From: a bacterium
GTDB taxonomy: Bacteria; Myxococcota_A; UBA9160; UBA6930
Length of the DNA stretch: 45,430 bases
Direction: 5' to 3'
Assembly (NCBI GenBank): GCA_024228115.1
Contig: JAAETT010000039.1
Span: forward strand, 1-45,430
Position numbers and translations under genes: made by a program. The notes under the pieces were generated by a model. That model searched no databases and was not told the origin of the DNA. It was given only the letters and a program-made list of their open reading frames with translations. Each line of letters begins with the position of its first letter. Position 1 is the stretch's first letter. Positions 1 through 45,430 of the stretch are shown piece by piece.

Positions 1-113
1 AGCAACAAGGCTCCGCCGTCGGAGCTGCTGTGCTCCTGGTCGAAGGCGGCCACGACGGGCTTCGAGATCAAGTCGGGAAAGGTGACAGTCTGTGCGGTAG
101 TATCCGGCTTCAT
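1..113 (-). CDS. IS1380-family transposase, N-terminal fragment (runs off window)
   Basis: Reading leftward from an ATG at 111-113, 37 codons stay open to the window edge. The peptide begins MKPDTTAQTVTFPDL and continues with FDQEHSSSDGGALL. A short polar start followed by a phenylalanine-aspartate and SSDGGALL block is the characteristic N-terminus of IS1380-family DDE transposases. The catalytic residues would lie outside the window, so an intact element cannot be told from a remnant. The gene points away from the neighbouring acyltransferase, whose stop codon is about 100 bases to the right. The plus-strand frame across the same DNA is also open but shows no recognisable protein. Confidence 0.7.
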   Translation of the reverse strand, partial: MKPDTTAQTVTFPDLISKPVVAAFDQEHSSSDGGALL

Positions 114-175
114 GAAGGGGCCCTTGTTGAGGGGAAACGCGTGTCGCAACTCGTTTCTACCGCAACTGGGGCCTT
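1..175 (-). mobile_element. Right-hand end of an IS1380-like insertion sequence (boundary approximate)
   Basis: The 5' end of the transposase gene and about 60 bases of leader form the visible end of the element. On the minus strand a run starting CCCCAGTTGCGG near 155-170 is a plausible terminal repeat start. The partner repeat and the target duplication lie outside the window, so the edge is a guess. The element sits just downstream of the acyltransferase stop at 216-218. Confidence 0.4.
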
Positions 176-215
176 CTTCAATTCAAGACCACGACTTCTT
201 CATGAATTATTCGCG

Positions 216-1187
216 CTAGTACGGGTGCCGCTCGCCTTCCGGCTGGGTGCGCCAGCGGCGGTGGATCCAGATCCAGTGATCCGGCGCCTCCCGGATGGCG
301 TCTTCGATGGGACGGGTCATGCGGTGTGCGTTCTCGTGCAACGCAGCGGCTTTGTCGTCTCCCTCGTCGACGAGTTCGATGGGCGGGCCGAAACGTGCAA
401 CGTGGTGGATGCCATCTGGCTGCCGATACAGGAAGACCGGGATCACGGGGCAACCGGTACGCATGGCGATCCTCGGCGGGCCATCCCGGGTGCAGGCCAG
501 GCGCCCGAAGAAGGGCACGAACACGCCCTCGCGCCGGCGGCAATTCTGGTCATAGGGCATGGCGAGAACGCGACCATTCCTCAGACCGGTGAGTGCTGCA
601 CGAGCCGCGTTGCCCCGTGGCAGCAACTCGGCTCCACTATCACCACGCATCTGACCTAACAATGCATTCAGAATCGGGTTTTCTCGTGGACGATGGACCA
701 CGGCAGCAGGCACATCGCGGGCGACCATCGCAGCCGCAAGAATTTCCCAGGATCCGAAATGAGCGGTCAGGACCACGACCCCTCCGTTCCTCGAGGCCTT
801 GCGAGCGGCTTCCAGATGCTCGAAGCCTTCGACGCTCACGCGCTCTCGCAGCGCTTCCCGGCTCAGTGAGCCGACGCGGGCGAACTCAGCCAGGCCGCGG
901 CCCAGATTCGCGAAGGATCGCACCATCACATCGCGACGCTTCTCATCACTCCAATCGGGGAAGGCGATGCGAAGGTTCAACATGGCGTCTGCGGTGCGGG
1001 GGCCCCGAAGACGGGCGTAGCCAGCTCCGAATGCTGCGGCCAAACCCAGCGCTGCTCGATCCGGGACGAGACGAAGCAGCCCCAGGACGGCCCTCACCAG
1101 CACTGCAGCCATGCGGTCAGCGAGGCTCGGGTGTTCGCCGTGGCCGTTGGGGCTGGAGGGCGGAGGTGCGGCCTCCGCTGGACTCAC
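216..1187 (-). CDS. Lysophospholipid acyltransferase, LpxL/HtrB family
   Basis: A 323-residue acyltransferase of the lipid A lauroyl/myristoyltransferase fold, which moves an acyl chain from ACP or CoA to a lipid acceptor at the inner membrane. A hydrophobic N-terminal stretch (AVLGLLRLVPDRAALGLAAA) is followed by the family block with HFGSWE, an HX4(D/E) catalytic motif, and later FFGRLACTRDGPPRIA and the C-terminal WIWIHRRW, typical of this family. The start is taken as the GTG at 1187, which overlaps the upstream gene's TGA as GTGA; the longer open frame upstream is only the shadow of that gene. The acceptor cannot be told from sequence: lipid A, ornithine lipid and other polar lipids are all possible. 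Confidence 0.85.
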   Translation of the reverse strand: MSPAEAAPPPSSPNGHGEHPSLADRMAAVLVRAVLGLLRLVPDRAALGLAAAFGAGYARLRGPRTADAMLNLRIAFPDWSDEKRRDVMVRSFANLGRGLAEFARVGSLSREALRERVSVEGFEHLEAARKASRNGGVVVLTAHFGSWEILAAAMVARDVPAAVVHRPRENPILNALLGQMRGDSGAELLPRGNAARAALTGLRNGRVLAMPYDQNCRRREGVFVPFFGRLACTRDGPPRIAMRTGCPVIPVFLYRQPDGIHHVARFGPPIELVDEGDDKAAALHENAHRMTRPIEDAIREAPDHWIWIHRRWRTQPEGERHPY

Positions 1188-1765
1188 AGCGCCTCCAGCC
1201 AGCCGAGTTCCACTTCCTTGAGTTCCCCCCACACTTCCCGATCGATGGCGCGGTAGCGATCGATGGCCTCGTCGTAGCGATCCGGCGCGCCTTCGGCCTC
1301 GGCGATCTCGCGGGCCTTCTGCCGTACCCAATCGATATGCCAACCCTCATCCTTGGTCACCGAACGCAGCACTTCGAGCGTGCGCTCGGGAACGCCCTCG
1401 AGCTTCAGGTGTTCCTGGTAGCGCTTGAGTGCCCGCTGCTCGACGACCACCGTGAGTGACAGGAGATCGATGGGCTTCCTGGGAAGACCCGCGCGCTTGC
1501 CGATCCGCACCTGGTAGCCATCGGTGATCGGCACCGGCGCCCGACCGAGTTCCTTGATCCGTTCGGTCCACAGCCAGGCGTGGCGCGTCTCGTCGGACAG
1601 ATGCTCGGAGAGAAGCATCTGGGATTCGTCGTCCTTCAGGATGCGGAGGAGCCGATAGACCAGGTTGGAACCGCGTAGCTCGGCATCGCGGTAGTAGGAG
1701 TAGATCCGGACCTCCATATCGACGCTGTCCGTGGGAGCCGGGAGTGTTTCACTTGCAGCCGCCAT
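1184..1765 (-). CDS. Ferritin-like diiron protein
   Basis: A 193-residue, mostly helical protein with the complete spacing of a four-helix diiron site: E29, E59xxH62 (DETRHAW), E109 (VVEQRALKRYQEH) and E140xxH143 (KDEGWHIDW). This suits a ferritin-like superfamily oxygenase, oxidase or iron-binding protein. It lacks signal peptide or membrane segments, so it should be cytoplasmic. The start is the ATG at 1765 (MAAASETLP); the 33 upstream in-frame residues are proline- and arginine-rich and look non-coding. It overlaps the acyltransferase by GTGA, so the two are probably translationally coupled, which hints at lipid modification such as hydroxylation or desaturation. That role is inference. 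Confidence 0.75.
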   Translation of the reverse strand: MAAASETLPAPTDSVDMEVRIYSYYRDAELRGSNLVYRLLRILKDDESQMLLSEHLSDETRHAWLWTERIKELGRAPVPITDGYQVRIGKRAGLPRKPIDLLSLTVVVEQRALKRYQEHLKLEGVPERTLEVLRSVTKDEGWHIDWVRQKAREIAEAEGAPDRYDEAIDRYRAIDREVWGELKEVELGWLEAL

Positions 1766-1884
1766 GCCTCGTACCTGCCTCGCGTTGGGCCGGAAGTTCC
1801 CCGACCGTGCGGGGGGAACCGGCTGAGGGGACGATAGCCTGCCCGCTGGGGGCAGTCGAAGCAAGCCGAGAGGTTTTCACCTCG

Positions 1885-2325
1885 CTAGAACTCGCGCTCC
1901 ATCACGACATGGGGGCCGATCCCCGGAAGATCGAATTCGGGCCCGATCCGGTGGAAGCCGTGTCGGTCGTAGAACCGGGCCGCAGAGAGCCGGGCGTTGC
2001 ACCAGACCCGTTCGCCGCCGGCTGCAGACATCTTCTCCAATGCGACTTTCAGGAGCCGGGCTCCAATTCCGTGCCCCCGGTCGTCCGACGCGATGGCCAT
2101 TCCGCGCAATCGATAGGAGCCGCGCGCCCTGCCGCTCTCCTCTCGCTCTTCCAGGGAGAGCGTGATCGTGCCGACCACATCAACGCCTCGATAGGCCGCC
2201 AGATGAAAGCTGCCAGGCGCCTCGTCGCCCGGATAGATCAATTCTTCCGGCGCCTGATTCGGGCGCAGTACTTGCTGACGCAAAGCGCGAGTCAGCTCGG
2301 CGGGGACGGATCGGATCTCGATCAT
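1885..2325 (-). CDS. GNAT-family N-acetyltransferase
   Basis: A 146-residue single-domain GNAT protein. The acetyl-CoA pyrophosphate loop is visible as ASDDRGHGIGARLL (the R/QxxGxG/A pattern), followed by the helix LLKVALEKMSAAGG and the usual late motif ARLSAARFYDRHGFHRIG. The substrate is unknown. The ATG at 2325 overlaps the folB stop as ATGA, so it is the second gene of a folB-GNAT pair. A much longer frame upstream is the antisense of the aminotransferase and is not coding. A small GAGGT-TTTC-ACCTC hairpin (1870-1883) follows the stop on the transcript side. Confidence 0.85.
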   Translation of the reverse strand: MIEIRSVPAELTRALRQQVLRPNQAPEELIYPGDEAPGSFHLAAYRGVDVVGTITLSLEEREESGRARGSYRLRGMAIASDDRGHGIGARLLKVALEKMSAAGGERVWCNARLSAARFYDRHGFHRIGPEFDLPGIGPHVVMEREF

Positions 2326-2690
2326 TCCCTTTCGCGGCGAATGCGGATGCCCGCATGCTCGAGCACCGCGGCGATCGGCGAGGGCTTGCGCACGGTGACG
2401 GTCACGGCGTCTACGCCGAATTTGTCGAGCACGGCGTCGGCGATCCGCTGGCCCAGGGCTTCGACCAGCTTGTGCTCCTGGTTCGAGGCCACGTCCGCAG
2501 CGATCTCGAAGATGCGCTTGTAGTGGATCGTCTGCTGAATGCGATCGCTGCGGCCGGCGGCGCGTAGATCCGTCTCGATCTCCAGGTCGAGGCGGACCGG
2601 CCGGCGCATCTTTCGCTCGGCGGCGGTCACGCCCAGGGCAGCAGGCACCTGGATGCCTTCCAACAGAATCGTATCGGGGTGATCGCTCAT
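2322..2690 (-). CDS. folB: Dihydroneopterin aldolase FolB
   Basis: A 122-residue protein of the small tunnelling-fold FolB family, which cleaves 7,8-dihydroneopterin to 6-hydroxymethyl-dihydropterin and glycolaldehyde in folate synthesis. Family features are the N-terminal ILLEGIQVPAALGVTAAER, the middle HYKRIFEIAADV, LVEALGQRIADAVL and the C-terminal VTVRKPSPI with the conserved lysine-proline. The start at 2690 is preceded by a good GGAGG ribosome site; the in-frame extension upstream crosses the divergent promoter. Ends in an ATGA overlap with the GNAT gene. Confidence 0.88.
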   Translation of the reverse strand: MSDHPDTILLEGIQVPAALGVTAAERKMRRPVRLDLEIETDLRAAGRSDRIQQTIHYKRIFEIAADVASNQEHKLVEALGQRIADAVLDKFGVDAVTVTVRKPSPIAAVLEHAGIRIRRERE

Positions 2691-2715
2691 GGGACCTCCG
2701 GCGGGAGCTGACGAG

Positions 2716-2736
2716 AAGGGGTACAAAGTATCCCTT
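2716..2736. promoter_or_regulatory. Near-perfect inverted repeat between folB and the aminotransferase
   Basis: In the 68-base divergent gap, AAGGGGTAC (2716-2724), AAA, then GTATCCCTT (2728-2736) form 9-base arms with one mismatch that is a possible G-T pair. It sits between the two start codons, where an operator for either gene would be expected. No regulator gene is adjacent, so this is only a candidate. Confidence 0.35.
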
Positions 2737-2758
2737 TCCAAGGCCCAAGGAGCACCCC

Positions 2759-3943
2759 ATGACCCTCGACGAGATCCAGCGGAGGGAGGCGCGCCACTTC
2801 CTACCGGTCGTGAACCGCATGCCGGTCGCGTTGGTAGAGGGGCGTGGATCTCGCGTGACGGACGTCGACGGCCGGGAATACGTCGATCTGACCGCGGGAT
2901 GGGGCGTGTGCTCGATCGGCCATTGCCATCCCGTCCTCGTGGAGGCCATCTCCGAACAGGCCGGCCGGCTGATGCAGACCACGAACCTCTTCTACACCCT
3001 GCCCCAGCTGGACGCTGCAGAGGCCCTGACCGGGCTCTCGCCTGCCGAACTCAGCCGGGTCTTCTTCGTGAACTCCGGCACCGAGGCGGTGGAGGGCATC
3101 CTCAAGCTCGCCCATCGGGCGACGGGGCGAAGCAAATTCGTCTCGACGACCGGATCCTTCCACGGCCGGACGCTCGGCGCTCTGGCCGTGATCGGCCAGG
3201 CCAAGCATCGCGACCCCTACCAGGATCTCCTGCCGGAACCCGTCACCGTGCCTTTCGGGGATGGCGACGCTGCCATCGCGGCGATCGACGGGCAGACGGC
3301 TGCCATCATCATCGAACCCGTACAGGGAGAGGGAGGCGTCAACACTCCCCCGGCCGGCTATCTCGCGCGGCTGCGGAAACGCTGTACGGAGACCGGCGCG
3401 CTGTTGATCTTCGACGAAGTGCAGACCGGCATCGGCCGCACCGGACGTATGCTGGCCCTCGAACACGAAGGCGTCGTTCCGGATGCGCTGACCCTTGGCA
3501 AAGGCCTCGGGGGAGGTTTCCCGGTCGCCGCGTTCCTATGCAGCGAAGGTGTCGCCGAGACGGTCACGCCAGGCGACCACGGCGGAACCTACATCGGCAG
3601 TCCCCTGGCCACCGCGGCGGTCAACGCCGTGCTGAAGGTCGTCGACGATGAGAAACTCGTGCAGCGCTCCGCCGAGCTCGGCGAAAAGCTGGGCGCCCGC
3701 CTACGCGCCTACGCCGACGCCCACCCGGACAAAGCAGAAGGCGAACGGGGCCAGGGTCTCCTGCGGGGCCTCGTGCTGCGCAACACCGAGTACGCCGGAA
3801 CCATCCCCCGACGCGCCCTCGAACAGGGCATCCTGATCAATGTGACCGCCGGCAACGTGATGCGCTTCTTCCCAGCCCTCAACATTCCCGAAGACGACCT
3901 CTTCGAATCCCTCGAAAGCCTGCTAGCCCTGATAAGTCAATAA
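2759..3943 (+). CDS. Class III aminotransferase, ArgD-like (acetylornithine/aspartate aminotransferase family)
   Basis: A 394-residue PLP-dependent fold-type I aminotransferase. Motifs in order: LTAGWGVCSIGHCHP near 45-58, NSGTEAVEGILKLAHRATGR at 105-124, the aromatic-stacking SFHGRTLGAL, the PLP-ring aspartate D219 in IFDEVQTGIGRTG, and the Schiff-base lysine K248 in TLGKGLGGGFP. The overall pattern is closest to acetylornithine/succinyldiaminopimelate aminotransferases. There are no arginine genes nearby, so other omega-amino donors remain possible. The start has an AAGGAG site 7 bases upstream. The stop overlaps the convergent map gene by seven bases. Confidence 0.85.
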   Translation: MTLDEIQRREARHFLPVVNRMPVALVEGRGSRVTDVDGREYVDLTAGWGVCSIGHCHPVLVEAISEQAGRLMQTTNLFYTLPQLDAAEALTGLSPAELSRVFFVNSGTEAVEGILKLAHRATGRSKFVSTTGSFHGRTLGALAVIGQAKHRDPYQDLLPEPVTVPFGDGDAAIAAIDGQTAAIIIEPVQGEGGVNTPPAGYLARLRKRCTETGALLIFDEVQTGIGRTGRMLALEHEGVVPDALTLGKGLGGGFPVAAFLCSEGVAETVTPGDHGGTYIGSPLATAAVNAVLKVVDDEKLVQRSAELGEKLGARLRAYADAHPDKAEGERGQGLLRGLVLRNTEYAGTIPRRALEQGILINVTAGNVMRFFPALNIPEDDLFESLESLLALISQ

Positions 3944-4752
3944 CGGGGACGGGTCAGTACTTCGGCGCCGTCGTCGGTGACGAGGATGGTGTGCTCCCAT
4001 TGAGCGGAGAGCTTTCCGTCGACGGTGACGGCGGTCCAGCCGTCGTCGAGAATTTCGGTCTTCCACTGGCCGAGGTTGATCATGGGCTCGATCGTGAAGG
4101 TCATGCCAGCGCGCAGGCGCATGCCGGTGCCCGGGGTGCCGTAGTGAAGAATCGATGGCGGAGTATGGAAGACGCGGCCCGTGCCATGGCCCGTAAACTC
4201 GCGGACGACTTCGTAGCCCTGAGCTTCGGCAAACGTCTGGATGGCGTGTCCGATATCACCGACCCGGCTGCCATCCTTCACCGTCCGGATGCCGAGCCAC
4301 ATCGCATGCCATGTGTCCTTGACCAACCGCCGTGCCACGGGTGAGACGTCGCCGATCATGAAGGTGCGGGACGAATCGCCATGCCAGCCGTCCAGCAGCG
4401 GGGTGACATCGACGTTCACGATATCGCCTTCGCGAAGCACGCGTCCCTCGTCGGGAATGCCGTGACAAACCACATCATTCACCGATGTGCAGCAATGGCC
4501 CGGGAAGGGAGGCGTGCCGTGGTTCACGTAGCCATAAGGCGCACTGGTCGCCCCGGCGGCGCGGGTCATTTCGTCCACGACCCGGTCCACCGCTGCGGTC
4601 GTCACGCCGGGCCCGATCATCTCGGCCACCCCGTCCAGGATTTCGCAGGCCAAGCGCCCAGCGGTGCGCATGCCGTCTGCTTCCCCAGGCGAGAGGATGG
4701 GGCAGGGCGACTTTGAGCGGCTCGAACGGGCCTTTTTCTTGTTCTTCTTCAT
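3937..4752 (-). CDS. map: Type I methionine aminopeptidase
   Basis: A 271-residue cytosolic metalloprotease that removes the initiator methionine. The pita-bread metal ligands are visible: aspartates in NVDVTP and HGDSSRTF, histidine in TGHGTGRVFH, and glutamates in FTIEPM and QWEHTIL. The substrate-pocket segment YGYVNHGTPPFPGHCCTSVNDVVCHGIP is classic for MetAP I. A lysine-rich tail (MKKNKKKARSSRSK) precedes the catalytic domain and could bind ribosomal RNA. The ATG at 4752 lies 42 bases after the carboxylase stop, and a small GGGGG/CCCCC hairpin (4775-4790) sits between them; a TTG at 4785 is an alternative start. Confidence 0.9.
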   Translation of the reverse strand: MKKNKKKARSSRSKSPCPILSPGEADGMRTAGRLACEILDGVAEMIGPGVTTAAVDRVVDEMTRAAGATSAPYGYVNHGTPPFPGHCCTSVNDVVCHGIPDEGRVLREGDIVNVDVTPLLDGWHGDSSRTFMIGDVSPVARRLVKDTWHAMWLGIRTVKDGSRVGDIGHAIQTFAEAQGYEVVREFTGHGTGRVFHTPPSILHYGTPGTGMRLRAGMTFTIEPMINLGQWKTEILDDGWTAVTVDGKLSAQWEHTILVTDDGAEVLTRPRY

Positions 4753-4794
4753 GCGCACCGGGGGAGGGAGGATAGGGGGCGCCAACCCCCTTGC

Positions 4795-7700
4795 CTACTG
4801 CTCGCCTTCCAGCTCTTCTCGCAACAGCCCGATGAGGTAGGGACGCATGCCCCCCGGCTGGACGATCGCCTCCAGGGAACCCACGTCCAGAGCGCGCTCG
4901 ACGGAGTGGACCCCGTCGAACTCCTCGGCCAATTCGGATTGCTTCTCCAGGGTGACATCGGCGAGGGTCTGGTCGTAGTTGGCGCGGCCGTTTTCGCTGC
5001 CCCGGCCCGAGCGCAACGCCCGGACCCGTTCGTCGGCGAGAGCCCGGGCCCGCACCTCTCGGCCGAAAACCACCTTCGCCGCCGGTCCTCCGCCGAGCAC
5101 CGAGGCGAAGGAGCCCGAGAGGGCTGCCGCCCGGAGGCGCGGATTCAACTCCTGGGAGAACACGACGTAGGCGCCACCGTGGTAGCGCGAAACGACGAGG
5201 AAGAGGATCGGCCCGTCGAAGTTCACGACGGCCCGCGCGATTTCCGCGCCGTACTCGAGTTGCAGCTTGCGCATCGATTCCGGCGACCCGTCGAAGCCGG
5301 AGAGATTCGCCAGGATCACGACCGGCCGGTTGCCGCTGGCCGCATTGAGGGCCCGCGCCATCTTCTTGGACGAAAGCGGAAACAGCGTGCCGCCGGTCCA
5401 GGTATTCGGGCCGTCCGCGGGCAGATAGCCCTCACGCGTGATCCCCTGGCTCTCGATGCCAACCAGGCAGACTGGCGTCCCTCCCAGATGCGCATCCCAG
5501 ACGACCGCCATCTCTGCGCCCACCCATCCTCGCCAGCGCTCGAGGTGCCCACCGTCGCGATCGACGACCGCCTCCATCAGGGGGCGCATGGGGAAGGGAC
5601 GTTTGCGTCCGGGATTGGTCGCATCGTCGAAGATCTCTCCAACGGTCGCGAAATCTACGCTTGCCGGGTCCAGCGTGACGTCCCGATCTTCCGGATCTCC
5701 ACTCTCGACCGAGCGGGGCCGTTTCTCTCCCGGCACGACGTAGCTGTAGCGATAGTGGTCGTAGAGAATTCGATAGGCATCGCCAAGATCGTTGGCGAAG
5801 TACTGGGCCTCGCCGTTTGGCCCCATGATCCGCTCGAAGCCCCCGATAGCCACCTCGTCCTCGGCAGATACTGCCCCCGATGCCTCGAGGGCTGCACGGC
5901 CAGTCAACACCATCGATGCGCCTTGGGTCATGACGAGCACGCCCTTCGTGTGCATCAACATCGTAGAGAGCGAATCCCAATAGCTCTGGGCGCCTACGTT
6001 CACGCCCGCCACGATCATATGCACCGTGCCACCCGCCTGGGTGAACTCCACGATGCGGCGCACGACCCGTGCCGTTGCATCCAGATTCTCGGTACCACTA
6101 TCCATCGCGATCCGCGCCCCGCTCGAAACGGGGATCCACTCGACGGGTACACGTAGCTCCCCGGCCAGATCGATCGCGGCTACGATGCGATCACATTCAG
6201 CGGAAGCCAACGATCCCATGCCTTGGGTCGGATCCGAGAGCACGACCACGCGCTTCATGCCCTCCGGAACTTTCTCCGTAGGCGTCGTCATCACGCCGAA
6301 CACGACGGAACAGACATTTCGGCCATACGGCCGTCCAGAGCAGGGCAATGCCCGCAGCGTTTCCGATTGCGGGTCTAGATCGTATTCGACGAAGCTCCCT
6401 GCCGGCAGGCGATCCTCCTGACGGCTGCCGGTGAGCATGCGAATGATCTCGTAGGGGTAGACCAGGCGCCGCCGCCGGGCCTCGACCACCCGACGCTCGT
6501 AGTCGTTGCGTGTCGAGAGTGCACCGTCGCGCGGCTCGCGCCACAAGATGGTCATGTTCGCGCCGGTGATGTCGGAGATCACGACCTCCGTGCCGCGGCT
6601 CGGCAGCTCGGGTGCGCCGCGATCGAGCAACCGCAACCGCACGACGACCTTCTCGAGCCCGAGGTTTCGCGTGGCCGGGGCCAACCGGCGAGAGAGCCGT
6701 TCGGCGATCTCAGCGTCCAGGAAGACCTCCGGAGCCACGTAGACCTGGATGCGATTCCATTGGAGCCGACGCTTGGGATCGCGATCCGTCAGCATGGTGC
6801 GAAGCGACCGGGTCGCCTCGAAGAACGTGTGTTCGAACGCGGCCATATGAAGAGCCGCCTCGCGGCCATCATCCGGAGAGCGACTGCGCATATCCGCCAG
6901 CACGATCAGTCGTTCGTCACCTTCGGCCTCTCGACTGCGGCCGTGAAAGCAGTAGATGTCCTCCGGCCCCTCGACACGCTCGAGTTCGAAGTGATCCAAT
7001 CGGTCCAGGTCGATCCGTGTCGCCGCCTCGGGGTGGATCCCGTGGTACGACTCATCGATGCGGAAGCCCGTCGGGGTTGGCACCCAGGTGCGATGCAGAG
7101 GCGCCGTTTCGTTGCGTACGCCGGTCAAGGTAAAACGGCCCGCCGGAAGCCCGCCGCCTAGCACTGCCTCCGCGGCCCGGCCCAACGCTTCGAGTTCACT
7201 ACCTTCGTCGGATACGGGAACGAAGAGTTCGATCGCGTGGACCGCCGGCCATTCGTGGCTTTCTCGCAGGGATGCTGCTGCCTTGACCAGTTCGCCGACC
7301 AGCTCGGAGGCGCGATCCCCATCGACAGTTCCCGCTAGCACGGTCCGTCCACCAGGGAACTCGACTCTCTCCACCCAATGGTCGCCGGCCCGTTGAGAGG
7401 CCTGGTCGAGGGGCGCTGCCGGGGAGTAGATGCGGCGGAGATGGCTGGCCAAGGCGATCGAGCGACGCCTCGAGTCCGGATCCCCGAGCCAGTGGCCGAC
7501 CCGGTCGAATACGGCACGCGGCGCGTCGGCCAGGTGAAAGAGCACTTCCTCCGGCGGCGCCGTGGGCGCGGATTCGGCGGCTTCGAGCCAGATCTTGACC
7601 TCTTTGGTCGTGCTTTCGGCAAGCCGTTCGATATCAGGCCGTTCGAAGAGCTGATAGCGCGCCAACGTTGCGGCGTCTGCGACAGCGTGGGAAACGAACC

Positions 7701-10362
7701 CGCGCATACCAGCAATGGCGTCGAGCGCTTCGGCAAGCGCCGCGTCATCCCCCAGGTGCAGGCCGGCCTGGGCGAGCTGGCCGACACGACGCAGCATCGC
7801 CAGCACCAGACGATCGCGGCGCTCCGGGGCCAACTGGCTCGCGAGCAGACGCAATACGGCGCGCTCGAGAGCATCCGAGGGATCCAGGCTATTCACGCCA
7901 TAGTGGGCCAGTGCGCGTCGCACGCGGTCGAGATAGATCTCGGTCAGCCCCGCGCCAGAAGCGCGCATGCGCCGCACGAACATTCGCAGGCGAGCGGCAT
8001 TCGACGGACCTTCGGTCCCGGACAACGAAGCGGCTGGAGAGCGGATGAAGAGCGTCGCGACATCAGCAAAGTAAACCAGTTCGTGACTGAGTTCCGCGAG
8101 CTCCCGGTGGAAACCGTCAGAGAGTTCGTCGGGAAGCGGCGCCTCCAGAAACGCGGCCAACCGATCGGCGCGTTGCGGATTCGCATCATAGCCGAGCAGG
8201 ACACGCCGGACCTCATCGCGCACGGCCTCGATGGCGTCGCGACGAATCGCACGGGGCATCTGATCGGCGGCCGCGAGGTCGGGCCGGCCGAGCCGCTCAT
8301 CCTTCTCGGCCGCGAACAGCGGTTCCAACGGATCCGACAATTCCTCGAAAACGATGCGCCGAGAGCCATGATCCTCGTTGCCGTTCTCGGCGGATGCGTC
8401 GATGACGAGGATGACGTCACCTGCCGCCACTTGCTCGCCCTTGCGAACGCGCACCTCACTGATGATGCCGGAGACGGGAGCCTCGAAAGCCACCTCCATC
8501 TTCATCGCCTCGAGCAGGCCCAACGCCTGGCCCGAGCGCACGCTATCGCCGGGTTCGACATGGACCGCAACGACCATGGCCGGTGCAGCCGCACGAACCT
8601 GGCCCGCTGTCTGGGAGCCGAACCGATGACTGCGGCCCTCCACCTCGACCCGCAGGCCCGTCTCGGTCAGGTCGTAGAGTAGACGATAGGTGCGGCTTCC
8701 GATCTCCAACCGTGCGGCATGTTCGCCTTCTTCGCGAAGCGTCGCCGTCAGCACGCGCCCATCGAGGTGCACCCTGTAGCGCCATCCACCGGTCGCGTAG
8801 ACCGCCAGGCGATATTGGTCCCCCTCGTGGGTGAGATCGATCTCCTGACCCTGGGGCGGCGCCAGCCTGCTCGAGGCCACATTGCCTGGATCGGAAAAGA
8901 AGTTGAGCCTTACGAGGGCGCGGTGGCGTTGGTAGGAGAGGATCGATGCAGCCAGCAACGCGACATCGGCGTGCTCGCGCTCCAACTGGGCTGCGCCGAG
9001 GCGATCCAGCCAGGTCGTATCGACCCCACCGGCCCGGAAATCCTCATGCTCGAGGATCTCGAGCAGGTAGCCCTTGTTCGTCGTCCCGCCTTCGATCACC
9101 AGATCGAAATCCAGGAGCGCTGAGACCAACCGGGCCCGCGCTTCTTCGCGCGTGTTGCCGGTTGCGATCACTTTCGCGACGAGGGAATCGAACGAGGATG
9201 GAACCTCGCTACCCGCTGCCACCCCGGAATCGAGACGGACACGGGGCCCGAGCGCCGGATCGAAGCGTGCGATCCGTCCGGGAGCAGGAAGGAAGCCTGC
9301 GTCCGGATCCTCGGCACAGACCCGCGCTTCGATCGCAGCGCCACGCTTCAGGATGTCGAGCTCCGCGATGGTTTCACCGCGAGCGATCCGGATCTGTGTT
9401 TGCACGAGGTCGACGCCCGCGATCTCTTCGGTGATGCCGTGCTCCACCTGCAAACGTGGGTTCATCTCGAGAAAATAGAACTCGCTGGAAGAGACCAGGA
9501 ACTCGACCGTGCCGACACCCACGTAGCCAGCAGCCTGGGCCATCTTCACGGCATAGCCTTCGAGCCTCTGGACCTCGGCATCACTCAGGTGGGGCGGCGG
9601 CCCTTCTTCGATCACCTTTTGATGCCGACGCTGGACGGAGCAATCCCGACAACCGATGGCGCGCACCACGCCATCCCGGTCAGCCGCGATCTGCACCTCG
9701 ATATGGCGCCCGCCTTCGACCTTCTTCTCGAGAAAGAGCCGGCCATCGCCGAACGCGCTCTCGGCTTCCGCTCCCGCAGAGCGGTAGGCCTCAGCCAGAA
9801 CGTCCGGCGTATCGACGACGCGAATTCCCCGGCCGCCTCCGCCCGCAGACGCCTTGATCACCAGCGGATAGCCCACTCGTTCCGCTTGCTTCTCTGCGTC
9901 CTCCAGGGACTCGAGCTCGCGGCCACTCCAACGAGTCACCGGAACGCCTGCCTCTTCGGCGAGGCGTTTCGAACCGATCTTGTCGCCGAGCGCACGCATG
10001 GCTGCTGGATCGGGGCCCAGGAATTTCAGGTTCTCCGCAACCAGGCGCTCGACGAATCGCGCGTCCTCGGCCACGAAGCCCCAGCCCGGCCAGACGGCAT
10101 CGGCCCGAACCTGGCGCAATGCAGCGATCAGCCCATCGTGGTCCAGATACGCCGCGACCTCGCCGTTCGGTGAGGGAAGGAGAACAGCGTCATCTGCGTG
10201 CCGAACGAACGGAGCGTCCCGGTCGATCTCCGTATACAGGGCGATGGCACGAAGATCCGAACCCTCCTCGGCACGCAGCGCCTTGATGGCCCGGATGCAT
10301 CGCATCGCAGCCTCACCCCGGTTCGCGATGGCGATCCGGGTGACAGGATCGAAGCGGTTCAC
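4795..10362 (-). CDS. Single-chain acyl-CoA carboxylase with BC-BCCP-central-CT architecture
   Basis: A 1,855-residue fused biotin-dependent carboxylase. Residues about 3-455 are biotin carboxylase, with the ATP-grasp glycine loop KASAGGGGRG and EMNPRLQVEH. About 590-655 is the biotinyl domain with EAMKME (biotinyl lysine near 621). About 665-1240 is a long helical region, followed by a segment with ISDITGANMTILWREP and VYPYEIIRML that resembles the last part of the eukaryotic ACC central region. About 1290-1800 is a carboxyltransferase with GMGSLASAECDRI, VAGVNVGAQSYW and ILANLSGFDGS. This is the order in eukaryotic acetyl-CoA carboxylase, not the four-subunit bacterial enzyme. The GTG at 10362 is preferred because it makes a GTGA overlap with the PPTase stop behind a GAGCGAGG site. 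The substrate is not proven; acetyl-CoA to malonyl-CoA fits its place in a FAS operon. Confidence 0.85.
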   Translation of the reverse strand: MNRFDPVTRIAIANRGEAAMRCIRAIKALRAEEGSDLRAIALYTEIDRDAPFVRHADDAVLLPSPNGEVAAYLDHDGLIAALRQVRADAVWPGWGFVAEDARFVERLVAENLKFLGPDPAAMRALGDKIGSKRLAEEAGVPVTRWSGRELESLEDAEKQAERVGYPLVIKASAGGGGRGIRVVDTPDVLAEAYRSAGAEAESAFGDGRLFLEKKVEGGRHIEVQIAADRDGVVRAIGCRDCSVQRRHQKVIEEGPPPHLSDAEVQRLEGYAVKMAQAAGYVGVGTVEFLVSSSEFYFLEMNPRLQVEHGITEEIAGVDLVQTQIRIARGETIAELDILKRGAAIEARVCAEDPDAGFLPAPGRIARFDPALGPRVRLDSGVAAGSEVPSSFDSLVAKVIATGNTREEARARLVSALLDFDLVIEGGTTNKGYLLEILEHEDFRAGGVDTTWLDRLGAAQLEREHADVALLAASILSYQRHRALVRLNFFSDPGNVASSRLAPPQGQEIDLTHEGDQYRLAVYATGGWRYRVHLDGRVLTATLREEGEHAARLEIGSRTYRLLYDLTETGLRVEVEGRSHRFGSQTAGQVRAAAPAMVVAVHVEPGDSVRSGQALGLLEAMKMEVAFEAPVSGIISEVRVRKGEQVAAGDVILVIDASAENGNEDHGSRRIVFEELSDPLEPLFAAEKDERLGRPDLAAADQMPRAIRRDAIEAVRDEVRRVLLGYDANPQRADRLAAFLEAPLPDELSDGFHRELAELSHELVYFADVATLFIRSPAASLSGTEGPSNAARLRMFVRRMRASGAGLTEIYLDRVRRALAHYGVNSLDPSDALERAVLRLLASQLAPERRDRLVLAMLRRVGQLAQAGLHLGDDAALAEALDAIAGMRGFVSHAVADAATLARYQLFERPDIERLAESTTKEVKIWLEAAESAPTAPPEEVLFHLADAPRAVFDRVGHWLGDPDSRRRSIALASHLRRIYSPAAPLDQASQRAGDHWVERVEFPGGRTVLAGTVDGDRASELVGELVKAAASLRESHEWPAVHAIELFVPVSDEGSELEALGRAAEAVLGGGLPAGRFTLTGVRNETAPLHRTWVPTPTGFRIDESYHGIHPEAATRIDLDRLDHFELERVEGPEDIYCFHGRSREAEGDERLIVLADMRSRSPDDGREAALHMAAFEHTFFEATRSLRTMLTDRDPKRRLQWNRIQVYVAPEVFLDAEIAERLSRRLAPATRNLGLEKVVVRLRLLDRGAPELPSRGTEVVISDITGANMTILWREPRDGALSTRNDYERRVVEARRRRLVYPYEIIRMLTGSRQEDRLPAGSFVEYDLDPQSETLRALPCSGRPYGRNVCSVVFGVMTTPTEKVPEGMKRVVVLSDPTQGMGSLASAECDRIVAAIDLAGELRVPVEWIPVSSGARIAMDSGTENLDATARVVRRIVEFTQAGGTVHMIVAGVNVGAQSYWDSLSTMLMHTKGVLVMTQGASMVLTGRAALEASGAVSAEDEVAIGGFERIMGPNGEAQYFANDLGDAYRILYDHYRYSYVVPGEKRPRSVESGDPEDRDVTLDPASVDFATVGEIFDDATNPGRKRPFPMRPLMEAVVDRDGGHLERWRGWVGAEMAVVWDAHLGGTPVCLVGIESQGITREGYLPADGPNTWTGGTLFPLSSKKMARALNAASGNRPVVILANLSGFDGSPESMRKLQLEYGAEIARAVVNFDGPILFLVVSRYHGGAYVVFSQELNPRLRAAALSGSFASVLGGGPAAKVVFGREVRARALADERVRALRSGRGSENGRANYDQTLADVTLEKQSELAEEFDGVHSVERALDVGSLEAIVQPGGMRPYLIGLLREELEGEQ

Positions 10363-10976
10363 GAGCGCGCCTCGCTCCACCAATCGCCTGATCCTTCACG
10401 CAGATCACAGGCGAAGGCAACGAAACCACCGTGATGAGAGAGGGAGAGATCGACATCGACCGGCCGACCTGCCGCCATGACGACGGGGATCCGGCCGACG
10501 CGATCGATCTCGAGTTCCTCCGCCGGGAGTTCGAGATGCGTCGCCAGCTCGCGACGGACCCGCGCGCGCAAGGCCTTGCCAGCCAACGCGACGTCACCAT
10601 CCCATACGACAACCTGCTCGAGCAATTCGCTCTCGCCGGGTTCTTCATCGCTTGCAATGGCATGGAGCCGATCCTTCGCCTCGTCGACTCTGACGGGGAG
10701 CGTTCCCGCTGGATGATGCACATGCCCCCGAAGCGTTGCATCGAGTTGAACTTCGAAACGAGGCGGAGAGAACACCGTGCAGCGGTCGAGTTTTCGGGCC
10801 ACTTTGTAGGCCGCTTCCTTGGCCGCCCAGAAGATCCATCGCAGACGATCCGGTGCGCCACTGGCGCGGAGCGTTTCCAGCTCCCGCGCCGAGAACACCC
10901 GCGCATCCCAACGCGGGTGACGGCCCGCAGCCTGTACTTCGGGATCTCCGAGATCGACGACGTCATTGCCGATCAT
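10359..10976 (-). CDS. 4'-phosphopantetheinyl transferase
   Basis: A 205-residue Sfp/AcpS-superfamily enzyme that would transfer phosphopantetheine from CoA to a carrier-protein serine. The signatures are MIGNDVVDLGDP at the N-terminus (Mg-binding aspartate), FWAAKEAAYKVARKL at 49-63 (the WxxKEA motif) and the late LSLSHHGGFVAFA. Length lies between AcpS (about 120) and Sfp (about 230). It overlaps the acyltransferase stop by 14 bases and the carboxylase start by four. With the divergent ACP three genes upstream, it probably activates that protein; this is inference from context. Confidence 0.85.
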   Translation of the reverse strand: MIGNDVVDLGDPEVQAAGRHPRWDARVFSARELETLRASGAPDRLRWIFWAAKEAAYKVARKLDRCTVFSPPRFEVQLDATLRGHVHHPAGTLPVRVDEAKDRLHAIASDEEPGESELLEQVVVWDGDVALAGKALRARVRRELATHLELPAEELEIDRVGRIPVVMAAGRPVDVDLSLSHHGGFVAFACDLREGSGDWWSEARS

Positions 10977-11715
10977 CGAAATGCCTCGTTTCCATCTCCG
11001 CCAATCGCCCTACGATCTGCTGGGCGATCTCGACAGAACCGCGAAGACCTTCATGATCGGTCTTCGGCTCGAGCACACTGCTGTACACGTCGAAGACGTC
11101 TCCCGGACGGGGCGAGTCCGCCCAGCTCTCCTGCTTGCGTCCCCGCAGGTAGACGCAGAAAACCCGGCAGCCCGGGATGGAACTCACCAACCGGCCCACG
11201 CCATAGGCCGCCGACTCCTGATCGACACGCCCGGTTCGACTGCGTCCGCCCTCGGGAAAAATCAGTACGGATTCTCCGCGGGCCAGCAGGAAACCGACCC
11301 TGTCGAGCGTCTTCGCTACCTCAGCACGATCCGAACCACGCTTCACGGGCACACACTTCAGAAGGTAGACGAGAACCCGCTTCCACAAGGTAGAGGCGAA
11401 GTTCGTTTCTTCCGGCGTGTTCCAGGGCAGCCAGTTGAAGTGGCGAAGGAACGCGCCCATTCCACCCAGGGCCCAGGTGATCGCGAAGGAATCGAGCATG
11501 GTCAGGTGATTTGCGCACACGAGAACGGGCGCATCCGACTCGCTGCGCAGCCGGGCGTACTCCCGCCGTACGCGATCCGCCCCAACCAGCCGCCACCGCA
11601 TCGCGAAAGCCATGATCCCTGTGAACATGGGGATCCAGAGGAGCGAGAGCCCTCGACTGATCCCCAGTTGGGTCAGTAGCGCGCGGCGATCACTCGCCTC
11701 GAGCACGTTCGGCAC
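10963..11715 (-). CDS. PlsC-like 1-acyl-glycerol-3-phosphate acyltransferase
   Basis: A 250-residue PlsC-family acyltransferase with the HX4D catalytic motif NHLTMLD (H70, D75) and the substrate motif FPEGGRSRTG near 155. A hydrophobic stretch at about 22-40 should anchor it to the inner membrane. It would transfer the acyl chain from the operon's ACP, or from CoA, onto a glycerolipid or another alcohol. The start is uncertain: GTG at 11715 lies 11 bases after the ACP stop, while a TTG at 11757 would overlap the ACP gene by 31 bases. Lying inside the operon, it is a likely route by which the product reaches a membrane lipid. Confidence 0.8.
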   Translation of the reverse strand: MPNVLEASDRRALLTQLGISRGLSLLWIPMFTGIMAFAMRWRLVGADRVRREYARLRSESDAPVLVCANHLTMLDSFAITWALGGMGAFLRHFNWLPWNTPEETNFASTLWKRVLVYLLKCVPVKRGSDRAEVAKTLDRVGFLLARGESVLIFPEGGRSRTGRVDQESAAYGVGRLVSSIPGCRVFCVYLRGRKQESWADSPRPGDVFDVYSSVLEPKTDHEGLRGSVEIAQQIVGRLAEMETRHFDDRQ

Positions 11716-11726
11716 CGACGACTCGT

Positions 11727-11972
11727 TCAGAGCTTCTCGGCGATCAGCCCAACGCAATCGCCAACGGTGTTCACCACATCGACGTCCTCATCCGCGATCT
11801 CGATATCGAATTCGTCCTCGAAGGCGAGCACGACATCGACGAGGCGTGCCGAGTTCACTTTCAGATCCTCCAGGATGTTGGTGCCTGCAGACACCTTTGC
11901 CAGAGCATCCTGATCCTTCACGTAGGGCGTCAGGATCTTCACCACACGCTCCTGAATTTCGGTCGTCTCCAT
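11727..11972 (-). CDS. Acyl carrier protein with a non-canonical NSA attachment motif
   Basis: An 81-residue acidic four-helix carrier protein. The phosphopantetheine serine is S41 in EDLKVNSARLVDVVLAFED; the fold is right (helix 2 start, LEDL before it, EDEFDIEI after) but the usual DSL triad is NSA. The start is firm: AAGGAG lies eight bases before the ATG. It lies 30 bases after the KAS II gene. The altered recognition helix and the private phosphopantetheinyl transferase suggest a carrier kept apart from the housekeeping AcpP. Confidence 0.9.
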   Translation of the reverse strand: METTEIQERVVKILTPYVKDQDALAKVSAGTNILEDLKVNSARLVDVVLAFEDEFDIEIADEDVDVVNTVGDCVGLIAEKL

Positions 11973-12002
11973 CGTTCTCTCCTTCTTCTCTCTCGTTCTG
12001 GT

Positions 12003-13286
12003 TCAGATTTCGCAATGACGCAGCACGAGCGCCGCGTTCACGTCACCAAAGCCGAAGCCTGCCTTGATCATCGTGCGCAGGCCAGGCGCTTCGAGGGTCT
12101 CGTGGGGGATCGAAGCGGCGTAGGGTTCGATCTCCGCGTGGACATCCTCGCAGTTGATCGATGCATGGACGAAGCCGTCGCGCACCATCTGGATGGCTGC
12201 CACGGCCTCGATCGCACCCGCCGCGCCGAGGGCATGGCCAATCAACGATTTCGTCGACGTGATGGCCGGCAGGCTTTCGGGTTGCCGCTCGAGGGCAGCC
12301 GCCCAACAAGCGATCTCCCGGGGGTCGGCCCCCGTGGCGGTCAAGTGGCCACTGATCGCGTCGATCTCGTCCCTTGCGACGCCGCCATCTTCGAGCGCTG
12401 CGCGTATGCAGCGACGTACACTCTCCGGGTTGGGCGATGTCATGCTGCCGCCCATCCGATGACCACCGCAATTGGTGGCGCCGCCGAGGACTTCGGCGTG
12501 GATTCTCGCCCCTCGTTGTTCGGCACTCTCGAGGCTTTCGAGCACGACGATGCCGGCGCCGGAGCCGGGGATGAAACCGGCGGCGGAAGCGCTCATCGGC
12601 CGCGAGGCTTTTTCGGGTTCGTCGTTGAAGCCGCGGCACAAGACGCGCATCGCATCGAACCCGGCCCAGATATAGACACTGGCACCTTCGACACCGCCGC
12701 ATACCATTCGCGTCGCCAGGCCACGGCGGATGCGATCGGCACCCATCACGATGGCTTCCACGCCGGTAGCGCATGCGGCCGAATTCGTCGTCACCGCATT
12801 GCCAAGGGCCAGGATGCCCGACACGCGCGCCGAAACGCCGCTGCTCATCACCTGCTCGACACCCGTCGAGCCGATGCGCCGCACCTTGCCGGCGTTGACC
12901 AGGGGAACCACACGCTCGGCCATCGTGTCGATGCCGCCCACACCGGTTCCGATCACAGCGCCCGTATCCCAATGGACGATGTCGTCCGAGGCATCGGGGA
13001 CCGCCAGGCCGGCATCCTGCCAGGCTTCGACGGATGCCAGCGCCGCGAAGCGGTGGGCGCTGTTCATGGAAAGCTGGAGTTCCTCATCGAAGCTGGCCTC
13101 GACCAGCTCGTCGGTCCCCTGCGGAACACCCGAGACATGACAGGCCAGTTTGGCCTCCTGCATGGACTCGTCGACCCGAAGGCCGCTCTTGCCCTTGCGC
13201 AGGGCCAACTCGAATTCCTGGGCACCGTTGGCATTGGGTGCGATCACGCCCAGGCCGGTCACGACGACACGATGCGAGTCGCTCAT
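12003..13286 (-). CDS. fabF: Beta-ketoacyl-ACP synthase II (FabF-like)
   Basis: A 427-residue condensing enzyme of the KAS I/II thiolase fold. Catalytic residues are C172 in NSAACATG, H314 in ISGHLTATGADPRE (standing for NAHGTST) and H351 with K346 in STKSLIGHALGAAG. All are in normal spacing, so it should be active in decarboxylative condensation of malonyl-ACP with acyl-ACP. The ATG overlaps the dehydratase stop as ATGA. The active-site loop around H314 is less canonical than in housekeeping FabF, consistent with a specialised paralogue. There is no chain-length-factor partner. Confidence 0.9.
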   Translation of the reverse strand: MSDSHRVVVTGLGVIAPNANGAQEFELALRKGKSGLRVDESMQEAKLACHVSGVPQGTDELVEASFDEELQLSMNSAHRFAALASVEAWQDAGLAVPDASDDIVHWDTGAVIGTGVGGIDTMAERVVPLVNAGKVRRIGSTGVEQVMSSGVSARVSGILALGNAVTTNSAACATGVEAIVMGADRIRRGLATRMVCGGVEGASVYIWAGFDAMRVLCRGFNDEPEKASRPMSASAAGFIPGSGAGIVVLESLESAEQRGARIHAEVLGGATNCGGHRMGGSMTSPNPESVRRCIRAALEDGGVARDEIDAISGHLTATGADPREIACWAAALERQPESLPAITSTKSLIGHALGAAGAIEAVAAIQMVRDGFVHASINCEDVHAEIEPYAASIPHETLEAPGLRTMIKAGFGFGDVNAALVLRHCEI

Positions 13287-13747
13287 TTCATCACTCCAAT
13301 GCCGGCTAGCTGGCCTGCACAGATCACCGTGCCGTCCTCGAGCTTCATCTCGACGTCAGCCTTCAGCTTCTTGCGACGCCAGTAGACTCGCTTGGTCAGG
13401 GTGAGCACGCGATCCCCGGGGCGTGCCATTCCTGTAAATTCTACGTTGCACTCGGTGAAGATCGTCTGAAACTTCTGCGCCTCGGACTCGCCGTACTCCT
13501 TGTACGTGAGAAAGAGCGCCAGCGGGACCATGCCGCATTGCGCCATCGATTCGATCATGATCACGCCGGGTGTCACCGGGTTGTCGGGAAAGTGCCCTCG
13601 ATAGAAATCCGAGGCGGGATCCCAGCGATAGGACGCGAGGATGTGCTCGTCGTCCATCTCGAGGATCTCGTCGATGAACCGAAAGGGTGGTTGCTGGGGA
13701 ACCAGCTGAAGCACCTCGTCGGGAGTGAGAATCCGCTTATCCGCCAT
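13283..13747 (-). CDS. fabZ: 3-hydroxyacyl-ACP dehydratase, FabZ family
   Basis: A 154-residue hotdog-fold dehydratase. The catalytic pair is H52 in YRGHFPDNPVTPG and E66 in VIMIESMAQ, the standard FabA/FabZ arrangement; the N-terminal PFRFIDEILEMD supports FabZ. It would remove water from 3-hydroxyacyl-ACP to give trans-2-enoyl-ACP. The ATG at 13747 overlaps the ketoreductase by 11 bases; the longer in-frame ATG at 13780 lies deeper inside that gene. The stop overlaps the KAS II start as ATGA. Whether it also isomerises (FabA activity) cannot be seen. Confidence 0.9.
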   Translation of the reverse strand: MADKRILTPDEVLQLVPQQPPFRFIDEILEMDDEHILASYRWDPASDFYRGHFPDNPVTPGVIMIESMAQCGMVPLALFLTYKEYGESEAQKFQTIFTECNVEFTGMARPGDRVLTLTKRVYWRRKKLKADVEMKLEDGTVICAGQLAGIGVMK

Positions 13748-14468
13748 ACATGCCACCGTTGACATGGAGCACGCTTCCATTCACGTAGTTGGCGCGGGTA
13801 GCGAGCCAAGCGACGGCATCCGCGACTTCTCCAGGCTCACCCATCCTGCCCTGGGGGATCTTGTCGAGGATGTTCTGGCGGATCTCGTCCGGCAGTTCCT
13901 CGGTCATCTCGGTCGCGATGAAGCCCGGAGCGACCGAGTTCACCAGGATCGGCCGACCCGCGAGTTCCTGGGCGAGGGATTTCGTCATCGCGTCGAGGCC
14001 GGCTTTCACCATCGTGTAGACCGACTGGCCGCGGTTTCCCGTATGCCCGACCACGCTCGTGATGTTGATGATGCGGCCCGATTTCTGTCGGAGCATGAAG
14101 CGGCGAATCACCCGTTTGGTCAGATACCAGGTGCCCCGCGCAACTGCGGCGACTGCGTCGTAGTCGTCGATCTTCATCGAGGCCATGGGCCCGTTGCGGT
14201 TGTAGCCCGCGTTGTTCACCAGGACATCGAGACGCCCGGCCTTCTCTTTCAGCTCGACGAGAAGTGCGTCGACCTCTTCCGGATCGGTGATGTCCGCCCG
14301 AAGCGTGAAAGCGCCAGGCAGTTTCTCGGCCACTTCCTTGGCTTTCACTTCGCTCGAGCGATAGTGCACGGCAACCCGAAAGCCTTCGTCGGCCAGGGCG
14401 CGCGCACAGGCGGCACCTATACCGGTGCCCGCCCCGGTTACGAGTGCGACTCTTGCTTCGTCGTTCAC
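13737..14468 (-). CDS. fabG: 3-oxoacyl-ACP reductase, FabG family
   Basis: A 243-residue classical short-chain dehydrogenase. The cofactor loop TGAGTGIG is at 11-18, VNNAG at 84-88 and the catalytic S138, Y151 and K155 in the usual places. HYRSSE after strand 2 suits NADPH. The GTG at 14468 overlaps the KAS III TGA as GTGA; the arginine-rich 43 residues upstream in frame are the shadow of that gene. Sits between KAS III and the dehydratase, the logical place for the first reduction of the cycle. Confidence 0.9.
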   Translation of the reverse strand: MNDEARVALVTGAGTGIGAACARALADEGFRVAVHYRSSEVKAKEVAEKLPGAFTLRADITDPEEVDALLVELKEKAGRLDVLVNNAGYNRNGPMASMKIDDYDAVAAVARGTWYLTKRVIRRFMLRQKSGRIINITSVVGHTGNRGQSVYTMVKAGLDAMTKSLAQELAGRPILVNSVAPGFIATEMTEELPDEIRQNILDKIPQGRMGEPGEVADAVAWLATRANYVNGSVLHVNGGMYGG

Positions 14469-15469
14469 GATACGTCTCCCGAAGTGCCGAAGCGGAGAAG
14501 CGCGCGACTCCAGCTGAGGCCACCACCGACCGCCACCATGGCGACATCGTCCCGCGGACCGAACTTTTCCCAACTCATCGAAACGGCCGAAGGGCAACTC
14601 GCCGAGCCCGTGTTGCCGTGCAGCTCCACGTTGTGATGGTGGAACTCCGGTGGAATGTCACAGCGCTGACAGACCTGCTGCAGGACACGCATGTTGGCCT
14701 GGTGGCCCGCGAATTGGAAAGTGCGGTCGTCCTCGGCGAAATCTGCCCGCAGATGATCGACGCCTGAGATCGTCTTCTTGATCGCGAACATCTGTACGGC
14801 GCGCCCATCCTGCGCGAAATAGCCTGCTCGGGGAATCACCACCTTCTCGGCCTGGGCCGGATTCGAATCCAACGCCGAACCGAGCAACTGTGCAGGCCCC
14901 GGAATCCGCGGTGACACCACAGCGGCAGCAGCCCCATCTCCGAACAGAACGGCATTGGCGCGATCCGTGAAATCGACAGTCTTGGTGAGGGACTCGCTCG
15001 AGACGACGAGGATGTAGTCGGGAAGGGCTTCGGGGCGCATGGCGGCGACGACGAAGAGCTGGGCCATGAAGCTGGTACAGGCGGAATTGATATCGAGGAT
15101 CGGCACATCGATGCCGAGCCCCTTGGCGACCATGCCGGCCTCGGCCGGCGTCACGTGATCAGGGCAAGAGCTTCCAGAGAGGAGCATGCCGATCTGCTCG
15201 GGCTCGATTCCGGCGCGCTGGATCGCCAGACGGGCGGCGCGTATACCCAATTCGTGGTTGGCCAGCTCCGCCGCTTCGAATGCCTCACGAACATCCTTGT
15301 TGCGGGTCTCACGGATATAGTCGAGCGGTAGCACCGTGCGGCGCGCCCGGATGCCCACCCGCTCGAGGATCCACTCGTCGTTGGTTCCGATGTCGAGTTC
15401 CTCGAGAAAGGCATTCGAGATCTCGTTCTCGGGATGGAAATGCCCGAAGCCATGAACCTGGAGGTTCAC
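14465..15469 (-). CDS. 3-oxoacyl-ACP synthase III (FabH-like)
   Basis: A 334-residue KAS III-family enzyme. The triad is C131 in DINSACTSFMAQ, H256 in FQFAGHQANM and N286 in ELHGNTGSAS. NTGS(A)S and GHQAN(M) are FabH hallmarks. It would prime the system by condensing an acyl-CoA with malonyl-ACP; the acyl-CoA is unknown. The GTG at 15469 overlaps the enoyl reductase TGA as GTGA. The remaining upstream open frame (to 15934) is arginine-rich shadow sequence. An OleA-like non-decarboxylative role is possible, but there are no other ole genes here. Confidence 0.85.
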   Translation of the reverse strand: MNLQVHGFGHFHPENEISNAFLEELDIGTNDEWILERVGIRARRTVLPLDYIRETRNKDVREAFEAAELANHELGIRAARLAIQRAGIEPEQIGMLLSGSSCPDHVTPAEAGMVAKGLGIDVPILDINSACTSFMAQLFVVAAMRPEALPDYILVVSSESLTKTVDFTDRANAVLFGDGAAAAVVSPRIPGPAQLLGSALDSNPAQAEKVVIPRAGYFAQDGRAVQMFAIKKTISGVDHLRADFAEDDRTFQFAGHQANMRVLQQVCQRCDIPPEFHHHNVELHGNTGSASCPSAVSMSWEKFGPRDDVAMVAVGGGLSWSRALLRFGTSGDVS

Positions 15470-16422
15470 GCCGTCCCCCCGGAGATATGCTCTCCGCCGT
15501 CGATGCGAATCACTTCCCCATTGATCCACGCGGCTTCTGGCTGACACATCAGGTAGACGACGTTCGCAACGTCCTGCGGTGTCGTCAGCCTGCGGTAGGG
15601 ATTGCGCAAGCGGGCATGGGCGCGCATGTGCACGTCGCCAGGGATGGCGGCCTGGGCCGGCGTGTGGGTCACTCCAGGCTGCAGCACGTTGCAGCGCACT
15701 CCGTAGGGCGCGTACTCGACGGCAACGGAACGCGCGACGGATTCGAGTGCCACCTTGGCCGCCGCGACCGCCGCATAGCCTTTCCAGGCTACGGCATTTC
15801 CTTCGCTCGTCAGGCCGAACACCCGGGCATCCTCGGCAAAGAGCGAGCGCTCGTGGAGCACTTGCACCCAGTCGATCATGCTCGTGCCCATGCTGTAGAT
15901 TGTTCGCGCGAAATCCTCGGCATCCAGGTACCAACGATCCGAGTAGACGGGCGCCGAGGCGATCTCCGCCATCTCGTCGACGCCTTCCTCGAAGAGCTGG
16001 TCTGCGGCTTCGCGTAGCTTCTCTTCGTCGACGCCGATGGCAGCCGCAAGACGCGCCGCACCGGATTGCTCGGGCTTCTTCTCGGGTACGAGGAGCTTCA
16101 GGTTTCCGAACGCGATGGAGTGGAGCAGCATGCGTACCCGCCCGCCCTCGCCCATGGCCTGCGCGAGGGTCTGGGTGAGCTCATCGCGCTTCTCGGCAGA
16201 GAGGGCATCCGCGTTGTGGGTGATGAGCTCGACGCCGGTGCCGCGAATCTTCTCGAACTCCGGTTCGATGCGCTTCATCGCACCGCGCCGATCGCGATGG
16301 ATGACGCAGAGGTTCATACCGTGGGCCGCAAGCTTGTGGGCCGTCGCAAGGCCAAAGCCGCTCGAGCCGCCGAGGATGACGCCCCAGTCGTCTGAACCGA
16401 ACTGGTTACCAAGATTGCTCAC
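15466..16422 (-). CDS. Enoyl-ACP reductase-like SDR (FabI-like, with an insertion)
   Basis: A 318-residue short-chain dehydrogenase. It begins with GGSSGFG at 18-24 and has the FabI signature LLHSIAFG at 99-106 and a Y-x6-K pair (Y216, K223). The Y-x6-K spacing is that of enoyl-ACP reductases, not the Y-x3-K of ketoreductases. A segment of roughly 55 residues after HSIAF (about 112-168) is longer than in FabI. It supplies the last step of the elongation cycle. The GTG at 16422 is chosen because AAGGGAGG (16429-16436) lies six bases upstream; the frame extends eight codons further without a better site. First gene of the operon. Confidence 0.8.
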   Translation of the reverse strand: MSNLGNQFGSDDWGVILGGSSGFGLATAHKLAAHGMNLCVIHRDRRGAMKRIEPEFEKIRGTGVELITHNADALSAEKRDELTQTLAQAMGEGGRVRMLLHSIAFGNLKLLVPEKKPEQSGAARLAAAIGVDEEKLREAADQLFEEGVDEMAEIASAPVYSDRWYLDAEDFARTIYSMGTSMIDWVQVLHERSLFAEDARVFGLTSEGNAVAWKGYAAVAAAKVALESVARSVAVEYAPYGVRCNVLQPGVTHTPAQAAIPGDVHMRAHARLRNPYRRLTTPQDVANVVYLMCQPEAAWINGEVIRIDGGEHISGGTA

Positions 16423-16428
16423 CCAAAA

Positions 16429-16436
16429 CCTCCCTT
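16429..16436 (-). promoter_or_regulatory. Strong Shine-Dalgarno deciding the first start of the FAS operon
   Basis: Read on the minus strand this is AAGGGAGG, six bases before the GTG at 16422. It rules out the two GTG codons further upstream (16443 and 16446), which have no comparable site. Confidence 0.75.
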
Positions 16437-16461
16437 GGGTCACCACGATGAAAACCGACGC

Positions 16462-16476
16462 TAACGCAATGCGTTA
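16462..16476. promoter_or_regulatory. Perfect 15-bp palindrome over the FAS operon -10 region
   Basis: TAACGCA (16462-16468), A, TGCGTTA (16470-16476) is a perfect inverted repeat. On the minus strand the best -10 hexamer, TATAAC (16473-16478), overlaps its right arm, and the expected transcript start would fall within or next to it. A dimeric repressor bound here would block the promoter. The nearest -35 candidates (AGATGA or GATGAC) are poor, so an activator may be needed. No regulator gene is adjacent. Confidence 0.5.
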
Positions 16477-16481
16477 TATGT

Positions 16482-16529
16482 GTCATGACTTTCGGTCATC
16501 TTTGGATCAGAAAGATGACTGAGAGTCAT
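16482..16529. promoter_or_regulatory. Cluster of ATGAC/GTCAT half-sites upstream of the FAS operon
   Basis: Five copies of the same pentamer lie in 48 bases: GTCAT at 16482, ATGAC at 16485, GTCAT at 16495, ATGAC at 16515 and GTCAT at 16525. Two form longer perfect arms, GTCATCTTT (16495-16503) and AAAGATGAC (16511-16519), with a 7-base spacer. They occupy the -20 to -65 region of the proposed promoter, where an activator would bind. Confidence 0.45.
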
Positions 16530-16689
16530 GCCCTGTCAACCTGCTCTGGGCCTGCCCAAACTGGAACAGCAAGCCCCATGCCGTCCTCGACCCCCAGGAA
16601 GACACGGTATCCAAGTAGCGGATTCCATGCACTTTTCCGTGATCTCGACCCGAGTGAACTGGCCAAGGGGACTGGCACCCGATGCACAG

Positions 16690-17460
16690 CTAGCCCATCC
16701 AGGCGCCATTGTTGGGATCCAGAGCCTGCCCCGTAAATCCCACACCTGCCGGTGAAACCAGGAACAGGGCGAGCCCGGCGATCTCTTCGGGCGCGCTGAT
16801 GCGCCGAAGGGGAACCTCCGCGAGGAGTTGCTCGCGCATGTCTGCGTAGCTCCGGGCCTCGTTGCCACCGAGCTCGGTCATGCGCTCTTCTGCCATCGAA
16901 GTCTCGACCCAACCGGGACAGATCGCGTTGACCCGCACCTGTTTGGGCGCCAGCTCAGCTGCCAACGAGCGAACCAGTCCGAGCTGGCCTGCCTTCGCAG
17001 CGCTGTAGGCCGAAATGCCTGGGACGCCGAAACGGGCCACGCACGACGAGATGACGATTGCGTGCTTCGGTTCGTCGCCTGTCGCCAGATGCCGCTCGAA
17101 GGCCCGGAGGGTGAAGTAGGCGCCGTCCAGGTTGGTGCGAACGATCTCGTGCCAGCGATCCTCACGCGCATCCGGAAGATTGGGGCCGCCGATACCCGCA
17201 TTCGCGACGACCAGATGCATGGGACCGAGCTGCGCCCGAATCGTCGAAAACGCGGAATCGAGAGCCGCACGATCCGCAACGTCCGCGGGGGCCACGCAGG
17301 TCTCTCCCTTGGCTTCCTTCGCGACGCTGAGAAGGCGCTCGGCAGTTCTCCCGATCAAACCTACGCTGGCACCGCACTCGGAGAGCTGAAGGGCAATGGC
17401 CCGTCCGATCCCGCTGCCCGCACCGGTCACGACCGCCACCCGTCCACTCAGAACCTGCAT
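16690..17460 (-). CDS. Short-chain dehydrogenase/reductase
   Basis: A 256-residue classical SDR: TGAGSGIG at 12-19, VANAG at 85-89, and catalytic serine near 138-139, Y152 and K156 (SAYSAAK). LIGRTAERL after strand 2 favours NADP(H). The substrate is unknown; FabG-type ketoreductases and many alcohol dehydrogenases share these features. It ends 267 bases before the FAS operon, and those bases carry the putative operators, so it is probably a separate unit. The start ATG at 17460 has only a weak AGGATC ribosome site. Confidence 0.8.
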   Translation of the reverse strand: MQVLSGRVAVVTGAGSGIGRAIALQLSECGASVGLIGRTAERLLSVAKEAKGETCVAPADVADRAALDSAFSTIRAQLGPMHLVVANAGIGGPNLPDAREDRWHEIVRTNLDGAYFTLRAFERHLATGDEPKHAIVISSCVARFGVPGISAYSAAKAGQLGLVRSLAAELAPKQVRVNAICPGWVETSMAEERMTELGGNEARSYADMREQLLAEVPLRRISAPEEIAGLALFLVSPAGVGFTGQALDPNNGAWMG

Positions 17461-17486
17461 GAGAACGGATCCTGCATGAGAAACCC

Positions 17487-20288
17487 CTAGCCATCCTCGG
17501 GCAGGCCGACCTCGGCCAGCACGGAGATGAGTTCACTCGATTGCACTACGCGAACTTCACAGCCAGGCGGTAGTGCATCATTCAAGCGGCTGAAGTAACG
17601 CTTCTCCGAGCGTCCCTCGACGATGACCACGATGCCGCGGTCTTCTTCGGTACGAATCAGACGGCCCGACATCTGCTTGAGGTTCAACAACATCTTGCCC
17701 AGCGAAGATTTCTGGAAGGGCGAGATGCCGCGATCCTTCAAACGCTGCTCCCGACGCTGGCGCAGCTCCGTTGGCACTTCGAAGGGAAGCTTCTCGATGA
17801 CCACGGCTTGAAGCGCATCCCCGGGGATGTCGATTCCCTGCCAGAAACGGCGCGCACCCAGTAGCACGGCGGCACCATTCACGAAGCGACTCACCAGGGC
17901 GGAAGGGTCGTCGGATCCGCGCCGCGGCGTAATGACGTCGATTCCCTCCGGGCGCAGCCGAGCCACGAGTTCGTCACCCACCTCGTTCATCCGACGCAGA
18001 CTGGTGAAGAGCCCGAGACAACGCCCACCAAGCTGCTTGGCGAGAAGCTCGAGAACGAGAGCCGTCTCGGAAACCAGATCCTGGCCACCACGCATCGCGA
18101 CGACCCGCATGTGTTGCTCGTAGGGGAACGGGCTCGGCACCGAGACGGTTTGGAGGCGCTCCCCGGCACGCTCTTCCAGCCCGAGTTCGCCGAGGGCCGC
18201 GAAGGCGTTGCCGTCCATGAAGAGGCTCGCGGAGACCCCGGCGAAGGAATGCAACGAATCCATCAGGCCAGCGTGAAACGGGCCCGCCGGGGAAACCTGG
18301 CGCACGACCAGCCGCCATCGGTCGAAGGGCGGCAGTACAGCTTCGAAGGCGGAGACGGAATCGGGCTCGCTCTCGTCGAAGGCCAGCCGCAAGCCGTGTG
18401 CAGATTGGCGTAGATCTTCGACCGCACGTTCGAGGGCGGGATCCGGCTCCTCTTCCATCGGCACCCGGTCGGCGATGACATCGAGTCGATCGGCGGCCGC
18501 CGCCGCGATCTGGCTCGCTGCCTCGAACTCCGTACCGGGTTGTTCGGGAATCTGCACTTCGCCCCATTCGCCGGCCAACTCGGCGACGGCCCGACCGAGC
18601 GCCTTCAGTTGGTGATCGAGCTCGCGACGCCAGGCCCGTGAGTCCTTGTCCAGGCGCGAACGGGCTGCTCGGGCGAGCAGGGAATCGCCTTTTCGTTGCC
18701 TCGGCCCGATCGGGCGACCGAAGATCTCGTCCAGGCGTTCGAGCAACCCTTCGGGCCGCACCTCCAGCGCGTAGGCTTCATCCGCAACGTCGGCCAACTC
18801 GTGGGCCTCGTCCGCGATGACGTGCTGGAAGGCCGGGTAGTCCGGCGGCCAACGCAACAACAGGTCATGGTTGGCGATCACCAGATGGGCTTTTGAGAGC
18901 GCTTTGCGTCGGCGACCGAACGGGCAATCGCGTTCCTTCGCACATTGTTCGCGGCTGCATTGGTCGGCGCGCGCGGCTACCGAACGGCGCAACAGATCGC
19001 GCAGCGGCCCGTAGCGACGCAACAACGCGGCGGGAACCGCTCCGATCTCTCCGTGCCGACGGGTGCGCGCACAGGTTTCGAGCACCGCGTAAGCCAACCG
19101 ATCGTCGGGGAAGATGCTCTGCTCGCGGCCTTCGGCAAGGGCCACGCTCAGGCGACGAGCGCATGCATAGTTGGCCCTGCCCTTGATCGAAAGCGCCTCG
19201 AGATCCGGATAGCCGAGGAAACGTGCCGTCGCGGCGATGTCGCGATCCAACAGCTGATCCTGGAGGAGCTTGGTCCGCGTCGAGACGACGACGGGCATGC
19301 CTTCACCTCTTTCGAGGGCGAAGGGGATCGCCGCAGCCAGATAGGCGAGGGATTTTCCGACACCGGTTCCGCCTTCGATCAGCAGCACTTCATCATCGGC
19401 CAGGTTGCGCGCGAAGCGCCGCGCGAGTTCGATCTGCTCGGGGCGAACCCGATAACCGGGGAAATGCCTCTCTCCGCGGGCCTCGTCCGCCAGGGCCTCC
19501 GCGATCGCGTCTTCGTCGAATGGAACCCGCTTTTCGTCGGTCTCGCCGATGGCGACGAACGCGAGGCTTTCCTCCTCGATTTCGGCATCCACCGACAGCG
19601 GCTTCTGGAGCAGGCCCAGCCATGGCGATTCAGGTGCGTAGGCCTCCAACGCCCGTCTGGCCGTGGCATAACGAAGCTCTCCGCCCAGCGCGCCGCGGCC
19701 TGCCATGGACATGACGCGCGCGGTATCCAGCGCATCGTCCAGGGCGCGATGCTTCTCCTCGGTCCCCATCAGCATGCGGGTGAAGGATTCGAGGCGAAGA
19801 TCCGGAGCATCCGGGTGGGTGAGGGCCAACAGATCGAGCGTGTCGAGGTATTGCGCATCCGCCAGGCCGGAATGCAGCTGCCGCGAGAGGAACGAACGCT
19901 CGAATTCCGCGTTGTGGGCGACGATGGTGCGCCCATCGAGGGCCTTCGCAAATACCGGTGCTACGGAGGCCACAGGCGGGGCTGATTCGACATCGGCGTC
20001 GGTCAGACCGGTCAAACGCTTGACGACCCGCGGCAAAGCCCCGGACGGTTTGACCAATGCGGAAAGCGTCCTTACCGAGCCAGGATCACCCTCAACCAGC
20101 ACGACGCCGAGTTCGAGGATCCCCGCTTCGGGATCATCCATCAGCCCGGTGGTTTCGAGGTCGACCACCGCCAACGGACCCACCCGCGCCGCGAACCGCG
20201 CCAACACATCTCCGTCGAGCCCGAGCTCGGCAGGTGCGACTTCTCGCTCTTCGATGTCAGACAAGGGGCCAGACCGTTCGTCAAGCAT
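17487..20288 (-). CDS. dinG: DinG-type helicase fused to a DnaQ-like 3'-5' exonuclease domain
   Basis: A 933-residue protein. Residues 38-200 are a DEDD exonuclease: DLETTG at 43-48, HNAEFE at 125-130 and HRALDDALDT at 180-189. From about 275 it is an XPD/DinG superfamily 2 helicase with Walker A EGGTGVGKS (305-313), DEAH at 493-496, and a C-terminal QMSGRLIRTEEDRG. Four cysteines, C376, C444, C449 and C455, are spaced like the XPD/DinG iron-sulfur cluster. Substrates would be forked, R-loop or G4 DNA. The exonuclease-helicase fusion is best known from Firmicutes DinG, which often lack the Fe-S cysteines; having both is unusual. Starts five bases after the TPP-enzyme stop. Confidence 0.88.
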   Translation of the reverse strand: MLDERSGPLSDIEEREVAPAELGLDGDVLARFAARVGPLAVVDLETTGLMDDPEAGILELGVVLVEGDPGSVRTLSALVKPSGALPRVVKRLTGLTDADVESAPPVASVAPVFAKALDGRTIVAHNAEFERSFLSRQLHSGLADAQYLDTLDLLALTHPDAPDLRLESFTRMLMGTEEKHRALDDALDTARVMSMAGRGALGGELRYATARRALEAYAPESPWLGLLQKPLSVDAEIEEESLAFVAIGETDEKRVPFDEDAIAEALADEARGERHFPGYRVRPEQIELARRFARNLADDEVLLIEGGTGVGKSLAYLAAAIPFALERGEGMPVVVSTRTKLLQDQLLDRDIAATARFLGYPDLEALSIKGRANYACARRLSVALAEGREQSIFPDDRLAYAVLETCARTRRHGEIGAVPAALLRRYGPLRDLLRRSVAARADQCSREQCAKERDCPFGRRRKALSKAHLVIANHDLLLRWPPDYPAFQHVIADEAHELADVADEAYALEVRPEGLLERLDEIFGRPIGPRQRKGDSLLARAARSRLDKDSRAWRRELDHQLKALGRAVAELAGEWGEVQIPEQPGTEFEAASQIAAAAADRLDVIADRVPMEEEPDPALERAVEDLRQSAHGLRLAFDESEPDSVSAFEAVLPPFDRWRLVVRQVSPAGPFHAGLMDSLHSFAGVSASLFMDGNAFAALGELGLEERAGERLQTVSVPSPFPYEQHMRVVAMRGGQDLVSETALVLELLAKQLGGRCLGLFTSLRRMNEVGDELVARLRPEGIDVITPRRGSDDPSALVSRFVNGAAVLLGARRFWQGIDIPGDALQAVVIEKLPFEVPTELRQRREQRLKDRGISPFQKSSLGKMLLNLKQMSGRLIRTEEDRGIVVIVEGRSEKRYFSRLNDALPPGCEVRVVQSSELISVLAEVGLPEDG

Positions 20289-20293
20289 TCCGT

Positions 20294-21940
20294 TCAGACG
20301 TAGATGCCGCCCTTGTACTCGCGATCCTGACGGATCTCGACGTTCACGAGCGCCGGCTTGCCAGCGGCGACACTGCGATCGAGGGCGCCACGAATGTCAC
20401 CGGGTTCGGTCACGTGCTCGCCGTGGCCGCCAAGGGCTTCGACGACCTTGTCGTAACGCGTGCGGTTGAGCAGCACGCCCTCCAGGCGGTCCCATCCATA
20501 GAGGGCGCCCTGGGGACGCATCATCTGGCCCCAAGCTGCGTCGTTGCCGACGACACCGATGATGTTCAGGCCGAATCGGGCAGCCGTGTCGTATTCCATG
20601 CCGTTGAAACCGAAGGAACCATCTCCGTAGATGATCACGACAGGGCGGTCCGGATTCGCGAGCTTCGCGGCGATCGCGAAGGGCATTCCCACGCCCAGCG
20701 TGCCGAGCGGGCCCGGATCCATCCAGGCGCCACGTCCCCTCACAGGCAGGATCTTTGCGGCGGTGGCGACGATATCGCCGCCGTCGCCGATCACGATCGG
20801 GTCATCGAGTGTCTCGAGCCAGTCGCGTACCTCGCGGCACATCCTCTGAGGATCGATCGGTACCTCGTCGCTATTCAGCGCCGCCTGCACCTTCTCCTCG
20901 GCTGCGTTCTCGATCGCGCGCAGCTCGTCTCGCCAACTACTGTAGTCGAGCTGCACGCCGCCGTTCTTCATCTCCTCGAGCAGGAGCTCGAAGGAGCAGG
21001 CCAGGTTGCCGACGAGCGGCACGTCGGTCTGGCGGTTCTGCCCGATCAGCGTGTTGTCCATTTCCAGCTGGATGATCTTCGCATCGTCCGGAATGCTCTG
21101 ACCGAAGCGCATGCGGAAATCGAGAAGCGTTCCTGCGAGAAGGATGCAATCGATCTTCTGGAGAGCATCGCGTCGCGAGCGGACGAGAAATTCCGGCGAA
21201 TCCGGCGGCACGCTGCCGCGACCCATGCCGTTCGTGTAGGTGGGTATATGCGTCTCGGAGATGAAGTGATTCATCTCGTCGTACGCATCCGACCACTTGA
21301 CGCTCGTGCCTGCCATCAGCATCGGACGCTCGGCAGTCTTCAGGATCTCGATCGCCGCCCGCACTTCGACGCGGTCGGGAGAGATGCGCGGCGCCTGGGT
21401 ACGGATCTTCGGCACCGGGGCCTGTTCCCACTCGGCCTGGCCCATGAAGACATCCATGGGAATCTCCAGATAGGACGGGCCCGGGGTTCCGGAAACCGCA
21501 TGCCGAATTGCCAGCTCGATGTACTCGGGGATCCGGTGGGTCTGGTAGATGGCATCGCAGTACTTGGTGATGGGACGGACGACGCCGAGATGGTCCATTT
21601 CCTGGAGCGAACCACGGCGCAGGTTCTCGAAAGGACCCTGGCCGCCGAAGACGAGGATGGGCGAATTGGCGCGCCATGCATTGGCGATGCCGGTCACACC
21701 GTCGGTTACGCCGGGGCCGGCCGTGATGGCGGCGACGCCGATCTTGCCCGGGTTGCAACGCGCCCAGGAGTCCGCGGCGTGGACTGCAGCCTGCTCATGA
21801 CGGACGTCGATGACCTTGATGCCCTCATCGATGCAGCCGTCGTAGATCGGCATGATATGGCCGCCGGAGAGCGTGAAGAGGGCTTCGACGCCAGCCTCTT
21901 TGAGAGCGCGAGCCGCGAGCTTGCCACCGTGAACGGGCAT
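20294..21940 (-). CDS. TPP-dependent enzyme, HACL2/ILVBL-like 2-hydroxyacyl-CoA lyase candidate
   Basis: A 548-residue three-domain TPP enzyme of the acetolactate synthase fold. The cofactor-activating glutamate is E49 in DVRHEQAAVHAAD, and the C-terminal Mg-diphosphate motif is GDGSFGF with VGND. Several stretches recall human ILVBL (HACL2): FTLSGGHIMPIYDG, VAAITAGPGVTDGVTG, WMDPGPLGTLGVG, VGNDAAWGQ and the terminal GGIYV. HACL2 cleaves 2-hydroxyacyl-CoAs in alpha-oxidation. No IlvN-like small subunit is adjacent, which argues against acetolactate synthesis. The start has an AGGAGG site. It is followed by dinG after five bases, probably by compaction more than function. Confidence 0.75.
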   Translation of the reverse strand: MPVHGGKLAARALKEAGVEALFTLSGGHIMPIYDGCIDEGIKVIDVRHEQAAVHAADSWARCNPGKIGVAAITAGPGVTDGVTGIANAWRANSPILVFGGQGPFENLRRGSLQEMDHLGVVRPITKYCDAIYQTHRIPEYIELAIRHAVSGTPGPSYLEIPMDVFMGQAEWEQAPVPKIRTQAPRISPDRVEVRAAIEILKTAERPMLMAGTSVKWSDAYDEMNHFISETHIPTYTNGMGRGSVPPDSPEFLVRSRRDALQKIDCILLAGTLLDFRMRFGQSIPDDAKIIQLEMDNTLIGQNRQTDVPLVGNLACSFELLLEEMKNGGVQLDYSSWRDELRAIENAAEEKVQAALNSDEVPIDPQRMCREVRDWLETLDDPIVIGDGGDIVATAAKILPVRGRGAWMDPGPLGTLGVGMPFAIAAKLANPDRPVVIIYGDGSFGFNGMEYDTAARFGLNIIGVVGNDAAWGQMMRPQGALYGWDRLEGVLLNRTRYDKVVEALGGHGEHVTEPGDIRGALDRSVAAGKPALVNVEIRQDREYKGGIYV

Positions 21941-22002
21941 GGGGGGTCCTCCTACCGGAATTGCGGGCTGATTCGAACCGTGGAGACGGTATCAGAAACG
22001 CG

Positions 22003-22032
22003 GACGGGCGGGGGCCAGGGCCCCCGCCCGTC
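22003..22032 (-). terminator. GC-rich hairpin terminator downstream of pal
   Basis: A perfect 14-bp inverted repeat (22003-22016 with 22019-22032) separated by AG. On the minus strand it lies 48 bases after the pal stop and is followed by CGCGTTTCTG, a short T run. It also separates pal from the TPP-enzyme gene downstream. The weak T tract lowers confidence in Rho-independent action. Confidence 0.6.
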
Positions 22033-22080
22033 ATTGAATCACGTTGCTGACCCGAGAGCGGGCCCGCTGCGAAGTCCTGA

Positions 22081-22632
22081 CTACTGCAGGACGCGGAATT
22101 CGGCCCGGCGGTTCCAGCGGTAGGTCGACTCATCGTGTCCCTGCACCGCCGGCTTGCTCTCACCGAAGCTCACCGTGTCCACACGGGTCGAATCCACGCC
22201 GGAATCGACCAGGTAGCGCCTCACCGCGTTGGCCCGGCGCTCACCCAGCGCGAGATTGTACTCCTCGCTGCCGCGTTCGTCGCAGAAGCCCTCGACCACG
22301 ATGGTCCGCCACTCGGAGTGGCGAGCTGCGGCTTCCGCATTGGCGCGAAGGGTCGGACGCTGATCGCCACGGATCGCGGACTGGTCGTAATCGAAGTAGA
22401 CCGTCTCGAGATCCGCCACGCGGACGCCATCTCCGCCGCCGTTCATGCCTCCGCCGCCGACATCGCCGCCGCCGCCAATGCCGGAGCTGCCATCGTCGAA
22501 GCCGCTGTCCGAGCCGGCACCGTCCATGGCCTCGTCATCGCCACCGAACAATGCGCAGCCGGTGCCAAGAGCACCCGCCAGAAGCACGGTCAGCAAGGTC
22601 GTCATCACCTGTCCGAAGAATCGTCGCTGCAT
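22081..22632 (-). CDS. pal: Peptidoglycan-associated lipoprotein Pal (OmpA domain)
   Basis: A 183-residue outer-membrane lipoprotein. The signal peptide (residues 1-25) ends at a lipobox-like LGTGC with acylated C26. A glycine/aspartate-rich linker (about 30-68) is followed by an OmpA C-terminal domain: TVYFDYDQSAIR, VEGFCDERGSEEYNLALGERRANAV and the terminal RWNRRAEFRV. The last block binds diaminopimelate in peptidoglycan. The start at 22632 has a GGTGGAG site. Unlike the usual tol-pal cluster there is no tolB or cpoB beside it, so it is an orphan copy. Confidence 0.9.
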   Translation of the reverse strand: MQRRFFGQVMTTLLTVLLAGALGTGCALFGGDDEAMDGAGSDSGFDDGSSGIGGGGDVGGGGMNGGGDGVRVADLETVYFDYDQSAIRGDQRPTLRANAEAAARHSEWRTIVVEGFCDERGSEEYNLALGERRANAVRRYLVDSGVDSTRVDTVSFGESKPAVQGHDESTYRWNRRAEFRVLQ

Positions 22633-22847
22633 AGAGACTCCACCCCCAAAGGATTCGCCAAGGACTCGAAAAGACTCCGGGCCGCCCACCCTACAAGCAG
22701 CGCCGGACAAACCTTCGCTGCGAAGTGTCGGAACTCGGGCGAGGCCACGCAAGGGAGCGGCGCGGAATTCCGGCTCAGCTTTCGGTAGGTTAGACGGAAA
22801 CGTAGTGGTTTCGACTCATCCCAGAACACTGTCTCGGAAGGGGTTGT

Positions 22848-22870
22848 GGGCCGGATCACGTTTCCGGCCC
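22848..22870 (-). terminator. Possible terminator hairpin after the crotonase gene
   Basis: GGGCCGG (22848-22854) and CCGGCCC (22864-22870) pair perfectly around a nine-base loop, five bases after the stop of the crotonase-family gene. There is no T tract (ACAACCCC follows), so this may be a transcript-stabilising hairpin instead. Confidence 0.4.
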
Positions 22871-22874
22871 TCGG

Positions 22875-23660
22875 TCAACGCCCGCGAAACCTCGGTCTGC
22901 GCTTTTCCATGAAGGCCCGCACGCCTTCCTGATAGTCCTCGCTCTCGAAGCAACGCGTGATGGATCCGGCGATGGCCTCGCGATCCCGGCTGCCTTCATC
23001 GCGACCGAGTTCGCGGACGATTTGCTTCACGCTGCGCAACGTGAGCGGGGCGTTCTCGGCGATCGCCAGGGCGCGCTCGCGCACCCGCTCCTCCAACTGC
23101 GCCTTTGGGAACACCTCGGTCAGGATGCCGAGCCGCAACGCGTCGTCGGCGGAGAAGCGGCGTGCGGTGAAGAAGATCTCCTTCGCGGCCGCGGGCCCCA
23201 CCAGATCGACCAATGCCTGGAGGCCCGACTCGTGGTAGCCGAGGCCCAGCCGGGCGGCCGGGATGGCAAACACACCGTCATCCGCGCTGTAGCGGAGGTC
23301 GGCAGCGAGCGCTGTCGCCATCCCACCGCCAACGCAGAAGCCATGGATCATGGCCAGTACCGGCTTGCCGATCTGCATCAACGCCGCGAAGGCACGACCG
23401 GTCTCGCCCTCGTAGGCAACCGCCTTTGCCGCGCCGGTACGCTTCTCCTCGAATTCCGAGATATCCGCCCCGGACACGAACGCGACATCCCCGGCACCCC
23501 GCAGGATGACGACGCGCACATCCTCGTCTTCTTCCAACTCGTTTGCCGCGTCCGGTATCGCCGCCCACATTTCCGACGAGATCGCATTCCGTCGCTCCGC
23601 ATGGTCGAAGATCAACCACCCCAGCGGCCCATCGCGCTCAACCTGTATTCGTCCACCCAT
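22875..23660 (-). CDS. Crotonase-superfamily protein (enoyl-CoA hydratase/isomerase fold)
   Basis: A 261-residue crotonase-fold protein with the oxyanion-hole segments VSGADISEF and IHGFCVGGGMATALAADLR. The two glutamates of classical enoyl-CoA hydratase appear to be missing: GGGCELA reads GGGMATA, and the PE of the second block reads IPAARLGLGY. It is therefore probably not a simple hydratase; other crotonase activities (isomerase, decarboxylase, thioesterase) are open. The ATG at 23660 follows TTTGGGGG; a TTG six codons upstream is less likely. It is divergent from the GGT-family gene with only 22 bases between them. Confidence 0.8.
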   Translation of the reverse strand: MGGRIQVERDGPLGWLIFDHAERRNAISSEMWAAIPDAANELEEDEDVRVVILRGAGDVAFVSGADISEFEEKRTGAAKAVAYEGETGRAFAALMQIGKPVLAMIHGFCVGGGMATALAADLRYSADDGVFAIPAARLGLGYHESGLQALVDLVGPAAAKEIFFTARRFSADDALRLGILTEVFPKAQLEERVRERALAIAENAPLTLRSVKQIVRELGRDEGSRDREAIAGSITRCFESEDYQEGVRAFMEKRRPRFRGR

Positions 23661-23682
23661 CCCCCAAACGTAACGCAACAGG

Positions 23683-25365
23683 GTGTTGGGCTACTTTGGG
23701 GAGGTGGAGCTTCCTGAATTCTCGACACGGCGAGGGCGAGCTGGGGACTTGCAGCGCGCCGAGCGGTCGTGCGTGCTGTCGCGGAGTGGGATGGTTTGTA
23801 CGAGCGTGCCAGCCGCCACGGCGGCAGGGACTACCACGCTTCGGCGCGGGGGAAATGCGATCGATGCGGCCATCGCGGCAGCGGCGGCGCTTTGCGTCGT
23901 GGAACCTCAATCGACGGGAATCGGTGGGGATGCCTTTGCGCTGCTCTGGTCGGCTGAAGAACAGCGCTTGCTCGGTCTGAATGGCAGTGGGCGGGCACCG
24001 CGTGCGGCCACGCTCGAGTTGTATCGAAGCCTGGGACACCACAACGTGCCCGGCCTCGGCATCCTGGCGGCCACCGTGCCCGGCGCAGTGCATGCCTGGG
24101 AAACCCTGCACGAGCGTCTTGGGCGGCTTGCGTTTGCCGACGTCCTCGAACCCGCCATCCGGCTCGCCAGGGACGGATTTCCCGTCAGCGAGCTCGTTGG
24201 CCACTACTGGTTTGCGCTGACACGTATGGGGGTGTTCCAAAACGATGCAGCCCGCGCGTGTTGGGCGCCTGGGGGCGAGGCGCCGCGGCCCGGTAGTTGG
24301 TTTCGCGTTCCGGCGTTGGCTGCGAGCCTCGAGCGTATCGCGGCCCATGGCGCCAAGGGGTTCTATGCCTCTCCGATCGCGGACGCCATCGTTGCCACCT
24401 CTGACGAGATGGGTGGCTGCTTCGCGCATTCCGACCTGGAGGAGCACAGGAGCACCTGGGTCGATCCCATCGAGACGACCTACCGCGGCGTGCGGGTCGC
24501 CGAGTTGCCACCGAACGGACAAGGCCTTGCCGCACTGATTGGCCTGAACATCCTCGAAGAGCTTCCTCCGCCGCCCGACTGCGACGCCGACCCTCGAGAC
24601 TCAGCTCTTGAATGGCACCAGCGCATCGAGGCCATCAAGCTGGCCTTCGCGGACCGCGACGCCTACGTGGCGGATCCGGAGCATGCGCAGGTGCCCGTCG
24701 AGGCACTCCTCGAGCGCGACTACGCGCGCCGGCGAGCGGCGCTCGTACGCGAACACGCCCTCGAAGCCCCCGCGCCCGGCCTCTCGGGAGATACCGTCTA
24801 CCTGTGCACGTCGGACGCAGACGGGAACCTCGTCTCGTTCATCCAGAGCCTGTTCACGGGTTTCGGTAGTGGTGTCGGCTGCGGCGATACCGGTGTCGTG
24901 CTCCAGAGTCGGGGCGCCGGATTCCGTTTCGACCCGACCCACCCGAACGTGCTCGCCCCCGGCAAACGCCCTTTCCACACGATCATCCCGGGCATGCTGC
25001 TACGTGGCGAAGAACCCTGGATGGCCTTCGGCGTGATGGGCGGACACGTCCAGCCCCAAGGTCATCTCTGCTTCGTCTCGAACGTCGTCGATCACGGCCT
25101 CAACCCCCAGGAGGCCCTCGATCGACCCCGATTCCGTTTCGAACACGGCCGAAGCGTAAGGATCGAGCAGCCGGAAAGACCCGTCAGGGAAGGCACGACG
25201 TTAGGCGAAGCGCTTGCCGCCCGTGGCCACGACGTGCAGGACCCCGGCGGCTGGATGGCGGATACCTTCGGCGGCGGCCAGGCCATCCAGCGTCTTCCGG
25301 ACGGGCTGTGGGCTGGTGGAAGCGACCGTCGCAAGGACGGGTGCGCCAGCGGCCCCGACGCCTAG
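23683..25365 (+). CDS. Gamma-glutamyltransferase-family protein (Ntn hydrolase)
   Basis: A 560-residue member of the GGT family, which self-cleaves before a threonine to make a heterodimer. The new N-terminus would be T371 in SGDTVYLCTSDADGN, with downstream SLFTGFGSGV and NRGAGF-like QSRGAGFRFD. The N-terminal half has LRRGGNAIDAAIAAAAALCVVEPQ and GIGGDAFALL. The TVY in place of TTH is typical of YwrD-like GGT homologues, which include cephalosporin-acylase-like enzymes. No signal peptide is visible, so it is probably cytoplasmic, unlike classical periplasmic GGT. GTG at 23683 is the earliest start; a start a few codons later is possible. The stop overlaps that of the PEP-CTERM gene. Confidence 0.82.
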   Translation: MLGYFGEVELPEFSTRRGRAGDLQRAERSCVLSRSGMVCTSVPAATAAGTTTLRRGGNAIDAAIAAAAALCVVEPQSTGIGGDAFALLWSAEEQRLLGLNGSGRAPRAATLELYRSLGHHNVPGLGILAATVPGAVHAWETLHERLGRLAFADVLEPAIRLARDGFPVSELVGHYWFALTRMGVFQNDAARACWAPGGEAPRPGSWFRVPALAASLERIAAHGAKGFYASPIADAIVATSDEMGGCFAHSDLEEHRSTWVDPIETTYRGVRVAELPPNGQGLAALIGLNILEELPPPPDCDADPRDSALEWHQRIEAIKLAFADRDAYVADPEHAQVPVEALLERDYARRRAALVREHALEAPAPGLSGDTVYLCTSDADGNLVSFIQSLFTGFGSGVGCGDTGVVLQSRGAGFRFDPTHPNVLAPGKRPFHTIIPGMLLRGEEPWMAFGVMGGHVQPQGHLCFVSNVVDHGLNPQEALDRPRFRFEHGRSVRIEQPERPVREGTTLGEALAARGHDVQDPGGWMADTFGGGQAIQRLPDGLWAGGSDRRKDGCASGPDA

Positions 25366-26000
25366 CGCCCACCTCGACGGAGTGCGAAGGCCAATGCAGC
25401 CAGCGCTCCGAAGGCGAATGCTCCCGGCTCCGGCACTCCCCCGACGGTTTCCGAACCGTTCGGAGTACTCGTACCCTGGATGTGCAATGCGATCTGAGCT
25501 TCGATGCCCGAGCTCGTGAAGCTGCTCAACAACAGGTCGTCCACGGAGAGTGCTTCATTCGCCGAGAGTGTGAACGTCGCCACTTTGAGAACTCCGTTGC
25601 CGGGGGGGCCACCGCCATTGCCGAAGCTCACACCATGAGTGAAGGAGCTACCGGCCCCTCCTGCGACGGACGGGCCGATCAGCGCGGTGTAGGCGCTGTT
25701 CGGAGCGTTGTCCGTCGTGATCGACAGGCCCGTGAAGCTGCCCACCAGATTGAAGTACAGCTCGTGGAGGTCGGCACCGGCACCGAGGAGGCCGCCGAGG
25801 GTGATCGTGAATTCGAGATCACCGGAATTCGCGACCACATCGACCGTTGCATAGGAAGCGGCCGGCAGATCGCCATCGAACTCTTGCGTGAGGGGGATGG
25901 TGAGCGCGGATGCCGAGGCGGCCGAGAACAGCAGCGCTGCGACCAAGAAGATGAACAAAGCCGCACCCGTCCGGCGCGATCGTCGAAGAACCAACTGCAT
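25362..26000 (-). CDS. PEP-CTERM sorting-signal exported protein
   Basis: A 212-residue secreted protein. It has an N-terminal signal peptide (RRTGAALFIFLVAALLFSA, cleavage near SASA) and a C-terminal tripartite tail: VPEPG, a hydrophobic stretch (FAFGALAALAFAL) and RRGGR. That is the PEP-CTERM signal handled by exosortase, usually linked to exopolysaccharide-producing bacteria. The middle is a beta-rich, serine/glycine-rich domain of unknown role. No exosortase gene is in the window. Its TAG overlaps the TAG of the convergent GGT-family gene (25362-25365). Confidence 0.8.
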   Translation of the reverse strand: MQLVLRRSRRTGAALFIFLVAALLFSAASASALTIPLTQEFDGDLPAASYATVDVVANSGDLEFTITLGGLLGAGADLHELYFNLVGSFTGLSITTDNAPNSAYTALIGPSVAGGAGSSFTHGVSFGNGGGPPGNGVLKVATFTLSANEALSVDDLLLSSFTSSGIEAQIALHIQGTSTPNGSETVGGVPEPGAFAFGALAALAFALRRGGR

Positions 26001-26082
26001 GTGCCAACCACTCCCGCATGAGTCCTATGGGTAAGTGGCCCCACAGTGCGGTTCGTGGCAAGAAAGCGAACCCCGCGGGGAA

Positions 26083-26862
26083 TCAGGCTATCTCGCAGCT
26101 CTTGCTCCGGTGCTTGGCATAGATTTCGCGCACCCATGCGGTAGTCGGATGGTCGGCCCAGCGGGCAAGCCATGCATCAACGGCTGGGGGGGCCTGCTCC
26201 GGATGCATCGGCCCACCGTCCGGGTGGACACCCGGCGAAGCCAGCGCCGCAGCCGTGAGATCCGCGATGCTGAAGGCATCCCCAACCAGATAGCCAGACG
26301 GGCCGATCTCCTTCTGCAGACGATCCATCACGTCGCGGGTCACCTGGATGGATTCCTCGACCTTCTCGGGTGTGATCTCCATCTGTTTTCGCATCACCAC
26401 CGCGATGCCCGGCAGCATGGCGCGATAGGCAATCTGTACCGCCCGGCTGCGATCGCATGTGAACTGCTTGGCGAAGTAGTCCCTCTCCGGAAGCAGAAGC
26501 CCGAAACGGGCCCGGCGGATGGCGGGACCGAAATCGGCATCGAGCCAGGCTTGAAGTTCGAGGGCCCGAGCTCGTTGGGTCGGATCCTCCGGGTAGAGCC
26601 GCGGCTCGGGCTGCAGGTCCTCCAGGTAGGCAACGATGTGATTCGAGCCGGCGACCACCTTCTTCCCGTGGCGCAACACCGGCACCTGGTCTTGTCCGGA
26701 AAGGCGCTGCATCGCGAGTTTGTGAGGCCCGGGAAGCTGGGCGTTCCGGCGATGGGCGATGCCCTTCCAATCCAGCGCCCAACGAGCTTTCTCGTTGAAG
26801 TGGGAGATGGGAAAGTGATAGAGCTCGAAATCCAATTGCATGTCATTCATCATGCCATCCAT
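26083..26862 (-). CDS. Glutathione S-transferase family protein
   Basis: A 259-residue two-domain GST-like protein. The thioredoxin-like N-domain begins FELYHFPISHFNEKARWAL and contains the cis-proline block VPVLRHGKKVVAGSNHIVAYLE. The helical C-domain has GYLVGDAFSIADLTAAALA, the conserved N-capping/hydrophobic-staple motif. The ligand is unknown. It starts 12 bases after the TetR-type regulator with an AGGT site, so the two form an operon and the regulator probably controls it. Several in-frame ATGs at 26841-26862 make the exact N-terminus uncertain. Confidence 0.85.
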   Translation of the reverse strand: MDGMMNDMQLDFELYHFPISHFNEKARWALDWKGIAHRRNAQLPGPHKLAMQRLSGQDQVPVLRHGKKVVAGSNHIVAYLEDLQPEPRLYPEDPTQRARALELQAWLDADFGPAIRRARFGLLLPERDYFAKQFTCDRSRAVQIAYRAMLPGIAVVMRKQMEITPEKVEESIQVTRDVMDRLQKEIGPSGYLVGDAFSIADLTAAALASPGVHPDGGPMHPEQAPPAVDAWLARWADHPTTAWVREIYAKHRSKSCEIA

Positions 26863-26874
26863 TCGACCTGGGCG

Positions 26875-27453
26875 TCAACCTTCTCCGAGCTCCTCCGCCA
26901 CCTGACTGCGGCAGGCGGCAAGGAGAGCCCGCGCCAGCTTCGGATCGTCGAGAGCACGCCCCACAACGATGCCGCCCACGCAGAGTGCCAGGGCCCGAAG
27001 TGCCTGCTCTTCGCTTCCGGGCTCCAGGCCGCGCTGGAATTCACACACCCAATCCTTCACGTGGGCCGTGTAGGCGCGGCGTGATCCACGATCCGCTCGC
27101 GCGGCGTCCACCGAGAGCGAGGCCAGATTGCAGCCTTTGCCCACCGTGTCGCGATTCTCGTAGGCGAGGTAGCCCGTCACGATTTCCATCGCCTGCTCGT
27201 TCAACGCCTCCGAATCCGGCCCAGGCCGATTGCGAAGCTTGGCGATGAAATCGTTCTCACCGCCCGCCAGGACCTGTGCGAAGAGATCGCCCTTCGAGCG
27301 GAAGTATCCGTAGAAGCCACCACGCGTGAGCCCCGCCGCATCCATGATCGTGTCGATGCCGACCCCGGCATAGCCTTTGCGCTTGAAGAGCCGCCCGGCC
27401 TTTCGGATGATCTTCTGCCGGGTGCGTTGCTTGTGCTCGGGCGGGTAGCGCAT
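26875..27453 (-). CDS. TetR/AcrR-family transcriptional regulator
   Basis: A 192-residue regulator with the TetR helix-turn-helix at about 9-55: RQKIIRKAGRLFKRKGYAGVGIDTIMDAAGLTRGGFYGYFRSKGDLF. The C-terminal half is the divergent ligand domain (GCNLASLSVDAARADRGSR is typical of the AcrR/NemR-like subgroup). The ATG at 27453 has a GAGGAG site; the longer frame crosses thiI. It leads the gst gene and faces thiI, with a 16-bp palindrome in between. Confidence 0.88.
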   Translation of the reverse strand: MRYPPEHKQRTRQKIIRKAGRLFKRKGYAGVGIDTIMDAAGLTRGGFYGYFRSKGDLFAQVLAGGENDFIAKLRNRPGPDSEALNEQAMEIVTGYLAYENRDTVGKGCNLASLSVDAARADRGSRRAYTAHVKDWVCEFQRGLEPGSEEQALRALALCVGGIVVGRALDDPKLARALLAACRSQVAEELGEG

Positions 27454-27486
27454 GACGATCTCCTCGGACGCGATCCTTGCACATCC

Positions 27487-27502
27487 CATGTCGATCGACA
27501 TG
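27487..27502. promoter_or_regulatory. Perfect 16-bp palindrome in the tetR-thiI gap: likely TetR-type operator
   Basis: CATGTCGATCGACATG reads the same on both strands. It is 33 bases upstream of the regulator's start and 48 upstream of thiI. TetR-family proteins usually bind such a site beside their own gene, so autoregulation of the tetR-gst operon is the simplest reading; thiI might be affected as a bystander. A TTGGCA on the minus strand overlaps its edge but no good -10 partner was found. Confidence 0.55.
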
Positions 27503-27550
27503 CCAAGTCCGACTCGCTCGGTAAGAACCCAGCGCGCTATTCTGCGCCGG

Positions 27551-29035
27551 ATGCCCGAGCCCGCCCTCATCTTGCTGCGCCTCTCCGGCGAACTTTCGAC
27601 GAAGGCCAAGGCCACGCGCCGCCAATTCGTCACCCGCCTGCTGCGCAACCTCCGCGATGCCCTCGATGAGACCGGCCATGGCTACCACGTCGAGCGGCGA
27701 TACGAGCGAATCCTCGTCGAGTTGAAAGATGCCTCTGATCTGCCGCGGCTTGAACGACTCTTCGGCCTGCAATCCCTGGCTCCTGCGGAACGCCACGAGG
27801 TGCACACCCTCGACGAGATCGTCGAGCACGGCGAACGGCTCTTTGGCGAAGCCGTGGAGGGACGACGATTCGCCGTACGTGCACGCACCGTCGGAACGGA
27901 CGCGGTACCGGGTGTACGTGGTCACGACGTCGAGATGGCGCTGGGTGCGCGGCTCTTGCCGCGAGCCGCGAGGGTCGATCTGAGCGCTCCGGAGGTGACC
28001 GCTCGCATCGAGCTCTACGGGAACGCCGCCTATTTCTTCCGGGAGAACCTGCCCTGCCCCGGTGGCCTCCCGCTCGGCACGGGCGATCGCGCGATTTCGT
28101 TGGTCTCCGGCGGCTTCGATTCCGCCGTCGCCTCCTGGCAGATGCTTCGGCGCGGCGTGAATCTCGACTACGTCTTCTGCAACCTCGGCGGCTTCAGCCA
28201 CCAGCTCGGAACCTTGCGTGTGATGCAGGTGCTGGCCCAGAACTGGTCCTTCGGCACCCGACCCAGGCTTCACGCCATCGATTTCAGCGCGGTCACGCAA
28301 GAACTCCAGCGGGTCGCCGAGCCGCGCTACTGGCAGGTGATCCTGAAACGATTGATGCTGCGCGCCGCGGACGCAGTGGCCGAGCAGGCCGGTGCCCATG
28401 CCATCATCACGGGTGAAGCCGTCGGCCAGGTCTCCTCCCAGACCCTCGTCAACCTGCGTACGATCAGCGAGGCCACCGATTTTCCGATCCTGCGGCCGCT
28501 GATCGGCAGCAACAAGGACGAGATCATCCGGCGGGCGGAACAGATCGGCACGGCGGAACTCTCGGCGGTGGTCGGCGAGTACTGCGCGCTTGTCCCGAGG
28601 CGGCCTGCGACGGCGGCGAAGCTCGATGTCATCCTGGAGCAAGAGAAGGAAATGGACACTGCCGTCCTCGAGCGCGCCATCGAGGAACGCGAAATCCTCG
28701 CGCTTCGCAGCCTCGATCCCGAGGCCTGCGGGATGCCCGAGATCGAGACCGACCGGGTTCCCGAGGGCGCTTGCGTGGTGGATCTGCGTGTCCGCCACGA
28801 ATACGAGAGCTGGCACTATCCGGGTGCCCTTCAGCTCGACTTCTCACGGGCCCTCGACGCATACGCTTCCTTCGCCAAGGACCAACCGTACGTTCTGTAT
28901 TGCGAGTACGGCCTGAAGAGCGCGCATCTGGCCGAAATGATGCGCTCCGCCGGCCACCGGGCGCTGCATTTTCGCGGCGGCACCCGCGCGCTGCGGCGTT
29001 GGGCCGAAGAGAAGGGAATCCGGGAAGCGCCGTGA
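27551..29035 (+). CDS. thiI: tRNA 4-thiouridine synthase / thiamine sulfurtransferase ThiI with rhodanese domain
   Basis: A 494-residue enzyme that adenylates U8 of tRNA and inserts sulfur, and can feed thiazole synthesis. In order: an N-terminal ferredoxin-like region and THUMP domain (about 1-165), the PP-loop ATPase with SGGFDS at 186-191, and a C-terminal rhodanese domain with the catalytic cysteine C451 in VLYCEYGLKSAHL. Having the rhodanese places it with the E. coli type. The ATG at 27551 is chosen; an open frame upstream crosses the intergenic palindrome. It overlaps the thioesterase start as GTGA. Confidence 0.92.
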   Translation: MPEPALILLRLSGELSTKAKATRRQFVTRLLRNLRDALDETGHGYHVERRYERILVELKDASDLPRLERLFGLQSLAPAERHEVHTLDEIVEHGERLFGEAVEGRRFAVRARTVGTDAVPGVRGHDVEMALGARLLPRAARVDLSAPEVTARIELYGNAAYFFRENLPCPGGLPLGTGDRAISLVSGGFDSAVASWQMLRRGVNLDYVFCNLGGFSHQLGTLRVMQVLAQNWSFGTRPRLHAIDFSAVTQELQRVAEPRYWQVILKRLMLRAADAVAEQAGAHAIITGEAVGQVSSQTLVNLRTISEATDFPILRPLIGSNKDEIIRRAEQIGTAELSAVVGEYCALVPRRPATAAKLDVILEQEKEMDTAVLERAIEEREILALRSLDPEACGMPEIETDRVPEGACVVDLRVRHEYESWHYPGALQLDFSRALDAYASFAKDQPYVLYCEYGLKSAHLAEMMRSAGHRALHFRGGTRALRRWAEEKGIREAP

Positions 29036-29427
29036 ACGACTTCACCCAACGATTGGGAATGCATACCGTGCGCGCCGTCGACGGCGAGTGCCACATCGAG
29101 ATGGTCGTCGATGAGTTCCACATGAGCACGGCGGAACGAGTCCACGGCGGTGTCTTCTTCACCCTGCTCGACACGGCCATGGGCCGCGCGGTGATCTCCC
29201 ATCTTCCCGAGGGACGGGGCTGCGCAACGATCGAGGCGAAGATCAACTTCTTCCGTCCCGTACAGAAGGGAAGCCTTCGCGCCGAAGCCCGCTGTGTCTA
29301 CGTCTCCCGCCGCACGGCTTACGCCGAAGCAAGCCTGATCGACGGAGAAGATCGCGTCGTCGCCAAATCGACCGGGACCTTCATGCTCACCGATACGCTG
29401 CAGCAATCCGAGCGAGAACGGGTCTAG
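29032..29427 (+). CDS. PaaI/4HBT-family hotdog thioesterase
   Basis: A 131-residue hotdog-fold protein. The family block VHGGVFFTLLDTAMGRA contains the HGG turn and the catalytic aspartate of the PaaI-type acyl-CoA thioesterases, followed by INFFRPVQKGSLRAEA. It would hydrolyse an acyl-CoA, aromatic or medium chain; the substrate is unknown. The GTG at 29032 overlaps the thiI stop as GTGA. The coupling to thiI looks like genome compaction, not a pathway. Confidence 0.85.
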   Translation: MNDFTQRLGMHTVRAVDGECHIEMVVDEFHMSTAERVHGGVFFTLLDTAMGRAVISHLPEGRGCATIEAKINFFRPVQKGSLRAEARCVYVSRRTAYAEASLIDGEDRVVAKSTGTFMLTDTLQQSERERV

Positions 29428-29483
29428 CGTCGGGCCCTGGTACGTCGCTGACCGTGGCGGGGGCCGCTTCGCTTCTCGTGGTG

Positions 29484-29657
29484 GATCGCGGGGCGGGGGG
29501 CGGCCATCGCGGAATGGCTCGGCTGGGGATCGGGGGGCCGCTTTCGACTTGGCCGCGGGTTCGCTTACGCGGCTTTGCCGCTAGCGAACTTGCGCACGCT
29601 CACGCGACGAGATGCCTGCGCTTTATTTCCGCGCTGACCGCCCCCCGCCCCGCGATC
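29484..29657. repeat. 174-bp structured repeat element, copy 1
   Basis: The ends are an inverted repeat: 29484-29503 is perfectly complementary to 29638-29657, and pairing continues inward to 29514/29627 with two mismatches (29 of 31). Inside is a 31-base hairpin (29559-29589): a GTTCGCT/AGCGAAC stem, GCGGC/GCCGC inner stem and TTT loop. Fifteen bases at 29509-29523 and 21 bases at 29612-29632 (one mismatch) recur, inverted, in copy 2. The segment holds only short, compositionally odd open frames. Confidence 0.7.
29559..29589. repeat. Internal hairpin of repeat copy 1
   Basis: Seven-base outer arms at 29559-29565 and 29583-29589, five-base inner arms at 29569-29573 and 29577-29581, loop TTT. 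The asymmetric internal loop (TAC on one side, T on the other) matches the 3-base bulge position in copy 2. Confidence 0.7.
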
Positions 29658-29831
29658 TTGCGTGGGAGGTGACACGATACCGCGTCGCTAACAGGGAATT
29701 TTGGGTGGAGGCGTTAGGGCGCTTCAGCCGAAGGAGGGGCCACGCGTTGGCTTCACCGTTTCAGCAAGGAACCGGGCTCTTGCTCTGCCCGTGCCTCCTG
29801 GGTTCGGCGACCTTCCTCATGAGAACCGCTT

Positions 29832-30005
29832 CGCCGGGGTTGGGCACAGGTCGGGCGGAAATCAAGCGCAGGCATAGGCGCGGCCAAGCGTGCGCGTAGG
29901 TTGCCCGCGGCGAAAGCCGCGAAGGGCAACACCCCGTCCACCTCCCTACGCGGCCACCCGACCCCCGGCCGAGCCATTCCGCCCGACCTGTGCCCAGCCC
30001 CGGCG
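29832..30005. repeat. 174-bp structured repeat element, copy 2 (inverted relative to copy 1)
   Basis: The ends 29832-29860 and 29977-30005 pair over 28 of 29 positions. The outer arms are unrelated in sequence to copy 1, except for the inner GCGGAA. Conserved segments shared with copy 1 on the opposite strand are 29855-29875 and 29968-29982. A 31-base hairpin lies at 29900-29930. It ends 31 bases before the stop of the unknown gene at 30037. Confidence 0.7.
29900..29930. repeat. Internal GNRA-type hairpin of repeat copy 2
   Basis: GTTGCCC and GGGCAAC form the outer stem, GCGGC and GCCGC the inner stem, with a GAAA tetraloop and a 3-base GAA bulge on the 3' side. Same length (31) as the hairpin in copy 1. 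Three outer-stem base pairs differ between the copies yet remain paired. Confidence 0.7.
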
Positions 30006-30036
30006 GCTCCGCGCTACGCACGAAAAGCGAAGCGGC

Positions 30037-30420
30037 TCAAGGCTCCGAAGACGCTTGTGTGCTCGCTTCTGCGCTTACTTCTCGGCCTGCTACGCGCAGG
30101 CGGACGCGGCAGGCGATCTCCAGGGAGGGGACCTGCTCGCCGCGGCGCCAGAGACCGCGGGTCTGGAACTCCGCGTCGAGTTCTGCTTTTTCGATTGCCT
30201 TGCTGATGCCGGTGGCCTTCTCGATTTCCCGGCGTAGTTCCTCGCCGATGAAGAGCGAGGGCAGCGGATCGCCGTCGCACCATGCCTCGCCCGTTCGAAG
30301 ATCCAGGCGAAGGGAGCCCTCGCCGATCGCGAGCAACGCCTCGTAATCGTCGCGCAGCTTCCAGCCGAGGAAGATCCGACACAGGTCTTGCGCCAGAACC
30401 TGGCTCGCTTCGGGGGTCAC
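30037..30420 (-). CDS. Conserved-looking protein of unknown function in the ECF operon
   Basis: About 127 residues, with no family I recognise. It begins VTPEASQVLAQDLCRIFLGWKLRDDYEALL, which looks like an amphipathic helix pair, has a charged middle (GEELRREIEKATGISKAIEKAELDAEFQ) and lacks signal or membrane segments. The GTG at 30420 lies 20 bases after the DUF3106-like gene, with no clear ribosome site, so translation may depend on the upstream gene. It is the last gene of the sigma / anti-sigma operon, and its 3' end abuts the repeat elements. Confidence 0.6.
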   Translation of the reverse strand: MTPEASQVLAQDLCRIFLGWKLRDDYEALLAIGEGSLRLDLRTGEAWCDGDPLPSLFIGEELRREIEKATGISKAIEKAELDAEFQTRGLWRRGEQVPSLEIACRVRLRVAGREVSAEASTQASSEP

Positions 30421-30440
30421 GAGCGGAGCGTAGCCGGAAT

Positions 30441-31016
30441 TCAGTCGAGGGCCGACGACGCGGCGCGCAGCCCTTCGAGAATTCCGGCGCGCTCCTCCGT
30501 GGACCGGGAGGAGAATTGTTCTTCGACCAGGGCCTTCTGCTCCTCGGCGGTGAGCTTGCGGAAGTGATGGAGGCGGCGACGCAGCTTGTCCTGCTCCGAT
30601 CTTTCGAGCCCCTGCCATTGCTTCAGCTGGCGTCGGAACTGGCGCCGCCGGGGCGGTGACATCTCTGCCATGCGTTCGCGCATCGCTCGGCGATGCTGGC
30701 CATCTGCTCTGGCATCGTTCCGGCGGATCCGGCGCTCCATGCGCTGGGTGAACGCCGTTCGCTCACCTTCACTCATCCCCTTCCAGCGTTCGAAGAATTC
30801 CGCACGCCGACGGGGCGGCATGTTGCGCAGGCGTCGAATCGCACCGCGACGCTGCTCTTCTGGAAGACCGGCGATCCACGAACGCAATGACAGCGGCGCG
30901 TCACGGCGCACTTCTTCGGGCGTCGGGCGATGGGGCTCTTCGGCACGCGCCGGAGACGCCAGCAGGAGCAGCCCGCAGACCGCCGAAGCAAGCAAGCTGC
31001 GCGTCGCCCGTTTCAC
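30441..31016 (-). CDS. DUF3106-like exported arginine-rich protein
   Basis: A 191-residue protein with an N-terminal signal peptide (RSLLASAVCGLLLLASPARA, cleaved after ARA). The mature part is almost all charged helix with repeats of the type LPPEQRRxxxxRLRxMPPRRRAEFFERWKxMSEGER, the pattern of the DUF3106/periplasmic heavy-metal-sensor-like group. It overlaps the anti-sigma stop as ATGA. In analogous operons a periplasmic protein in this position works with the anti-sigma factor as a stress sensor; here that is inference. Confidence 0.75.
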   Translation of the reverse strand: MKRATRSLLASAVCGLLLLASPARAEEPHRPTPEEVRRDAPLSLRSWIAGLPEEQRRGAIRRLRNMPPRRRAEFFERWKGMSEGERTAFTQRMERRIRRNDARADGQHRRAMRERMAEMSPPRRRQFRRQLKQWQGLERSEQDKLRRRLHHFRKLTAEEQKALVEEQFSSRSTEERAGILEGLRAASSALD

Positions 31017-31648
31017 CCGCGGCCTTCGTCCGGCTCGAGCGCTTCAAGCGCGGCCAGCCACTCGAGCACCTCGACGACGGCGACATCTTCCGGATCGAGT
31101 TCGCCGTCGAAGTCCTCGCCAATCTCCTCGGGAGCCAGAAGATCCGGAAGATCTTCCTCCGGGGCGGCCTCGTGAATCGACCCATCTGCCACCTGGCGGT
31201 CGCTGGCAGGATCAGGCTCCACCGTGGTCGACGGGGAAGGAGCCGGTGCCACAGGCGCCGGTTGCTCGGCAACGAGAGAGGATTCCTCTCCAGCGCGGGG
31301 AAGGATCAGCCAAGCCAGGAGGGCCGCAGCAGCGACTGCCGCCGCCATCGCCAGAACACGGCTTCGGCGGCGCGGTGCACGAACTCCGGGCGCGGCGGCG
31401 GCTCCAACGGTCTGCGCACGTGGCGACGCCACATCGGTCGCGATCCGCTCCCGCAAGCGAGCCTGCGCTCCCGCAGGAACGGCAGGAGTGGGCACCGCAG
31501 CCAGGGCTGCGTCCACGCTCTCGAGTTCGGCGAGCCTGCGCGCCAGCTCGGGAGATGCAGCGATGGCCTCGCGCATGCGGGCCTCGTCCTCGGCCGACAG
31601 CTCACCGTCGAGATAGGCGGAGAGCTGAGCTTCGAATTCGGCGTTCAT
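31013..31648 (-). CDS. Membrane anti-sigma factor (no zinc motif)
   Basis: A 211-residue single-pass protein. The N-terminal cytoplasmic domain has the anti-sigma fingerprint LSAYLDGELSAEDEARM and a helix ELARRLAELESVDAAL. The transmembrane helix is at about 97-117 (RVLAMAAAVAAAALLAWLIL). A long acidic, proline-rich periplasmic tail follows. The HxxxCxxC of zinc-binding anti-sigma factors is missing, so it is not a ZAS redox sensor. It overlaps the sigma gene and the next gene by ATGA on both sides. Confidence 0.82.
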   Translation of the reverse strand: MNAEFEAQLSAYLDGELSAEDEARMREAIAASPELARRLAELESVDAALAAVPTPAVPAGAQARLRERIATDVASPRAQTVGAAAAPGVRAPRRRSRVLAMAAAVAAAALLAWLILPRAGEESSLVAEQPAPVAPAPSPSTTVEPDPASDRQVADGSIHEAAPEEDLPDLLAPEEIGEDFDGELDPEDVAVVEVLEWLAALEALEPDEGRG

Positions 31649-32274
31649 GCCACGCCTCCCTTGGTTTCGCCCGGCCCGACTTGCCCGGAGGCCGCACTGC
31701 TCAACCGGCGCACCAACGTCGTGCGACCCCGGTGCACCAATGCCTTCACCGATTTCTCACTCGTTCCCAGAGCCTCCGCAACCTCGGCGTAGGACATGCC
31801 TTCGACGGACGCGAGCCACAGGGCCGCGCGCTGGCGCTCGGGGAGCTCGGCCAGGGCCACCTCGACCGCGTCGCCCTGGCGCCGCGCCTCGACGACATCA
31901 TCCGTTGCGGGCGCGGTGCTCACCAACACGAGCGGAGCGAAGTCACCCTCCGCATCCTCCCCGGTGCTCTCATGGTGACTCCGTCTGAAAGGCCGACGCA
32001 GCTCGTTGCGTGCCACGTTGCCCGCGATCGTATACAGCCAGGTCGAGAAACGCGCCTCCGGGCGGTAGCGCTCCTTCGCGCGATGCACGCGCAAGAAGCT
32101 TTCTTGAAGCAGCTCCTCGGCCACGGCGGAATCCTTCACCATGCGTTCCAGAAAGCGGAGCAGGCGCCCGGCCCAGCGATCGAACAGGGCATCGAAGGCG
32201 GCTTCGTCGCCACCTGCGAAAGCCAGCATCAGCTGGACATCCTCATCCACCGCCTCCGGCAAGCTCGTCTCCAC
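31645..32274 (-). CDS. ECF-type RNA polymerase sigma factor
   Basis: About 209 residues with the sigma-70 region 2 (DEAAFDALFDRWAGRLLRFLERMV, then ELLQESFLRVHRAKERYRPEARFSTWLYTIAGNVARN) and region 4 (LPERQRAALWLASVEGMSYAEVAEALGTSEKSVKALVHRGR). It directs transcription of a stress or envelope regulon, held by the anti-sigma factor encoded next. The start is uncertain: GTG at 32274 gives a normal ECF N-terminus, whereas a TTG at 32343 would overlap the hydrolase stop as TTGA but adds 23 atypical residues. Confidence 0.85.
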   Translation of the reverse strand: METSLPEAVDEDVQLMLAFAGGDEAAFDALFDRWAGRLLRFLERMVKDSAVAEELLQESFLRVHRAKERYRPEARFSTWLYTIAGNVARNELRRPFRRSHHESTGEDAEGDFAPLVLVSTAPATDDVVEARRQGDAVEVALAELPERQRAALWLASVEGMSYAEVAEALGTSEKSVKALVHRGRTTLVRRLSSAASGQVGPGETKGGVA

Positions 32275-32339
32275 TCCAGGTCTACAACCCGCCTCGACCC
32301 TCCGAGTTGCGCAGTGAAGTGGGCGGCTTGGCTCCCGAC

Positions 32340-33167
32340 TCAATCATTCGCCCCCGGGGGATCATCCAGGAAAGCGAGGACCGCGGCGTTGAAGGCTTCG
32401 GTCTCCTCGATGTTGACGCAGTGGCCGGCGTCCGGGATGACGACGTGCTTCGAGCGCGGGAGCTTGGCCGTCATCACCTCGGCTGCAGCCTGGTAGGCAG
32501 CGTCGAGGCTCCCTACCAGGATCAATGCGGGAATCTGGATATCCGCGAGTCGATCCAGGGTCGAGGTCGCCGGACCGGCCACTCCACGGCCGAAGTGCGC
32601 CACACCGACAGGATCCTGGGCTTCGATCGCGCGGCCCGCGGACTGGGCGGCGGGCAGTTCCGGGCGGAGACCGATCGAGTTGGGTGCGGCGCGTCCGCTC
32701 GTATAGCCCCCGAAGCCCACGCGTTTGAGACGGCCGGCGATCCGGTCCACCTGAGCCTCCCAGCCGGCCTGGGCCTTGGGCTTCTTGAAACCGGGCCCGC
32801 TGGCGATCAACAACAGCGCACGCACCCGTTCCGGATGGGCCAGGGCAAGATGCTGCGAAGCGAGACCACCGAACGAAAGCCCGCCCACGACCGCCGGTTC
32901 GTTGGGTGCTGCCCACGCCAGCACCCGACCGAGATCGTCCACCACCTGCTCCATCGAGTAGGCGGCCTCGTTCTCGGGTACCTCGCTCTTGCCATGGCCA
33001 CGGTAGTCCCACAAGACGACGCGGTAGCCAGCCGCCACGAAGGGCTCGACCTGAGGACGAAAATTCTCGTGGGTCTGGCAATAGCCGGGCGAGAGCACGA
33101 GCGGCGTCCCGACGCCTGTCGCCTCCGCGTAGAGGCGCACGCCGTCGCTCGCGATTACTTCCGCCAC
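32340..33167 (-). CDS. Alpha/beta hydrolase
   Basis: A 275-residue alpha/beta-hydrolase-fold enzyme: oxyanion strand VLSPGYCQTHENF, WDYRGHGKSE, nucleophile S98 in GGLSFGG, and the late catalytic histidine in DAGHCVNIEE, with an acidic residue in LVGSLDAAY. It resembles 3-oxoadipate enol-lactonases and esterases; the substrate is unknown. It lies directly upstream of the ECF sigma gene on the same strand and may share its transcript. Confidence 0.85.
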   Translation of the reverse strand: MAEVIASDGVRLYAEATGVGTPLVLSPGYCQTHENFRPQVEPFVAAGYRVVLWDYRGHGKSEVPENEAAYSMEQVVDDLGRVLAWAAPNEPAVVGGLSFGGLASQHLALAHPERVRALLLIASGPGFKKPKAQAGWEAQVDRIAGRLKRVGFGGYTSGRAAPNSIGLRPELPAAQSAGRAIEAQDPVGVAHFGRGVAGPATSTLDRLADIQIPALILVGSLDAAYQAAAEVMTAKLPRSKHVVIPDAGHCVNIEETEAFNAAVLAFLDDPPGAND

Positions 33168-33184
33168 GTTGGCCTGGCTTGCAT

Positions 33185-34894
33185 CTAGTGAACCTCCATC
33201 AGGCCCGGCGGCACGAGTAGCGGTGCACCCGCCGGAAGCACGCGAATCAACTGGACCAGGGAGGCGAGTGTACCCGGTAGCGGCAGCTCGGGAGTGACAG
33301 CGCTCTGGATCCCACCAAAGAGCTCCATCAGCTCCTCGGCAAGGGGACGCGGGCGGGGGTACTGCACGAGCACCACGGGCGCATCGTCTTCCAGGTCGAC
33401 GAGTCGTTTGCCCTCGACCACGGCGTCACGTAGCCCGCCTAGCGAATCGACCAGACCGATCTCCAATGCCTGAGCGCCCGTCCAGACCCGACCCTGAGCA
33501 ATGGCATCGACCGCGTCCCGTTCCAGGTCGCGCCCTTCCGCCACGCGTTCCAGGAAGAGCTCGTAGACGCCTTCGACATCGTCCCGCAGCACGGCACGAG
33601 TCTCCTCCGAGAGTGGCTCCGATCCGAGCAGCAGGCCTGCGTGGGGGCCGCGGGTGATCGTCTCGACACCCACGCCGAGTTTCTCGAGCAAGCCACCGAT
33701 CACCGGGCGAAGCACGAACACGCCGATCGAACCCGTATAGGTCGTATGGTGGGAGACGATCTTGTCCGCGCCAGCCGCGACGTAGTAGCCACCGGAAGCA
33801 GCCATGTCGGACATCGAGGCAATCACGGGTTTCCCGGTCTTGCGCACGTCCTGCACGGCCTGCCAGACGATATCCGAGGCCAGAGCCGAGCCGCCCGGGC
33901 TGTTGATCCGAAAGATGATCGCCTGGACTTCCGGATCCTCGGAGGCTTCGCGAAGAGCCTTCGCCACCGTATCCGATGCCAGCACCGGCGAGCCGCCGGC
34001 GGCGTACTGGCCCTTGCCGATCAACACCGGGCCCGAGCCGTGCACCAGGGCAAAGGTGGCCTCGGGCTCGAAATCGAGCGCGTCCAGACCGACCTGGGCG
34101 TAGTCGGAAGCTTCGACGATCGGCTGGTCTGCGAAGCCCTCCATGAGTGCCGTCCAGGTCTGGACCTCGTCGATCAGGCCGAGCTGAATCATCGGCCCGC
34201 CGCCGGTGGGTGCCTGATCGATCGCCTTCTCGACGGCGCTGGTCTCGAGCCCGCGGCCTTCTGCAACGACTGCGAGGAAGCGCTCCTGGATCGAATCGAC
34301 CAGGGCCTCCTGCATCTCGCGGGCAGGGCCCGACATCTCCTTCGCGGCGTAGCTCTCGACTGCGCTCTTGTAGCGCCCGATGCGCTCGTACTCGATCTCG
34401 ACGCCCAGCTTCTCGAACAGGCCGCCCAGGAAGAGGTACTCACCGGCAAGCCCGACGAAGGGGTTGCGATGGCCCGGCGCTGCCACGATGTGCTGGGCGC
34501 CGGTCGCAACCACGTAGGACCCGTTGCCGAAGCCTTCGACCTCGAGGTATGCGACGGTCTTGCGACCGGCGTCGGCAAGCCGTGCGATGGCATCGCGGAT
34601 CTCCTCCACCCGGCCCCAGCCGAGCGCCAGACTGCGAATGCGGAACACGACCGTATCCACCCGGTCGTCCCGCTCCAGCTTCGCCAGCTCACCGAGCAGC
34701 GACGTCAATGAGCCTTCACCTCCGCCGGTGAGCCGCGCCAGAAGCGGATTTGCCGGAGCGTCCGCGTAGCTGCCTTGGAGTTGGATCACCACCACGCTGC
34801 CAGGCTCGACGCCCATCGGCCGGGTCTCGAACCAGAAGGCCGCGAGTACCGCCACCAGCAGAACACCGAGAATCCAACCTTTCGCTCGACTCAT
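33185..34894 (-). CDS. sppA: Signal peptide peptidase SppA, long (67K) type
   Basis: A 569-residue inner-membrane serine protease that degrades cleaved signal peptides. A single N-terminal anchor (WILGVLLVAVLAAFWF) is followed by two tandem SppA domains. The dyad is split between them: lysine K176 in GRYKSAVES in the first domain, and serine S367 in MSDMAASGGYYVA in the second. Size and dyad spacing match the E. coli form. The start has an AGGGACGAAG site. Divergent from the thiolase-like gene. Confidence 0.92.
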   Translation of the reverse strand: MSRAKGWILGVLLVAVLAAFWFETRPMGVEPGSVVVIQLQGSYADAPANPLLARLTGGGEGSLTSLLGELAKLERDDRVDTVVFRIRSLALGWGRVEEIRDAIARLADAGRKTVAYLEVEGFGNGSYVVATGAQHIVAAPGHRNPFVGLAGEYLFLGGLFEKLGVEIEYERIGRYKSAVESYAAKEMSGPAREMQEALVDSIQERFLAVVAEGRGLETSAVEKAIDQAPTGGGPMIQLGLIDEVQTWTALMEGFADQPIVEASDYAQVGLDALDFEPEATFALVHGSGPVLIGKGQYAAGGSPVLASDTVAKALREASEDPEVQAIIFRINSPGGSALASDIVWQAVQDVRKTGKPVIASMSDMAASGGYYVAAGADKIVSHHTTYTGSIGVFVLRPVIGGLLEKLGVGVETITRGPHAGLLLGSEPLSEETRAVLRDDVEGVYELFLERVAEGRDLERDAVDAIAQGRVWTGAQALEIGLVDSLGGLRDAVVEGKRLVDLEDDAPVVLVQYPRPRPLAEELMELFGGIQSAVTPELPLPGTLASLVQLIRVLPAGAPLLVPPGLMEVH

Positions 34895-34965
34895 GTTCTT
34901 CGTCCCTCGTGGGTTGTCCCCTACAGCGGGAGACAGCGCGGGACGAAGGTAACGTTCAGCAAGCC

Positions 34966-36543
34966 ATGCCCAAGCCCGTCTATATCGCCGGCGTCGGACT
35001 CACCAAGGTGGATCTCACCGGTAGGGTATTCGGCAGCATCTTCGACCTCTTCGCGCAGGCGTTCGCCCGGGCGCTCCAGGATTCGCGAGTCCGAAGCTTC
35101 GACGCCGTGCAGATCGGCATCATGGACAGCGAGGAATTCGAGAATCGGGCCAATATCGCTGCCAAGGTGGTCGACCGGTTGGGCCTTCGTGGGGTTCCCG
35201 CCGTCCGCAGCGAAACCGCATCCTCCACGGGGGCGGCTGCCTTCCACGAGGCCTACCACAAGATCGCCTCCGGCCAATGCGAGAGCGTGCTCGTGTTGGC
35301 AGGCGAACGCATGAAGACGGTGACCACCCAGGTAGCGACCCACATCATGTCGAAGACCGTCGACCCGGAAGAGCGACGCTTCGGCTTCACCATGCCCGGT
35401 TTGATCGCGCTGGTCACCCAGGCCTGGCTCGGCAAGGCAGGCATCTCCCATGAAGAAGCCCGTGCGACCCTGGCCCGGTTGATGATGCGGGCTCACGCCC
35501 TGGGCGCAGAGAATCCGCTGGCGGCATTCTACGGCAAACCAGAAAAACTCGAAGCCTACTTCGACGCGGACCAGAACTTTCCCGTCGCAACGCCGCTGAT
35601 GCGAAAGGATTGCTCGCCGATCTGCGATGGCGCAGCCGCGATGATCCTGACCTCGCGACCGGCCGGGCTACGCGTCGCCGGCCTGGGCTCCGCCACGGAG
35701 AGTTCCTCGGTGCTCGACCGCGATGCGCTCGATCATCTGGACGCGACCCGGCAAGCCGCCCGTGTCGCCTACTACCGCGCTGGCATCCGCGATCCGCGGC
35801 ACCTCGCCGGCCTCGTCGTCGAAGCCCACGACGCCTTCAACAGCCTGCTCCCGATCGGTCTGGTGGATCTCGGCTTGCTGCGCGACGACGAAGTCGTCGA
35901 AGCGCTCGTAGGCGACACGAATGGCACCCCGGGAGATCCGATCGCGAACCCGGTGACCGGAATCGCAGGGAGAGTGCCGGCCAATCTATCGGGCGGCCTC
36001 AAGGCGCGAGGCCACCCGGTCGGCGGCACCGGCCTGTTCCAGATCGCTGAATGTGCACTCCAATTGCAGGGTCGGTTTCCCAATCCGCGCGCTCAGGTGC
36101 ACGGGGCCACGATCGGCATCGCGCATTCGATCGGCGGACCGGGAAACAACGTATTCGTCACCGTCCTCGAGAGCAGCGAGTCGCTTCGCCTGCCGGAGGC
36201 CGTACCTGAACCGCGACTGCATTTCGAAGCGTGCGCGCCCCGACCCACACCGGATCCGGCCCAACTCGATGGTGCCCGGGCGGTGGTGGAAGCAGCCACG
36301 ACCATCCACATCACTGCGGGCCCCCAGGAAGGCCCGGTTCATGTTGCGGTCGTCAGTCTCGACGGCACGCGGGTCTTCGCCCGACTCGATCACCTGGCCG
36401 GGGAGGAGCTGCCCGAGGGTGCTCTCGCCGGGCAAAGGGTACGCCTGCTCGTCAAGGATGACGGCGATCACTACTTCCAGCTGGATCGGGACAGGGGCGG
36501 TATCGGCCAGCTCTTCACACGGATTCGGGCCGCGCTGAGCTGA
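34966..36543 (+). CDS. Thiolase-like protein without the nucleophilic cysteine, with extra C-terminal domain
   Basis: A 525-residue protein. Residues 1-405 have the SCP2/acetyl-CoA acetyltransferase thiolase fold: VLVLAGERM, KDCSPICDGAAAMILTS, AHDAFN (H288, D289), GGLKARGHPVGGTG (H350) and GIAHSIGGPGNN (H387). Where thiolases read E-A-A-C-A-S-G, this reads ETASSTG, putting S86 at the nucleophile. A further 110 residues (about 415-525) look like a small beta-rich OB/DUF35-type domain (VHVAVVSLDGTRVFARLDHL). It may be a non-catalytic or altered acyl-transfer protein. No DUF35 gene is adjacent. The start at 34966 follows a GGGACGAAGG site. Confidence 0.75.
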   Translation: MPKPVYIAGVGLTKVDLTGRVFGSIFDLFAQAFARALQDSRVRSFDAVQIGIMDSEEFENRANIAAKVVDRLGLRGVPAVRSETASSTGAAAFHEAYHKIASGQCESVLVLAGERMKTVTTQVATHIMSKTVDPEERRFGFTMPGLIALVTQAWLGKAGISHEEARATLARLMMRAHALGAENPLAAFYGKPEKLEAYFDADQNFPVATPLMRKDCSPICDGAAAMILTSRPAGLRVAGLGSATESSSVLDRDALDHLDATRQAARVAYYRAGIRDPRHLAGLVVEAHDAFNSLLPIGLVDLGLLRDDEVVEALVGDTNGTPGDPIANPVTGIAGRVPANLSGGLKARGHPVGGTGLFQIAECALQLQGRFPNPRAQVHGATIGIAHSIGGPGNNVFVTVLESSESLRLPEAVPEPRLHFEACAPRPTPDPAQLDGARAVVEAATTIHITAGPQEGPVHVAVVSLDGTRVFARLDHLAGEELPEGALAGQRVRLLVKDDGDHYFQLDRDRGGIGQLFTRIRAALS

Positions 36544-36623
36544 GCGGTGCCCGAGGGCATGCGCAACCGCCGCCGTGTTCCCACGAATACGCTCCCGATG
36601 GACATCCCGCGAGGGGCGACGTG

Positions 36624-37826
36624 TCAGGCGGATGTGAGTTCGAGGGTCGCGATCTCACGGGACGCCGCGATGCGGATCGCCGGCCCGGCCACACCTGCGC
36701 CGCGGTTCACGTAGAGGCTGGTCTCTCCGACCCGGAACAGGCCTCGCGGATAGCGAGAAATCAGCCGGGCCAGGTTCACGCGGACGGCCATGCCGGGCAA
36801 TGCGATCTGGCCGCCGTGGGTATGGCCCGCGAGTACCGCCGCGAAGCCCAGTCGTGCTGCCTGGGTCACGGCATCGGGACGATGACTCAGGAGGATCGTG
36901 GGTCCATCGTCGGGCAAATGCGTCCCAAGCTCTTCCAGTTCATCGAGGATCAGCTCCGGATCGGTCCACAAGCGCCCGGGGTCATCGATGCCCGCAAGAT
37001 AGAGGGGCGCATCCGTTGACAAACGCACGATCTCCTCGCGAAGCAATCGAACGTTGGGTGCATGAGCCGCAAGACCCTCGGCGACCGCCGTCGCACCGGT
37101 GTACATATCGTGATTGCCCAGCACGGCGAACACGCCGAAACGCGCTCGCAAGCGGGAGAGCCCCTGCGCTCCGGCCTCGACGAACGCCGGATCGAAATCG
37201 AAGAGGTCGCCCGTCAGTACCAACAGATCCGGCTGCATGGCGTTGACATCGTCCACGAGCCGATCCAGACGTTCGCTTTCCATCTTGTTGCCAATATGAA
37301 GATCCGAGATCTGGACGACACGAAGACCTTCCAACGATGGGTCGAGGCCCGGAAGCGGCAGCCGGGTGTTGGTCCGGTCATAGCGTGCCTGGCCGAGGGT
37401 GGCGCCCCAGAGGATCACGCCTGCAGCCGCCAGCAGTGCCGTGTTGCCTCCGAGCTGAAGCCACTCCCATTGGGTCTTCGGCGCAATGCCGACGGCGCCG
37501 AGCACCAACCGGGTCGGCAGCGCAAACGCCCACAACGCGACCACCGCCATGCCGAGCAGGAGCGTCGCCACCCCGGCCGTCATATAGCTCCGTGCAACCA
37601 CACCGATCGTTCCTTCGCGGCGCCGGGCGCGGCGCAGGGGTGCGTATGAAGCCACGTTCAGGCCGACCAGAAGCGCAAGGATTCCGAAGGCGATCGGCCA
37701 CGGGGGGACCGGGTGGCCTAGCACCACGACCCACAGCCAATGGAGGATGAGGGCCTGCATCGCCCCGAGCAGGAACGCCAGGGTACGAAAGACCTCCGCC
37801 ATGAAGAACGTGCGCAAGAAACTCAT
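36624..37826 (-). CDS. Membrane-anchored metallophosphoesterase (YaeI-like)
   Basis: A 400-residue protein with four predicted N-terminal membrane helices (about 5-145) and a C-terminal calcineurin-like phosphoesterase domain facing one side of the inner membrane. The metal ligands are all visible: ISDLHIG, LTGDLFD, LGNHDMY, LSHRPD and AGHTHGGQ. Many such proteins hydrolyse UDP-diacylglucosamine or nucleotides, but the substrate here is not deducible. The ATG at 37826 has a GGAAGATCG site; an in-frame start 15 codons upstream is poor. Confidence 0.88.
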   Translation of the reverse strand: MSFLRTFFMAEVFRTLAFLLGAMQALILHWLWVVVLGHPVPPWPIAFGILALLVGLNVASYAPLRRARRREGTIGVVARSYMTAGVATLLLGMAVVALWAFALPTRLVLGAVGIAPKTQWEWLQLGGNTALLAAAGVILWGATLGQARYDRTNTRLPLPGLDPSLEGLRVVQISDLHIGNKMESERLDRLVDDVNAMQPDLLVLTGDLFDFDPAFVEAGAQGLSRLRARFGVFAVLGNHDMYTGATAVAEGLAAHAPNVRLLREEIVRLSTDAPLYLAGIDDPGRLWTDPELILDELEELGTHLPDDGPTILLSHRPDAVTQAARLGFAAVLAGHTHGGQIALPGMAVRVNLARLISRYPRGLFRVGETSLYVNRGAGVAGPAIRIAASREIATLELTSA

Positions 37827-37936
37827 CGATCTTCCGAAGGACCCACCCCGTTCACAACCTACATCTGACACGCCAGAATCTGGTGCTGATCCTGACAGAC
37901 TTGCAGACCTCCACGCGCTTCGGCCACTCTACCCGG

Positions 37937-38266
37937 ATGAGTGATGCCGTGGCCCACTACAAGGAAGCCTTCGACCACTACCTGAACGAGCGCCTCGAGC
38001 CGGCGATCGAGGCCTACCGCCGCTGTGTAGAGGCCGACCCCGGCCACGCACGGGCCTGGAACGGGCTCGCCATGAGCCTCGAAAAGCTGGGGCAGCTCGA
38101 TGCCGCCATCGAAGCAGGCAAGAAGCTCGTCGAGCTCGAGCCCGACGAGCCTCTCAGCCACACCAGCCTTTCCATCTTCTATCAGCAGAAGGGCATGATC
38201 CCCGAGGCGGAAGAGGAGAAGGCCATCGCGATGCGTCTTCAGATGGCGGCGCTGAAAAAGAAGTAG
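37937..38266 (+). CDS. Small TPR-repeat protein
   Basis: About 109 residues containing at least two tetratricopeptide repeats: HYLNERLEPAIEAYRRCVEADPGHARAWNGLAMSLEKLGQLDAAIEAGKKLVELEPDEP. It has no signal peptide and would act as a protein-binding scaffold. The start could be ATG 37937 or GTG 37883; neither has a strong ribosome site. It lies 11 bases upstream of the methyltransferase gene, so the two are co-transcribed. Divergent from the phosphoesterase; a short CCAGA-A-TCTGG palindrome (37873-37883) lies in the gap. Confidence 0.75.
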   Translation: MSDAVAHYKEAFDHYLNERLEPAIEAYRRCVEADPGHARAWNGLAMSLEKLGQLDAAIEAGKKLVELEPDEPLSHTSLSIFYQQKGMIPEAEEEKAIAMRLQMAALKKK

Positions 38267-38277
38267 GGAGATCGTCG

Positions 38278-38952
38278 TTGGGCACCAAATCCCTGGGCCA
38301 GAGCGCCGAGATCTACGACTACGTCGTCGCCCACGGAAGCGAGCCTCCGGATGGTGTGCTCCGGGCGCTCCAGGAAGAAACGGCGGAGATCGGATTGCTC
38401 GCGGCGATGCAGATCGACGCCGAGCAGGGCGCCCTGCTCACATGGCTTACGCGGGCATTCGGCGTGCGTCGGGCGATCGAGGTCGGAACCTTCACCGGCT
38501 ACTCGTCCCTATGCATCGCCCGCGGCCTGCCCGAGGATGGTGCGCTCCTATGCCTCGATGTGAGCGAGGAATGGACGAGTATCGCCCGTCGCTACTGGGA
38601 GAGAGCGGGGCTCAGCAAGCGGATCGAGCTTCGCCTCGCCCCGGCGAACGAAACCCTGGAAGCCCTGCCCATGGAAGAGAGCTTCGATCTCGCCTTCATC
38701 GACGCGGACAAGACGAGCTACGCCAGCTACCTGGAGCATCTCCTTCCGCGGATGCGGACGGGAGGCGTGATCCTGGTCGACAACGTCCTCTGGAGCGGGG
38801 CCGTCATCGATCCAGCGCGGGTGGACCCAGACACCGAAGCCATCCGGTCGTTCAACGACCAGGTTGCAGCCGATCCACGACTGGACGCAACGATGTTAGG
38901 CCGCTTCGACGGCCTTACACTGATTCGAAAACGAGAACCGGCGAAGCGCTGA
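38278..38952 (+). CDS. SAM-dependent O-methyltransferase, CCoAOMT family
   Basis: A 224-residue class I methyltransferase of the caffeoyl-CoA/catechol O-methyltransferase type: AIEVGTFTGYSSLCIA (SAM loop), LLCLDVSEEW, FIDADKTSY (metal-binding aspartates) and VILVDNVLWSGAV. The substrate is unknown. The start is a TTG at 38278 supported by TAGGGAG eight bases upstream and by the conserved N-terminus YDYVVAHGS; no in-frame ATG fits better. Confidence 0.87.
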   Translation: MGTKSLGQSAEIYDYVVAHGSEPPDGVLRALQEETAEIGLLAAMQIDAEQGALLTWLTRAFGVRRAIEVGTFTGYSSLCIARGLPEDGALLCLDVSEEWTSIARRYWERAGLSKRIELRLAPANETLEALPMEESFDLAFIDADKTSYASYLEHLLPRMRTGGVILVDNVLWSGAVIDPARVDPDTEAIRSFNDQVAADPRLDATMLGRFDGLTLIRKREPAKR

Positions 38953-38961
38953 GAACCTGCG

Positions 38962-39498
38962 CTACGAACTCCACCGATCGGCACATTCGGCGATCCAGCG
39001 CCCATGGGCCCGAGCGGAGGCCAACTGCGTCTCGGTTGGCCCAGAGCCCGTCTTGCTGGGACTCGTCTCGGCCAGGGGCCCCCAATGGCAGCCCGCGGCT
39101 GCGAACTGATCCAGGCGGTTGTGCATCGGCACGAGCAGCAAGCCATGCTCGGCCAACGTCGCCAGCAACGAAATCAGGGTGAGCTCGCCGCCACCCCGCC
39201 CGCCCGCTCCTGCACTGGCGAATACCGCTCCCAGCTTTCCCTTCAGCTTGCCCTGCATCCAGAGCGGTGCGGTCCGCTCCAGAAACCCGCGCATCGACGA
39301 CTCCATGCCCGCCATATGCACGCCACTGCCGAGGACGATCGCATCGGCCGCAAGCAGCTGCTCGTTCCTTGCCTCCGCGGCACTCGTGAGGGTCACACTC
39401 TCGCTGATCTCCCGTGCGCCGTCAGCGAGGGATTCCGCCATGCGCAGGGTGCGGCCCGTCTCGGAGGCGACGACGATCAGGACACTCGTCGGTTGCAT
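38962..39498 (-). CDS. Flavodoxin-like NADPH-dependent FMN oxidoreductase (WrbA-type)
   Basis: A 178-residue flavodoxin-fold protein: phosphate loop SETGRTLRMAESL, ADAIVLGSGVHMAGMESSMRGFLE and AVFASAGAGGRGGGELTLISL, the FMN-isoalloxazine loop of WrbA-like quinone reductases. Shorter than WrbA (about 198). A low-specificity quinone or stress reductase is likely. It lies six bases after the RluA-type gene stop on the same strand. Confidence 0.82.
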   Translation of the reverse strand: MQPTSVLIVVASETGRTLRMAESLADGAREISESVTLTSAAEARNEQLLAADAIVLGSGVHMAGMESSMRGFLERTAPLWMQGKLKGKLGAVFASAGAGGRGGGELTLISLLATLAEHGLLLVPMHNRLDQFAAAGCHWGPLAETSPSKTGSGPTETQLASARAHGRWIAECADRWSS

Positions 39499-39504
39499 CG
39501 CAGC

Positions 39505-40449
39505 TCAGCTCTCCAATCCGAGCCCGTTCAACGCGGCAGAAAAATCAGCCGGCGGCTCGCAACTGGCCTCCACTTCTTTCCACCGAACCCGCTGAGCGTG
39601 GAGCATTTGACGAGGCGCCAGTTCGTGCTCCGGCCCGCCGTAGCGAGGGTCGCCCAGGATCGGGTGGCCCAGATGCGCCAGGCTGGCACGGATCTGGTGC
39701 AAGAAGCCGGTGGTCGGGCGAGCCTCGACCAAGCTGGCTTCATCGGTGGCCAGGAGCGAGCGCCAACGCGTTCGGGTCGGACGGCCGCGGCCAGGCCGAG
39801 CGTCATCTTCCGAGAGCACGCGAACCTTCGCAGGCCGGTGACGCCCCACACTCAACTGCAGGGCCAACTCGCCCTCGAGCCGGCCCGCCACGATCGCCAG
39901 ATAGGTCTTCTCGACTTTGTGACTCCTGAACGCCTCGCGAAGCCGCTGCCATGCCTCTTCCTGGACGGCGAACAACAGGACACCCGACGTATCGACATCC
40001 AGACGATGCACGACCCCACTGCGCAAGCCCCCTTCGCCTACCCCGACGACTTCCGGATGTCGTGCCACGAGCGCGTTGGCCAGCGAGCCACCCTCGTCGA
40101 CCTGGAGGGGGTGCACGGGCGTGCCGGCGGGCTTGTCGAGCGCGAGCCAACCGTCACCCGAAGCCACGATCTCGAGCGGGAGATCGGGCTCGGCGCGGGG
40201 CGGGGCCTCGCTGGGATCCGGCTCCCGCACCACGTGGATCCGATCGCCCTCGGCGATCGGTGCACCCTTGGCATCGAGCCCAACGGGGCGCTCGCGCCAG
40301 GTGACCGTGCCGCGGGAGAGGGCCCGCCGTGCGCCTGCCCGGGAAATCCCCAGGGAGGCCGCCAGGAACGCGTCCAGCCGCCAGCCATCCTCGTCCGGGC
40401 CCACCACACCTTCGAAGCCGCCCGGCGCGGGGCGGGAGTCTTCTGACAT
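39505..40449 (-). CDS. RluA-family 23S rRNA/tRNA pseudouridine synthase
   Basis: A 314-residue enzyme. An N-terminal S4-like domain (about 20-75, RLDAFLAASLGISRAGARRALSRGTV) is followed by the catalytic domain with D151 in VVHRLDVDTSG, YLAIVAGRLEG, and ARPTTGFLHQIRASLAHLGHPILGD. This matches RluC/RluD-type enzymes; which uridine is modified is not clear. Divergent from cimA with 35 bases between starts. Confidence 0.88.
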   Translation of the reverse strand: MSEDSRPAPGGFEGVVGPDEDGWRLDAFLAASLGISRAGARRALSRGTVTWRERPVGLDAKGAPIAEGDRIHVVREPDPSEAPPRAEPDLPLEIVASGDGWLALDKPAGTPVHPLQVDEGGSLANALVARHPEVVGVGEGGLRSGVVHRLDVDTSGVLLFAVQEEAWQRLREAFRSHKVEKTYLAIVAGRLEGELALQLSVGRHRPAKVRVLSEDDARPGRGRPTRTRWRSLLATDEASLVEARPTTGFLHQIRASLAHLGHPILGDPRYGGPEHELAPRQMLHAQRVRWKEVEASCEPPADFSAALNGLGLES

Positions 40450-40484
40450 GGGTAGAGTCTACCGTTCGCGGAGGATCCAACCGA

Positions 40485-42062
40485 ATGAGCGAGCCGCCGA
40501 GCCGCCAGACCGACAACCGGCATGCTGACCGACGGCGTGTCGAGGTGATGGATACCACCCTGCGGGACGGCGAGCAGACTCCGGAAGTCGCATACACCCC
40601 GGAGGAAAAGCTCCAACTCGCCCGGGCCCTGCTGGCCGATGTGGGCGTGGATCGCATCGAGATCGCGGGCACCCGGGTTTCGGAGGGCGAACGCGAGGCA
40701 GCCCGGAAGATCTGCCGCTGGGCGAAACGCGCCGGCATGCTGCGTCGGATCGAGATGCTCGGCTACTGCGACGGCAACAAGAGCGTCGATTGGCTCCACG
40801 AGACCGGCGGGCGTGTACTCAACCTGCTGGTCAAGGGCTCCGAGCATCATTGCGCGACCCAGCTGCGAATGGCGCCGGAGCAGCATCGCAAGAAGGTCGC
40901 CGAAACCCTCGTCTACGCGCGGAAGCGTCGCGTACGCACGAACGTCTACCTGGAAGATTGGTCGAGCGGCGTCGTGGATAGCCCGGATTACGTCTTCGCC
41001 ATGCTGCGCGCGCTCGGCGAACACCGGGTGGATCGGGTGTTCCTTGCGGATACACTCGGCACCCAGGCGCCACGAGATGTTCGGCGGGGAATCGACCTGA
41101 TGGTTGCGAGCTTCCCCGATGTGCACTTCGAATACCATTGCCACAACGACTACGGATTCTCGACGGCGAACGTCCTGGCTGCGGTGGAAACGGGCGCGCG
41201 CGGCGTCCACACCAGCGTGAATGGCCTCGGCGAGCGGGCAGGCAACGCGCGGCTCTCCGAATCCGTCGCCGCCTTACACGATCATGGGCCCTTCATCACC
41301 GGCGTGAACGAATCACGGCTCGTAGGTGTCTCCCGTCTCGTGGAAATCTTCAGCGGAAAAGAAGTGGCGACGAATACTCCGATCGTCGGGCAAGACGTGT
41401 TCACCCAGACGGCCGGGATCCACGCGGACGGCGACGCCAAGGGAGACCTCTACGAGAGCCGGCTCGTCCCTGCACGCTTCGGGCGAAAACGTCGCTATGC
41501 GCTCGGCAAGCTCTCGGGCAAGGCTTCCCTCGATCAGAACCTGGCCCAGCTCGGCATCGAACTCGAAGAGAAGGAGCGCGATCTCGTGCTCGCGCGAATC
41601 GTCAGCCTCGGCGACAAGAAGCACACGGTCGTGCCGGAAGACCTGCGCTTCATCATTGCGGACGTGCTCAAGACGCCAAGGGAGCATCTGCTACGAATCG
41701 AACACTACGATGTCTCCGTCGGAAGCGATCGTTCTCCCGAGGCGAGCGTCGAACTGGCCTTCCGAGGCGACACGGTATCCGCCAAGGCCAGCGGTGATGG
41801 CGGATACGACGCGTTCATGAATGCGCTCAAGAAGGCTGCACGAAAATTCGGACTCGTCGTTCCGAAGCTGCAGGATTTCCGTGTGCGTATTCCGCCTGGC
41901 GGACGCACCAGCGCCCTGGTCGAAACCCTGATCACCTGGCAGGGGCGCCCAGGAGAAGAGTCCTTTTCGACGCTGGCCGTGGATTCGGACCAGCTGGCGG
42001 CCGCCGTGATCGCCACCGAGAAGATGCTCAACGTTGTCGCCGCACGAAGCCAGGAGACGTGA
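40485..42062 (+). CDS. cimA: (R)-citramalate synthase, Leptospira type
   Basis: A 525-residue enzyme of the isopropylmalate-synthase family. It condenses acetyl-CoA with pyruvate for isoleucine synthesis without threonine. The TIM barrel starts DTTLRDGEQTPEVA and carries the metal motif YHCHNDYG. A linker and LeuA-type regulatory dimer domain follow. Blocks remembered from Leptospira CimA are nearly identical: VLNLLVKGSEHH, NVYLEDWSSG, VGQDVFTQTAGIHADGD, KRRYALGKLSGKAS, GDGGYDAFMNALKK and RIPPGGRTSALVET. The start has GGAGG about ten bases upstream. The stop overlaps the first lipoprotein start as GTGA. Confidence 0.88.
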   Translation: MSEPPSRQTDNRHADRRRVEVMDTTLRDGEQTPEVAYTPEEKLQLARALLADVGVDRIEIAGTRVSEGEREAARKICRWAKRAGMLRRIEMLGYCDGNKSVDWLHETGGRVLNLLVKGSEHHCATQLRMAPEQHRKKVAETLVYARKRRVRTNVYLEDWSSGVVDSPDYVFAMLRALGEHRVDRVFLADTLGTQAPRDVRRGIDLMVASFPDVHFEYHCHNDYGFSTANVLAAVETGARGVHTSVNGLGERAGNARLSESVAALHDHGPFITGVNESRLVGVSRLVEIFSGKEVATNTPIVGQDVFTQTAGIHADGDAKGDLYESRLVPARFGRKRRYALGKLSGKASLDQNLAQLGIELEEKERDLVLARIVSLGDKKHTVVPEDLRFIIADVLKTPREHLLRIEHYDVSVGSDRSPEASVELAFRGDTVSAKASGDGGYDAFMNALKKAARKFGLVVPKLQDFRVRIPPGGRTSALVETLITWQGRPGEESFSTLAVDSDQLAAAVIATEKMLNVVAARSQET

Positions 42063-43009
42063 GAGGCGCGAGCGGGACGCTCCTGAAGATCGCGGCGGGG
42101 CTCTTGTCAGGCGTCTTCATGACAGGCTGTGCCGGAACACCGGAACCCGACCCTCGTTACCTGCCGAGCCAGAGCGTGCTCGAGGTCGTGGCCGTCCTGC
42201 GGCGCCACATCCCCGATGACACCTATCGCTTCGCTCCTGCGCGGGATTTCACGGGTCGAAACGTCTACAGGGCATCCCTTCTGCGTCTCGAAAACCTCGA
42301 GGCGGCTCATGCGGATGCCCTGCGTGCGGGCACCTTGGACGATGTGATCGCCTTCGCGAAGGGGCGTGCGCTCGAGCGGATCCGCGCTTTCGACCTGGCC
42401 GCAGTGAGCTACCGTCAGGCGAGAGAAAGCGATCCTTCGCTTCGGGAAGACTCCCTCCGCAGCGCCGCCATCTGCGAGACCCTTGACGAAGCCACTCAAC
42501 TCGAGCCCCCGAGCACCGAGGCCGCGATAAGCCGGGAGGTGGCGCTCGCCGCTTTCGAGAGCCGCCGAGCCCTGCTCGAAGTGGTGCTCGCAGATATCGG
42601 AAGCAGCCACTACGCCGCCGTGATCCAGGAGGAAATCGAGCGCACGGATCTGGCCCGAGCACGTTTCCTTGCAGATGTGAGGCGCCTGTATCCGGATGGC
42701 GATGTCCGAGCGCTTGCCGCAATCCAACAGCTCGTCGTCACTCACCGGGAAAGCAAGAACACCAACAGTCACTTGCTCGCCCTCGGCGACTTGTACGCCG
42801 AGTTGGCCATCGAGTACGTCCAGGATCATCCGCCCGAGAGCCTGAGTTTCGATCCACCCCACTTCGAGGAGCTGGTGGAGGCGGCGGCGAGAATGTACGA
42901 AGCGGTCTCGAACCAAGACGGCGCAGCAGAGAAGATCGAGGCCGCCCGACGGCTCGAAGCGTTCCTGGCGTTCATGCTGAAGATCGACCGGGATCGGTTC
43001 TCCCCGTGA
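42059..43009 (+). CDS. Lipoprotein of unknown function, mostly helical
   Basis: A 316-residue lipoprotein: signal peptide LLKIAAGLLSGVF and lipobox FMTGC with C24. The body is acidic and helical with TPR-like stretches (RALERIRAFDLAAVSYRQARESDPSLRED; LVVTHRESKNTNSHLLALGDLYAELAIEYV). I do not recognise a family. It overlaps cimA and the next gene by GTGA at both ends, so the three are translated as one coupled block. An outer-membrane or periplasmic scaffold is the best guess. Confidence 0.7.
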   Translation: MRGASGTLLKIAAGLLSGVFMTGCAGTPEPDPRYLPSQSVLEVVAVLRRHIPDDTYRFAPARDFTGRNVYRASLLRLENLEAAHADALRAGTLDDVIAFAKGRALERIRAFDLAAVSYRQARESDPSLREDSLRSAAICETLDEATQLEPPSTEAAISREVALAAFESRRALLEVVLADIGSSHYAAVIQEEIERTDLARARFLADVRRLYPDGDVRALAAIQQLVVTHRESKNTNSHLLALGDLYAELAIEYVQDHPPESLSFDPPHFEELVEAAARMYEAVSNQDGAAEKIEAARRLEAFLAFMLKIDRDRFSP

Positions 43010-45264
43010 AGCTCTTCCTCCTTGCACCTCTCCTCCTGACGCTTGCGGGTTGCTCGACGCTCACGCCGTCGGTCGATCCGCTCGAGCCGTTGCCTCTCCT
43101 CGCCCCGTATGTTCCCGACGAACTCGACCGCTGTTCGCGGGATCTGGCGACCGCGGTCTTGCTAGGCGATGACGCGGACCTCGAGCGCGAGCTCGGCCGA
43201 CTCGCTTCCTTGGACGAAGATCGGACGACCGCTGGCGAAGCAACGAGTGGATTGCTTCCCTACGCGCTCGACGCACGGAATGCCACCATCACCAACCCGC
43301 GCATTCGCCGCATGGCGAGCGGGGCCCTGCTCGAACGCTCGGATGTGCCGGCCGCCTTGCACAAGCGCATCCAGGAAGAAGTCGAAGACGACCCCCTGGC
43401 GCTGGCGAGTCGACGACTGCGGGATCGTTTCATCGTTCGCTACGGCAGGGTGGCGAACGAGATGATGGAATCGGTGGGGCGCTCGGTCGGCGGCGTGTTG
43501 TTGCCCTACCGGCTTGCGCAATCGGTGATCAACATCGCGCTTGCCGAGCATATGGAAGACGAGCTGACGACCGGGGAACGTCAGGCCCTGGACCATTGGA
43601 AGCGCTTCGTCCGGGAGAACCCCCAGGCACCCGAGGCGCGAGAACTGCTGGACAGGATCAACGCAGCCCAGCTGCGCTGGGGAAGGACCCAACGCGACCT
43701 GGCCCTCCAGAAGGGATGGAATGCGCTCGACGCTGGTGTACCCCTCCTGGCATCGGCCTATGCCAAGAGGGCCCTGCGCCACGCACCGGAAGATCCCGAG
43801 GCGACGGAGCTGGGGGCGATTGCAACGGAGCGGGTAGTTGCATGGCGCGCCGAACGTTCCCGGGCCGAGACGGCTGCACCCGACGCACTCGCTCAACAGA
43901 GTCGACAGGCCGCCATCGCCCGGGCACTTCTCGCACCGTCGGATGGGAAACTATCGCACGCGGCGACGCTGGCTCGGGAAATCCTGGCCGAAGGGCCAGA
44001 TGCGCCCCTGGCTAGCGAGGCACGTTATGTCCTTGCGCTAGCCGCGGGTGCTCGCGGCGTAGAGGGCGAACGTTGGGAGCGCATCGAGCAGCTCGCGGCC
44101 GAGGACGACTCGAACTCGACGATGGCCCGATTCGCTCGAACAGAATGGGAGAGTTTCGAGACGAACCCCTATCGCGGCTTCAAGGTGGCGCTCGACCAGG
44201 TACGCAGCGAAAAGATCCGGACGGCGCTGCTCGGCCCACTGAAGGACGGACCACGGGAGCGACACCTGCCACGCTGGCTCGAGTACGTCGTGGAGATCCC
44301 GACGACCGTGACCGTCCTGATCGGACTTCCGATGCGGCTGCTCCAGGCACCGTTCGAGCTTTCGCCGCTAGGCGTGCCGGCCGTCCTGGCCAGGCGCACC
44401 CTGGAGCGCGAGCCCGCGGGTGCCCACACCGAGGAAGCCCGGCGTTGGCTCGTCGACTACGAACGCCGCCGGGGCAACGCGGTGGGAGCTTTGGCGCTGC
44501 TCGAAACCGCGCCAGGCAGCAGCCCCGAGGAGATGGCGGAGCTACTCGACGCCGCCGGAACGCAGGCCTACGAGGCCTCCCTGCAAGAGAAGCGCCGTGA
44601 CGTCCGCATCCGCCTGCTCCAGGATGCCGCTCAGCGTTTCGCAGGCACGGAAGGTGGGCAGAAAGCGGGGGAGGCCGCGCGCGAAGAGCTGCGAACCGCC
44701 ACCAGCCAGAACATCCGCATCAGCCGCGGCTTCCTGCTCGAAAACCCAGCCGTAGCCGGGCCCGAGGGTCTCGCCCTTCGCCCCACCTTGCTGGACGACG
44801 AACCCAGCAACGGCGAACTCCATCCCGCGGGCGTCACCCTCCTCGGCGAACGTGTCCTCGAGATCGCCCTTCTCGACGGACGCCCCAGCCAGCCACCGCA
44901 ACGGAAGCGCCGACGCGTCTCGGAAGAGCGCATGGCCCGGTTGGTCGCGCAATTGGAAGAAGCGACCCTGCATACCCTCCTCACCGACCGGGACGCCCGG
45001 GTCGAACACGACGCGGATCGGGATCTCTACTTCGAACGCGCCCGCCTCCACAGCCTGGAACGCGCCGACGGCCGCTCCCATGCACAGTCCAACTACACCT
45101 TCCTGGGCATGCGCGAACGCTACGGCCTGGTGCGTGGCCGCGAGTCGATCCTCCCCGTCCAACTCGTGCTCCAGGGCAGCTTCGAAGACTTCGCCCTCGG
45201 CGCCTTCCCGCGGATGCGCATGCCAAAGACGACGCCGGACGCGTTCTTGTACAAGGATCGGTAG
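43006..45264 (+). CDS. Large TPR-like lipoprotein of unknown function
   Basis: A 752-residue lipoprotein with lipobox LTLAGC (C16) after a short signal peptide. Helical repeats run through most of the length (ALRHAPEDPEATELGAIATERV; LAREILAEGPDAPLASEARYVLALAAG; TLEREPAGAHTEEARRWLVDYERRRGNAVGALALL). One strongly hydrophobic stretch, VVEIPTTVTVLIGLPMRLLQAPF, sits near residues 425-447 and could be an amphipathic or membrane segment. The last 150 residues seem beta-rich. No family recognised. It is probably a partner of the preceding lipoprotein. Confidence 0.7.
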   Translation: MKLFLLAPLLLTLAGCSTLTPSVDPLEPLPLLAPYVPDELDRCSRDLATAVLLGDDADLERELGRLASLDEDRTTAGEATSGLLPYALDARNATITNPRIRRMASGALLERSDVPAALHKRIQEEVEDDPLALASRRLRDRFIVRYGRVANEMMESVGRSVGGVLLPYRLAQSVINIALAEHMEDELTTGERQALDHWKRFVRENPQAPEARELLDRINAAQLRWGRTQRDLALQKGWNALDAGVPLLASAYAKRALRHAPEDPEATELGAIATERVVAWRAERSRAETAAPDALAQQSRQAAIARALLAPSDGKLSHAATLAREILAEGPDAPLASEARYVLALAAGARGVEGERWERIEQLAAEDDSNSTMARFARTEWESFETNPYRGFKVALDQVRSEKIRTALLGPLKDGPRERHLPRWLEYVVEIPTTVTVLIGLPMRLLQAPFELSPLGVPAVLARRTLEREPAGAHTEEARRWLVDYERRRGNAVGALALLETAPGSSPEEMAELLDAAGTQAYEASLQEKRRDVRIRLLQDAAQRFAGTEGGQKAGEAAREELRTATSQNIRISRGFLLENPAVAGPEGLALRPTLLDDEPSNGELHPAGVTLLGERVLEIALLDGRPSQPPQRKRRRVSEERMARLVAQLEEATLHTLLTDRDARVEHDADRDLYFERARLHSLERADGRSHAQSNYTFLGMRERYGLVRGRESILPVQLVLQGSFEDFALGAFPRMRMPKTTPDAFLYKDR

Positions 45265-45430
45265 AGACGATGCGGAAGCGTTCCAGCCCCTAACACCTAT
45301 CAGGCCCCCGGTTGTCAACAGGCAGTGACGTCCCCTGACGCCTGCCCTCTTGGAGCAGCGTTGTTTCTTGGGCGCGTCGTTCCTCCCTCGTCTCCGACTT
45401 TCGTTTCTCTCTTCGGGTTCCAGGCTCTGG

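Follow-up and report, generated by a model that had tools for sequence, protein, structure and literature searches.

The two 174-nt elements described here lie in a window of 45,430 nt (the whole stretch of DNA analysed) and are members of a large hairpin family, to all appearance undescribed, that reaches tens of copies per genome and extends over at least three distantly related groups of bacteria. Our preferred reading, to which we give about as much belief as doubt, is that the pair is a composite of a REP-like hairpin, active as single-stranded DNA (ssDNA) and recognised in trans, and that it is a non-autonomous mobile element. The initial annotation of this region had proposed a dispersed repeat family under selection for a folded RNA or DNA, and both proposals are strongly supported: a covariance model counts 36 units in the genome at E<=0.001, and the pairing of arms that were not selected for pairing, their covariation and the strand-specific G·U pairs all point to selection on the fold. 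It had staked the idea on further copies in the genome or stem conservation in relatives, and both were clearly found.

Units A (29484-29657, +) and B (29832-30005, -) are each 174 nt long and mutually inverted, as first described, and each is closed by complementary outer arms (A, 31 nt, 94% complementary; B, 29 nt, 97% complementary). The MFE z-scores are -7.0 for A and -6.9 for B, and none of the 200 shuffles of either unit was equally good. The three compensated pair differences reported for the internal hairpin are also real (GTTCGCT/AGCGAAC in A, GTTGCCC/GGGCAAC in B). Together the units form one composite in which the folding strands diverge (minus for A, plus for B) and which is bracketed by an 18-bp inverted pair (Table 1). 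Seen on the folding strand of unit A, the left member of this pair trails the stem on its 3' side; the same terminal motif also ends composites on other contigs and in genomes G003 and G004, and it is absent outside the family-level relatives. What the initial annotation missed is the folding strand, the conserved head, and the position of its 'internal hairpin' in a dispensable insert of the apical loop.

Table 1. Parts of the composite, in window positions.
Feature	Positions	Strand	Basis or remark
Outer terminal motif GCCGCTTCGCTTCTCGTG, left end of genus-level composite	29463..29480	+	Inverted pair with 30019-30036
Unit A outer stem arm, 3' arm on folding strand	29484..29510	-	Pairs with 29630-29657; sequence free family-wide, pairing kept
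Unit A head, 3' half, CGAGCCAT on minus, ATGGCTCG on plus	29514..29521	-	Invariant in alignments A3 and A4
Unit A apical-loop insert ('core') with internal hairpin	29522..29615	-	Missing from the 83-nt minimal form; replaced by an unrelated core at the G003 ortholog
Unit A head, 5' half, GAAATAAAGCGCAG on minus, CTGCGCTTTATTTC on plus	29616..29629	-	(Nearly) invariant
Unit A outer stem arm, 5' arm on folding strand	29630..29657	-	Arm complementarity, MFE fold
Inter-unit spacer, 174 bp here	29658..29831		Module recurring at 70-80% identity in other composites
Unit B outer stem arm, 5' arm on folding strand (plus)	29832..29857	+	Arm complementarity, MFE fold
Unit B head, 5' half, GAAATCAAGCGCAG	29858..29871	+	Alignments A3 and A4
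Unit B apical-loop insert with internal hairpin	29872..29969	+	Pair comparison of A and B
Unit B head, 3' half, CGAGCCAT	29970..29977	+	Alignments A3 and A4
Unit B outer stem arm, 3' arm on folding strand	29978..30005	+	Arm complementarity, MFE fold
Outer terminal motif, right end of composite	30019..30036	-	Adjoins the stop codon of the convergent minus-strand ORF 30037..30618

BLAST gave 86 raw matches in the genome for copy A and 62 for copy B, many of them arm fragments. For A there are about 18 near-full-length copies at 86-100% identity besides many fragments, and B has a separate set of copies of about the same size. The arrangement is nearly always A(+), spacer, B(-), with a spacer of mostly 26-30 bp. 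Stretches resembling the longer spacer module of the window adjoin units in L020/L049 and L003 of G000 and in L153 and L167 of G003. Mosaics also occur, L019 and L021 being single units that combine an A arm at one end with a B arm at the opposite end. The family is present in four congeners, relatives have between 0 and 70 copies per genome, and arm subfamilies are species-specific. In G002 many units stand at contig ends (C16, C29, C88, C98, C138, C224), so that the repeats break assemblies and the copy numbers are probably underestimates.

Comparisons of orthologous loci indicate that units persist, recombine, and are gained or lost. For 14 of 27 loci in G000, one or both flanks map to a unit-bearing locus among those retrieved from G003, so that many positions are old, and pairing is retained in units at loci conserved between species. 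At the window locus in G003 (L149) the pair is present, B is conserved, and the arms of A are kept around an unrelated, shorter core; L008 compared with L158 displays the same exchange, with the outer arms of A kept and the core again unrelated and shorter. It is as if cores had been swapped between copies at orthologous positions. A further locus holds a pair in G000 and a single, changed unit with a truncated neighbour in G003; in G004 the flanking genes are only a few tens of bases apart and no unit lies between them. This empty site is too diverged for placing the ends of the element, and no target duplication was found.

Distant members of the family have in common only ATGGCTCG and CTGCGCTTKAYTTC. 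A GTDB pattern search with these two motifs alone, in which pairing was not required, gave at least 120 stretches in MAGs labelled Myxococcales/Myxococcota, Deltaproteobacteria, Proteobacteria and Gammaproteobacteria. Among the matches listed, 109 of 138 motif-only hits had 26-nt arms with at least 18 paired positions, and arm sequences were unrelated between units; several of the remaining hits have an indel in one arm or lie at a contig end. Among 284 genomes of the phylum, a covariance model (R2) built from 36 units with unrelated arms has matches in 27, every one of them in the window's order; it also matches 49 of 99 relatives of a gammaproteobacterial (gamma) MAG and, at 47-49 sites, an AT-rich deltaproteobacterial MAG (37% GC at the locus), nearly all carriers being MAGs. 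The minimal unit, seen in the gamma group, is an ungapped 83-nt hairpin with a stem of 26-27 bp and a head of approximately GGAARTAAAGCGCAGC-GNA-GCGAGCCAT, and the 174-nt form is this hairpin with an insert in the apical loop.

Three scans of Rfam 15 gave no match to the units above the gathering score, the candidates M23, P10, mir-H4, mir-H1 and Plastid-psbJ-5 all falling below it. A viral or plasmid origin was considered and rejected, there being no match in IMG/VR or phages and only one 20-nt partial match in plasmids; E. coli has none. In the open-access literature on the motif, REPs and structured RNAs we found no description of the family. Since the stems of different copies have no sequence in common, repeat finders that rely on sequence would overlook the family, which may thus be much more common than REP catalogues indicate.

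Covariation in the stem is strong in both sets of units. The score is 0.801 in 36 units with unrelated arms, against 0.170 +/- 0.013 after shuffling (405 doubly changed cells vs 129), and 0.813 in 56 ungapped 83-nt gamma units, against 0.196 +/- 0.010 (546 vs 138); moving the partners by 1-3 columns reduces it to 0.17 or less. The units of alignment A3 were picked for paired arms, so that the percentage paired there is partly selected, a selection of which the motif-only count is free. Counted outward from the head, pairing holds at about 90% as far as approximately position 24 and has fallen to background at about 26-30, in the window's order and in the gamma group alike. The stem is about 26 bp, of fixed length and almost free sequence, and its halves stay matched. 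Within the head, GA at positions 55-56 (A4 columns) occurs only with G31, and A31 goes mainly with a Watson-Crick closing of the head (U55 and C/U/G56). This coupling suggests a non-canonical structure motif, in RNA or DNA, which on our own reading resembles a bulged-G motif.

What forms a G·U pair on one strand appears as an A·C mismatch on its complement. On the strand that reads GGAARTAAAGCGCAG...CGAGCCAT, there are 41 G·U to 5 A·C in the set of 36 diverse units and 71 to 12 in that of 56 gamma units, with per-unit sign tests of 22:1 and 35:5 in favour of G·U. Wider sets gave 161:17 (first set) and 103:13 (second set, gamma), and in the first of these the selection counted opposite-strand G·T as paired and was biased against the result. 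One single strand is under structural selection, minus for A (opposite to the strand that the initial annotation read) and plus for B. Neither a cruciform nor recognition of the double strand nor templated correction would produce such an excess; a strong mutation bias specific to one strand is a formal possibility for its source.

Gene context was determined with home-made gene calls (codon log-odds). In the gamma set 40 sites are convergent, 32 tandem and 2 divergent, so that 54% of units lie between convergent genes vs 21% of gene pairs (baseline 56/269), with a median of about 20 nt to both stops. The context in the window's order is similar, and overall units lie about 20-30 nt past stop codons; G318 is an exception in which units are mostly between divergent or tandem genes (small sample). 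In tandem pairs there is no orientation bias, the folding strand being sense/antisense in 17/15, 12/14 and 17/18 cases in three data sets. Bases flanking the stem are unconserved in 79 gamma units, no conserved sequence was found upstream or downstream of units, and there is no U-tract (in gamma units T makes up 20-35% at each of the six positions that follow the stem). A sense-strand 3'-UTR element, suggested by the first contexts, was rejected because convergent sites fit both orientations and tandem sites are unbiased. So was a promoter of the element's own upstream of the folding strand, since an early distance asymmetry came largely from paired units and is absent in gamma singles, and a small coding gene starting at a conserved ATGGCT, which 1-nt indels between copies contradict.

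The main rival to the ssDNA mobile hairpin is a structured RNA, in which the folding strand would be transcribed and serve in mRNA 3'-end protection, as a target of RNase III or an RNA-binding protein, or as a small RNA, its dispersal being a side-effect. We hold this to be possible and rather doubt it. An RNA would account for the strand-specific tolerance of G·U, the invariant head-loop positions with the coupled non-canonical ones (GA 55-56 only with G31), the location 20-30 nt after stop codons, the pairing retained at orthologous loci and the near-ubiquity among relatives of the gamma genome, and the G·U excess and possible non-canonical head pairs, being typical of RNA, speak against ssDNA. 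However, sense and antisense orientations of the folding strand are equally frequent in the tandem pairs of all three data sets, and the units have neither a conserved promoter-like upstream sequence nor a U-tract nor an Rfam family. The lack of tandem orientation bias, U-tract and conserved upstream sequence argues for DNA over a cis-acting RNA, and that the units fold on one strand yet lie in either orientation makes an ssDNA hairpin that serves mobility the likelier reading. Mobility itself is suggested by the range of 0-70 copies per genome, the species-specific arm subfamilies, the paired divergent units, the occupied, altered and empty states of one locus, and the mosaics, but the pairing kept at conserved loci suits a host function equally.

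Each unit consists of a stem of about 26 bp and a sequence-conserved head. If the units are ssDNA mobile hairpins, they would be active in single-stranded form, probably as ssDNA, for example on the lagging strand. A trans factor, whose existence we infer, would read the head and a perfect stem of fixed length and be indifferent to the letters of the stem, whose sequence could then drift under compensatory constraint. The same factor would move or copy the element to the ends of genes, which tolerate insertion, and such mobility would be the cause of the spread. We stand midway on the broader proposition that this is an undescribed cross-phylum class of mobile or host-maintained hairpins, marked out by the conserved head and by a stem of fixed length and free sequence that folds on one strand, and putatively served by a non-RAYT recombinase or a binding protein. 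Hundreds of independent stems around one conserved head amount to a natural experiment that defines what the putative factor recognises, and they open to testing whether dispersed bacterial palindromes for which no transposase is known move in the form of ssDNA or function as RNA, and which protein would bind the head.

REPs tagged with GTAG or CGTC have an unpaired tag at the foot and stems of 5-13 bp (PMC3733652). The units share with REPs their number and location, tens of dispersed extragenic palindromes per genome near the 3' ends of convergent ORFs, as well as inverted dimers, covarying stems with G·T pairs and occurrence in several phyla (PMC3733652). They differ in having no GTAG/CGTC foot tag and no conserved foot sequence (79 gamma units), in a stem of about 26 bp in both lineages vs 5-13 bp, and in that their conserved part is the 31-nt head. 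In genomic habit the units may thus be said to work like REPs, a likeness that does not make them REPs by anatomy. With the REPIN/RAYT system (PMC3116915, PMC8266576) they have in common the composite of two inverted hairpins and the proposed non-autonomous mobility. A RAYT/Y1 transposase was nevertheless rejected as the mobiliser, because Y1_Tnp is absent from five unit-rich genomes (G318, G319, G017, G057 and G044, MAGs that may be incomplete) and none of the 30 Y1 loci examined is flanked by a unit. Clustering of 749 predicted neighbour proteins in search of a unit-linked gene gave only large families of housekeeping type, with no recurring transposase, and no transposase or transposition event was found for the units. 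Y1_Tnp-like gene families, 10-12 per genome with ORFs mostly of 200-435 aa, were seen in their own right (L062-L070 in G000; L365 and others in G024) and are unrelated to the hairpins. The integron attC site is a folded single strand that is recognised by its structure, its sequence being largely free. The units may work like attC as a structure-recognised single strand, but they have no RYYYAAC/GTTRRRY core sites at their ends (there are no conserved terminal columns) and do not lie in cassette arrays.

We consider it quite improbable that the element is an ordinary MITE, in other words a non-autonomous DNA transposon whose terminal inverted repeats are recognised in double-stranded form. Like Correia/NEMIS and ERIC, the elements are short, non-coding and dispersed, and within one genus they have 18-bp inverted ends with which the composite would move as a unit. 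The MITE-like character proposed in the initial annotation holds at that level, inside the genus, where the composite has sequence-conserved terminal inverted repeats; family-wide it does not, since the ends share no sequence and conservation lies mid-hairpin, in the head. Folding is moreover strand-specific, and double-stranded recognition does not predict G·U far in excess of A·C on one strand. A strong hairpin between convergent stop codons would also suit a bidirectional terminator or an insulator of convergent genes, which we think very improbable given that the folding strand has no U-tract, that pairing is selected on one strand only and that units also stand antisense between tandem genes. 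Template switching can correct quasi-palindromes, and cores and arms clearly recombine between copies, but it is hardly credible that template switching or hairpin gene conversion keeps the arms complementary with no selection and a merely mutational strand bias, since templated correction leaves unexplained a 6-9 fold excess of G·U over A·C in two lineages of differing GC, the fixed stem length and invariant head bases are likewise unexplained, and the neutral decay of head and stem predicted for old orthologous copies is the opposite of what the data show.

Some units have well-known neighbours, the genes being judged by eye: one lies just 3' of rnpB (L081, G010, 1385-1570), one just 3' of a glyA-like gene (L076, G072), and others beside alaS (L012, L075). 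At the alaS locus a unit is present in both G000 and G004, and the cores differ. In the AT-rich MAG G318 (L355, L377-L395) most units nest another repeated hairpin, ATCCCGGACAGTGCTTTAGCACTTACGGGAT or similar, in the apical loop.
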